From positions 13,593,570 to 13,657,569 of the forward strand of contig NC_049980.1 of NCBI RefSeq assembly GCF_000003815.2: DNA of 64,000 nucleotides, read 5' to 3'. Shown here in pieces: positions 1-64,000 of this stretch. Below the pieces are notes generated by a model that was given only the letters and a program-made list of their open reading frames with translations, was not told the origin of the DNA and ran no database searches. The DNA comes from Branchiostoma floridae (lineage: Eukaryota > Chordata > Leptocardii > Amphioxiformes > Branchiostomatidae). Both the position numbers and the translations under genes were made by a program. How positions within the stretch are numbered: position 1 is the first letter of the stretch; every line of letters starts with the position of its first letter.

Positions 1-1174
1 GCATTAATAATTTGTGATAACTTTATTACAACAAAGCATAAATCTTATGCCAGACTTGTCACTGATTACAACATTGATACCAGTTATACATTATAAACGA
101 AGAAATAGAAGCTTAATGACGTCCTTGCGTCCATATCTACCATCTGTCAAAAAAGGAGTCAAAACCAAAACTGGACTTAAGGTTCATTTGAACTTGGCAC
201 ATCCTTACAACGATTTTAGTTCCTCGAATAACATACAAGGCAAAAAAAAACTAACTATTTGTTGATTTCGCAATGAAATCACCACTACTTTAAATGATTT
301 TATCGTTGTTCATCTTCGTTACATTTAATTAGATCAGATTATAAAACTACATTGACATGACGTAAGTTTATATACATGATTTACGTACAGGAACTATGTA
401 CAAGGTATATGTCCGATTCATATAATCAGAATTGGAAAGGATACATTGGGTTTAATTGTTTTTAAATGCATATCTATGTAGAACATCCAAAACATTTTGA
501 AGCATGTCTTCTCCAAAGTAATGAAATATCTATTAATTCAAGGTAGGCTTCATTGTCATTTGTCCATTATAAGGTAACTATGAGGCTAACTAGATTTAAC
601 AGAATTATCATGATTTCATGACCATAGAAAATACTTGAAATAATAATGATTTTCCATATTTACACTTTTATCTCATAATCTATTTTTGATTTGTCTTTCG
701 TAGATGATACGTTATCAATCGCCATCTATTAAAAAATTTATACATGATTTATATTAAACTTGTCGTGGTTGACACAGAAATGGTTTTGCTACAAACAAAT
801 CTATGTCGTCATGACAAAAACGTTTTTATGGTTACTGTACTATGAAAGACTGACATATAAATTGAGAAAAGTATCTAGTCGAGGCATCGACTTCAATTTC
901 TGTTGATATAATGTGCATTGCACACCTTTAGATTTAGTAATCCGCTACTTCAAAAAATTGCTATACACTCTTTTCATACATATACCGAGTTCAGCACCTT
1001 AGCTTTGAAGTATTCATCTAAATACGTCTACTGATTTTATTTTGCAGTTAATAATGATTACTGCATTTCCTTCAACAATCACAGCAAAGAAAGTACGCGT
1101 TTAAAGCTTAATAGAGAAGACGCAATGACTTTTTTTGCTCCTGGCAACGAAACAAATTGTCCCAATGACGTAGT
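1..1174. other. AT-rich flank downstream of the glutamate receptor gene
   Basis: The stretch is AT-rich and holds no convincing exon, RNA gene or recognisable repeat. Part of it presumably contains the 3' untranslated region of the minus-strand receptor gene whose stop codon is at 1175. No clear poly(A) signal was assigned. Confidence 0.4.
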
Positions 1175-4100
1175 TCACAACGACCTGTCCCCATTTGCAA
1201 CGATCCCATTGGCAGAAGCGCCCCCTGTCTTCTTGATGAAGATCTGCACCAAGCCGCTGTCGATGGCGCGCAGGAAGTCTTTTTCCAGCAGTCTTTGATG
1301 TGAAGACTCTTGCTTGGTCAGGGAAAATTCTGTTTCCGACTGCAAATGAAAAACATACTCATACTTTGAACATTTGAAAGTAAATTTGTCAGGACACCTC
1401 AAAGATATCTCATGAATATGCCACGATATTCAACATATAGAGAAATCCTCGTTCTTAAATTTCTATATCGAAATTAGAGCAATACATTGTGATGATAGAG
1501 ATTGCGATGTAGCAAAATACCCGGCTCCAACCATAGAGATCCCGACTCAGGTCAGGATACTCTTATCGGGATCTCTACCGACAGATATGTCAATCTCTAC
1601 CCTGGCAAATACATAAAGCAATCTGGCTACAAGCACAGCTTCTACAGACAAACTACACTACTTCACAATTCCATTGAAATTGTGCCTTCTTCAATGCACG
1701 CCATGCTAATCTATTCAGCATTTCAACCACATTCGACACAGACACAAACTAAGTCTTGCTTTGGATACCGTGATTTTGGCGTTACCTTACAGAAGCACGA
1801 GATAGGCCCACACTCACACCCTGTCTGCATGACCACGCAATACGGGCGGTGGTCATCGGGGGCCCCAGGGGCAGGGAACGGGCCGTGGTCATCCGGGACC
1901 CCGGGGGCAGGGGACCAGGATTCACCCATCTGGCAAAACATGCAATGTGCTGGCTTCACGTACAGGCATGCATTTTATATCATTGATAGACCATAGCATG
2001 TCACAATTTTAATTTGTTCATGTGTGCGATCTACATAATCAATCTCTTAATCTCTATCACGCAATGTCAAATCACCCTGTTCACGACTAGCTCCAACCAT
2101 GTTCCGGTGAAGGTTGGGAGGAAATGGTCGGTCATGTGTGACAGGAGCTAAATGTAGTTTATATACGAGTAATTTAAATGCAATTATGGAAATAAAACAT
2201 AAAGGCCATGTCGAATATGGTCGAAATACTTTACAGAGTATAAGCAAACGTATTGAATTACATCTAAACCAAATTAATAGAGTTAAGCCTGCGAGAAGTG
2301 CGAGCGGGGAGGTAAGGCTAATCACAGGAGTATAAAGGAGATGTGTTTGTAGAAAACTAAGAGTAAACTAAGTCTCCATACCATCTGTGTCTTTGGCTTG
2401 CAACAGTACGTCCAGGTGACTTCCATCATCAGATAGATAACTGTTAACGCTACTCCAACGGCGACGATGACGAACACTCCGTAGAAGCTGTCCAGCCCCA
2501 GACGATCTGCTCCCGCCTGTGTTGTAACCCCTCCATCTAGAGCACAGCCAACTGTCGGCCACCAGACGTTTCGAAATCTATCTATTTTCCCCGCCTCTTT
2601 CAGCTTTAAAATACTGAAGATTTAAGAGAAAACAAGAACATCAATGTTATGTTTAATTATTTTCCTCATGCAGTATATGCCGAAACTTTTCTCAATATTA
2701 CGTGTATCCAAGGAGTTTTTGTAGAGATATAACCTCCCTGGTGTATCAAAACAAGTAAAACCAGAGTTCGCTGAGCTCATACCTCGGTAAAATATTTAGA
2801 GTTCCTTGTATGTTTTGTTCATAAATCATGGAACTGAGGCTTCGATTATCATTGTTCATTGATCGATTCCTGGCACTCGTCAACGGTCAACGTCGCAATT
2901 AGCACAGAATGGATTCATATATATGGTACATAACAGTCAGATATATGGTACATAACAGCAGTCAGATATATGGTACATAACTGCCAGATATATGGTACAT
3001 AACAGTCAGATATATGGCACATAACAGTCAGATATATGGTACATAACAGCAGTCAGATATATGGTACATAGCAGTCAGATATATGGTACATAACTGTCAG
3101 ATACATGGTACATAGCTGCCAGATATATGGTACATAACAGTCAGATATATGGTACATAACAGTCAGATATATGGTACATAACAGCAGTCAGATATATGGT
3201 ATATAACAGTCAGATATATGGTACATAACAGCAGTCAGATATATGGTACATAGCAGTCAGATATATGGTACATAAGTAAGTAAGTAAAGGCACTCGTCGG
3301 TCTCGCAGGACCATGAGTAGTACTACATATAATTTCTACACAATGTACTTATTGTTTGTTTTTGCGTATACGTTTTGACCTTTTGTGTTCTGATGCAAGT
3401 CTCTGCTTTTCTTCCCCCCGTTTTAGTCCCTCCTTGACTCCCTGTTTCCAACCAGTTCTGTTTGCTGCAAGTGTCTCCCAACTGTCAATGTTCATGTCGA
3501 GGGCTTTCAAGTCCCGTTTGATAACATCCTTAAAGCGTAGGTGGGGACGACCACGGGTTCTTGTCCCAGTAGCCAGTTCACTGTACAATAAGTCCTTTGG
3601 GATCCTCCCATCTGGCATACGGCACACATGACCAAGCCAGCGAAGTCTTCGCTGCGTCAGCAGCGTGAACATACTAGGAATATTAGCACGTGTAAGTACA
3701 TCTACATTGGTGACATAATCACTCCACTTGATATGAAGAATTCTACGCAAGCAACGCATGTGAAATGTGTTAAGTTTCCTTTCCTGACTTGTGTATAGGG
3801 ACCATGTTTCGCTGCCATAAAGCAGAACACTGAGCACACACGCCCTATAAACAGCAATCTTTGTGTGTATTGTAAGTTTCTGATTTCCCCAGACTCTCTT
3901 TTGTAGTCTGGCAAAAGTAGTTGCTGCTCGTCCTATTTTACAATTTATTTCAGCTTCCAGGGAAAGGTTGTCTGTCACGGTGGACCCTAGGTAAGTAAAC
4001 TTGGGAACCACTTCCAACTCATAATTGTTGATGGTGACTGCTGGGGGGTGGTCGACTCCCTGGCCCATCACTTGTGTTTTCTTTATACTTATGGTCAAGC

Positions 4101-7100
4101 TGAAGTCCTGACAGGCAGCAGAGAATTTGTCCAACAGTGTTTGTAGCTTGTTCACAGAGTGAGCTGCCAGTGCAGCATCATCTGCAAATAGAAGGTCTCT
4201 GATAAGTACTTCACGGACTTTGGTTTTGGCTTTAAGTCTGGCCAAGTTGAAAAGTTTCCCATCTGACCTGGTGTGGAGATACACTCCTTCAGTTGAAGAG
4301 CCGAAAGCATGTTTCAGCATTACTGCAAAGAAAATTCCGAACAGGGTTGGGGCCAATACGCAGCCCTGCTTTACCCCACTGCGAATGTCGAAAGCTTCAG
4401 AGGACGATCCATCAAACTGGACAACTCCTTTCATACCTGTGTGAAAGGACTGGATCATCCTGAGAAGTTTCGGAGGGCATCCGATCTTGACAAGTATTTT
4501 GAATAGGCCATCTCTGCTGACGAGATCAAAAGCTTTTGTTAGATCTATAAAAGCAATATAAAGAGGTTGTCTCTGTTCTCTGCATTTTTCTTGTAACTGT
4601 CGTAGGGAGAATATCATATCAATGGTGGAACGCTCTGACCTGAAGCCACATTGGGACTCCGGATACACTCTGTCAGCAAGTCGCTGCAGCCGACCTAGGA
4701 CCACCCGTGCAAAGATTTTCCCCACAATACTGAGTAAGGAAATTCCGCGATAATTATTACAATCGCTTCTATCTCCTTTATTTTTGTATAATGTGACAAT
4801 GTTTGAGTCTTTCATGTCCTGTGGTATCTCTCCCTCCTCCCAGCATTTACACAGTATATCATGCAGTTCAGGCAGCAGTACACCTTTAGCACTCTTGATG
4901 ACCTCAGGAGGTATTCCGTCCATACCAGGTGCTTTACCTGAGCGCAGGCTGTCGATGGCTTTGCTCATCTCCTCCAATGTTGGTACTGCATCCAGTTCCC
5001 ACAAAACGGACAGAGTCTCGATGCTGTCCAGTGCTGTCTCATTTATGGCATTTTCTCTTGCATACAGCTCTGAATAATGTTCTAGCCACCGTTCCATCTG
5101 CTTCCCTCTGTCAGTAATTGTTTCACCGGACAGAGACTTAAGAGGTGCGGAGCTATTTTGGGTTGGTCCAATGGCTTTCTTTATCCCCTCGTACATACCG
5201 CGGATGTTGCCTGTTTCCGCTGAAGACTGAATGCTTTTGCAAAGATCAAGCCAGAATTTGTTTGCACACTGTCGAGCCATGCGCTGGACTTTGCTCCTGG
5301 CAGTTCTCAGGGCCTGCAAGGTTAGCTGACTGGGTGCGCGCTTATGCTCTAGAAGTGCTGTACGCTTTTCTTCAATGACCACATTTAGTTCACTTGCGTA
5401 CTCCTCAAACCAATCTTGGGTCTTTCCCTGCTTTCTTCCAAAGACACCTAACGCTGTACGGTGGAGTGTGTCTCTGAGGTAACTCCACCTCTGCTCAGCA
5501 TTTTCACTTGAAGGTTTGTTGAGGAGAGCGGCTTCTAGGGCCTCAGCAAATTCCTCTACTTTCTCTGGAATCTGGGTTTTCCTGGCATCTATACGGATTT
5601 TACCAGGTGGTTTGGAGCGGTGGATCTTTTTCGGTGTAAGTCTGATTGTACTGCAAACCAGGGAGTGGTCAGTGTCACAATCAGCACTGTGATAAGAGCG
5701 GGTGAGTAAGACATCGCTTAAGTGACAGCGTCTCACAATAACCAGGTCTAGTTGGTGCCAATGCTTGGAGCGGGGGTGGCGCCAGGACACCTTGTGCTGT
5801 GGTTTTGTGTTGAAAAAGGAGTTTGTAATGCACAGATCATTGATAGTGCAGAACTCAAGTAGACGTTGCCCATTGTCATTTACATTGCCAACACCAAATT
5901 TACCAAGGCAATTCGGCCAGGAGTCATAATCAGCGCCCACGCGGGCATTGAAGTCGCCCAGTAATAGGAGCTTTTCCTGCTTGGGTATACCTTGAATGGT
6001 AGTCTGGAGTTGGCAGTAGAACTCATCCTTGGTTTCTTCTTGTGAACACAGTGTTGGAGCATACACACTCACAAGGTTCAAGGGCCCATTTTCTGTGAGA
6101 AGCCGGAGTGTGAGAATTCGCTCTGTACCCTTCTCTCTCGGTTCAATTGAGTCTAGTAGAGAGTTCTTGATGGCAAAACCTACACCATGCTGTCTGGTTT
6201 CCTGTGAGGCTTTCCCCTGCCAGATGAATGTGTAGTCACTTTCTCGCAAGGTCCCTGAGTCTGCCAGACGGGTTTCTTGTAGAGTGGCAATGTCTACATT
6301 AAGTCTCAGGAGTTCATTGTTAATCACAGCTGTTTTTCTAGTGTCACTAATTTCCTGGAGATCATCAGACAGTCCTGTAGTCATTGTTCGCACATTCCAA
6401 CAACCAATTCTGAGAGTTTGTTTCTTTCCTTTGGTCTTGGGTACAATGGGTACAGTTCGTCTTTCAGGCTCGTAGAGCCCTAAGCCCAGCGCACCCTTCA
6501 AGGCAGACGGACTGTGGCGGGGCAACACCCTACTGGCTGGGGGCTGCCCAGCTTAAGGCGGGCGGTAGCTGCCCAATGAGACACGATGATCTCTCCCACC
6601 GACGGAAGCAGCCCCTGGCACCCTACTCTACGCCAATCGAGTGGAAGGTTTATAACCGGTATCTGCTGCTCCCCGTGTTGTGATGCCGCTACAGTACGTA
6701 TGGCATGGAGTGGCCTCTCCAGGATACATTGTACATAGTCAATTTCAATATTACATACATACACATACAATAAGTACAAGGACGTAGAGGGTAGTACTAG
6801 CCTGGGAATAGAAGAGATATTTAGGAGACAGGCTGTTTCCCACGCAGCAAGTCCCCCCTCTCCACTCCACTGGTGTGGTCCAACGGAACGGCAAGCCGAT
6901 ACAGTTGGGCACCAGTGAAGTCGCAGGACTGTGGCGGGCGGGGTCCTCCTCACCCCGTACAGTGCTGGACTGTCCACTGCCCACGCACACACCCATGGTC
7001 AGGGAAACCCACCCAGCAGGACAAACTGAGGGCATTGGTGGGGCAGCACTAGCACAGTCTGTATGCCTGACTTCACTTATTGTTGAAGCTGGGTTCGTGC

Positions 7101-10100
7101 TATGTGCCAGAGAAATGTGCATGTTGTACTGCCTGTTGCTCCCTCCCATTGGAACACCGGGCTATCAAAACATGCTAAAATATGTACCAAAGGGAGGCCA
7201 TTCAGCAGTTTGGCCCACACACAGCAAATTACCTTTGCCCCTCTGGCAGGGACATTGTATGTCCTGAAAAGAGCGGGGTTTCCCTTTAGGGACCGAATAG
7301 AGGGGGTTGCCTTTAGGGTGTGTGTGGCTCTATTCACAAAGGGAGGCCATGTAGGAAGATGGCCCGCACACAAAAATTACCTACCTGATATGGTACATAG
7401 CAGTCAGATATATGGTACATAACTGTCAGATATATGGTACATAACAGTCAGATATACGGTACATAACAGTCAGATATACGGTACATAACAGTCAGATATA
7501 TGGTACATAACAGTCAGATATATGGTACATAACAGTCAGATAAATGGTACATAGCAGTCAGATATATGGTACATAACTGTCATAATTGCCTTCATAAATG
7601 ACTTATTCTATCAAGTCTGAACTCCACTCTCTGTTGCATATATGGCAAATGATACGCGCCAACATTACTTTTCATCTCAAATTTAACCATACCATCTCTT
7701 TGCACATCATATCACTATTGATGAGTGACTATAAATATCTCACCCTAATGAAAGCATATGTGACAGCCTGTTGCCATGCTGGGTTGCTAGCCCATATCCA
7801 AGATGGCGGAAAGACTTGCCGACCATCATCATTTCACAGCTCTCATCTGTCATGGTGAGGTACTCCAACATCGGTGTGTCATACATAAAGACAAACTCAC
7901 CCTGTAAACGGAGAGAAAAAAAACATATATTGTCATGAGTCCATATGTCTGAAAAAAGACCATACCAAAAATGCTACACGAGTATGCATGGCTGTCGTTA
8001 GAGCGCTAACGCAACGCCTCAACATACAAATCAACAACATGACTTTGATTTAAAACAACTGATCTATAGGCAACTTTGGTTCTTTGATCCGTACCGAATA
8101 AGCAACACGTTAAAATTTTGTCACATTCTGCTCACCTTCTTTACTTCCTTTATCCCTTCCAGGACGTTGGGTACCATTGTTTCCTCTGCGTTCATGTAGT
8201 TCCACATCAGCTCATAGACTGTACCTGTGGCTGAATACACAACAAAACAACTCTTACATTTATAATCAAATCATTTTCATGTAAGATTTCTGCTTGTAAG
8301 ATCTATAAATATTGCGATCGATATGTCCATTGAATATTATACACAGAATGTGTAAAAAAGTCATGTACAGTAAAGTATTCAAGAAATAAGAGATCTTATG
8401 ACTCCATTGAATATTTTGAGTTTTGTGATTGTATTGTATAATTTGGTTTATCTATTAATCTCTAGCTGAGTCTGGCTGTATCCCCATAAGGCAACAGACA
8501 GCTCTTATAAGGCAACAGACAGAAAATTGAACACAGGAAATAGATAATCTAAGACCTTTGACCTAAATTGCTGTCTGTGTCGCCAAACAGCCTACATGCG
8601 AAGAACCGTATTTTTTACTTGAAACATAACCTCAATTCCTCTATGCCTTTACACCATTTTTACCTTCACTTCCTGTTACCCTAATGTATTTAGATTACTA
8701 CAAAACTATTATAAGCAATCACATAAACACAACGAAAACAAAAGCTCTGTACACGGAAGGAAAAAAAAAAACGTGCACGAAAAAGCCAGTAACCTACCTT
8801 GTTGATCATGGAAGAAGGCGAACGTGCTTCCGCCCTTCGGGATGCCGTATTTGATTTTTGTTTGCTTGACCAGGTCATCCACGGATCTGATCGGCTGCTC
8901 CAGTCTCTTGACCGTGAGGAAGGCCGTGAGGTTGGCGGTGTACGTTGATATGGCGATGAGACCAAACAACCACCAGGCACCCGCTAGGATTCGGTTTGGA
9001 GTCGACCTCGGCTGAGGCTCAACACCTGCAGAGTATAGTTGTATATTGCTCAATGAATGCAGTGGAAAGTAAAATAGATTTTATCAGTGTACTCACTATG
9101 AAGCCGAAAGAAACAGATTATTTCAAACTGTTGTCACAATTTAACCGAGCTTTTACCATTTAGGTGATCGCCCAAAGCCTATATTTCTACTAAAAGCACA
9201 CAATCCAATCACCATACAGCACGTCGATCTAACAAGTCACTAACCACTGCCTTCAACTTAGTAGTCAAAGCCGACAATAGTACATTGTATCATATAGTTG
9301 ATTAGACACGTTATGTATCACCTATTCTCTACTCTTAGTCTTTGAGACTGTTCACGCAATTAGCCTTCCGGCATAATTTTGAAAATAGATACATTCAATT
9401 AAACATAATGTATTCAAGTGATAGTGTGAAATTGTCAACATCCCTGGTGTTCCATGAAAATACATTTGAACGGCTGTAACTTTGAGTCGTTTTGCATGGA
9501 TTAATATTAACGTTCCACTTGATTTTCCTATATTCATTAATGCCTCATGTGATTAACGCTTACAGACAGTGATTGATGATTTACGCACGAGAGATTGATT
9601 TCTTTTTCATTTGAGGCTCGCTATAACCACGTGCTCCTTGTTTGAGGTGAGGATGGATTAGCCTGTGTTATTTCTGGCTGCCAGAAGCTACATGTAATTG
9701 GCCATTGGTCCGCACGGTCGGACAGTTGCTATGAGATATGGTATGAGTTTAAGTATTGGTGGGATTCGGAATCCAGCGGCCAGAAACGCTCTGTGCAACA
9801 ACGTCAACGTTAAAGTCTGGAAGGTGTCATTCGCTAAATTTTGCACTCAAAAGTCAAGCCCATAGAATTCGTGGGACATATTCATATATGTCCGCTCAAT
9901 ATGCAACACGCGTATGTAACTGAAGGTCACTGGAGGGATCTTGTCAAGGTCGGCTTACATGCGGAAATTATACTTGGAAATGCAAACGAAGTACCTTAAA
10001 GCACTCGCGGCACTATTCTGGTCCTTCAGTGAGACACTCGAGATTGGAGGTATTAGCTTTGCGATCTTTACTACGTACGTGTAGCAGCTTCCTGTACCAT

Positions 10101-13100
10101 TGACCTATCATGTATCATATCCAGTAATGACAGTATGTACGCTCATCGTGTTTGTTCAAGCAGATATCAAACAGGTTCTTTTACTTATCACCTTCTATAC
10201 TAGCTTTAGAAGTAAAATGTGTCACAGTATGGAAGATTTGGAATAAATGTTTTGCTCTGCGTGTATGTGTCATTCAAGTATAGACCCTAAGATTTTAAGA
10301 GCGAATGTCTGTAAGGGTCAAACAATGCTGGCACCGGTCAAAAAATAGATATGGCTCATTTTTTGGACAGTGATAGTACTTGGTACACAACCCCTCAAAA
10401 TAGTTTTCTTAATTCTCAGAACCCCTCGTTGCCATGGCAACAGGCCAAAGAAGTTTGGGGGCCATTTTGCCGGATTTGGGCATGTCAAAAACATGAAAAT
10501 TGGCCAACTTAAGGGCACTATCACTGAACAATGCTTTAACTAAACAACAAAGGCAGAATATGCTGATCAGAGCAATGCCTAAACTTGTATGAAATAGCAG
10601 TAAAGTTAATCTCCTGTAAATTCTAAGGCCCTGGGCAGCCTGAATACAATACACTGTTTTCAGGTTGTAAAGAATCTGAAATTTTGCCCAACTTCAAAGC
10701 ACTGAAAGTCCATAAGTATAAAGTATTTTCGCTTGCAATTTACTACAAATAATAACCTACTATAGGGCTATTAGATGAATGCTAGCAAAGTTTGGGTTCT
10801 TGTTTTGTTGCTATGCAATCGTCCGTCGAAGTGGGTCAAATTTCATGATTTTGATAATATGTCATTTTATGCTCTCTTTAAACAATCATAAGTCCCATAC
10901 CAAAGTTGCTCTGCAATTAAAATTCACATGGATTATAAACCAATGTATTGTCTATCAAATGCATGTTTGTAAAGTTCGGGTTCTTGTTTCGTTGCTACGT
11001 AATTGTCCTTTAAAGTGGGTCATTTTTTATGATTTTGATAAAATACATTATTTTGCATCATCTTCCAACAATCATAACTCACAAGCCAAAATTGTTCTGT
11101 AACTAGAATTTACCTGAAATGTAAACCAAGATATTGTTTCTCAAGGTCATGCTTGTAAAGTTTGGGTTCTTGTTTTGTTGCTAAGCAATTGTCCGTTAAA
11201 GTGGGTCAATTTTCATGGTTTTGATGATATATCATTTTGTGCTCTCTTTGAACTGTCATAAGTTGCAGAGTAAATTTGTTCTGAAATTGAAATTAACAAG
11301 GAATACAAACGATTGTATTGTCTATCAAATGCTTGTTTGGACAGTTCGAGTTCGGGTATTCTAACAGTGAATGTACATGTCCCTGAAAGTAGGTCGTATT
11401 CCACTGACTTTTCCACAAATCATGTTCTTGACAACAGTGATACACAGTCTTTGTTTTTATAGAACCGATGTAGCAATGTGCTATCACCATGGAAAAAAAA
11501 AACATTTGTAGGGATTATATTCTACACAAAGTCATATTTATGTTTAATGTCAGATTAATCCACTCTGAACTTTCAAACATTCTGCTAGTTTTAAAGCTAA
11601 GCATGACGTATGACTACAGTCTTGAACATGTTTGCATCCCCACAATATGGCGACTTATTTCTACATTGGAACAAATATCTTAAATCTCTGTGCATCTTTC
11701 TTTCACAGTAATGTGAAAAACATGTGCATTTTCAACTTCTACTAACACACTCATTTTCAGCAAGGACATGAACTTCGGTATTCTTGAATTTTTGCCACAA
11801 ATATGGACTTCCAAAGGCAATCAATTATTGGTGATCGCAAATCAGATTTAGGAATGTTAGTTCGTACAATTTCAAATTCCTTGCCAAATCGCAAGTTTAT
11901 ATGTGTCTCCCAAAAAGGAAGACGTAGATAAACGTCATTCGTTGCTTCATTTTGATTTTTACTGTTGATAGATTCGAACAAAGTTAGGTCAAGATGCTGA
12001 CCTTCATCATCCTCTGCCGTATTTTGACGTTAGCCTGTCAAGCTAATTTCCACACAGACAGACTAGCAGACAAACATCAATCGCCGCCAGGAGTTGGCAT
12101 TTCAGGCAAATAAGAAGAGCAACCTACTAGGTTCGTTCTTGCCCTTGCTTAAAACGAGTATGGTCCATTGAATAGCAGAAACTGAAAAACGCATGTTTTC
12201 ACATAAATGCTACCGTGAAAGGAAAGATGCACAGAGATTTATGATATTCGTTCCAAATACGTATATACATTGTATAAGCTAAGTCTTCAAGAGTCATATT
12301 GTGGGGATGCAAACATGTTCAAGACTGTAGTCATACATCATGCTTAGCAGTAAAACTAGCAGAATGTTTGAAAGTTCAGAGTGGATTAATCTGACATTAA
12401 ACATAAATATGACTTTGTGTAGAATATAATCCCTACAAATGTTTTTTTTTCCATGGTGATAGCACATTGCTACATCGGTTCTATAAAAACAAAGACTGTG
12501 ACATGTGTATCACTGTTGTCAAGAACGTGATTTGTGGAAAAGTCAGTGGAATACGACCTACTTTCAGGAACATGTACATTCACTGTTAGAATACCCGAAC
12601 TCGAACTGTCCAAACAAGCATTTGATAGACAATATATTCGTTTGTATTCCTTGTTAATTTCAATTTCAGAACAAATTTACTCTGCAACTTATGACAGTTC
12701 AAAGAGAGCACAAAATGATATATCATCAAAATCATGAAAATTGACCCACTTTAACGGACAATTGCTTAGCAACAAAACAAGAACCCAAACTTTACAAGCA
12801 TGACCTTGAGAAACAATATCTTGGTTTACATTTCAGGTAAATTCTAGTTACAGAACAATTTTGGCTTGTGAGTTATGATTGTTGGAAGATGATGCAAAAT
12901 AATGTATTTTATCAAAATCATAAAAAATGACCCACTTTAAAGGACAATTACGTAGCAACGAAACAAGAACCCGAACTTTACAAACATGCATTTGATAGAC
13001 AATACATTGGTTTATAATCCATGTGAATTTTAATTGCAGAGCAACTTTGGTATGGGACTTATGATTGTTTAAAGAGAGCATAAAATGACATATTATCAAA

Positions 13101-16100
13101 ATCATGAAATTTGACCCACTTCGACGGACGATTGCATAGCAACAAAACAAGAACCCAAACTTTGCTAGCATTCATCTAATAGCCCTATAGTAGGTTATTA
13201 TTTGTAGTAAATTGCAAGCGAAAATACTTTATACTTATGGACTTTCAGTGCTTTGAAGTTGGGCAAAATTTCAGATTCTTTACAACCTGAAAACAGTGTA
13301 TTGTATTCAGGCTGCCCAGGGCCTTAGAATTTACAGGAGATTAACTTTACTGCTATTTCATACAAGTTTAGGCATTGCTCTGATCAGCATATTCTGCCTT
13401 TGTTGTTTAGTTAATGCATTGTTCAGTGATAGTGCCCTTAAGTTGGCCAATTTTCATGTTTTTGACATGCTCAAATCCGGCAAAATGGCCCCCAAACTTC
13501 TTTGGCCTGTTGCCATGGCAACGAGGGGTTCTGAGAAGAAAGAAAGCTATTTTGAGGGGTTGTGTACCAAGTACTATCACTGTGCAAAAAATTAGCCAAA
13601 TCTATTTTTTGACCGGTGCCAGCATTGTTTGACCCTTACAGACATTCGCTCTTAATAGCTCTCAAATTTAGAATTGCTAACCCCTGCTACCTTCTATCAC
13701 ACTCTATAAAGACCTGTACATCCAGCATCTGTTTGTAACACTAGATATAAAACTTGGCCTAACCTTTGACCTCATAATGGCGACCTACTGGAACGAGACG
13801 GACTACGACTTTGATTGTTGTAATGCTGTTGCTATTGTCATCGTTATTATTTATTGTTTTCATTTATTGTGAGTAAATTGTTTGTTGCCCAGAGCTTCAC
13901 TGTAAAGCAGTGATCACACCACTGAGTTAGGCTACCTACCGGTTGAATATGACAGTAAAAGTGCTTGGCTACATAACCTACTAACCATGACTACATAAGG
14001 TGCTTGTTCACTAACCTTTTCTCAGAAGTGACGCGTATGAGAACCAGGCACTGTTTCTCAGGTCAAAATCGGCGTCGTTTTCGTGCCGTGAGTGGTCCAC
14101 GAGATTCAGCTTAACTCTCACGAGACTCGTGAGACTCAGCAGAACCGCGACCACGAAAATGGAGGCCATGACGCCGATCCAGACAGTCATCTCGAACGGG
14201 AGGAAGAACGCAAACAGCTCTCTTTTGCCTTCCTTCGGCCTAAAGGAAAAGTGATATAAAGACATGATTACATGGTCTCCTACTTGCGTTTTACCGGTAT
14301 AGACCAACACTGCTACATCGTGTAGTCGTGGCTGTTTGCAGATTTCATTGAATACAGGCAAGCTGAGTGGACATTATAAATGGGAATGTCAATTCCAACA
14401 CAAGGCTCTGATTTTCCCCTTGGTACGTTAACCATTAACAGTGCAAAAACATTGCAGAAAGTTTGAGATGAATCTATCTCCGATCATACTGTTGAGCCTG
14501 TTTATGGATCTAACATTATCAATACACATGCATTCATGCAAATTATAATATTTCTATCTATTGCAGAATAATATATAGTATATAATATAAAAAGATATAG
14601 TATGCGGGCCATATATAGACACATAATTATCAGAATGATGACATCAACGAGCATGCTTTTGAGAGAGAGGTAAATACCAACCATTAGTTTACATCAGGAT
14701 GTACTTAACTTTGTCACATTTCATAAATACATTATTTATGTTTCTTACTTTTTCATGATTAGACCAGTCCCATAGTCCATGTACCGGGCAGTGAAGTCGA
14801 TAACCTTCTCCCGTTTGGAACTGATTGTCATTGCAGCTAGGGCAATGTCGGCGCGCTATCACGGGAGGAGAAAAACATCTTCAGGATATACATTGTTACT
14901 GTCTGTAAAAACTCATTTATTATAAACAAAAGAACATATACATTTCGGCAATGATTAAGAGATGAGCAAAGTTCATATCATAAGCTTTGATCTAAAAAAG
15001 AACTCCCAGTAATGTATTCTCCGGTAATGTACGTAGTACTAAGAAAGATTGACCTGTGTGTTGTTTACGTAACTAGTTGATATTATACGCTTTGATCTAA
15101 AACAAACTCCCAGAAAGACATGTACATTTCTACGGAAATCGCAAAATATATCTATTATTCCAAACGTAAGAATAATCATTACCCACTGTCTGCAAAGAAC
15201 AAGTTATCTCTCCAGTAATGTACGTACAATGTAGAAGAAAGGTTCAACTGTTGACGTTTTTACTTTATTGTGCCCGTGTTTTTTTTTTTTTTTTAACTAG
15301 ACTTAAGGAATGATGCAAAACATAAATAAGAATATTTTCCCAAAAGTTGCCGAACAAAAATTCCATGATAGTCATCTCTCACCCCTGAGATGAGCTCCCC
15401 CACCATGCCAGACCACGTCCCGTCATCTTTCTCCGCCCCGTACTGGCCGTCAGGCGGCTCGTACAGCTCGTACGTGAAGCCTAGATGATCCGCTATGGCG
15501 TTGATAAGGTCCACACAGAACCCCACGTACCGGTAACCCCCGGACTCATTCTTCTCCACCATTGTGAAAGGCGAGTCCTGTGGGACATTAAACATTTCAC
15601 TTACTAGACTATAGTGCGAACTTTACTTGTTCTACATTGACAATGTGTACATGTATCTGTAAAGGTATGGACGCAATCATTACGACAGTAGATGGAAATA
15701 CTACGGTATACACGCCTTACAAATCAAAGCTTAGTCAGCAGTGCCATTTTATATTTGTAAATATAAAACGCACTAAATGGTGACGCTTTGTTACATAACA
15801 CCGGAAACTCGCTTCTCTTCTTTTGCCGTTAGGATCTAAGATTGTTCAGTGAGCATCCTTTACAACTGCAGTAACGTTATATACTACCAATTGAAATCAT
15901 TTAGCTAGTCACAGTGCCATTCCTCCGCAATTTCTTCTACATTGGCATTCCTTGAAACGACTAACAATTCTCGCATACCTTAGCTAAAATTGACATCCGG
16001 CGTGTTTATTACCGTGAGTTAACAATATCGTTACTGAAGACTACGATGATGTTACCAGAAAATATTTTTGTTTGCAATTGTGCGAAAACGAATCTACGAA

Positions 16101-16292
16101 TAAAGTAAGTTGACATACCAGTACAGTTACAACACGGAAGTGCCTCTTCCCACCCAAGTCGTCAATCCACGGCGTACTTGATCCGAACTTAGATGACGTG
16201 GCGCCTGGCATTGGCGATGTGGCCTGAAGCGTTGTAGTGGCTTGCGACACAAACGAAATATACATCAGTACTATGTTGTTAATGCCAAACAT
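1175..16292 (-). CDS. Ionotropic glutamate receptor, delta-like, lacking the amino-terminal domain (9 exons, ~523 aa)
   Basis: Ligand-gated cation channel subunit of the plasma membrane. Coding exons on the minus strand: 16292-16119, 15577-15383, 14855-14749, 14239-14016, 9025-8798, 8224-8136, 7901-7744, 2613-2382 and 1339-1175. All junctions are GT-AG and in phase, giving 523 codons plus stop. Exon 1 gives an ATG and a hydrophobic leader, then runs straight into the S1 ligand-binding lobe (HFRVVTVL). S1 keeps Arg138, the family's carboxylate-binding residue. M1 is about residues 176-200, the pore loop ends at RKG (232-234), and M3 carries STYTANLTAF (260-269). S2 has GGST (298-301) and Asp347 at the acidic ligand contact. 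M4 is about 435-457, followed by a short tail. Motifs such as VEPQPRST and RYMDYG resemble the delta branch of the AKDF class. The usual ~400-residue amino-terminal domain is absent, giving a kainate-binding-protein-like size. The receptor class is secure; the delta assignment is inference. Confidence 0.9.
1502..1996. repeat. Hairpin and GC-rich 36-bp direct duplication
   Basis: Within the last intron of the receptor gene. Positions 1541-1578 hold an inverted repeat (AGAGATCCCGA and its complement). Positions about 1848-1920 hold two near-identical 36-bp GC-rich units containing GTGGTCATC. A reading frame crosses the region but shows no domain. Confidence 0.4.
2913..3274. repeat. 22-bp minisatellite, left block
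   Basis: About fifteen units of CAGATATATGGTACATAACAGT, some with an extra CAG, lie head to tail with a few substitutions. The block stops at the (GTAA)n tail of the LINE, and the same unit resumes beyond the LINE at 7387. There are no conserved-repeat/unique-spacer alternations, so it is not a CRISPR array. Confidence 0.95.
3275..7386 (-). mobile_element. APE-type non-LTR retrotransposon (LINE), near full length
   Basis: The minus-strand element starts near 7386 and ends near 3275 in a (TTAC)n tail read on its own strand. It contains one long endonuclease/reverse transcriptase frame (6528-3349) and about 0.85 kb of 5' sequence. That 5' sequence holds an imperfect ~48-bp direct repeat (7186-7234 and 7336-7384, both with AAAGGGAGGCCAT). 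Minisatellite of the same unit lies on both sides, so the element inserted into the array. It sits in the receptor intron between exons 7744-7901 and 2382-2613, on the gene's own strand. The clade was not assigned; the single large frame and tetranucleotide tail would suit an RTE-like or related group. Confidence 0.9.
3349..6528 (-). CDS. LINE polyprotein: endonuclease plus reverse transcriptase (open 1059 codons)
   Basis: Encodes the nicking and reverse-transcribing enzyme used for target-primed insertion. An apurinic-like endonuclease domain spans about residues 40-300 (IGCWNVRTM, LQETR, VYAPT, LLGDFNARVG, DTDHSLV). A reverse transcriptase domain spans about 520-800 (NNYRGISLLS, FIDLTKAFD, SGVKQGCVLAPTLFGIFF, catalytic LLFADDAAL). 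The C-terminal part has the LNTFHMRCLRRILHIKW and RLRWLGHV segments usual for these elements. The frame has no internal stop. The first codon of the open frame is GTG; an in-frame TAA lies just upstream and no ATG precedes the endonuclease core. This copy may therefore have lost its initiator to a small 5' indel, or start elsewhere. Activity is unknown. Confidence 0.9.
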   Translation of the reverse strand: MLPRHSPSALKGALGLGLYEPERRTVPIVPKTKGKKQTLRIGCWNVRTMTTGLSDDLQEISDTRKTAVINNELLRLNVDIATLQETRLADSGTLRESDYTFIWQGKASQETRQHGVGFAIKNSLLDSIEPREKGTERILTLRLLTENGPLNLVSVYAPTLCSQEETKDEFYCQLQTTIQGIPKQEKLLLLGDFNARVGADYDSWPNCLGKFGVGNVNDNGQRLLEFCTINDLCITNSFFNTKPQHKVSWRHPRSKHWHQLDLVIVRRCHLSDVLLTRSYHSADCDTDHSLVCSTIRLTPKKIHRSKPPGKIRIDARKTQIPEKVEEFAEALEAALLNKPSSENAEQRWSYLRDTLHRTALGVFGRKQGKTQDWFEEYASELNVVIEEKRTALLEHKRAPSQLTLQALRTARSKVQRMARQCANKFWLDLCKSIQSSAETGNIRGMYEGIKKAIGPTQNSSAPLKSLSGETITDRGKQMERWLEHYSELYARENAINETALDSIETLSVLWELDAVPTLEEMSKAIDSLRSGKAPGMDGIPPEVIKSAKGVLLPELHDILCKCWEEGEIPQDMKDSNIVTLYKNKGDRSDCNNYRGISLLSIVGKIFARVVLGRLQRLADRVYPESQCGFRSERSTIDMIFSLRQLQEKCREQRQPLYIAFIDLTKAFDLVSRDGLFKILVKIGCPPKLLRMIQSFHTGMKGVVQFDGSSSEAFDIRSGVKQGCVLAPTLFGIFFAVMLKHAFGSSTEGVYLHTRSDGKLFNLARLKAKTKVREVLIRDLLFADDAALAAHSVNKLQTLLDKFSAACQDFSLTISIKKTQVMGQGVDHPPAVTINNYELEVVPKFTYLGSTVTDNLSLEAEINCKIGRAATTFARLQKRVWGNQKLTIHTKIAVYRACVLSVLLYGSETWSLYTSQERKLNTFHMRCLRRILHIKWSDYVTNVDVLTRANIPSMFTLLTQRRLRWLGHVCRMPDGRIPKDLLYSELATGTRTRGRPHLRFKDVIKRDLKALDMNIDSWETLAANRTGWKQGVKEGLKRGEEKQRLASEHKRSKRIRKNKQ
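7387..7585. repeat. 22-bp minisatellite, right block
   Basis: About eight units of the same CAGATATATGGTACATAACAGT repeat seen at 2913-3274, immediately upstream of the LINE 5' end. It is the other half of the interrupted array. Confidence 0.95.
10296..13655. mobile_element. Foldback element: 3.36 kb palindrome with ~1.4 kb arms
   Basis: The left arm runs from 10296 to about 11770 and the right arm from about 12140 to 13655. They are inverted copies of each other around a ~350-bp centre. The outer ends are exact for over 50 bp, and both stop at TTAA, followed inward by GAGCGAATGTC. A 324-bp stretch (10779-11102 against 12848-13171) encodes the same 107 codons in both arms, so the arms diverged little. 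Toward the centre the arms differ by short indels. No transposase is present, so this would be a non-autonomous element. TTAA target duplication suits piggyBac- or Kolobok-type machinery; that assignment is inference. It lies in the receptor intron between exons 8798-9025 and 14016-14239. Confidence 0.85.
10784..11400. repeat. ~182-bp tandem subrepeats inside the foldback arm
   Basis: Units begin near 10784, 10966, 11149 and 11329. Each contains a version of TTGTAAAGTTTGGGTTCTTG, then AAGTGGGTCA, then ATGATTTTGAT. Spacing is about 180-183 bp. The mirror set is in the right arm (about 12550-13165). Internal tandem repeats in the inverted arms are typical of foldback elements. Confidence 0.8.
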
Positions 16293-17213
16293 AGTGATCG
16301 TCGCGAGTTTACAGATAATGGGAGATGTAAGAGATCAAGGTTCCAGAATTGATATCTAAAGAGAAGTTTCTTTATCGTTAAACACAGCTCCTATGAACTC
16401 CCGTGCCGTGTATGTGAGCTCTGCGATACAACCAGCACTTTAAACGCCGTTATGACGCGTGTTGCACAAACTGTCCGGTAGTAATTAACGTACTCTAATC
16501 AGCGGAAATCAGCCAGAAGTGTCAAATCTGCGCACATTACATGATCGACGTACTGGGTGATTGACCTATTTGACTTCCATGCAAGGTCGAATGGCATGGA
16601 TGTGATATAAATTGATTGCATTTTGCATTTATGATGAGAATTTGAAAAGGTGGCCGCGTTGAATAGTTTTCTTCAATATCGATGTTGTTCGTAAATGTGA
16701 ACATCACAAGTTTCCCTGCGTCCTAGGTTCATGTGTGTGCGACCTACCCCATGCAATTGTTTCTCAGTTGGCAAAATACATGCAAGCATGACTTATTGCA
16801 ATAAACGGTTTGCAACAGGGACTTGCATATTGACCTGTAAACTAAAGTTAAATCAGTTTCATTCTTACTTTCTGATTGTTGGGAGAAGAAAGTTTTAGTT
16901 GTTTATTCGTATGAAAGTTTATGACAGTAATTATAAGTTCAACGGCGACATACAGCTAGAGAACGCGTACGGTAACTCCCTGCATCACAGTTTTCTGTCT
17001 GAACGTCTTTTAGTTCCGCCTACACCCAAAACCCACTCTTCAGAACTAATACTGATACACGATAAGCTATTTATTACACATCAGAATCGAATCCATCCCT
17101 CTCTAATCTGTTGCATCTGATTGCTTAGCTATCTTCTCCGATCAATCAGAGCCTCCTCCGCGCCGTTAATCAGTCATCATATAAAAAGGATCGTGTTACC
17201 ATCAATCACTGGT

Positions 17214-17287
17214 GACCACCGCTGGGTCAGGCCGTCCTCATCAACCACGGTGAGGCTGGGGAGGGTAACCTGACCCAACGGTGGTGG
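17214..17287. repeat. GC-rich hairpin about 0.9 kb upstream of the receptor start
   Basis: The outer arms CCACCGCTGGGTCAGG and CCTGACCCAACGGTGG pair with one mismatch. Inside them a second stem forms from CCTCA and TGAGG around CAACCACGG. The surrounding DNA is AT-rich. It could be a folded RNA, a MITE remnant or a regulatory cruciform; nothing decides between these. Confidence 0.5.
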
Positions 17288-19544
17288 GGATGGGAGCATC
17301 CATTACAATATCCAATACACATCCCATATCATCAATAGCTGATAGTGAGTAACAAGCATATAGATCTGTCATGTTACCTAATGACAGTACAGCAACTGGT
17401 ACAATTTGATCAGTATTTTTTTCTTGATTGTCAAAAGAAATGTGTAGTCCATGAGCCACAGAGATCGTGTTGTGCACGTCTGCGAGTCTGAATGGTAGAG
17501 GATTAATATGTCGGTTTTGAGACTCAGGCGGATTGTGATTTTTGTTCGTTCGGCGAAAATTTGCGCCTGAATATTGGTACCGTCAACTACTGTACTTCCT
17601 CTGTAGTTCACATGGCCTTCTCAGAGAGCCTTATGAAAGAGGCCGTCAAAATAGAACCAACCAGCAATTTCAGCTCATTTTTGCATACTCTGTAGAATGT
17701 AGTATGAACTGAACCATGTTCGATGTTTTACCTCTCTTTTGCACTCTTCTAGAGTCGTGTCCTGCATAGAGCATAATTAAAATTCCACTTGGTGCGCCAT
17801 TTAATCGGCAAAATCTTCTCACGTGCAAATCAACACAAACTAGTTTAAGTCACGAAGCTTTGATACAGTTATGGCAATGAAACACAGAAACAGATCCTCT
17901 TGCGTTTAAATGACTTTGATTGGATTTAGAATAAATCCTATTTGGTAAGACTAGCTGTAAATAGAGCGAGGTAAGACAATTAGTACAATTTGAGCGAGTG
18001 TGAAAATATAATGCGAGAATCACGCACGACTGCTCATGCCTATAACCATCCCCGTGCTGATCTGATATCACAAATGACATGGTACTGTCGCACGGAATGA
18101 AACTCCACCTACATCCTTGTCAAGTTGTGTGGCAATAGGTGAAGATCTGTGTCATCAAATCACTTTACATCTCCGTGAAAAAAAGTAATACAGGCAATTA
18201 CACAATAATTACATCATTTCGTCTTATCATTAATGTGACATTGCGATCTAGAGTGATTCATGATAAAATATCTGAAATTTATTCCGAATGCGGCGCGCAC
18301 AACGCTGTGAGGAAACATTGCCATTCTGATGAGCCGTAACCATGTAGGCGCCGTGCTAGGTTTAAGCTGACTGTAAAACGTATTATAATTGATGAAGACT
18401 AATGTGATAGCACCGAGTGCATCAGTGTGACTTGTCATGCTCTATAATACGTACTTAATCTGCTACGAAAGGTGTCATAAATTTTCCGTTATTGGAGTGA
18501 CAGCAGATGCAACGATATGCAAAATTGCACACTTTTATTTGCAAAGTCCAAACATAAAGCTTGTTCTACTGTTGATTAACTGCTTATGAGAAGTTTCTAA
18601 GACCGGTAGAGAGATGCATCATTTTTGTACACTCGTCTGTTCCTATTTACACTTCAGCTGATTGCGTCGTATCTTCCAATATATGCTTATTAAAGATATA
18701 CATCATTTACATATACATCGTTCTCAAATGTAGCTAATAATATCAAAATAAACAAACTTTAATTAGCAAAATATCTATTTATTGCCATGCACCGTAGTCG
18801 AGTGAGAATATGTTATTTGATAATGATTCTGTGACCGAAGATTAATATGTGCCTACTTAATAAAAGAGATTAGGGGATCAAGCCGACACGCAAAGCAATC
18901 TAGATACTGATCTTAAATACCAATCTCCAAACACAGGTCCCCAGAACTGATTATAAATATTGCCTTCATCAACAACAAGGTTGGGGGTACAGAAAATGGA
19001 TACACACTGTCATTATAACTGTACAAAATGCATGTATGGGATATCGCTTTTCTATTATAGAAAGAAATTTCAATACATCAATGAACTGATACAACTGGGA
19101 AATAAAATAGTATGAATATGGAACTAATCGTATTGATATAGTCATGGTTTTCAATACCTAGTGGTCAGAAACTTATGAACTATATTGTGAAAACATGCTC
19201 ATGGAAGAAAGTAAAGTTTTAAAAAAATCAAATGTTCTTCACTATTCGCATGTCGCAGTCCAAAGAATAACTATAAATATTATTTCAGAAAATCAAGGTA
19301 TGACAGGTGGACATTTTCTCGTTAGTAGCTTGGTATCATTATTGTACAAGAGGGGAAATGCTCCATTGTCTCTTTCCACTTACGCCTTGACTGTACTTTT
19401 AGAAAATGGTCCTAATTGATTTCGAAGCAGGTAAAAATTGTTGAAAAATACCCTGTATGCAATTTACAGGAAATTAAGTTACATGCATATGTGTTTTGAA
19501 GAGCGATACATCTTTTAAAAACAATGTGGATTTGAAACAATAAG

Positions 19545-19786
19545 GCCCCCTTTCCACTAGATAGCGATCGCGAAGGTCTCTCGCTGCGATCTAAATAGGA
19601 TATTTGTAACCTTTGATGTCATACTGGGTATATCATACGAAGCGTTAATGTGTGACTGAGACGACAACAAAACACAGAAAGTGTGAAAAGATTCGTTTCT
19701 TTTTTATACAATTCTTTTAGCGATCTGTCAAATTTTAGGTCGCAGAGAGAGCGCGGCGAGAGCGCCGTCCTGGTGGGAAGGGATAT
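19545..19786. mobile_element. MITE-like element with ~45-bp imperfect terminal inverted repeats
   Basis: The left end reads CCCCCTTTCCACTAGATAGC and continues GATCGCGAAGG. The complement of the right end reads CCCTTCCCACCAGGACGGCG. Both then run through a (G)CTCTC-rich segment to TGCGA[TC]CT. Length is about 240 bp and there is no coding capacity. Fragments with the same GGCGATCGC core occur near 28530 and 21600. Confidence 0.5.
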
Positions 19787-20293
19787 AACCAAAAGAAATA
19801 AGTTTGTGTTTTAATAGGCAATTAAAATGTAAATGCTTGATGAGCGATATCTCTTTTCATGCCTATAGACGGTATGCATTCTAATCTCATCCCTCGCCTT
19901 GTGGTATATGGCAAACGGAATTGAGTTCATTTACAAACTCCTGCAAATTCGAAAAAACACCGTATTATACAGTATGTTCATGCAATGTTCGTTCACGTGT
20001 GCTAAAAAATATATAAAACCCTGTGAGGAGCCGCTTTACACGGAGGAAAACGTATTGTAAGTTAGCTGCCCAATTACAGTTGAGATAGGATTTGGGATTA
20101 TGGCGCTAGTAGCTACTCAAATCGGCTGATAAGGAACCGAGGTACGGTGATTGTGAAAATCCTTACAGGGACGCAATTATTCCGTCTAACGTCAAACTGC
20201 CTGTTTGTGATTATATCTATTTATATACCCGATTTCTATTCGCGCTGGCTCGTACCACATTTGAATCAGTCCTGAGTACGCTAACGTAACATC

Positions 20294-20323
20294 AGGTACA
20301 GGTACAAGTTTGTACCTGTACCT
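20294..20323. repeat. Perfect 14-bp inverted repeat
   Basis: AGGTACAGGTACAA pairs exactly with TTGTACCTGTACCT across a 2-bp centre, immediately before the LINE remnant. Confidence 0.7.
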
Positions 20324-20940
20324 AAACTTATCCTTCCTATTTAAATGTTTCTTGGGACAATACGGTATTGACATTCATCAATATATAAGTTTTCCACTCA
20401 CATCCCTAAGATCCAACTCACAAGCCAAGCTCCAGCCCCAAAAATGTCTCACCACTACGTTTAAAAACTATTTCTTCCAAAGAGTCGTTCACATCTGGAA
20501 CGCTTTACCCCTCAACATTAGAACTCTAAAACTTTCCCCAGTTGTTACAATTAATACCTTTAAGAAAGCAATCCTAGCTCACTATCTCTCTCTTACCAAC
20601 GACAGATTTAACCCCAACGACGTATGTACTTGGGTCACTCACTGTCAGTGTCCCAGTTGTACACCTTTCTAGATATTTCATATTTCATCTTACCATTATT
20701 TCTATGATTTATTTCTTTATATTTGTTATTATTGTATATTTGCTTTTATTGTCGTTGACACAATCATTATTATTTGATTGTACAATTGTTATTATTTGTT
20801 ATCATTATGATTATTTTTCTATTATTGTATAATTTAGTTGCACGGGAGGCAACTAGTAAAGGTTACAAAGTACCTGTTTTTGCCTCCCTACCATTTTGTG
20901 TAAATACATATGGTGAAGTTCAAATAAATAAATAAAAAAC
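20310..20940 (+). mobile_element. 5'-truncated LINE: reverse transcriptase C-terminal remnant and 3' end
   Basis: The frame ending at 20672 contains the typical extreme C-terminus of a LINE reverse transcriptase: FFQRVVHIWNALPLNIRTLK, a TFKKAIL segment, and a terminal CQCPSC. It is followed by ~270 bp of AT-rich 3' sequence containing two copies of a GGCAAC/TTGCCTCC inverted segment. The end is an (AAATA)n-like tail near 20920-20940. Everything upstream of the C-terminus is missing, as is usual for abortive LINE insertions. Confidence 0.8.
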
Positions 20941-21085
20941 AATTTAACACATTTCTGGCTTCAACATAAATCAACTGTCATTAATATTTTTCTTGATTTC
21001 TATATGCAAGGTAATGATGTTTATTTAGACTACAGCTATCTTATAATAAGGTTATTATATTAAGGTAGTTTACTATCCAGAACAC

Positions 21086-24000
21086 TTAGCCATGAGTTTT
21101 CTTGTCTTTCTTATTTTCAACAGAAAATGGGAAAGATGCGAGCAGAATACTGATCGCAACTTGGATACAGCTTAAGTATATCACAATGATGAACGTTGAA
21201 GTTTTCCACGCACTTTGAATGTTATCTGTACAGTTTAGCATCTTTTTACACAGCGGAAGCTTCATTTTCTTCAGAACAAGTCTCATCTTCCGTGAGACTT
21301 TAGTTGGCGTAATGATGAAAAAACATTCATATTCGCCTTGTAGAACCAACAAAGACTGATGGCTATACTTTTATGGGGTTTTTATATTTGCCCGATAAAA
21401 CAATGAAGGTACTTTGTTGCCAAAAACAACCACTAGAGGTGCTAGGTTGCGGCGGCTGAGCGACCAAACATTTGAAATGTTCGCTCCTTAGATAAGGAGC
21501 ATTCTTTTACGTTTTCTGTCTTTTAGATCATACGTTTACTTCGTACAGTTTTGAATTCAAGGGTCACGGAAATCCAATCATAGTCGCCATACGGTCGCTT
21601 GCGGATCGCCGTCTAGTGGTCTGGCAGCATAGCCATCATAATGGTACTTACCGGGAGCAGTAGCCTCTAGTGGGAGAAACACGGGAGGGTGGGACCGGGT
21701 ATCGGCGGGGGAAGAGGAGGAGTCTCTGTTCAACTTCTCACACATCTGCGGTAGATCTCTTCTCGGGATGGTGATGAAGTCCTCGGAAGAATAGTCTGTG
21801 GTGTGATGTGTTCTTCTGGCCGGGAGAGGGAGTTCGTGTTTGGGTGTTGTTCTCCGCGGTGTGCCTTTCCTGTGACCGTTAGCGGTGGTGTTTTCTTTCA
21901 GGGTTTTCTTCGTGGTAGCCACACTGTGGCTGTTTCTAGTGGCAGTCACGCTATGGCTGTTTCTTGTAGTTCTCTCCCAGTGGCCATGTCTGGTGATGCT
22001 GCGTGTTGAGGGTGTCGGTATGGGTCCTACAAGAGGTCACACAAAACGCTCATAACAAGAAATTGAAAATCGCATGAAATATTTATGTCTAGAGCTATTG
22101 TAATTTTTGACAATACATATGGAATGGCATGTCGCACACATTGCGTGCTTTACGTGTTTTTCTCGAGTCCCAGACTTCATTAACCGGAAATTTCATTTCC
22201 TGTGTGCCTGCGGGCATAACTGTGGGCTCCGGACATGTCAGCCGGTAGGAACAATTTTGGACCAGGACCAACTACAGACATACGCCATGACAAGCACCGA
22301 GACCGAGAAATACATCCATTTTTACAGATATTATTTTCATGCCGAACCCATAACACGAGATATAAAAACTAGATGATCCGCTTCAGTACTATATCGCTAG
22401 GGGGTCCTACGTATACCCTTACCAACATATTAAAATTTATATATCGTCCGGATCGTCCACAATTTCTCGCTCGAGTTGACAGACAAACGTCACAGCACAA
22501 ACACACACAAATAGATACACAGACATACGCTACTAAAACATAGCCTTTTACCGAAGGAAGAGTATAGATTCTGTAATGACCATGGGTTTATACCATTCCG
22601 CGACCAAAAGCCTTCTTATAGAAAGTTCAGAAGGTCAAGGTGATAAAATCTATTTCCCATCAACTACAACCTTCGCGCCGAAGGCTTTCGCTGATGATAT
22701 ATTTTTCGCCATGAATACTAAAAAATTGGGACTCTGCAATGTACACAAAGCCCCCAATGGTCTCACCACAATCCCTTGCTGCTTACATCAAGTTCTGAAA
22801 GTTGAAAGCAATTTCAAGGATTTCCACGGCTTTCAATTTCCTGCTATGATGCTGGGAGGAAATTGCTACATTTCACTTAGAGTGCAGGTCGTGATGTGGT
22901 TCTCATCCCGTACAAGTAAATATGGTCTTTCATGAATGTCGATATGGTCGTGTAGAATGTGAATGGTGAGTCAATATGTCTCCATTTTCTGGTCAGATGC
23001 ACATTTGCTTTGTATTGCATGTACGTAGTTGATAAAAGATAAAATCTAACAGATATTTGCGTCACAAAAATCATCAATATCTAAGTTCTTCAAGTTCAGT
23101 TCACCATATGTAAGTCTTGTGCAGTATTTCATGTTACAATGGCGTTACCATATCTCTATAAATGTCTGATTTGGAACGAGTCCTCTTAAATTTGGCGATC
23201 ACACTTCACGTGTATCGATCTGTCAGGGGTATAAAGGATCAGCAGTGGTTAAATCTGCATTGCTTTGGTGTGATGTTGACTTTAGATCTGCATCGATTTT
23301 GCAGTGTGAAAGAAATGTAGGCTGAATGCGGTAGTCTGTCTGGGAACCTTAAAATAGCCATAAGAAAACTCTTCCATTGAAAGCCCGCGATGGTAAATTG
23401 ACTTTACTTTGCAACTAAGACAATATCTCATCCTCACGACACAATCACGAGCCGTGGGGTTTCTACATGTATCTAATTGTCTCATGAATTCCAAGATCTG
23501 TGGAGACTGTTGTGTGAACGATTGAAGTACGATACTAGCATCTAAAAAGGATGGAAAAAGAAGTAATAGTACTATAATAGCATCGTGCAGTGATGTGCAG
23601 TGTGCTGTAATATTATCTCCCCGCCAGAAGATCATTATCATAAAAAGAAATAGTAAAAATAATAGAGCATTTTGGTTTACGCTCAACAACTTCGTGGGGA
23701 GTCGCAATGTTTTACCTTAATGATTACAGGTTTTGAAATTTTAGCTGAGATCATCTAGTATGCACTTGTCGCATGAGCTATGCGTAAACTATTACTGGCC
23801 ATGGCCTTAATGTCGTTAGTTGTGATATTTAGACAAACAATTGTCTTGCTTGTCAATGCATCTAAAGAAGCTTATTAATGCATCTGGGTCTCTGGCAATT
23901 TCATAAAGATAATAGACCTCGTGTCAAATGGCTAATCAGTAGGATTTTACACCCTGTCAAATTCAACAAGAAGACGACATTCGTGACCGGGTTCTGATGG

Positions 24001-27000
24001 AGCTACTTTTGTCTCCAATGTGCGCAATTAGAGGTGGGATCAAGTACCAACTCTACTGATAAATGTGTTGGCATAGAATTTCGCTGAAGCCAAGATTGGA
24101 GCATAACTTATATCCTATAATACTGACGTCTTCTTTCGAAAACATGACGTTCTCGTGACAGGAAATGTGCCGTTGGTTAAGACGTATTATCATATAGCCA
24201 GATGGAGTTGGCCAATCAGAGGCCCCCATTTCCCATGGGTTATCAGGCAGTAACCTCAAAAGTGGTCGGTTATTCTAATAACCGACCACTTTTTGGACCG
24301 CACCATTATACAGGGGACAGTCATGAATTTTTTTTGTACTGTTGTTTGTGTGTAAACCATGCATAACTGTCAAAAATATTATGATTGATTGGTTATGTTA
24401 ATTAGGGCTCCACATGGGGAATATAGGGATACTTGAAAAGGAATTATGCTGATTTTACACATTTTCATCATGGCTTTCTAACGTGATTAAGCCGGTACCT
24501 TCCTAAATCACTTCATATATACGTACTTTGTCGTGCCCAAGTGAAAAGGCTCTGCATGGGGGGTACCAGGACTCCACTTAATACATGTAGTTTGTATTGC
24601 AAATAAGCCACATGTTGATGCTGATATGCTATCTCACAAACAGATGATTAGTTAAAATTATTAGTTAAATGATGATGATGAAATAGTTAAATGTTTGTAT
24701 TATATATAGACACTATTGTACAATATATATATTGCAAATGTATTTTTATGTAATGTATTAAAGTGTTTATTTGTTATAAAGGAATTTGTGTGAAATAACT
24801 GTCAGTTGGATAGGCTATATGATAATAACGTTAATGCCCCGCCTTATCCTCGGTGTATATGGTGAGATAATCCCTNNNNNNNNNNNNNNNNNNNNNNNNN
24901 NNNNNNNNNNNNNNNNNNNNNNNNNNNNNNNNNNNNNNNNNNNNNNNNNNNNNNNNNNNNNNNNNNNNNNNNNNNATATACACCTCGGGGCGGGGCATTA
25001 ACCCTTTATTATGGCACCTTCCAGTGAGTTATCATGATGACTTTCGTAGAGATATGCTAGTCATGTTTTTGCGTAAGTAAACTGAAGACGTTTCATTGAA
25101 GTCTGATTTTGAACTATGAAGCTATGACTTGGCAAACCTGTGAGTATTGTCCTTCCTGGCTTCTTGGAAAAAACGGGGATTAACTTCTGGTCCTGCAGCA
25201 TAATGATACTCAAGGGAGGGTAATGGGATTTTGAGTCATGTTTCCCATAACCATGCCACAGACAACTTCAGCAAATTGCTTTTACTGGTGATTACATTGC
25301 ATACAGGTGCAATGGTGACATGTGATTAAGTGTCATATCGACGTGGAGCTTTCTTGGAAACTGAAAGGTTCCTCCAATACATCATTCATTCGCACAAATA
25401 TAGAGCAGCAAGTTTCTATGCTATTTCAGTAGCAGGGTATATTTTCACAGGGAGGGTTTGCTTGCTATGATTATTTTTTTACGTTTTGAGTGTTTTGTTG
25501 TACTGTATGCTAATACCTTATGTTATATCGATTTCCGCTTTGAAAAGGTGACCGTCGAATAAAACGGGACCCCATTTTATGTCCATTGCGACAGACGGGT
25601 ACATTAAGCCCAAACTTAGCCCCATCCAGAATCGAACCGGGCAATCCAAATACTAACCGACGAAACCAGCTGCAGAAGCTCAACTGTGAAGCTGCTACCG
25701 GTTGAGCCACAGGGACATCTCCAATGAAAATACCCGAGTTAAACTAAAAACAGCCGATTTCGCCTCTCTCTTTCTACATTATAACATATAATCTCTTCAT
25801 CTTAAACATCTTGATATATTATCTTGATGCTAACGTTTCTGTTAGGTGGCAATAGAATAATAATAAAGCAGAATACATCATTGAAACTTGTTTACGTGGA
25901 AACTGATTGATAAAATGTATTTCTTTTTTCTTATATTTTTTACGTGAATCAGATTTTCAAAAACATGCAACAGTAGCGAAATGAAGCATTTGACGTGAAG
26001 TCTTAGGTTGACTGTGACAGAGACAGTCTGTCTGCCGGTCCGGCAGCTATAAGAATCTGCCAGAGGTTGCAGAAGCCAACCAATTACCCATGAAATTCTA
26101 CACCTTTATTCTGCAGACCAATTAGCAGCAGTTTGCACCGCCTCGCGATGCCTAATTCCGTCTGTCTGGTTCCGTGATCATCGCACACTCTGATGCAACA
26201 AGTCGTGTCAGTGATGTCAGTGTTTTTACTAGCTTCCTTAGCAGGCTCTACGAGTCTGATGTCAGTTCTATTGCATTAGGTACGCAATGCAATAGGTTTG
26301 CATTGCAATAGCTTTGTATTGATTGATGCATTGCACTCGGTTTGTATTGCACTCGACTCGTTGTTGGAAGTCTCCTGCAACTGAAACTGAATACAATAAA
26401 ACTGATATGCCATTCGGAAACAAGCTTTTTATAAGTTTATATGCTCAGCTTTAACCCGTAAAACAAAACATATTTGTCCAACTTGTATTGCTGGAGTAGT
26501 GCGGTTGTACAACACTAAACAAGGTCAAATTCTGTCTGAACATAAAATGCTCACCTTCAAAAGGTGAGGATAGAAAGAGGACCATCAATTATTCATAGAG
26601 GCCTTGGGAGGACTAAACCAACTGCACAATACACAGTGAAAAGGAGCAGATAATGACAGGATGGTTGGGCCTGATAATAGTTAACATGCTATTCATGGGT
26701 CAAAGCACCTTAAGGGCGTGAGCTGTCAAAACAAGACAAAATGTCATCCGTTATGTTACAGGCTGTCAAAGGGGAAGGGTCATATCTATCAATCATTCAC
26801 GAAATAAGCTCAGGTAAGCTGTGAAATGGCTCCACATACATGGTTATGTTGCTGCCGTGTAACAAACTAGTTTATGGAATATGGATTATGACAAAAAATA
26901 TGATATGAGGTTGCTGAATAATTCACCCTAACATATGATAACTTTATAGAAGACTCAGACTTGTCAATCCGTCTTTTGAGTGGTTTTGAGGGGATCACAA

Positions 27001-30000
27001 ATATATATTAGGCCTGTCTACTTTTGCTTTGTTTTGTCTGGTTTGTCGTCACTGCTTAATCAAGGCATCGAGTACAGCTGCAAATTTTTGTTTTGACTCC
27101 GTTTCGTTTAAGGAGAAATTTCTCAAAAGTGAAGCTATTGTGTCTCAAGTATCAATATTTCTGGTGGATTACAGTATAGTTTATTATATATTACGGCTAT
27201 TTATGAAACCATTTTGTCCTCAGGGGCGGTTCCGAATTGCCACCACCCATTAAGGTATAGGAAGCGTGTGCCATATTTTCTGTGTTTAAATTACACAATA
27301 AAAAGTTAGAGCGTTTTAATGAAGGCATTTACCAAGGGTTTTGGCAGTTTGTCTTCTCCCACTTCTCATTAAAATGTTGTGCTATCCATTAGCCAATGCC
27401 TCCAAAGACAACAAACCCGGCCCAGTAATATACCACGTAAAAACGTCAAATAGATCTAAAGACTTGTTTTACCATTTTACGTTATCTGATAGATCTACGT
27501 TTTACTTTATGATCATCTTATAGGTATGAGCTTGCAAATAAAGGCACTAATCATTACATAGATACACACGGTTTAATGTTTACTAATCACACTTTTCCCC
27601 CAGCAACCTCCTGGTCACCCCTATATGGCGCATCTATAATACATTGAATATCTTTATCGTTAATGAGGGCATAAATAATAATAGCGCATTTCTGTCATCC
27701 ACTTTACTTTTGTTTGCTTGTTTAATGAGCTCACCCAGACGCAGGTGCCACATACTGAGGGTAATTATTCTGCGGGTTGCTACGAATAACGTCTGCATGG
27801 CGTGCCTTCAACGGTGATACAGACTCAGGAGAAATTAGGTCACCTACTGTTTGAGGCACACAAAGGAGTGTGGCTGTATTTTGTTCTGCAGTTCTATTTG
27901 AGTCCCTAGTTAATCTGCATCTGTACCTGGTAGTGTTTAGTCGGTATGCTCGGCGTAACACACCAGCTTCGCAATCAATGTGTCAGAGGTTGGTTATATC
28001 AAGGAACGATATGTCACACCTAACACTATCTAGCAGCAAGCGTTGTTTAACGCTGTCTAGTGAGGATGTCCCTACAGTGCTTGATAGCAACGATTTTCAA
28101 CTACTCCTCGTAAATTCTTACAAAACTTATATTAGTTTGAAACGGACTGGTGTTGATACCAATACAGACTGCTTCTATAAAAACAAAAGTGTGAGCTGAA
28201 TGAACTCTGGAATGAGATCATCAGGTTGAGACCCCTTTGGCCCTTTTTGAGGCTGACTGATTGCTTTCGTGTTGTTGTATTTCGAATTGGTTTTATAATT
28301 CATGGTACATGTTCTCCAAACTGTGAATTCGCATCATTGTTGCAGGATGTTCACCGAGTTCATAAATCATTTGGAAAAGGTGCCATGCCCACGGCTATAG
28401 CTACAACATATTCATCAGATCATCTCGCTTCATATGTATTCTTGCAATGCTTTATGTGTACATTGATAGTGTGTACTTTGATATTTCAGTTCTTAGTATG
28501 CCAATAAAATAGCATCCTTAGCTAAGGCTTACTTTCCAGTGGGTGGCGATCGCTCAGCAACCTTACAATGACCAAAACTTGAACTGTGTGATCATTAATC
28601 ATAAATGAAACATAATAAAAGCTTTATAATTTGATTTAGATAACATAGTATAATCTAAAAATATATTTTGAGCTCGGTGAATATCATTTCGCTTTTTCAT
28701 GAATCAAGGTTTGTTACAACCCCATTCCAAAAAAAAGCGACAACCTCACTGCGTCTGCGCTGCGACCAACGGATTGAACATAGCGCTCTACGAATTTCAT
28801 AGATGTGGAATTTACAATTGTGAAGCTTCCCTACAGAATGAGACTCTAATTCGTCGTAATAGTTCCTGCGCGAATATTGTAGCTAGGCGTAATAGTCTGC
28901 AAATGTCAAGCTCAATCGGAGCTGTTTGTACGCATTATCGCGGCGAGTAATACGTAGAAAGTAGCCTGTTAACAAATTACCAGGAAAGCTTACCCCGCAA
29001 ATGGTTTCCAGTCCCAGCCAATGATTATCCTAATAGTCCTGGAATGCCAAACAGGGAAACAGACTGCACAGGATATGAAAACTACTGTATATCTTGAATT
29101 GTTCGCGGTGGTATTTTTTTTTTCAAATTTCGTGGTGTCTCTCCACTGTGAAATTACGAGATCGACTATTTTTGTGTCAATATCTACTTCAAAAATAACC
29201 CCAAAGGTTCTTTCCATTATTTCCTACCACAAAACTAAAATTGAGGTAACAAACAAAAAAAAAAGATTTCGAAAAGGGGCTGACTAAAATGAAATAAGGG
29301 ATCGGAAAGATTTTCAAGAAAAAATGCAATAGAAAATTAAACGACTGCATGTAGAACGAATAATGCATCAGATGCATGTTGACTTGCCATGGAAAGCTAA
29401 GATCGCACTGACATTTTCCCACATAAAGCAACCACCCCTTGTTACACATCACTACCGGTCAGTCTGAGCTGGCTGGTATCTTCTGGACTTAACTTCGATT
29501 GTGTCATTATAATTGTCTTGTTTTCATTCCATTTCCTAGGATTAGTTCTTAGACAGTACTTGAATGGGTTAGTCCGTAATTACTTGGAGAGCTTAAAAAC
29601 TACACCTTGTTTGGCTACTTTACAATTATAATAACATTTACAAATCCTGTATAGAAATTGCTATTATATGATAATATAGTTTGCAAGAAGTCTGTTTTTA
29701 CAGAGAAAATGTGAGGGTGTTTCTCGTGAAATTAAATGATGGGTGACCTAACTGCCTCTATTCAATCTTATTCTAAATTCTGTTTCTGTTACATGGGATA
29801 CCAGCATAAATGAAACCTTCTACTATTTTCGTTGGTACTGGTGTTTAAACTAGTCGAAAGTACATGCTTCTTCCTCGGGGGGGCACCATTCCGTTAGCGG
29901 TAGATCATGGTTTATATTTATGCGTACCATATTAGTTAGTACTCGGTAGCATGGATATGTCATAAAGTTGAATTTGATTAAGCAGGTATTAACGCCCCAT

Positions 30001-30918
30001 TGTAATAAGCTCCCAGAGGTATGTTGTTAGCAATTACATAGCGGGTCAGAAGGACCTACAGTGTGTACGTCACTGTCTACCGTCAAAAGGCCGAGTTATG
30101 TTTCCTCGAACATATCACCAAAAGTTGTTGCTGCGTCGACCAAAGTCGTAATGGCTTGAATAGAAATGCCATTTGGAATTGGCGGAAAGAAATGAGTCTA
30201 TTTTGCTCATTCTGCCGCACACAAAAGAGCCCAACATTTCTGCGCATTCGTCTGTGGTGCAGCTTTTCAATGGGCATTACGGGGCTGATGTAGAAAATTG
30301 AAAAGATCTTTTGTACCGTTGTGCCCTCAAGTGCCCTTCATGGAACGGTGCTTTCGATATGATCTTATAAGCATCATCACGAAAAAGAATAATCAGACCA
30401 AGGAGGTTTGAAAACAAACTTCCGTCCTCACAATTTTGCCAACATCGTTTATGTTATATGAAGGTTCGATCACTCAAACAGTGCAGAATTTGGATAGATA
30501 CATATACACCGCAACGACAACAACAGTTGCGACGCCATTGCGTGACAGGGCACTTTGCAATACCACACAAAATGATTAGGAGTTTACTGAGCGCACAGTT
30601 TACCCTACCCCACCGCCTATAACACAGGTTTAACCTGCTCTTACTCAGTCACCCTCACAAAAGAGCACCACAAAGACATGGTCGGGTCCATAAATGATGT
30701 ATAACGTCGACGATCAACTGCTTAGTCGAAGCGACCACCATGAAATGATACCTATCATGCATTCTTATTATTGTGCTGCTCCGCAAATATCAATATCACG
30801 TGTTTTGTTTTTCCGCAGACACTTATTCCACCATGTACACAATAAATATCTCACCTGCCCAAACAGAAGAATATGTGGAGATTTCCATCCCGAGTAGAAG
30901 CCACTTGTACCACAGCAT
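21086..30918 (-). CDS. Unrecognised single-pass membrane protein, 3-exon model (229 aa)
   Basis: Exons on the minus strand are 30918-30855, 22026-21652 and 21336-21086. Exon 1 starts with ATG and encodes a 21-residue leader-like peptide (MLWYKWLLLGMEISTYSSVW) ending at a strong GTGAGA donor. Exon 2 is GC-richer than its surroundings and encodes ~124 residues rich in Ser, Thr, Arg and Pro. It contains a tandem TRNSHSV repeat and ends at GTAAGT. Exon 3 encodes a Cys-containing basic stretch, a hydrophobic segment (FIIVIYLSCIQVAISILLA) and a short charged tail. Splice phases agree at both junctions (phase 1 each). A small type I membrane protein would follow, but I recognise no family. The first intron is 8.8 kb, so exons could be missing or exon 1 could belong to another gene. 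Confidence 0.45.
21429..21620. mobile_element. MITE-like fragment in the second intron of the small membrane protein gene
   Basis: ACCACTAGAGGTGC at the left and the complement ACCACTAGACGGCG at the right form imperfect inverted ends of a ~190-bp segment, with GCGACC cores. It resembles the element at 19545-19786 and ends only ~30 bp from the exon 2 donor at 21651. Confidence 0.4.
24258..24293. repeat. Perfect 17-bp palindrome arms
   Basis: AAAAGTGGTCGGTTATT and AATAACCGACCACTTTT flank a 2-bp CT centre. The 36-bp stem-loop has no U-run or coding context. It could be the junction of two inverted elements or a short MITE. Confidence 0.8.
24821..25014. repeat. Inverted repeat flanking the first assembly gap
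   Basis: The left arm (24821-24860) contains TTAATGCCCCGCC and CGGTGTATAT. The complement of the right arm (24976-25014) contains TTAATGCCCCGCC and GAGGTGTATAT. The 100-N gap between them (24876-24975) is a scaffolding placeholder. The arms suggest that a palindrome or foldback element caused the assembly break. Confidence 0.75.
24876..24975. other. Assembly gap (100 N)
   Basis: Exactly 100 N, so the true length is not known. Confidence 1.
25520..25722 (-). mobile_element. tRNA-derived SINE
   Basis: Read on the minus strand from about 25718, the element begins GTCCCTGTGGCTCAACCGG, matching a polymerase III A box. About 85 bases on it has CCGGTTCGATTCTGG, matching a B box. A non-tRNA body follows toward 25520. 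The A-B spacing is longer than in a functional tRNA and the cloverleaf is degraded, so this is a SINE head and not a tRNA gene. Confidence 0.7.
25723..30854. other. Intron-like region without convincing exons
   Basis: Part of the first intron of the minus-strand membrane protein model. A 109-codon open frame at 27870-28199 and several shorter ones lack splice context or recognisable domains. A MITE fragment (GGTGGCGATCGCTCAGC) lies near 28535. Confidence 0.35.
26265..26355. repeat. Short degenerate repeats of TGCATTGCAATAG
   Basis: Several direct and inverted copies of TTGCATTGCAATAG-like words in about 90 bp, within the first intron of the small membrane protein model. No other feature is visible. 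Confidence 0.5.
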
Positions 30919-33014
30919 CTTGCAGCGGTAATGGGCTGCTAAACGACGTCTGTCCCCGTAGGCTTGGTCCGGGGTTTCTCTTCAGCCGCTGTACGTGACT
31001 CCTTCAACAGAATGCTCTCCGCCATACAGTTGTGCTACGCATATCCTTGTATCCCTTCCCTGATTGGGTACTGAGCTTGGAAGTTGTGCGAAGGCGCGCT
31101 CTCCAGCCCCGATGATATTTGGCGAGGAAAGCAGCGTTGTCCCGACCCCGAGCATTCCCCACGATTATCTCTCAGTTTGAAATTCAATCATACGTAACCT
31201 TTGACCCGCCCACCGTCTGCTTGCATAGAGCTCGCATTGCAAGCCTTTATGTAGGGATGATAATGATTCCCTGCGACCGTCATCTACCCGTAATCTACCT
31301 GCCAATCTTATCGCGCCCCCGATCAGTTTCTGCATATTGCAAACTACACGGAGAGCGCTGCAAGTAGGTTGAGGGTTTTGTTTTTATCGCGTTCACAGTT
31401 TAGTAGCGCGGCTTTCGAAAAGGACCAAGCTTTCCTTTGCTGTAATATCATGCCGGAATCCATATGTAAAGGGCCTTTATTTTCTAAATTTACGATAGAT
31501 TCTAGCGAGGTTCTTGCTTCTAGCAGACGTTAATGAGGAAGAATTACCATTCTCCAGGTAAGAAGACAGTGTAGATGAGCCAGACTCATCGTTTTCCTTA
31601 CACGTTTCTGATAAGGCAATATTGCTGTTCAAATTGAACCAACAATATTTAACGCGAACGCATAAAGACGGCTCTTTCTTAAGCACCAATTTGTCTCATA
31701 GAGGTTTTATCTGCACCACGAGGGCGGGAGTTGCCATGGCAACGCACATCCATATTGATTAAGATGCACAGGGGAATCTACCTTTAGTACCTGAGATGCG
31801 GGATTATTTTCTAGCGGGGAGACATTTACGGTATTGAGATTAATGACTCTTGAAACCGAGGTATTTATTACAGCAATGAGAGGAGTGCGTTCCTTAACAA
31901 TACGACACCTGACGCATGTCTCGTGGGTGTCCTCCTCGAGTTCTCCCTTGATCAGCCTGGAAATATAGCCTCCACCACGGGGGTGTGGATCGTACAGTTC
32001 GCCGAGAAGGGAAATGATTGGCCAGAAGATTCAGTCCACGAAAAGGTTTACACTTCAAATGAAACCCTATGGTGGCTATTCAGCCTTGGTAAATATTCTT
32101 CCTATAACTAACGTAGTTTGTGTGATAGAGATTAGACGACTTGACTTGCCGCGCACGAAGCGTCCAGAATTAAGCACAGGGGCCATACTTATTTGATGGA
32201 TCCCATTGAAGATGGATATAAGGTAGTGTTCGGAGAGAAAAAAAATATCACAACTTAGAATACGGCCAATATTCGCATAATCGGTCACTATTTTGGGACC
32301 CTGCCTTTTGTAATCATCATTAGATGATTCTACAAATTAAAGTTGATCCAAAACATTCAGAGTTGGATCTGTATTTGTATCTGGAGCAGCTAGTTATACT
32401 TCAAAATGACCTGTAATATCTAACCTTTGCACATCTACAAGTAGCAGTGCAGCCAGCGTTCTTTGAAGCCTTTGTCTGGTGACTAGTGACGATGCGCGCC
32501 CCCACTGTACTTGGTGGCATTTTTTTATAGTTCCACTCTTCGGTAGGTGTAGTATAAAATGATGATGATTGTTCTTGTGGAAAATGGGTCAGAATGACCT
32601 GGCATGACTCCTGGGGATTGATCTCACTTGAGCCTACCAGGGATCTCTATTTCCCATTTACACCATTACACAAATACAACACAACCAAACAATTGCAAAG
32701 GAACCCCTATATCACTCATTTCAATTTGTGTGAAAGCTTTGATAGCATCCTTCGGGTCTTTTTACGGTCAGTTGTGAAACAGGCCGCAGGCGCCATTTGC
32801 AGAGAAATTGCTTTATATAGTCGTGGATTCATCCTGGATTAGAGAAGACCCACTGAGAATGCATTATATAGAGACTGAGAAATCAGAGGTATCCCGCAAG
32901 TGATAAACAGGAATATGAATATACACCGAACTGTATTGTACATCGTGAGAGAATATTGCCTCGCACATTAAGATATACGCTCAAACATAATGTAATCGAC
33001 GCACTGCTTGGCAA
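30919..33014. other. Intergenic region between the small membrane protein gene and the transposon
   Basis: The first few hundred bases should hold the promoter and leader of the minus-strand gene starting at 30918. No exon or repeat was recognised in the rest. Confidence 0.35.
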
Positions 33015-33018
33015 TTAA

Positions 33019-33035
33019 AGTGTATAAGACACCCC
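33019..33035 (+). repeat. Left terminal inverted repeat of the transposon
   Basis: AGTGTATAAGACACCCC directly follows TTAA. Confidence 0.85.
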
Positions 33036-33202
33036 AGTGCATCATTATGGGACTAAATCAAACAAAGGTATCACTATACAATCGATATACACATAAGTGA
33101 GAGGTAAACACTGTTCGCCTGTTAAAAACGAAATTTGATCTTCGCGTCACGAGGCTACCGATAGATAGAACGACACGCCTCTGGGCGCGCCTCAACCGGG
33201 AA

Positions 33203-33219
33203 TGACGTAAGCAGTAGAA
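33203..33219 (+). promoter_or_regulatory. Left subterminal motif with a CRE-like site
   Basis: TGACGTAAGCAGTAGAA, 152 bp before the transposase ATG, in a CpG-richer segment than its surroundings. The inverted partner at 39993-40009 matches 16 of 17 bases. TGACGTAA is a known bZIP (CREB/ATF) type site. It could be a promoter element, a transposase-binding site, or both. Confidence 0.55.
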
Positions 33220-33354
33220 GAACGCGGGGGATTCGAGGGATTCCCCGGCGCCATTTTGATTGTTAGTAAACACTGTCCTCAGGAAGACTCCGGCTATTTC
33301 TGAGGGATTTAGTTTGTCCAAGGACGTTATATATAACGCCCTTGGTTTGTCAAC

Positions 33355-36300
33355 ATGCCTACACGGTGTGTCGCAGCGTATTGTTCGAACTACACGTCCT
33401 CTTCGATAAGTCTTCACAAGTTTCCAAACGACGAGAAAGTTCGCGAGAAGTGGGTGCAGAACGTACGGCGGACAAGAGGCCCTGATCGGGAGGGGAAGGA
33501 ATGGACGCCGAGCCCGACCTCTCGGCTGTGTTCCGACCATTTTACAGAGGACTGTTTCGACCCTGCCCAGGATTTGAAGAGATCGTTTGGGTTCAATGCG
33601 AAGCACCGTAGGGAGGTGCTGCCCGGTAAAATTCCAACCATCTTTCCCCGAGGCCCGGCCGAGCCGAAGCGTAGGGAATCACAGGCTGTAGCCAAAAGGC
33701 GTCACCAGGAGGTAAATATGATATTTTGAGTTGTCTTCTGTTTTATCTCGTTGGGATATAACATTAACAGGGCAGCATTTACAGGGGTTATAGTTTCGGA
33801 AATTTTCGTTTGTTTGTTCGTTTGTTTCTTCTTGGTAGTTTTAAAAAAAGAAAAGGAACTGCAGCGAATATCAATAAGCGGCCCCCCTCCCCACTATAAA
33901 CACCGGCTCTCATACACACGCAAATTGTAGAAGGCCGCGGTTACAGAAAGATTAGTTGTCGTGTTTATTTTCATCAGCAGTGAATGTATTTTTTGTAAGA
34001 AATTATGACTTATGAATTATATCTTTTGTCAAATAAATATTATTTGGTCAACAAGGCATGGTATTTGGAAAAAAAATTTATGTACAAAACTCATGAACAA
34101 ACATCACATAACAGAGGTAACACTTGCCAGTAGCCAAGAAAATGTCATACAACAAAACACAATATATGCTGTATTTATAAATAGTAGTCATCAGCTGCTT
34201 ATATTCTATGGTTATAACATGTACTACATTTCTGTGAGCAGAGGCTATAAAGTACTAGAATAATAGGAAAGTTGTATTTATTCAGGGCATGTAAGTGTAT
34301 AGTAAATAATGAAAGGCTATCTTTTTATTGTTATTAGATACTCCGAGAATGTCTATCTGCTGAGCCTGTAGAAGAGGGAGGATCTGATCATGACATCTGT
34401 GCTACTGCGGTGTCAACTGCCAGTGGTCCACCTGTTGATGATGATGATGGTCCACCTGTTGATGTAAGTTTTGACAATAGATCTGTATGTAAGTTTGGTA
34501 GAGCAGATTTATTTCTTAAAATCACATGAATCGAGATAGTGTCGTGGCAGCCAGTCATTCTGTTTGCTTTGTGAATGTCACATGTTTTGAATTTTTTTTT
34601 CATTTTCCATCTTTTTGCTACTGTAGTAAAATATTGGTTGTATGATATAATATAATAAGGTATTGTATATATATTTTGCATTCTTTTATGTATAGGTGAC
34701 TCCAACAGAAAACCAGGGGATACAAGTCCAGCCAGACATGAAATCACGGGCTGTGCAGGCCAGACTGCGAGTGGGGACTTGTAAAGGTATTTTATCCTCA
34801 TTATCAGCTTTCAGCTCCCCACTTGCATTTTAAAGTTTTCTTGTATCCACAAAAATGTCATTGGACCACTTCCTTTCATTATGTATATATATCAATAAGG
34901 ATTATCATTCCTTACAAAGAGTTACAGTATTGATGTATAGTTATATCTGCAGTAAAATGTAGCCCAAAACAAGTATTTTAGACAAACATTTTTTTCTCAG
35001 ATGCTATACACAGAAGTTATATGTACAAACCTGCATTGTTACACAGGGCATCTTTCACTCTGGGATGTTTTTTGCTATATTGTATTAACACAGGTGTGCA
35101 GATCAAGCCTACTGTTACAACTATTGGCATACAGAACAAGCCTTCAGTGAAGACCATCTCCACCCAGACACAGATCACATACAACAACCGGTTGCAGGAG
35201 TTAGATGCCATGTCTGAAGTTTCAGAGCCGGTGGAGGATGCAGCGTACGAGAACGATCCAGACTACGAGCCTATGGAGATATCGGATGATGAGGAGGACC
35301 CACCCGAGGAGGTGCCCATCCCCGAGGCCACGTCAGATACCCTGCCGGACACACGCATCTTCATGGTGTTCTGGACATGTTTGGTGCAGCTGTTCTCCAC
35401 GTGGTGTTGCTGTCCAGCGTGTCCCTCTAGGAAGCTGATTTGGCGCTGTAAGGAAGTCGGGACTCACCTGCTGGTGACATTCCTGTGCAGAGATTGCAGC
35501 TATGAAGATACATGGAGGAGCCAGCCTTCCTATGGCAGGACTGCCGCGGGGAACATTTTGCTGTCATCTGCTATACTGTTCGCTGGAGCCAGTGTGACCA
35601 AGGTGCTTAGAGTCTTGTCACACATGGGCGTGGCCGTTATGTCAACCCGGTCATTCTTCCGCCATCAAGAAAACATCCTGTTCAGGGCCATCCGTACGCT
35701 GTGGAGGGAGCGGCAGTTCTGGATGCTGACAGTCCTGCAAGCCGAGCAAGAGCCCATTGTTTGTGGTGGGGATGGCCGCGCGGATAGCCCAGGACACTCT
35801 GCGAAATATGGAACTTATACAATGATGGAGCTGAAGCAGACAGCTGTGATAGACGTGCAGCTAGTGCAGGTAAATTGTACTCTAACACTGTCTCTTACTT
35901 GTAAAAAGTAAACCATCTGTCATGCTGTTTCATAAGGAACACTAACGCTTGATCCAAAGATAATCTGTGTCTATATGATATCAATATTTGAGGTGACAAC
36001 TCATTAACATATTAACTTGTAAAGAAATGTTCCAGTGTTATCATGCCCCCCTCCCTTCTTCAGTTGTATATTGTGCTGTAGTGGGTTTCAATTGCCATCT
36101 TCCATGTTACAGTAGTCAACATCACAAGCAATATGTGTTACAGAGCAACGAGGTAGACAGCTCCAACGCCATGGAAAAGGAAGGTCTTCAGCGCTCCCTG
36201 CAAAAAATCCAGGAGTATGCAGAAATAGGCACATTGGTCACTGATCGACATGCAGGAATAAACAAGATGATCCGTGAGCAGCATCCCAACATCCAGCACC

Positions 36301-38775
36301 TCTTTGATGTCTGGCATGTTGCCAAAAGTAAGCCTAACCTATTCATACATATTTACTGCTTTACTACTATATTTAGGAGAGGATATTTCTTTACACACCA
36401 ATTATGTTTTAACAGCTTTCCTCGATTTAAAAGAGTTTTTGTTTTGTTTTTCCTCTTTCTTTTCAGTCAGTTTAAGTATTCAAGTGAAACTCCTGGTTCT
36501 CGTGTTATATTAAAGTAATATATGATAAAAATTGAAGAAAAAAAATCATTTTGCACGTCGATGAAGATTAGACATCTAGGCAATAAGATACGCCAAAAAG
36601 CAATTACTCAAGCAACTGGATTTGATTTTGGAAACGGTCAGACGTTTCAAACAAGATCCATTGTTTTTTGTCAGTGACACGTTTCATTTACACTTGTTTA
36701 TTCAGGCATCAAGAAGAAGCTGAAGAAGCTGAGTAAGACGAAAGGCTGTGAAGACCTCAAGGTATGGATTGCCAGTATCATCAACCACCTTTATTGGGCT
36801 GTGACGTCTACACCTCCTGGCAACGGTGACCTCATTGTCGAGAAGTGGAAGTCTGTGCTTCAGCACATTCACAATCGGCACAGGGGCTTTGGCGGGCTGT
36901 TCCCAAGGTGCGCACACGGGCGACTGAGGGGAAGAGAACGGCGCAAGCCATGGCTCTTTTTTCGTAAGTATAAACTATTTTTATAGTACCCTGTAGTTAT
37001 AGTATTTAGCTAAGGTTTATGAGATATAGTTTTGTGTTTGCTTTATTCATTTGCAGGAACTAAGTACACAGGCACATGTTTTCCAGATACGAAGGTCTCT
37101 GTGGAACTGGAGAAGATCGTCTGCAACAAGCAACTATGCAAGGCCTTGAAACGCCTTTCGCCATCCTACCAGACGTCATATCTCGAGGCCTTCCATAGTC
37201 TCATTCTACATTTTGCGCCCAAAATGTACCACTACTCGTACCAAGGGATGGAGAACAGGTAATCGAACCGTAATCTTCTTAAAGATATAAAAGTTCCCCT
37301 GTTTATAAGCAAGTTTTTATGTGAAATAAGCAGCGGTCAATTTAATGCGAATAATTTTCCCAATAATTCTTACTGTTCTTGTTTCTGGGCCAAATGCAGT
37401 AATACTTAGTATTTACATGTGGGTAGCTTTATTGTAGAATGATTACACTGTTTGTGGTCTCATTTCAGGGTAATCCTGGCGGCATTACATTTCAACGAGA
37501 ACGCGCACAGGGCGCAGGCACGGACCAGGGATGGAGATGGCATCTTCAGCATCCACTTCCCCAAGTACAAGCAGGGCGGGCACATTGTTAGGAGAGTGCT
37601 AGAGCAACCAACTTTTGGTAAACTATTGAATCTTTTTGCATGCTTCTACGTTTTGACAGTTCATCAGTTTAACAGTTTTTTTAAAAATAATCTATATTCA
37701 TTTTTCAAAATCAATAGCTGCACATACTGGAATGTACATAGGATTCATAGATTATCAAGTACACTGACAGCCTTAAACACTTAAATCATATGACTTAGAT
37801 ATGCAGATGGATGTCAAAAATAAAATACCAGTCATTCAAAAATAGTAATTAAGAACAAATTGTGTGTGGGCTTCACTAATACAGGCATAATAAGTCAGTT
37901 CAACAGTTTGTTTAATTGCTCATTCACGGTTTTCCATGAACCCGGTGTAGTTAGGAGAGGAAAATGCCCTCCTAATGGTAGACACAACACACGCTGGCAG
38001 AGGGACTCTGATCTCCTTGCCCAAGTGCCCGTAGCACCACCGGACAAACTGCCTGTATGCTGTGTATCTCTTCCACCTGAAACAGGAGACAAGCATTTGT
38101 AATGATACAGGCAATAATCAGAACTCCATTGCAGGGAGGGGAAATGCATATAAAAGTGACAATTGAATTTTGGACAAGTGGAAAATTGGTTCGAGCAAGT
38201 AATTTTTTTTTATATAGTTGCCTGATTAGCGATAGGACTGGTGAATTTTAGAAAACTTGTCCAATCTTGTATTCTTAGTCATATTTACAAATAAATTGAG
38301 AATATTTCCTGCCCCAAACTACTTCATACTTACTCATTTCCAAGATTCTCTCCATATTGGTCCTGGTAGTTGATGTGTGCCACCTCCAGACCATATTCAT
38401 TCAAGCACACCGGCTCAAAGCCGGGGTGCTGAACGATACACTGCAGGCCGTCTCTTTTTTCAGACACTCTGTCTTGCTCATGACAGCAAATGCTCTCAGT
38501 GAGTGTAGGCATCACTTCACAGAGTCCGCAAGTACACCTAGTAGTAAATATGCAACATAACGTTAATTGATTTCATTTAAACTTGGTCTTTATCAGGTTA
38601 CGTCATGGAGCTGGTGGGTCTGGTGAAGCGTATGTGTGGTGGAGAGGACTTCGATGGTGACGTCCTGGAACAACAGATTCCAGAGCCGCTCAGCGCTGCC
38701 TGTGACAGGCCAAACAAGGCAGACGCAGTCAGGAGACACACAACACGTTTTGCTGCAAACAATTTGCAGTACTAG
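33355..38775 (+). CDS. THAP-domain DDE transposase, Kolobok-like (9 exons, 773 aa)
   Basis: Predicted nuclear enzyme that would bind the element's ends and cut and join DNA at TTAA. Exons: 33355-33711, 34338-34463, 34696-34786, 35094-35869, 36144-36327, 36706-36963, 37057-37258, 37469-37617 and 38597-38775, all GT-AG and in phase. Residues 1-97 form a THAP zinc finger with C5, C10, C59 and H62, W33, and the closing IPTIF. Residues ~230-280 are very acidic. The catalytic region has GDGRADSPGHSAKYGTYT (417-434), LVTDRHAGI (481-489), FDVWHVAKS (504-512) and YLEAFHS (639-645). D418 or D422, D484 and E641 are my candidates for the acidic triad. The frame is intact throughout. The gene lies inside TTAA-flanked terminal repeats, so it is probably the element's own transposase and not a domesticated host gene. 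Confidence 0.88.
37920..38537 (-). CDS. P2X7 C-terminal (ballast) domain protein, 2 exons, antisense in the last transposase intron; 5' end missing
   Basis: Exons 38537-38334 and 38076-37920 on the minus strand join at GTAAGT...TTTCAG in phase 2 and end at TGA. The ~119 residues match the intracellular C-terminal domain of P2X7 receptors: a Cys cluster (CTCGLCEVMPT), a CC pair (SICCHE), CIVQHPGF, VCLNEYGLEVA, then YTAYRQFVRWCYGHLG, LPACVVSTIRRAF and a final YTGF. In vertebrate P2X7 this domain is the palmitoylated, zinc- and guanine-nucleotide-binding ballast below the channel. No P2X channel exons are visible. Both exons lie inside the transposase intron 37618-38596. The 5' end is unresolved: the first exon shown starts at an AG and lacks a start codon. 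A candidate upstream exon starting at ATG 39989 runs into the assembly gap. No frame damage is seen. Confidence 0.85.
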
Positions 38776-39200
38776 TAGTGTTTCATCGTAGCTTAGGATG
38801 ACTGGCATGCAGAGAGTGCTAGATAGGTTTTTCCTTAAACAACCAAAAATGGCTGTCAGTATGTCTGTGTCAAAAATCATACTGGTTCATTTTGTACTTA
38901 GCACAATATCAATGTGCTTCTTCACTGATTTTCACTGTACTTTTATATGTGTCGGCCGAGGATATTGATAAAGACACATGACATGTTTTGCTGCAAAGAT
39001 GCAGTGATGTCTGGAACATTGAGATATGTTTACTAGATGACACCTGTCTGAAACCTTTTTTTCATTTTTTTTTCATGTTTCATCCTAGTTATGGATGGCT
39101 GGCAGATGGTGTTAGGTTGCCTTTTCCTGGAACAACCAAAAATGGCTGTCAGTATCTCTGTGTCAAAAGTGATACTAATTCATTTTGTACTTCTTGACGA
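38738..39200 (+). repeat. Direct duplication spanning the transposase C-terminus and 3' region
   Basis: Sequence from ACACGTTTTGCTGCAAA near 38743 to ATTTTGTACTT near 38896 recurs in diverged form from ATGTTTTGCTGCAAAG (38981) to ATTTTGTACTT (39190). Shared landmarks include GTTTCATC, AACAACCAAAAATGGCTGTC and TGTGTCAAAA. The first copy includes the last codons and stop of the transposase. Confidence 0.7.
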
Positions 39201-39841
39201 ATTACTAGCAATTGTTGGTATAGAAAAGGACTAGTGTCTATCTTGACCTCAAAACTTCTCACGTTTTAAATATTGTTGCAAGGTTTGACTATTATAATAT
39301 GTTTCACCTAAGGCTAAGCCAAGGGTGACTGACTTGCACTAATAGCTTGATGATGAAGTTTTCTTACTAGCAGGCAGTGATAATATTAGTAATAGCTAAG
39401 CTTGCAAAGAAATGCTATCTGGTCAGTATCTGTAATAAACACAAGCTGTTTTTGAGACCACACAAGTTGTATAAAATGATGGTATTGAAAAGTTGTTGTG
39501 CAACTAGAGTCAAGAAACCTATGAAAACGTGGAAACACTGCTCATGTGATTTTTGGCAACTTATCTAATATGAAAAAAAAAGAATATCACCAAAACAAAA
39601 TACCAAGTGAAAATCCTCGTCTCTTCAAAACATTACAACCTCTATGTTGGATGTGGATTACTCTTAGAGAACACATATTTGACGGTATAAGACGTGACCT
39701 GATATGTAGCGGCGAAGTTTTGAGCCGAGGGCACCCGTACTATAGGGGAGATACGATCTCACACACACGGACGTAATCACGTAAAATTTGGACTTGAAGT
39801 AAGAAAATCGACGGCAAAGTAAACTATATTAGGTTTGATGT

Positions 39842-39941
39842 NNNNNNNNNNNNNNNNNNNNNNNNNNNNNNNNNNNNNNNNNNNNNNNNNNNNNNNNNNN
39901 NNNNNNNNNNNNNNNNNNNNNNNNNNNNNNNNNNNNNNNNN
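39842..39941. other. Assembly gap (100 N) inside the transposon
   Basis: Placeholder gap close to the right end. A minus-strand frame starting at ATG 39989 enters it, so the N-terminal exon of the ballast-domain gene may be hidden here. Confidence 1.
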
Positions 39942-39992
39942 ATCAGTCCGGTTGTTTGCTGGTTGTGCAGACGAGCGGGCGGTACGCATGCG

Positions 39993-40009
39993 TTCTACTG
40001 TTTACGTCA
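39993..40009 (-). promoter_or_regulatory. Right subterminal motif with a CRE-like site
   Basis: On the minus strand this reads TGACGTAAACAGTAGAA, the inverted partner of 33203-33219. It lies in a CpG-rich segment (about 39942-40075), 4 bp upstream of a minus-strand ATG at 39989. This is consistent with a promoter for the antisense gene facing inward. Confidence 0.55.
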
Positions 40010-40185
40010 CGGCGTCACGTGACTTATTTCTGAGACGGTCGCCGGGCTTGGCCTGGCCCCTCGGGAAAACCACACTTTGAAAGGCCATCAAAACTTTATT
40101 CCGCAATCATGGGGTTTACAATTAACTTCAAAGTATTTTATTGTGTGTACATTTTTGATATTCAAAGGCTTTTCGACTATTAATG

Positions 40186-40202
40186 GAGGTGTCTTATACA
40201 CT
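40186..40202 (-). repeat. Right terminal inverted repeat of the transposon
   Basis: The complement reads AGTGTATAAGACACCTC; TTAA follows at 40203-40206. Confidence 0.85.
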
Positions 40203-40206
40203 TTAA

Positions 40207-42320
40207 GAAGATCGTAGGTACAAGATATGTAAATAAGAGTCCGGATGGCACAAACCCCAGTGAAGTCATTATGGTGTTTGCGGCTTGACATAAATGAGCC
40301 TGATTTCCTCTTTCCCAGGAATAACTATTTCCCCTCATCCGACGGATACATTCTGGCGACGAATCGACGAGCCACATTTTGTTTTGCTCGTTTTCATCTT
40401 TCTGTTAGATCTTCTAGTAATTACTATGTATAAATTGTTTTATTAACCTACCAAGATATTATGACATATTTTAGTGTCAATGCTAAATGTTCATTACCAT
40501 AATCAACAAGAAACTAGAGTTCCACGAACACATATCTTCGCCAAATAAACAATTTCTTTATGAAGATTGTCGTTTTTGAAATGTTGTTAATTTTGGGAAA
40601 TAGATGTTTAATGAAATACTTTTCTAATGTGAGTTTTTGAAATTTATGTGTCTTGTTTTGGAATGCAGTGAATTTATATTGTTTGTGTATTTTTGCCTGC
40701 ATTTGAAATGGTGGCATAGTTTTTGGTATGTCCGTGTGTGTCTGTCTGCCTGTGTTTTTTGCATTTTTGTGGTCAGCATAACTTAAGTATCTTTGGATGG
40801 ATTGTAATGATATTTGGTATGTGGTATCTTTTTACTTGGACATGGTATGGTTTTCTTTTTTGTCGGTAGGTTGCAGGAACGTTGGATTTACATGATATTT
40901 TGCATATTCAATTTGTTACTTTTGGTAGAGATGTACATTTTAAATTGTCAATTATGAAAAGTTGGAGTTAATTAGCATGCTTATTTAGGATGATCTTACT
41001 AGTAGGCACCCAGAGCAGTTTTTAGTGCATTAAAATGGGGAATATTCTGGATGAGACAATCGGTACGATATTGATATTTACTTCACCATACTAGCACATT
41101 TGTATCATTATTTCGTACTTTCAGCGTTTAAAAGGACGCACAAACATGCCGCAAACGAACCCATTTGACTTATTAGGTCCTTCAATAAATCAGCACAGGA
41201 TCGAGCCACTAACGGTTTCCCGTCCGTACTTTTCGGAGATTTTCGAACGTGTGAGGTCACCGAGCGAATTGAATCTGATTCGCCCGTTCGCAAATCGAAA
41301 CCTTATTCGAACAAGTGATATCTCTGGATGCCTTCGGGACTCATCGGTCATGTTTCTTGTCATGGATGTGTCCCAGACCATGCTTTTGAAACTATTAGTC
41401 TTGGGTTTCAGGACTATTCTTAAAATGAAGTATTTGTAAAGTAACAGAATGACTCCGATTTTCACATATGTTATGTAAAACCCAGTCTAGTTAGAGGATA
41501 CTCCTTTATCATTGTATTTTATGAAAAGGTTTTATATCGGTAAGATTTTCTAATGTTATTCAGGTAATATGGCATTACTAGTACATATGTAATGTATGCA
41601 TGCCGGATGATGATGAGTACATGTATACTAGACTGGTCTGAAAACTGATAAGTATATGTTGAATACATGGAGATAGTCTTCGGAATGTAGATAAATTTAG
41701 ATTAGTGACTGAATGCCTGTTTGTAAAGGTGTCTGAACTCAGTTTGAGTCTTTTTCTAATCAGGAACCAACAGTACAGAAGTTGATACATCTACATTCAT
41801 AATATGTGCTTGTAGTGCTGTTTTAGAGTCAAAATGATACACTTTACTAATTGTTAGACTGGAAGTATCAAAGAAAACACCACTGTGTGATTTCCTAGGT
41901 CAATCTATCAGTTTGGGAGGCTCAAGGGTTGGTTGTCAAGTCCTGCCAAAATGATGTAATTAATACTGTGGCTGTCTGGGCCAGATTTTACGCTACCGCC
42001 ATAGCCAAGTCCCAGGAGCCTACAGTGGCTAGGGGCAAACCGCGCTCAGGCTGAAGCGCCTGATGCGGGTTAATATGGCGTGACCACCCCCACTAGCTAG
42101 CTGTCAGGGGTCCTTGTAGGCGACCTATTGACCTACATCTAAAGACACCAGCTGTGGTGCAGATGAATGTACCAACCCAGTATATTGCACTTTATTAAAT
42201 TTCCCTAAATGTTATATTAAATAGATAGTGATTTACATAATTTGCATATCATTATGTTCATAATCACCCAAAGTAACTACCTACCAAAAACAAAGAATAT
42301 CCTACAATCCCCTCTGGAGT
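40207..42320. other. Intergenic, AT-rich, no gene seen
   Basis: A segment near 40511-41000 looks like a dispersed repeat: it begins ACTAGAGTTCCACGAACACA, with relatives near 2765 and 54712. A 97-codon frame at 41146-41439 has no recognisable domain and no splice support. Confidence 0.35.
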
Positions 42321-42329
42321 TATCATTCG

Positions 42330-42970
42330 CAAAAGTTACAAACTATAAGACCCACTGCAGTTCCAAACAAGCTGCTAGGGGGCCCAAAATTACACCATTT
42401 ACTCCTAGTCCCAACAGCTATCCACCACTTAAAAATCATGAACCTGGCACTTCTGGAAAGTATAGGCGGAAACTTTGACACTCACTTGCAGTACCAAAAC
42501 AAGTCGCCAGGAGGCCCATTATCGAACTTGACCTTCCTTTCTGTGTCCCCTACCTATCAACCAAATATCATTAGCATCCATCTAGAACATCTCGAGTTAT
42601 CTTGCTTACAGACAAACGCACTTACATACAAAGCCAGCTACAGCACCTTAGGTAAAAGCTAGCTAAACCATTCTCGCACATGACAATCCTTTCTACAACC
42701 GCTACACACCTGCCAAATATCGTGGAAATCGCCCAGCTGCGTTTTGATTTATGCTTCCCGAAAAAAACACGAAAACAATAACAACTTCGCTACTGTACCG
42801 TAGGAAAACGCCAGGTAAACCATTTTCGAACTAGGCATGTCTTTTGACAACCTCTACACACCTACAAAAAATCAAAAAGTTCCAACCAAAATTTCTCGAC
42901 TTATATGCTGTTGACCTACATACAGACCCAAGTCGGCAAAATCATAATCTTCGCTGGCGAAGATAATTAT
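42330..42970. repeat. Degenerate ~150-bp tandem repeats, first locus
   Basis: Units start near 42350, 42482, 42636 and 42790. Each has a version of a (C/T)TGCAGTACC-AA-(A/C)GCCAGG-GGCCCA segment followed by CGAACTTGACC-like and CTACACACCT-like blocks. The array ends at a small palindrome, ATCTTCGCTGGCGAAGAT (42946-42963). Confidence 0.55.
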
Positions 42971-44580
42971 GTACAGGCAGTATCAGTATCTGTATCCATA
43001 TAATAATTACAATATAGAACACACAACTAAAACAGTAGGCAGTAACCAAACAAAGGCGAAGTCTAGCCAAGGCAGTGTAGAAAGGCGAAGTCTATCCTCC
43101 GCCTGGAAAGTAGCTAATTGGCCATGCATCATACCTAAAGACACGCAAAACTTCCAACAATCTTTCCAAAGGAATCTGCAATTTACGCTGTGAACACAGA
43201 CAAGGACAAAAACGATACTCCTGTTGGAGGACGTTCATTGACCTCCTTTACCGAGTAATACCAGCAAGTACAAACAGAATATTCCATATAAGTTGGCAAG
43301 GGTATATTAACAAACCCTAAGGCATAAATTACCCCCTTAAAGACGTAGGAAATGGGATGTAGACAGGGATATTGCACAACCAGGACACGTTATATTACTA
43401 GTATAACGTTATACCCAAAAGGCTGTACGTGTTCTACCAACACCCCCAACCGCTTTCATAACCCTCTTATCCCTCGCGACTATCGACCTCAAACGCCTGC
43501 CTTCTTGCTATTTACAAACGACTGCTCATTTCGGAAATAATTTTTGAACCCCACGCAATCATGAACTGCAATTTTATTGCAAGGCCGTCAAAAACAGTAA
43601 GCATCTAATAACTTACGGTTTCCTTCACTGCCCTTTATTAGTATTCAGTGTGTCTCCATGGCTGTTCGTCAAGAAGTCTACAAATAGATGCGACGTCAGT
43701 ATGGGCACGTTTAATTGGTCCTCTGCATCATATTGCTGGATTCTTGAATAGGTAATTTGTAGGTTAATATATACAGGCTTCGCGTGCAGTTTGTAGCAAT
43801 TACGACTGTAACGTCATCAACAACATATATGGAAAATCCTAATTTCGCTGAATAAAACGTAATATGTATATATCTACATCTATATATATTGTATAATTTT
43901 CGCAACAATGCCCAGTCCATGCATATTCTGGCTACTTCGAGAAATGTTTTGTCTTGTGTTTGAATGAAATGGGATACAATTGTAAACCTTACATCGACAT
44001 GTATTGTTGCATCTCTCGTGTTAGTTCGGTCCGGTCAGATATTCGTGCGATCCTCGTACGATCCCAAACTGATGGCATAGCCCATTTTACGGACAAAAAG
44101 GCTATCTTCAATCCTTGTCGATGCTTAGTTCTGCCACGGCCAGCTTGACATAATCTACGGCATCAAAATCGAACGTCAAAATGCGACGAATGTGACCGCA
44201 CAGCAAACGTTTTCTTATAACACAACAGAGGGCGGAATTTATAACCGGAATACCCTCGAGCTCCTTTCGGAGAATAGTATGTTCCCGAACCAATGACGCC
44301 ATCCCTTTATGTAGACATCCACTTGGTGTAAAGCATAGCACCTAGCGCCAAATGTCTCAGGAACCATGCACTGTACCTAACAAGGATTTGAAATATGTCA
44401 TGCTCACAAATATATCATTCTGTCAACCTAATCCCCAACTGCAATGTCTGAATCCCTTCTGGCACTGTTTTGTTACGCATGAGAAGAGAGGAAGAAGTTA
44501 CATCCGACCTGTTTGCAGAAAATCTAAGCTAGTAAAGGACAACTGTCAGATCATATCAGAATCGTACACCACATTCAGCT
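42971..44580. other. Intergenic, no gene supported
   Basis: Short open frames only. A 77-codon minus-strand frame at 44108-44341 has an ATG but no domain or conserved motif that I recognise. Confidence 0.3.

Positions 44581-44635
<55 letters not shown>
44581..44635. repeat. (TC)n(TA)n microsatellite
   Basis: About 11 TC units run directly into about 16 TA units. Confidence 0.98.
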
Positions 44636-44637
<2 letters not shown>

Positions 44638-45821
44638 ACGGTAAATCAGGATAGTTGCTTGCCCTCTACATACTCAGTCGATGTGAAAAGTACAATTGCA
44701 ATTATTCTGAGGTTGGCTTCTAATCTGTTCAGATAAATATTATTCAACTGCTATGTAAGTGAACAATGATCTGAAGGAATAATCACGAGATTAGCTTTAC
44801 TAAATGACACTTCTAGCATCTTCTCCTGGCCAATGTCTGGCGCCTTAACGTTTAATAGCCACCATCTGTAAGTCAGAAGAAATGCCTGCTTGCCTAGGTT
44901 CTTACATCGTAGGCCAGGAACTGGCCCCATGCCTCCTCTCTGTCAGGACTCAGGACATGTTGCACGATCATTTGCACTTGTTTCCGCAGACGTTAGAAAT
45001 GGGTACACCCTAATCCTGATGATTTATGCATGTGGTATCACATGTATTGGTTCAATTATTGTCAGACGGAGAGTGTATGTTGCCGTGGTATTTGAGGTGT
45101 GATTGCTGGTGTCCATAGTAACAGAGAATCCTGGGATACTATTGGACGGATTTTCATTAGTGATTAAGAATCTGGTAATTAGTGGAATGGTTCTATTGAG
45201 TTAGACGGGTACATTGCCACAAGCTCTCGGGAGGGGGACAAATAACTCCCACCCCACAGCAAGGGCCAAGTTGATACAGTGACAAGTTGATCATGAGGCA
45301 GTGACACAAAATACCACTATGGTACGTGTCAATAGTGGTGGACAGATCTAAATCTCGTTTGTTTGGACATCCATGTGGGATGAAAAGGCAGTCACAAGAA
45401 CATCTGCTTGGATGGTACCTCATGCAGTAAAGCATCAGGTCACAGATATATTTGTATTAGACAACAGCAAGCAAATCTTATGGATGATATCCAGCTCCAA
45501 ATTTGATACAAGAGCGAAATAAAGTCAGATGAAGCGTAAAACAACAGGATATAGATTATAATCGTTGGTATCACGTGTACAGCCAATAAGACTTTTGTTC
45601 TTGTAGCTACAAAGTGACACTGGCATGCTATCCCACCATGCCTTGCCAAATTGGCAGCTACACGCATGTCTAGCACACTAGTAGTGCCACTTCTACCAGT
45701 ACGAGCAATTAAGGCTACCAGAAGACCATGTCATGTTTGTTGACCATCGTTTAAGGGGAACAAAATCATTGTTTTCAAGATGATGTGATCAACCAATGCG
45801 TACACTGATGCTACCCATGAA

Positions 45822-45825
<4 letters not shown>

Positions 45826-45882
<57 letters not shown>

Positions 45883-45960
45883 GCGCGCGCGCGCGCGCGT
45901 GTGTGTGTGTATGTATGTGTGTGTGTTTGTGTGTGTACGTGTGTGTGTGAGTGCGTAAGT
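45826..45960. repeat. (GT)n microsatellite with an internal (GC)n block
   Basis: A long GT run (45831-45880), then GCGCGCGCGCGCGCGC, then interrupted GT. The GC and GT alternation is prone to Z-DNA. The open frames on both strands here are repeat artefacts. Confidence 0.98.
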
Positions 45961-47560
45961 GTTTTACTGGGGATTAATACTGTAACGGACATGCTGTACC
46001 TGTAATTCAGCGAGGGTAGTTTACTGTGCAAATTAGCACCATACCTCTATAATTTCAAGTTACACATGTTATGATCTCTGTCAGCACTTGTAAGACAGCT
46101 CTTGCATTTCCTTACAGCTCATAGTCACTTATTGTTAATAAATAAAATCAACACAGTACGTAGGTTTCCACTAAAATTCTATTTATTACTAGTATCATAT
46201 TGAATTATTGCTAAAAATAAGTAGAATGTCACAACAGCTAACGATGTCGAATCAATCACATTCAATATAGCATATACAAGAGAAGATAATAACCTACGGT
46301 TTCTGAACATTGATGCAGTGAAATGTATAGGAGGCGTTGTGAATCTTTTCAGGCTAACAATGTGGAATTTGTCTTTGTTACATGGCACATAAGGAACATA
46401 TGCGAGGTGCAGCAATCTGAAAAAAACTACAAAAGTTTCTAATGGACGATTGTGAACTGCTAACTAGTAATTATACGTCGTATTAAAACGACACACACAT
46501 ATTATCATTATGCAGTGATTTAATATTTAATACAATCACGTGCCTTAAAATTCATTACTATAATGATAACAGATCCACTAATAGTACTTATTTTCATTCT
46601 AAACAATGCACGGTACACATTTCAAGCTCACATTCTCATCTAAATTTGCAGTTTTAAAAGCCTTTGCAAGCCTTAAGTTGTGCCGACTATGCATGACGTA
46701 GCTATATTTCTTTCTTCTGTGTGCAAAATGAGCAGATCAAATTACACTTTCTAAACTTTGCACAACATGTGAAGGTTGGGGACGGCAAGCCAATTGCAAG
46801 TATATTAAATACGTGAGCCATAAGCTTCGTCAAGGCGAATTGTATCTGAGCTCGCGGCTCCAAACAAAACAGTCTTTCTGGTTTGTGGCAATTTAAATCC
46901 TGCCCCTTGGCATCAGTTCCTTTCGCATGGCGACGTGTTAACTTTTCCTCGTGTTGATTTCTCCGTCTTCATATTGTCCTGTTCAATTGTACATTCTGGA
47001 TGATCAGTGACTAAGTAATAAATACATGCATGCCATTGTCCAAACTAAACAGCAAGCAATCTTCACATCACGTTTATACAAATTAATGATAACATAAAAT
47101 ACCAGGTAAAAAACTGTCAAACGTTCAGGGTCTTCCCACTTTGCTCCGACCACTTTCGAACCTGCTGGCGCTGGGCTGGGAGTAGTCTGGAATTTCCCCT
47201 GTTCCAGCTATTCCAGCTAGTGTTTATTTAGTCCTCTATTTTTTCAAACAGAAAATGACTTTCCCGACTGATTTTTCCAAAAGATCTAAAATGGCTCGTG
47301 CAGGAAACTTCTAGATATCTAGAAGGCAACCTCGTCGGCTAACTTCAAACTACAGATGATCTGCAAACGAACATCCTTAATCTGGGGAAGTTTGGAAAGC
47401 CATGGCCATATAGTCTAACAGGGGCTGTAGGGGCTTTAGCAAAAGATAATCAACTTTGCCAGGATTTTCTATTTAAATATTTTGGTATCTTGCTGCTTGT
47501 CTGACATAATGCATCTTCTTCTTCTCTGACAGCTTTATGTAGACCGATAGACTTAAAGGA
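45961..47560. other. Intergenic, AT-rich, no gene seen
   Basis: No exon, RNA gene or clear element was recognised. Confidence 0.3.
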
Positions 47561-47594
47561 GACTTCATTTTTGGTGGCATATCAAATTTGTCGG

Positions 47595-47694
47595 NNNNNN
47601 NNNNNNNNNNNNNNNNNNNNNNNNNNNNNNNNNNNNNNNNNNNNNNNNNNNNNNNNNNNNNNNNNNNNNNNNNNNNNNNNNNNNNNNNNNNNNN
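47595..47694. other. Assembly gap (100 N)
   Basis: Placeholder gap inside the 18-bp repeat block, probably caused by the repeat. Confidence 1.
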
Positions 47695-48042
47695 GATTTT
47701 GATAGCGATTTTTAATTTTGGTGGATATTTCATTTTTGCTGAACACTTCATTTTTGGTGGACATGTCAATTTTGTTGCCGATTTGAAAATTTTTCTGGCG
47801 ATTTTCGGTTTTTGTTGCCAATTTTCACTTTGCAGGTGGACATTTCAATTTTGATGGACATTTCAATATTGTTTGTATTTGATTCCGCTAGTTATAGAAT
47901 TTTGGAGATTTTTCTATAAACATTTCAATTTTATGGACCTTACGATATTGTTGGTGATTTTGATTTTTTTTTTACGATTTTTTTTTGCGGACATTCCAAG
48001 ATAAGTTGTGATTCGAACATTTGTGGTGATTTTGATTTTGAC

Positions 48043-48290
48043 AGCGGCGTTGGCTTGGCGCAACTGCTAAATGGTTCGGCTCGGAATCAAAAGGTCCCGA
48101 GTTCGATACCCACCGTGCCCTTTAGAAAGGCCCTTTACACGACTTTCCCTTGCAGTGTAGTGACGCCCACCGAGCCTCTTCGGCTAATTTGTCTGTGTGT
48201 CAAAGCATACTACGGATTTGGTGCATCAATTTGCCAACATCTGCACATTGACTTCCACCAAGAACCGTTAAATTTTTTATCTTGGTAGCG
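48043..48290 (+). mobile_element. tRNA-derived SINE
   Basis: The head has GTTGGCTTGGCGCAACTGC (A-box-like), a CTCGGAATC anticodon-arm-like segment and GAGTTCGATACCC (B-box-like), at near-normal tRNA spacing. It is followed by a ~150-bp unrelated body. The acceptor arms do not pair well, so this is a SINE and not a tRNA gene. Confidence 0.6.
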
Positions 48291-48718
48291 AATTTCATGT
48301 TTTGGCGATTTCAATTTTGGTGAACATTTCAATTTTTGTGGCTTTTGGTGGAGATTTTAATTTTTGAATGGAAAGTCAAATAAGCAAAGTACTACATGAT
48401 GTTTGAAGAAAAACCATATAATTTTCAGAAGTACTCATCAGAGTAACACAGAAAGCCAACTAAAGTAACGGCAACTAATCCCCAAGGAGATTTTCCAGTG
48501 GCAAAGTTCTACGGTACGCGGTGGCAGTAGGACCGTCTGTCCGGCTGGTACGACTTTGCCACAGGGAAATCTGCTTGGAGATTTATGATAGCAAGTCCAT
48601 TCTAAGTTATCCTAAGTCACTTTGTTCTGAAGCCAAAGGCAGATATTCTCGCCGACTGAGAAAAGCTCAAATCAAAATCGGGGGTTGCTCCGCGATCACA
48701 GTTTAGTGAAAAGGAGCC

Positions 48719-51313
48719 TTACACACTATGACGGCGTTCAGGTGGCATTTTTGTAGACAATCCGTCGGTAGTAGGCATTTCTTGGCTAATGGACTTGTAA
48801 GCAGGGACTGTACAACATTCTTCGTATGTCTTTAAAACTCCAGCGGTACCCTTTGAGATGGCCTCCCCATACGCGCAAGTTCCTTCCTCCCTGTCCCTCG
48901 AGGGCATAGCCTGGTCCAAAGCAAATGTATTGTACATGTGTTGGGGATCGTCGCTCCTGCATGCCTTATAAGCGGCTCCCTTCTCGTACATGAACTTTGA
49001 AGTAGAGATCTTTGATTCTGTACCATACGCCCCTCTTGCGACCATGTCACGAAACTTCTGCTTCCTCACTCCAACTGTTCCATACCCTGTAGCGCCCGAC
49101 TTCTTTCTCACCTCACCTTCCCTTCTTGCGTAGCTCAGAGATTTGGAAAATGAAACGTGGTTTCCGTAATACGGATGGTTGGCGCCCTTCCTGATCACCC
49201 CCGGAAGAGCCACCTCTGCTCCTGCTGCGTAGAAAGTGGTGGCGTCATTGTCATCCTCTTGATCATCAGCTGCAGGGTCAGAGAGTCCAACGTTCTGGTA
49301 CCAGCCGTGCGTTACGGGCAGTGAGGATGGGCGTCGATTTGCATGTCCTGTCACGTTCTGGTAGCTGTAGTAGTACTCGTCCGGTATCTGCCAGTAGTCT
49401 TGGTAATTTGTTGGCAGCGAGTTTCGCCGATATCTTACATTAGGGCTGTTGGAGTAAAAGTAGTCGTCTGGGATAACCCAGTAGGTGTGGGGATCTCCTT
49501 CACTTGATTCCGGCTCGGAAGCATCCAGTGCAGGTGCGGAGTTCCTCCTATGTACATCAACAGTCGCAATACTGGTGCCCTCGTTTGATATCACCCATCT
49601 GCTGATAGAGGGTATGGGCTGTGACGCAGGATCAACCGCATTATCTGGTATCTCACAATAATGATTTCCTGGAGAATCCTCGGTAGTCTGGTTGCCCCAG
49701 CAAGAGGCGAACTGCGTCTTTACCAAGTGCACTATAGTCGCCGCGCTCAGAACGATTCCAGCTGAGACCAGAAGAACTATTTTGACTATCATCAGCACAC
49801 GGTATTGACCTCGTTCCGTTGGTGGTTGCGCTGTGATCTTGTTGTATGTCTGAGTAGGTGTCAGCAGTACATTCTCATCAACTGTTGTGAGAGAAGTCGC
49901 AGTGTGGACTGTCTCGTTACTGAAGGGGTTGTCGTCTCTTTCTCGACAAGCGACAGCATCTGAATTTTGTCTTTTCGGAGCGATGAGAAAGGACTTGATC
50001 AGGTTTGTCCCACTAATCAGAACACAGGTCACATTATCCAAGTTATCATCAGCATCTGAGACAGAATCTACCACAAGAGCGCCCAGACTTACCGCAGTGT
50101 CTTCATCCTTTGTAAAGGCAGCCAGTTGCAGAGTGTCTATTGAGTACTCTCCGGCAGCCAGGTCAAAACCAGCCGTTGCCTCCCCGAACCAAAACCGTTT
50201 ACACCAGCGGATGACATTGTTTTCATTTTCTGTATGTGTTTTGTTTGTGTAAGACATGATGATGAAAGGAAATCGGTATACCTGCTGTGTTTTGTTGTAG
50301 CCGCAAAGAGACATTTGGTCAGAAGAAGACAAAGGGATCGAATGCAGCGGGAGCGTACCGTTATGACCAAACCACACATGATATTCTGTAGTAATAGCAT
50401 TGCGCGCGGAGCAGATACTCAAGCTTCCCACTGCAACTCTGAATAATGACAAATCAGACAACAGCTGGACTTGCCATTTCACTGTGAGGGGAGTTCGATG
50501 CTGTGCTAGGAAGAGTCTAGTCCCGCTAAGACCGTAGGCTAGTTTGGGGGTTGGCCAACGAAAGTCCTTGGGAAGGCACAACAAATCATTGTTGTCGATG
50601 AACACGAAGCTGAGATTGGTTAGCGGCACAAACGCTGTCGTTGAGATGGTCTCTAGTGGGTTTGAACTCAAGTAAAGGTCGATTAGATTTGACAACCCCA
50701 AAAAACAGTCAGGACCTACGGATCGTATTAGGTTGTGGTCAAGTATCAGGCTGTCCAGGGCGTTCAGCTTTGCGAAGCTTCTTGGTTCTATGTATTCAAT
50801 CATGTTGTGTGAGAAAGACAAAACGACCAAGGAACCTGGAGATATTAAAGCAGTAAACCACTCATGTTTTATGCTTGTCAAGTTGTTGCAGCCTAGGTAC
50901 AACATTTGCAAGTTGACAAACGCATTCAGGCTCTTGGGCATCAAGTCAGTGATACCTCCATCAAAAATACTTAAGTATTTTACCCTTGAGTTGTTGCAAG
51001 AATTCAGTGCCTCTGATGATAAAACTCCAAAGAAATGACCTCGAACAGTTAGCCAAGCGCTCTCTCGGTCGTACGAAACAGTATCCGAGACCGAACTATT
51101 TGATTTTCTTGTGCATAAGAAACAAGACCTTGATGCGAGGGGGTCGGCAAAAGCAACTCCGTGTGAGTAGACGTAATATACATGATTCTGCCATGATTCA
51201 CCGGTAGGAATACAGCGCTCGATGTCAGTCACTTTGCAGTCCGGAAAACATTCTTGAGCTAAGGCTGCACTTGAAACCACCAGGACGAGAAGTATCATGA
51301 CCTCGTATGCCAT
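48719..51313 (-). CDS. Intronless leucine-rich-repeat transmembrane receptor with YxxIPD tail motifs (864 aa)
   Basis: Predicted type I plasma-membrane protein. The ATG at 51313 gives a clear signal peptide (about residues 1-19). A cysteine-containing N-terminal region (22-105) precedes about five leucine-rich repeats (110-250), with landmarks such as LQMLYLGCNNLTSI, LDSLILDHNLIRSV and LIDLYLSSNPLETI. A ~240-residue extracellular region with Cys and N-glycosylation sequons follows. The membrane helix is about 506-531 (VLMIVKIVLLVSAGIVLSAA). The 330-residue tail has three related motifs: YCEIPDN (552), YWVIPDD (611) and YWQIPDE (640), followed by further Tyr-rich stretches. YxxI motifs can bind SH2 domains when phosphorylated or act as YxxPhi sorting signals; neither is shown here. 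The tail and the missing introns suggest a lineage-specific family. LRR-TM class is confident; ligand and function are unknown. Confidence 0.9.
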   Translation of the reverse strand: MAYEVMILLVLVVSSAALAQECFPDCKVTDIERCIPTGESWQNHVYYVYSHGVAFADPLASRSCFLCTRKSNSSVSDTVSYDRESAWLTVRGHFFGVLSSEALNSCNNSRVKYLSIFDGGITDLMPKSLNAFVNLQMLYLGCNNLTSIKHEWFTALISPGSLVVLSFSHNMIEYIEPRSFAKLNALDSLILDHNLIRSVGPDCFLGLSNLIDLYLSSNPLETISTTAFVPLTNLSFVFIDNNDLLCLPKDFRWPTPKLAYGLSGTRLFLAQHRTPLTVKWQVQLLSDLSLFRVAVGSLSICSARNAITTEYHVWFGHNGTLPLHSIPLSSSDQMSLCGYNKTQQVYRFPFIIMSYTNKTHTENENNVIRWCKRFWFGEATAGFDLAAGEYSIDTLQLAAFTKDEDTAVSLGALVVDSVSDADDNLDNVTCVLISGTNLIKSFLIAPKRQNSDAVACRERDDNPFSNETVHTATSLTTVDENVLLTPTQTYNKITAQPPTERGQYRVLMIVKIVLLVSAGIVLSAATIVHLVKTQFASCWGNQTTEDSPGNHYCEIPDNAVDPASQPIPSISRWVISNEGTSIATVDVHRRNSAPALDASEPESSEGDPHTYWVIPDDYFYSNSPNVRYRRNSLPTNYQDYWQIPDEYYYSYQNVTGHANRRPSSLPVTHGWYQNVGLSDPAADDQEDDNDATTFYAAGAEVALPGVIRKGANHPYYGNHVSFSKSLSYARREGEVRKKSGATGYGTVGVRKQKFRDMVARGAYGTESKISTSKFMYEKGAAYKACRSDDPQHMYNTFALDQAMPSRDREEGTCAYGEAISKGTAGVLKTYEECCTVPAYKSISQEMPTTDGLSTKMPPERRHSV

Positions 51314-52676
51314 TATTCACAACCACTTAAGCAAGGGGATCATGAGAACTTACAACACATGCTAACTTCTCATTTCGGATGAAAACAGGAGGCAATAAAC
51401 TAATGACTTTGTGAATGAACCGTGCAATCTATGCACCGCTGGCAACAAGTGTGATTTCAAGGCTTGAATTTTGTCCGAATATTGCAGCCTTACGTAGAAA
51501 ATATGCCTTCTGCCTTTTTTATGGTTTACCAGGGGTTTTAGTTGCGCTTTAGGCAAGGTAAAGTTAAACGAAACATTGAAATCGTTAAATCTAACTAAAA
51601 GATACAAAGGTTCAGTTGCTGTGTGTACTTATTTGTCAGGCAGGAAATGATGTTCAGTTTGTTCTCTGGGATGAGACCGAACGTATGGAGCCTTGCAGCG
51701 GAAGTCGATGCCAATTGGCTATGTCTTTCATGTAGCTATTTCTATTTCTCCCCCGGTAAAACAATGAGACAACCACTTTAAAACTATACAAAACCACCAA
51801 CTTTCAAGTTAGATTACACAGTTCCTACCCTTAGTCACGCCAATTTTCAGTCGTGGTCCCACAGTTCGCTCTGAACCTCTATTGTCTGAATAAGAGTATT
51901 CTTTATACCTGTTTGGCTGGGCTGTGTGGATTTGTAGATTAGCTATGGTTACAGATGTTTGGAGACTCGATGTGCAGCGCTCACTCTCCCGTACGTGTAC
52001 ACTGATGGACAGTTATGCCGCCGTATGGCCTTTATACAGCATCTCAGAAATGGTTTCGTACAGTCTGACGTCCAATAAGTGTGTCGGCACGAACACTACG
52101 CTTACTTCATTTCATGAATTTATGGGAAAGAAAGGATGAATTGTCTGGGAGGCGAGCAACCAGTATATGCGACACTTTCCTAATTATGATTGTGAAGAAA
52201 AAATAGAAAAAAGGCTACAGCAAGTAAATTTCGTGGATGCCATCCCCTGCCGATTGCGAGAAAAAACAAAATTGGCAAATAAACAAGATGCGCAAATTTT
52301 CAAACAAAAATCACATCAATAAGATTTTAAGTGGCACAGTATAATAGAAAAGCACATCATCATTTAATGTATAACACAACTACTCTCAAGGCTGCACACT
52401 AGTGCTACTTTCCACAGCTACACTCAAGGCTACCACATTTATATCACTTTATAACGTACAACATTAAAAAAATAGCGAAGGTGAGTTGGTAACCATGTGC
52501 ATGTGGTTTATAGTCGTCAAACTGGACGGTCTTATCATAGGATTCATAAGTAAACAAAATAAACACTATGTTACAATACCGTCACACTTACATTGAAAAA
52601 AAAACGTTTTACATGGCTTTAAAGTATTGCCAAGAAACATTTTCCCTAAAAATGAAATGGACTCTCCCAAGCCATT
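51314..52676. other. Flank of the LRR gene, no gene seen
   Basis: It includes the presumed promoter of the minus-strand LRR gene. No exon was recognised. Confidence 0.35.
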
Positions 52677-52853
52677 CGAAAATTGAAATCGCCACGAAAA
52701 TTGAAATCTCCACGAACTAAAATTGAAATCGCCACCAAAATTGAAATCGCCACCAAAATTGAAATCGCCATGAAAATTGAAATCGCAACCAAAATTGAAA
52801 TCGCCAACAAAATTGAAATCGCCACTAAAAGTGAAAATACGCCACCAAACTGT
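52677..52853. repeat. 18-bp tandem array (AAAATTGAAATCGCCACC)n
   Basis: About nine units with few substitutions. Because 18 is a multiple of three, open frames appear on both strands; they are not genes. It is the complement of the repeat at 47562-48370. Confidence 0.95.
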
Positions 52854-53515
52854 CTTTCCAAGACATTTCCGCGTCACCACGACCAGATTTTTTCTCCTAG
52901 CTGCATCTAAATTTCGTTATTTCGTTGTTTCGCTGATTTTTAAGTTAACACACGAGTCGAAACGAAATCAGATGTCAAAGATGATAACGTATCTGAGGGT
53001 ATATTTTGAAGCAAGAATACCCCGTCTCCTGGAGGTACACAAACGTCAAGTCTCCCAACCCCGCCGATCAAAATAGTGTATAGCTACCACAAAAGGAGGC
53101 CAGTACAGCTAAAGATCATAGCCTGTGACCTGGCTTGAATAGAAGAGAGCAGAGAGACCAGGCTGATGCTTTTATCAACGCCTGGCAACCGGCCACCCCC
53201 AGATAGAAGAAGAGAAATTTGAGTGAAAAATATTTCATTCTATTCAGGCTCAAATCATGCATGAGACGAACCAATCATTCACGCCTTCAAAGAAGACGGC
53301 GATGGGGGGACAACGAGTCGTGTTCAACACCGCCGTGGTGGATGATGGGATCTCTTTGATCTCTCAGACCTCTGCTCGCTCTCTTCCACTTGATTATAAC
53401 AGACAGTTCAAACCACTGGAAAACACAACTTGCCGTACTAAAGAGTAGTGGTTATCTGTTGGTTCGAGTCGAGTGAAATTGTGTTAAACTCTCCTTAATC
53501 ACGTAGAACAACAAC

Positions 53516-56500
53516 ATGGTTTGTAGGGTAACCATCTTGTGTTTGAGGATGGTGGTCCAGGTCTACATGGTGACAGCACAGATGCAAGACGGGGAAAAGA
53601 TTCCTTATCGTTGTTTTGGACAAGCAGGCAGCTTTGGATGGTCCGGGGATTGCGCTTGTAGGTAAGCTATGTCTTTCAAAACAATCCAATGTGTTACAAA
53701 ATAAAAGCAAAAGTATTCTAAACTCTTTATATAGTCCATTACAGTTCTGCATTGAAAACGATACCTTTTGTTTACGCCTTGCATGCCGTTCATGATGTAA
53801 AAATGATTCTTTTTCAAAGAACACTCCACTTGCTAATATGAGATATGACGTAATATTCTGCGAGTCTTTTGTCACTTTACAAGATCACAAAGGCAAAAAA
53901 ACTGTTCCGCTAAGAAAAGTACGGTGATGAAAGACCGAGATCTGGTTATAGGCAATATCTATTAATCCTTCTTCCCGTTCTATTTTCCGGGACACAGCAC
54001 CATGTTGCCATGGGCAATGGACAATAGCATCCCGCAAACCAACCAACAACTAGTGGACGAGATGCAGAACATCAAGGCAAGACTAGACCAGCTCGAGGCG
54101 GTGACAGCGCAGATCACCTCGTCAGGAAGTCAGCAAAATACAGGACCAGCTACTGACAGCCGGTTGGACAGCCGAGTGGACAGCAGAGTGGACAGCAGAG
54201 TGGACAGCGCTGCCACAGCACGTACAGCAGTGCAGACGACACCAGCGGCGGACACGTCATCCACCGCGGGAAGTGATGTTGCCATCAGTGACAGCCCACA
54301 ACCATCAGCTATCTACACAGCCGCGCCGACTCAAGGTGGGCTATGTTGGAATATGATATGATATGATATGAGGTATCTAGTTGTATATCCAGTCTTTGAA
54401 GCGAAATGCTTAATGCATGCGTTTATCTGTATCTAAAATGGAGCTGACTTTAGCTTGAGCTCTCCTAAAGACACACCACAAGACTGTTATATCTTTTGTT
54501 TGTTTGAACGCAGGCCGCTTTTCCTTGAGGTCATGAGGGAAGGGGCAAGGGTCAGACAACAAAGAAGATACAGTTTACATAGTTTAAAGTCTTTTTGATT
54601 AGTCTTTTTATGTATAGGAATAAAATGATAAAATGATATGGGCATTTTAGAACCTGCATGTATTTTAGGCTTATACTTAGTCCTATAAAGTGCGTTGTAA
54701 TTAACATGAAACTAGAGTTCGGGGACCTCATACCTCCATGAAATATCTATTGCTTTTTTGTGGATGGTATGTATGTTTATAGTCGGTTGTATTTGAGAGT
54801 AATGGTTATAAATGTTATGGGAAAGTAGTGGTGTATTTATTTAATGACACAGAGGATGTCCATCTGATTAGTAATTATTAAAATGTGACACTTAATTGTG
54901 TAATGTGCGCTTAAGAGGTCGACGGCATATGGTAGCGTGGTGTTCCTTAAGCTTGATGTTTGGCATTTAAACTGTCTAAGGTTGTCAGCATTATTGAGGT
55001 TCGACTATGTGCCTCAGAGCGGTGTGGTGGGAGGAATTTGGGAAACTCAGAAAGAAGAAGGGATGTGGCCAACTTTATTCGTTCGTTTATTCGTTTATTC
55101 AGAAAAGAATCAGCATCGCAGTTTGTAAGAACAAACTGAATATCACTGATTTTGTACAAATTTTCAACATGTTGACTACAAAATATCTGTATATACATCC
55201 ATTAAACAAATTACAGTACATGATGGTACAACAAAGTACAACTTTAGTCAGATGGTGATTTGATTTTCCACCAATATGTCATAACATCAGCTGTTCACAC
55301 GGTACAAAAATGAGATGCACACTTTCCTCTGATAGCCCTACATCAACTGTAAGATGAATACTTGGCGCCAACCCCGTCTGCTAAAAAAACAAGTACCATT
55401 GGCTACGAAAGAGACAACTAACAACTGTCCCTTATCGTAACGAAATCAGAACATCTGTATCGCCCATAAAACTTCTGACACCCAACCCATCTAAGATGAG
55501 AGGACCTAATGGCATTTTAATCACCATGTCACTCAAATCAGCAGTACAGTATGTGAGACATCCATACCTGTTAAGCATTACCGTTAAATGTACCTCAACT
55601 TCTTACAATTATACTTACGCTTCACATCTCCATGATATCCTAAGCAGACATAAATAAAACTAATTATCATATTTAAAAAAACTCGGGGTTCCCCAAACAG
55701 CTGTCATACAAATCACCTCACTATCTGCTTGGAGCTAAGCCCATTAACAAACACTTAAAGCACGATGCCTGTTCCAATATATCGCAGATATAGGGGGATT
55801 TCTGATATTATTACATCGATTATAACGACAGATACGGCGCCCCAAATCACATCGATTCGAGCTTTCATCACAGCCCACCACCACAACAAGTATGAAATAA
55901 ATCCATCCAGCTGTTCTTGAGTAATCTTGTACACAGACAGAGACACATAACAGAAAATATAACCTCCATGACATTTCATGGAGGTAACTACTGTGCCAAC
56001 TGTTACAAATATTTCAAACAGTCCTAAGCAGACATAAATAAAACTACTGGGGGTTCCCCAAACAGCTGTCACCTCACTATCTGCTTGCAGCTAAGCCCAT
56101 TAACAAACACATACAGCACGATGCCTGTACCAATATATCTCAAATATAGGGGTGATTTCTGATATTATTACATCGATTATAACGACAGATACGACTCCCA
56201 AGATCTCATCGATTCGAGCTTTCATCACACCCCACCAACACAACAAGTATGAAACCAATCCATCCAGCCGTTCTTGAGTAATCATCTACACAGACAGAGA
56301 CACATAACAGAAAATATAACCTCCATTCCATGACATTTCATGGAGGTAATAGGAACATCAAATCAAAATGACAGTTGAACGTGATCATTCTTGACTATCA
56401 GCTGCCAGTTCTGCGCCTTGATGAAGTTAGTGATGGTAGGAGATGTTACGGTCCCTGCCCTGTTAGGGGGAGCTGTCGTAGATTTATCAGGCGAAGTAAA

Positions 56501-59429
56501 TCGCCTTAGTCATGGTCCTGCCCGGACTCACGCAGGGCACGCGGCTAAAACGTACTCCAGAACATTCTGTGAGACATGTTTTTTTTTCTATAAACAATAG
56601 TGACGTATATACGTGCGCGGGGTTCTTTGTGACGACAAACTAATAAACGGACAAATCGTACGTGATCTAAAACTTCGTACACGGAGACTAAGGGCAAATG
56701 CACAGGCTGGAATTTGCTATATGAACGTCTAACTTACCGTTTGTCTTACCGCGTACCGAAGCCAAGTAGTTCTAAAGGTGAACTTGTATCAAAGGGCAAA
56801 GCGACTAAACAAAAACACTGTGAACATTACCTTCAGAAGTACGGACTGTCATTCATGTATATATACATATGAATCTGTTTTTGATAAATGTTTTCTAGAC
56901 GCATGTGACTGTTCGTTTTCTTTTAGCCGTGGCGGCCGTCCCGACCCCTGGGTACTACTGGGACCTGTCAGGCAAGTGTAATCCGCAAGGGTCGTCCCAG
57001 AAACAGTGTAACAAGTCCTGTCGGTCCAAGATGGTGTATGCTAACACCGGAAATAGAACTGGCGTCGCTTCCGGGAGTCTGTACCTTGTTGCTAACGACA
57101 GAAGTGGGGCCAGTTCAACTTCTAACCTGCAGCCATGCGCCATTAAGACCGGTAAGGAACTATAAAACGTAGAAGCAATATTTTCACATCAACTTTGGCC
57201 AGTATTTTTTTTTTCAAATCCTTTGCTGTGCTGTCTGTATTCAATCAGATGCTGCTTGTTTTCACATATTCGGCACTCATTCAGACAGCAAAGTAACTTT
57301 ACGTTGGATGCTCATTGTCTTTTCGTTTCCCCTTTTCATCGCCAATCAATGTTGCAGATAGGAAGCGGAAGGATTTCATCGACTTCGGCAGTTTCCGTGG
57401 CAGCTGCCCCGCTCAGCCCGAGCTGTGCCGAGATGGCCTCACGCTGGCGGTGTGGATGAAGTGAGGGACCATTGCCACTCATTTTCAAATCCCATTTTTC
57501 CCATCTAAGGTCACAGTAAATATACTGGATGACGCCTGCGCAATTTTAACCTAAAACAACAGAGTAATTTCCGTCCTCTTTGGCTATGGACCAAATGACT
57601 ATAATCCATAAAAATTGGAAGATATGCTAGGTAGCATTGAGTATACTTGTAGGAGCGCTACTAGTGAGGTAGCCAACTTCACAAGGCCTTATTAGTTATG
57701 GTGATACTAGGCTACTGAAGTGTCAATTTTCGCACTTCTTAAACACATGATTAAAAGAGATGATGTGTTTTGGTGGCTGTGTCACGCTGTTTTGTCGCAC
57801 CAAATCGTCTTATCTTGCACAAATCGCATTGTAAAATCAAAACATCATGACTAATCATGACATACTGAAATGCAGTTTTTGTCAATACAATTAACGTGTC
57901 ACCAATCGATTTTTACGTTTCTGACTGCTTGTAACATAGGATGCAGAGGAAAGACAACACATACGGTGACGGACAGAACCCGGATCTGTACTTCATCAGT
58001 ACGGGCGGACAGACCAGGTCCAGTCGGGGCTTCTCCGTGTCGGCGGAGTGGATCTCCATGCCGTCTGTAGCCTACAGGTGGGACTCCGTGGGAGGAATGG
58101 AGTAATGTGATAATGCTTTAATGGTGATGTTAATATTACTTTAGAAAATCTTAAGTGTAATTCAATTTCTTACAATTTTATTGAAAGGTAACGATATTGA
58201 CTACAAAGACGTCAAATATGTCGAAAATCTATCAATGCTGTTAACAGATGGTACGTGCATTCAGTCGAATTTGGCTGATTTTCAAAGATATGTAGATAGA
58301 ATAAATAAAACCTAGGCGGTCGTGATCATTAATAGTGCAATGATATTCGTCAATGATAAATGTATATATTATGCAAATCAAATTTTATATTTCAAACCAT
58401 TCAAACTTTATATCTTCATAACGCCTGTACCACAGGTTCGCCCTTTGCACAACTATCCGGGATTTTGACGGTGTGTGGTTCCAGTGCACCCATGATGTCC
58501 CCGACGGTACCTGGTTTCACTTTGTGTTCACCTGGAACAAGCAGACAATGCTCAAAGTACGAACTATCGTCATTGCCTCCTTGTAAAGAGGTTTTGTTTT
58601 CGGCGTGTCTGTATGTTTGCGTTCATGTGTGCTCGTCCGGACGTTTGTATTCTAGTGTGTTTGTATTAATTTTTCTATTATACAGTACTTTCGGTAGAGT
58701 AACATAAAGTAAGTGGAAATGTGTGATCTCAAATGTCTTGCAAGAGTCACAGCAGTGAAGCTCAGAGGTGGTAAAACTAGTCGTTTATCAGACATGACTG
58801 AAATTACAGGTAAAGGGGAATGAATTACACTACTAATCAACAGGGAAGTAGTGATTTTGGTAGTCTTTTAGCGTTTTCGCAGTTAAATTTTCCATCTACT
58901 AGTCACGTTCACCGTTGATGGGCAGGAGTAGATACTACTGTTATATCGGAATTATCAACATATGATTAATGACATACAAATTAAAAAGGACATTTGAGAA
59001 ACACTATAATTCACGGAGGCTAAATTTTCTATACATGCTCAGATGGAGTAATGTAGCAATCGGTGAAGACCGGAACAACGACACACTTACAATGCAATTA
59101 CATTTCAATGACGGTCCCTTGGCAACTTTACATGTATTTAGTTATCAATCTGTGAGGTTAATGGACTTGTTTTGTATTGTTTTCCAATGACTCACACGAA
59201 CTTTTGTTGTTTTTCTGCAAAGGTTTACATTGGAGGGAATCTGAGTGGACAAACTAAAGGCCTTCTTTCCGGTGGATCTGGTAAACTGTGGTACAGCAAC
59301 CTGACACTGGGGAGGCCAAACAACTTACGGAACAGCCACCACGCCTCTGCAGCTTACAGCAACTTGAAGATTTTTGAGCGAGAACTCAGTGCTGTGGAGG
59401 TGTCCGCTTTGTACAATAGCGAACGATGA
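53516..59429 (+). CDS. Secreted coiled-coil / LamG-domain (concanavalin-like) protein (7 exons, 425 aa)
   Basis: Predicted extracellular binding protein. Exons: 53516-53661, 53998-54335, 56927-57151, 57358-57460, 57940-58077, 58436-58556 and 59223-59429, all GT-AG and in phase, ending at TGA. Exon 1 gives ATG, a moderately hydrophobic leader (about 1-22) and a small Cys cluster (C33, C46, C48). Exon 2 has a short coiled coil (about 58-90), then four DSR(V/L) repeats and a Ser/Thr/Ala-rich spacer. Exon 3 has YYWDLSGKCNPQG and paired Cys. Exons 4-7 form a LamG/pentraxin-like jelly roll, with landmarks GLTLAVWMK, DGVWFQC, GTWFHFVFTW, VYIGGNL, LTLGRP and a final FERELSAVEVSALY. Ligand is unknown. 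The leader contains an Arg, so the start is the least certain part; a 63-codon frame at 53257-53448 could be an alternative upstream exon. Confidence 0.8.
55639..56349. repeat. Tandem duplication of a 384-bp repeat
   Basis: Unit 1 (55639-56022) and unit 2 (56023-56349) both begin CCTAAGCAGACATAAATAAA and both contain GATATTATTACATCGATTAT. Both also carry the hairpin CCTCCATGACATTTCATGG. They lie in intron 2 of the LamG gene and look like a dispersed repeat duplicated in place. Confidence 0.85.
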
Positions 59430-60880
59430 AGTAAAGGCACATGTCGCAAGGTGGCGCTTTATATAAACGCTGACCACCAAGGTCAATACATGAGTAAACA
59501 ATCGTTATTCTACTCTACGTAAATACAGTTCACAACAAAAGTTCGTAGACCTCAGGCCTGCATGAAATGTATTGGGTTTCTGTAGACCTATTGGGTATTT
59601 TTGCCTTTTTGTCTGTGGTACGTGGTTGGAAAAATGAGCTTTTTACCGTGTTGGTTGTGCACCATGCAAAAGTCTGACTCTGAAATTCCATTTTCTGAAT
59701 TTGTAAGTTTGGACATGGATGAACATTACTTATTTTGGATTTCTTAAGTATGTAACCAACCACAGTACTTTGAAGTTGTTGAGACGCTACCTTTTTTTGT
59801 CTCAGATGGCCCATGCACATGTAGTTACTCTGTCACATGATATACTAATATCTTCCTATTTCAATGTACTGACCTAATGCAGCTGCTAAGTCTCCTTGGT
59901 TTGTGTTCTTCCAATGATATTCATTAAAGATTTATTTCTGGGGTGTTATTCACTTGACATCGGAATGTTACTTGCATAATTTGACCAATGATACTTTTAT
60001 CTGTAGTTCCATAGACATTAGACAATATGAATAGTGGTAGCCCCCATGCAGCAGCAACAGTTAGTCCCCAGGGTGGTATGATATTTTCATTCAATCCATC
60101 CAACCCAAACCTAAATCTCCTGTAGTATCTAAGCCAAATTTAACAGCATAATTTACTATGAAAAATGTCCTTGTCAATCCCATTTATAGATGGCAAGCTG
60201 CTGGCAATGTAGCCTGATTAAATCTCGCTTATAGCAGCCCGCCAAACATCCGCCGGCCCGCGGGGAGGGGCCAGTTACAGCCCTGGACAGCGGAGTTTGT
60301 GTTACACAGACTACTGGCAATGGAAGCTTTGAAAAGTTCAGAAGCTGTTGTAGTCAGAGCAAACACCCAGCAAACATCCCCGCAAACCAATGAGCAGGCC
60401 CAAAAACCAAGCGAATATGACTAGCCCAAAACAACAAATTACCTGTATACAGTATGGAAATGGCATTACCAAAGAAACAAAAAGAAACACAGGACAAATC
60501 ATACACATACCTTTCTCTTATGCCCACACTCTATACAGTTCTCCTCCACATTAGAAAATTGCATCTTCTTCTGTTTAAGTTCAAGTTCAACCATGATTGC
60601 CAACAGGGTAAAGGAACTTGTACCAAAACTTAAAACTCAGTACTATACAGCTCTAGAAACACCACAAAGAGTAATAAGCAAACTCCAATTATACCTGACC
60701 AACAGATATATAATCTTGTACACTCCCGTCATCTGGCAAACTGTCAGTGCCACTTAGTAACCTGATACATTGAAGGTGGCCCAGGCCAGATGATGGTTCT
60801 ACACCCAACCATAATCTGTTTTTAAAACCAAGCAGATATTGGGAGGATGCCCCAACCACACAAAAACAGGATCAACCTAT
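59430..60880. other. Region downstream of the LamG gene, no gene seen
   Basis: A dispersed-repeat-like segment near 59525-59800 has relatives near 54712 and 2765. No exon was recognised. Confidence 0.35.
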
Positions 60881-60884
60881 ACAG

Positions 60885-61460
60885 TATCAAGTTCAAGCAC
60901 AAGGAGGCCCAAAATCAAACCTGACCACCAGGACACCACAAACAACTCACGTACCAAATAGCAACACAATGGTACCTTGCGTTCCGGAGATACAGCGCAC
61001 GCCCCGTGCCCGCACAAAAGGTAACCTAAAATGTCAAGTTCAAGCACCAAGGGCGCCAAAATCAAAATTGAGCATTATTCAGCCACCGCCGACACAAGTG
61101 CCAAATATCATCGCGCCAGCACCAGCCGTTCAGAAGATATAACTCCGGAAACACCCCTCTCGGACACAAAATTCGACCTGCCGGGTCAAGTTCAAACGCG
61201 ACAAGGCCCAAAGTCAATCCTAGGCAACAGGCAACAACCCCCCACCCATGCACCAAAAATCGTCGCAATCGCCCGTATCGTTCCGGACACACAGCGCCAA
61301 AAGTGCCCCAAAAACACCAAAAATGCCACCTGCAATGTCAAGTTCAAACGCCAGGAGGCCCAAAATCAAACCTGAGTGTTAGGCTACCACCGCCAACCCA
61401 CGTACCAAAAACCGTCGTGCTCGCACCATCCGTTCACGAGATACAGCGCCCTACATCCCC
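60885..61460. repeat. Degenerate ~154-bp tandem repeats, second locus
   Basis: Units start near 60887, 61032, 61186 and 61340 with CAAGTTCAA(A/G)C, then GGAGGCCCAAAATCAAACCTG, later CCACGTACCAAA and GATACAGCGCC. Spacing is 145-154 bp. The unit is related to the array at 42330-42970. Confidence 0.75.
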
Positions 61461-61629
61461 GGCTACCGAAAAGTTCCCACCAGCATCAAAACCATACCTG
61501 CATACATGCAGGTAATTACCTTTGCTTTGTAGCTTCTGAGTGTGGCACCACTGTGTACTGACTGTATAACATTCATGTTGCAATAAAAAATTCTAGAAGC
61601 TGATAATGATATTCACAAACAATCAGCAT

Positions 61630-61935
61630 GTTTAGGGTTAGGGTCAGGTTTGTGATTAGAGCTAGCATGTTTAAGAGTGGGACAAAACTCGTGCTAGTGT
61701 TGAGTTGGGGTTGAGGTTACTGTTAGTGTTAGTGTTAAGGTTAGGGTTAGGGTTACGGTTACGGTTAGAGCTAACATGGGAAAGAGCTTGTTATAGTCAG
61801 TCAATCTTGGTATCATTGGAAACTTTCTCTTGTAAGTAGTTGTAATCTGAAAATCGTTTCCAAAACCCCTGCTTTCTTCTCGAGATGCGAGTTAATCACA
61901 ACCCTAACACTAACCGTAACCCTACCTAATAGGGT
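61630..61935. repeat. Degenerate telomere-like TTAGGG tracts
   Basis: Short GGGTTA-type runs (61632-61650, 61735-61770) and the complementary CCCTAA type (61900-61925), mixed with variants such as GGTTACGG. These are too short and degenerate to be a telomere. Confidence 0.6.
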
Positions 61936-62109
61936 AGGGGTTGGAGATGAGGTAAGGGCTAACATGGCTAACGTCGACATCAGTATCAATGAAATTCGCT
62001 AGAGAGCGCTATAGTGTAGCCTATCCGCTGCATGTTGTGACTAAGTTTTATCATCCAAATCATTTTCTTCAAAATATTGTCACCCAATTTTATCTAAGGC
62101 ATAGTGTCA

Positions 62110-62995
62110 CTATCATAAGGCCACGTTGATTTGATTATATGGATGACATCCGCGCTCGCACCAATTTTCGGCCATTTCCAAAAAAAAAAAGTTTTCGACC
62201 ACACAATAAATTGTGCAAAGCAGCTGTAAAATGAGCACAAATATTCCGTAGATTGAAAAAAAGTATCAGAAAACAGATAACTAATGCCATAAAATGCCAA
62301 AATGAATCTAAAGTCAAAGAATAAGATGTGAAAGGACTGAAAGAAAGAAAAAAAACTATTGTTGGTTGGGGGAGGTACCAGTACAGAAAATTCAGGTCCA
62401 GACGATCATTTCCAGGTCCGAACATGAACTTGGACCTGATTGTCTGTGGAAACTTGAGAACTGGCAATACTCAAAACAATGGTAATTGGTCAATTTTGCT
62501 ACAAAGGAATCTGTTTGGTGGATTATTGGACTCCCACTGCATTTTAAAATCCCATCTCCATGTAATAAAGGCTAACTGTCTCTGTGCCTTTGACTGTAGA
62601 AACTTGGTGCAATTGACTATAAACTCTACTTGACTTCGCTCTTGTTGTCTTCTTGGCCCCCTGGTTAGACCCCAAATGGCTGCCGACATAGTGTGTCAAT
62701 TTTGTAATTGGCAAAACCTGTTCCTCTGGGTTTTTTTCAGGTCTGTTGTTTTCGGATTGGTCCAAGAAGAAAAAAATGTTTTGCACCCGTATGATGTACT
62801 GGTCCCTACACCCAACTGTTGGTATACCATACTGTGTGTTTAGTCCTATGTTCAACCTTCCTGACCACTTTGATTTCATACTGAAGGCAACTTTTTTTTT
62901 TGGCCAAACTTTTTTTTTTATTCGCTCGCTCGCATCAGTTTTGGAGTTCCCGGAGGATGTCATCCATATAATTGAATCAACATGGCCTAATGTTC
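62110..62995. mobile_element. Inverted-repeat pair, possible non-autonomous element
   Basis: GATTATATGGATGACATCC near 62133 and its complement near 62956 are the cores of ~35-bp arms that match with few differences. Poly(A)/poly(T) tracts and GCTCGC words lie next to both. The ~800 bp between them has no gene. Confidence 0.45.
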
Positions 62996-64000
62996 TAGAA
63001 TATAACATATATTACGCTAATTTGATTGACCATACTATTCCCATTCATAAATTTGGTTTCTAAGAATTGTTACATATTAGCAACACTTTGATTTCTGTCA
63101 GGTCAAGGTTCTTGAAATGGAGGATCCACCATTTCACAATACTTAGGGGGTGGGAACTTCTGAGAGGGATTATCCATTTTCCGACAGTCTGGGGGTATCG
63201 GTAGAGGGGGTATCACTTCACCTGAGTTTGAGGGTGTTTAAAGAGAAATAAAAACAATACCTGGTTTAAAACGGTTTATTTGAGCATTTGTTTGACATAT
63301 TCGAGGAACACAGTGTACTATTTGTTGCCCAGGTTGTACTTGACACTTTCAAACCTTGATCATGGAAATAGATTACAACTATAACAATTATATGGCAACT
63401 GTTAACTTGTCAATTTTAATATGTATTGTTGATGTTTGTGTAAAATCAACACAATTCAGTGTACATGCCTTCAACATTGTACACTGTCAGTTGATTCCCA
63501 TTAAAATTGAATTGAATTGAGCTACAGGATAAAAAGAGTCTTTTGAGATCATTTTCTTGGATAATGTGGCTTTCTATGTCAAGTTGGCCAGTCTTGTACT
63601 AGAAAAGACACAAAATACACGGAATATAAAGCCTACGTGAGACCAAAAGACCTTCAAGAAAGAATACATGGAAAAATACATGACGAAATCAATAAACTAA
63701 TCAATATATACTATTACTGTGCCTATCAAATTTAATTTCCAACGCGAAAATTGGAAAATTGGACAAATTTTCGACTGAACAGCTCCAGTCTTTGTCAAAG
63801 AATGAACAATCCACTGCTTCTGTGACGTCACGTTATGTAGATACCATACGTCACTAGTCGGTGAGCAGTGTATATATACTATGTATATCATGATATATTT
63901 AGAAAGGCTATTGGCTACAGGAAAATCCACATTATTCGTAAAGCATTATTCACATTTCTATAAGACTGTAAAGCATTATTGACATTTCTATGTAGACTAG
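62996..64000. other. AT-rich end of window, no gene seen
   Basis: No coding, RNA or repeat structure that I can support. Confidence 0.3.

Follow-up and report, generated by a model that had tools for sequence, protein, structure and literature searches.

Kolobok DNA transposons are marked by a TTAA target-site duplication, by termini of the RR...YY type and by a DDE transposase with C/DxxH between the second D and the last E, and those of the Kol0 lineage encode a second protein, KolX, which resembles the ballast of the P2X7 receptor and has seven cysteines (Kojima & Bao 2022, PMC9587614). The same source proposes that P2X7 originated when a P2X4-like gene was fused with KolX. Rump et al. (2020, PMC7016195) describe stand-alone ballast genes from across the animal kingdom, among them those of the nanor-like or ZCD proteins with their C-terminal zinc-cysteine domain, and treat them as host genes. 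The residues of the P2X7 ballast that contact GDP are R546, H547, R574, R578 and K583 according to that report, which also notes that two of them, R546 and R578, are retained beyond deuterostomes.

In the window, a stretch of 64,000 nucleotides of the Branchiostoma floridae genome, two exons coding for a P2X7 ballast domain lie antisense in the last intron of a transposase gene. We are highly confident that these exons form the 3' part of a KolX gene, carried as the second gene by a Kolobok DNA transposon. In common with Kol0 Kolobok elements of the Kolobok-1_XT type (PMC9587614), the element has TTAA, RR...YY termini, a DDE transposase with C/DxxH and a second protein of the ballast fold. It differs from them in the location of KolX, antisense within the last intron of the transposase gene; neither the strand nor the exon order of KolX is given in the passages of PMC9587614 drawn on here. 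KolobokP, which is described in the same paper, also combines a transposase with a downstream accessory gene on the opposite strand, but its accessory gene codes for a His-Me finger nuclease and its ends are long terminal direct repeats. The link between the P2X7 domain and Kolobok is already known; the nesting is the part for which literature searches on P2X7, ballast, Kolobok/KolX and nested genes listed no report.

One TTAA-bounded element with two genes on opposite strands

The mobile element spans positions 33019-40202 of the window and is bounded by perfect inverted repeats of 15 bp, the left one beginning with AG (33019..33033, plus strand) and the right one ending with CT (40188..40202, minus strand), in agreement with RR...YY. 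TTAA target-site duplications flank it at 33015..33018 and 40203..40206. Two further copies were located on contigs C1 and C5. The search with the left flank gave 100% (C1) and 99% (C5) identity to the window from exactly 33015, and that with the right flank gave 100% and 96% identity, respectively, up to exactly 40206. The right-end copies came from a shorter query; the query 39942-41400 was swamped by other repeats (neither C1 nor C5 was among the 40 of 3138 candidates scored). An assembly gap of 100 N at 39842..39941 corresponds to 521 bp in both copies, as calculated from match coordinates.

Over the inner stretches compared, the C5 copy was 99.2-99.7% and the C1 copy 99.6-99.8% identical to the window; the KolX intron of the C5 copy is longer by about 312 bases. 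The C1 copy lacks window positions 34191-37349, a deletion that removes transposase exons 2-7 together with the proposed catalytic residues, and it keeps KolX. In all three copies (window, C1 and C5, on three contigs) KolX is flanked by exons 8 and 9 of the transposase, and its exons differ from those of the window at 2 of 361 bases in C1 and at 1 of 361 in C5. A single TTAA-bounded element therefore holds both genes on opposite strands and moves as a unit, and it has apparently moved recently in the lancelet genome. An earlier note on this DNA had proposed TTAA termini, now confirmed at both ends by the boundaries of the C1 and C5 copies, and had placed the domain inside a mobile element that carries it along, which is borne out by three copies sharing their ends and all carrying KolX. 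The contrary case that it had named, with the domain missing from copies but independently present at the host locus, was not encountered: 3/3 copies have the domain, the catalytically deleted C1 copy included. Since the domain moves with the element in three copies with the same ends, the route that the note suggested, by which the domain would spread and later be captured by a P2X gene, is sound, but it had already been published (PMC9587614).

The transposase gene was modelled as a spliced gene at 33355..38775 on the plus strand. It has nine exons (33355-33711, 34338-34463, 34696-34786, 35094-35869, 36144-36327, 36706-36963, 37057-37258, 37469-37617 and 38597-38775) and eight introns, all of them GT/AG, and codes for 773 amino acids with no internal stop. 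Pfam matches were obtained to THAP (1.9e-16) and to Mutator-like transposase (5.7e-13). The putative catalytic residues span 35771..37187 (plus strand, computed positions) and consist of D (codon 35771), D (36243), DxxH (36306) and E (37185); the DxxH reads DVWH and sits between the D at 36243 and the E at 37185, as C/DxxH does in Kolobok transposases, the agreement being one of motif only. These four are proposed as catalytic residues by motif.

Both KolX exons are held, on the opposite strand, by the last intron of this model (37618..38596, plus strand, 979 bp, GT/AG), and the host intron named in the earlier note thus proved exact, within an intact frame of 773 amino acids with THAP and Mutator-like matches. 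If 38597-38775 were not the true last exon of the transposase, the domain would lie downstream of the gene and would not be nested. The exon model was made from sequence alone, and the 979-bp intron is the longest of the gene, which would fit such an error. Nevertheless, the segment 38597..38775 (plus strand) is homologous to the last exon of L025, a KolX locus of one of the two nearest families (45% identity, E 2.9e-11), it is in phase and has GT/AG borders, and its stop falls at a matching place. We consider a false last exon very improbable and retain the nine-exon gene with a nested KolX.

Derivatives of the element were also observed. The locus C1:921893-926346 (L035/L036) is a deletion derivative that keeps the THAP exon, exons 8-9 and KolX, and C11:13892169-13892452 is a miniature derivative of 284 bp in which both element ends stand side by side with nothing else. 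In the C5 copy, the KolX intron (L034 986-1305) contains about 308 inserted bases plus a repeated ATTG; the insert ends with AATAAA and TTCATA repeats and looks SINE-like or retroposed.

The KolX exons and their protein

Exon A of KolX (38334..38537, minus strand) codes for zinc cysteines 1-6 of the seven. Exon B (37920..38076, minus strand) runs to the stop codon and codes for the seventh zinc cysteine and for two arginines aligned with R546 and R578 of P2X7. The donor GT starts at 38333 and the acceptor AG ends at 38077, and the exons spliced in frame give 119 amino acids plus a stop. Both exons had been described beforehand as having correct phase and splice consensus, and their borders stood unchanged, with GT/AG and this in-frame product. 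With the 119-residue protein as query, Pfam P2RX7_C was matched with E 9e-13 and 49.0 bits (cut-off 23.5) over profile positions 82-191 of 192, and E was 5.5e-13 when eight extra upstream residues were taken into the query. The description of the feature as a full P2X7 C-terminal domain is accurate for the ballast part, since profile comparison matched KolX to P2X7 residues 477-591, but it does not extend to positions 1-81 of the Pfam profile.

In order to compare KolX proteins, seven of them were aligned (window, L025, L031, L019, L017, L028 and L027), and the seven cysteines were invariant in 7/7. These cysteines were paired with those of P2X7 by eye on the alignments. A profile of the seven proteins found P2X7 structures at 9.4e-11, whereas the single KolX of the window reached 0.044 against them. 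The Kol0 mark, an encoded KolX, was thus recognized from the P2RX7_C match above the cut-off and the profile match to P2X7 structures. The predicted placement of the element in Kol0 is based on KolX and not on a transposase tree.

KolX shares with the cytoplasmic ballast of P2X7 the seven cysteines and the arginines aligned with R546 and R578; it differs in having no P2X channel part and in missing three of the five GDP contacts (H547, R574 and K583; PMC7016195). The two that are kept, R546 and R578, are present in all seven proteins, as judged by eye. This count of 2/5 does not exclude membership in the ZCD group, because Rump et al. report the same two residues beyond deuterostomes. The nanor-like or ZCD proteins have the C-terminal zinc-cysteine domain and R546 and R578 in common with KolX, but they were described as host genes, with no word beginning 'transpos' in PMC7016195, whereas the window's domain is inside a transposon.

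Between the KolX genes of L025 and L031, dN was 0.16-0.17 and dS 1.4-1.9, which indicates that KolX is, at the level of these coding sequences, under purifying selection between two related families. This inference is drawn from one pair because dS was saturated in the other 4/5 comparisons. The A-B intron and the acceptor before exon A were found at the same place and in the same phase in the window, L025 and L031.

KolX loci across the genome

The survey was carried out on a 513-Mb assembly of 431 contigs, in which the window is C2:13593570-13657569, and at least 23 distinct loci with the ballast domain of KolX were counted. This number is a lower bound, as the Pfam genome search missed the KolX of the window and its two copies. 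Among the 79 matches listed (75 of 89 candidates scored), a transposase match within 10 kb was present on the opposite strand at no fewer than 15 of the 23 loci, on the same strand at none, and was absent at eight, four of which were read over 10 kb and four judged from match coordinates alone. With 37 transposase clusters, chance amounts to about 0.0014 per locus. When the distance was extended to 25 kb, one of the eight loci without a match, on C12, had same-strand transposase pieces, at 10.6-21 kb. The enrichment of the domain near transposases that the earlier note had anticipated was therefore found in this genome, with every one of the 15 transposases antisense to KolX.

Reading of 10-kb stretches at 16 KolX loci revealed transposase exons (E up to 0.01) in 12, all opposite KolX; tblastn matches weaker than E 0.01, some of them on the other strand, were excluded from this count. 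At L021, L023, L029 and L030 no transposase was present within the 10 kb read, and these four loci are candidates for remnants or for host genes. Three further families, known from the copy pairs L024/L025, L031/L032 and L017/L018, are bounded by TTAA on both sides and contain transposase sequence as well as KolX; for a fourth, known from the pair L026/L027, one end was seen. The left end of the L025 copy begins with AC instead of AG, which breaks the RR rule.

The loci lacking a transposase bear on the question of whether the ballast domain of the window might be a host gene, P2X7-like or nanor-like, with a transposon adjacent to it or around it by chance. They make up 4/16 of the loci read over 10 kb and would fit such an origin, as would the stand-alone ballast genes that PMC7016195 describes as host genes across animals. 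The domain of the window, however, is within a TTAA-bounded unit in 3/3 copies on three contigs, and the eight P2X channel (PF00864) matches of the genome are elsewhere, seven on C11 and one at C19:7.12 Mb. A host gene with a transposon around it by chance is thus extremely improbable, and the transposon-encoded KolX is the reading followed below.

Two other identities were considered and rejected. For a P2X7 receptor proper, a P2X channel fused to the ballast would be expected, and none of the eight PF00864 matches was at any of the 23 KolX loci. For a piggyBac element with a KolX-like protein, the marks would be a piggyBac transposase and the loss of most of the seven cysteines; no piggyBac match was found at E up to 0.1, and the seven cysteines are present.

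Other KolX families have features of their own. L017 (2286-8792) and L018 (1076-7560) represent a family that is bounded by TTAA, carries terminal inverted repeats of about 347 bp and has the ballast domain read in one KolX exon. The KolX-like frames at L020 (7295-7999), L022 (1325-1915) and L023 (497-1591) have a long N-terminal low-complexity repeat, either glycine-rich or acidic.

Gene order and the 5' end of KolX

The genes are tail-to-tail at L025, L031 and L032, which represent the two nearest families; there, the last exon of the transposase comes before the stop of KolX. The same order was assigned by weaker last-exon matches at L019 (7e-4), L026 (0.022) and L027 (0.036). The last-exon match of L028 had an E of 0.83 and the last-exon region of L024 is deleted; the comparison of gene order leaves out these two loci together with L017/L018, L020 and L022. 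Among the families compared, the nested order looks derived and confined to one family alone, in which 3/3 copies have it. The mobility of the domain does not depend on its being nested.

The tail-to-tail order of the sister families was probably converted into the nested one by a local rearrangement, for example a tandem duplication after which one of the two copies of each part was lost. Some rearrangement in this region of the element is documented by a partial local duplication past the last exon (38734..39192, plus strand), in which 26 bp from the end of that exon (88%) and 121 bp of its 3' flank (81%) are repeated. Apart from these two short segments no repeated parts were found, and neither a KolX relic past the last exon nor a last-exon relic before KolX was present; hence the origin of the nesting is one that we infer.

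No ATG is present in the open frame 5' of exon A, and within exon A an ATG first appears after the third cysteine. Since, in addition, exon A and the last transposase exon are just 59 bases apart, a further 5' exon of KolX must sit beyond that exon. An exon of the type present in other KolX families, acid-rich and PYxFEP-like, was not found in 38538-40300, nor in the gap sequence of C1 and C5, of which about 195 bases each were searched. The statement that the domain is wholly within the transposase intron thus applies to both exons found, but not to the KolX gene as a whole. By deduction, the last transposase exon, being upstream of KolX exon A, would in turn be inside a KolX intron, and the two genes would be interlocked.

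A 5' exon that escapes detection might also mean that KolX is a decaying remnant in this family, with the 5' exon lost and the other two exons no longer expressed. Its absence from the readable part and the unusual position within a transposase intron are what decay would predict. On the other hand, the frame, the splice sites and all seven cysteines are intact, and about 326 bases of the element, within the assembly gap, are unreadable; the KolX exons also show few differences in C1 and C5 (2/361 and 1/361), although copies so young inform little on selection. Taken together, decay is unlikely.

KolX would have a promoter of its own near the right end of the element. Its product may be a small zinc-binding accessory protein acting together with the transposase, whether as a partner, a DNA binder or an end-pairing factor. 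We regard an accessory role in transposition as an even chance. If KolX does work with the transposase, it would therefore be kept by selection on transposition and not carried as cargo. P2X7 would then be a later fusion of a KolX-type gene to a P2X channel, as Kojima & Bao propose (PMC9587614). With its recent copies in a lancelet, the present element supports the notion that the ballast domain of P2X7 is a protein of transposons. Its copies at the three sites are nearly identical, and one has its transposase frame intact, which makes them a natural source for tests of KolX in transposition.

Interlocked genes would occupy common DNA with no overlap between their coding exons, and the transcription of one could control the last splice of the other. 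Such a built-in brake on transposition is possible in the family of the window, but as a property of the interlocked arrangement we hold it to be doubtful. SAFB proteins are known to prevent the splicing of nested genes and of transposons into host mRNAs (PMC10901741, in passages that do not deal with Kolobok). In an alternative reading, the nested exons would serve mainly as a source of antisense transcription that dampens either the transcript of the transposase or its last splice. It would agree with the opposite strands at 15/15 loci that have a transposase within 10 kb (among the matches listed) and with the overlapping transcription units that follow from the exon order in this family. 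It is difficult to reconcile with the conservation of KolX at the protein level and with the tail-to-tail order, without nesting, of the two nearest families, so that a mainly antisense function is distinctly unlikely. An antisense effect may exist on top of the role of the KolX protein, which remains the preferred reading. If confirmed, the interlocked order would be an unusual way to fit two spliced genes into one element.

A minor observation concerns the 3' end of KolX. On the minus strand, just past its stop, the sequence ATTAAA (window 37911-37916) is a possible polyadenylation signal located inside the transposase intron.
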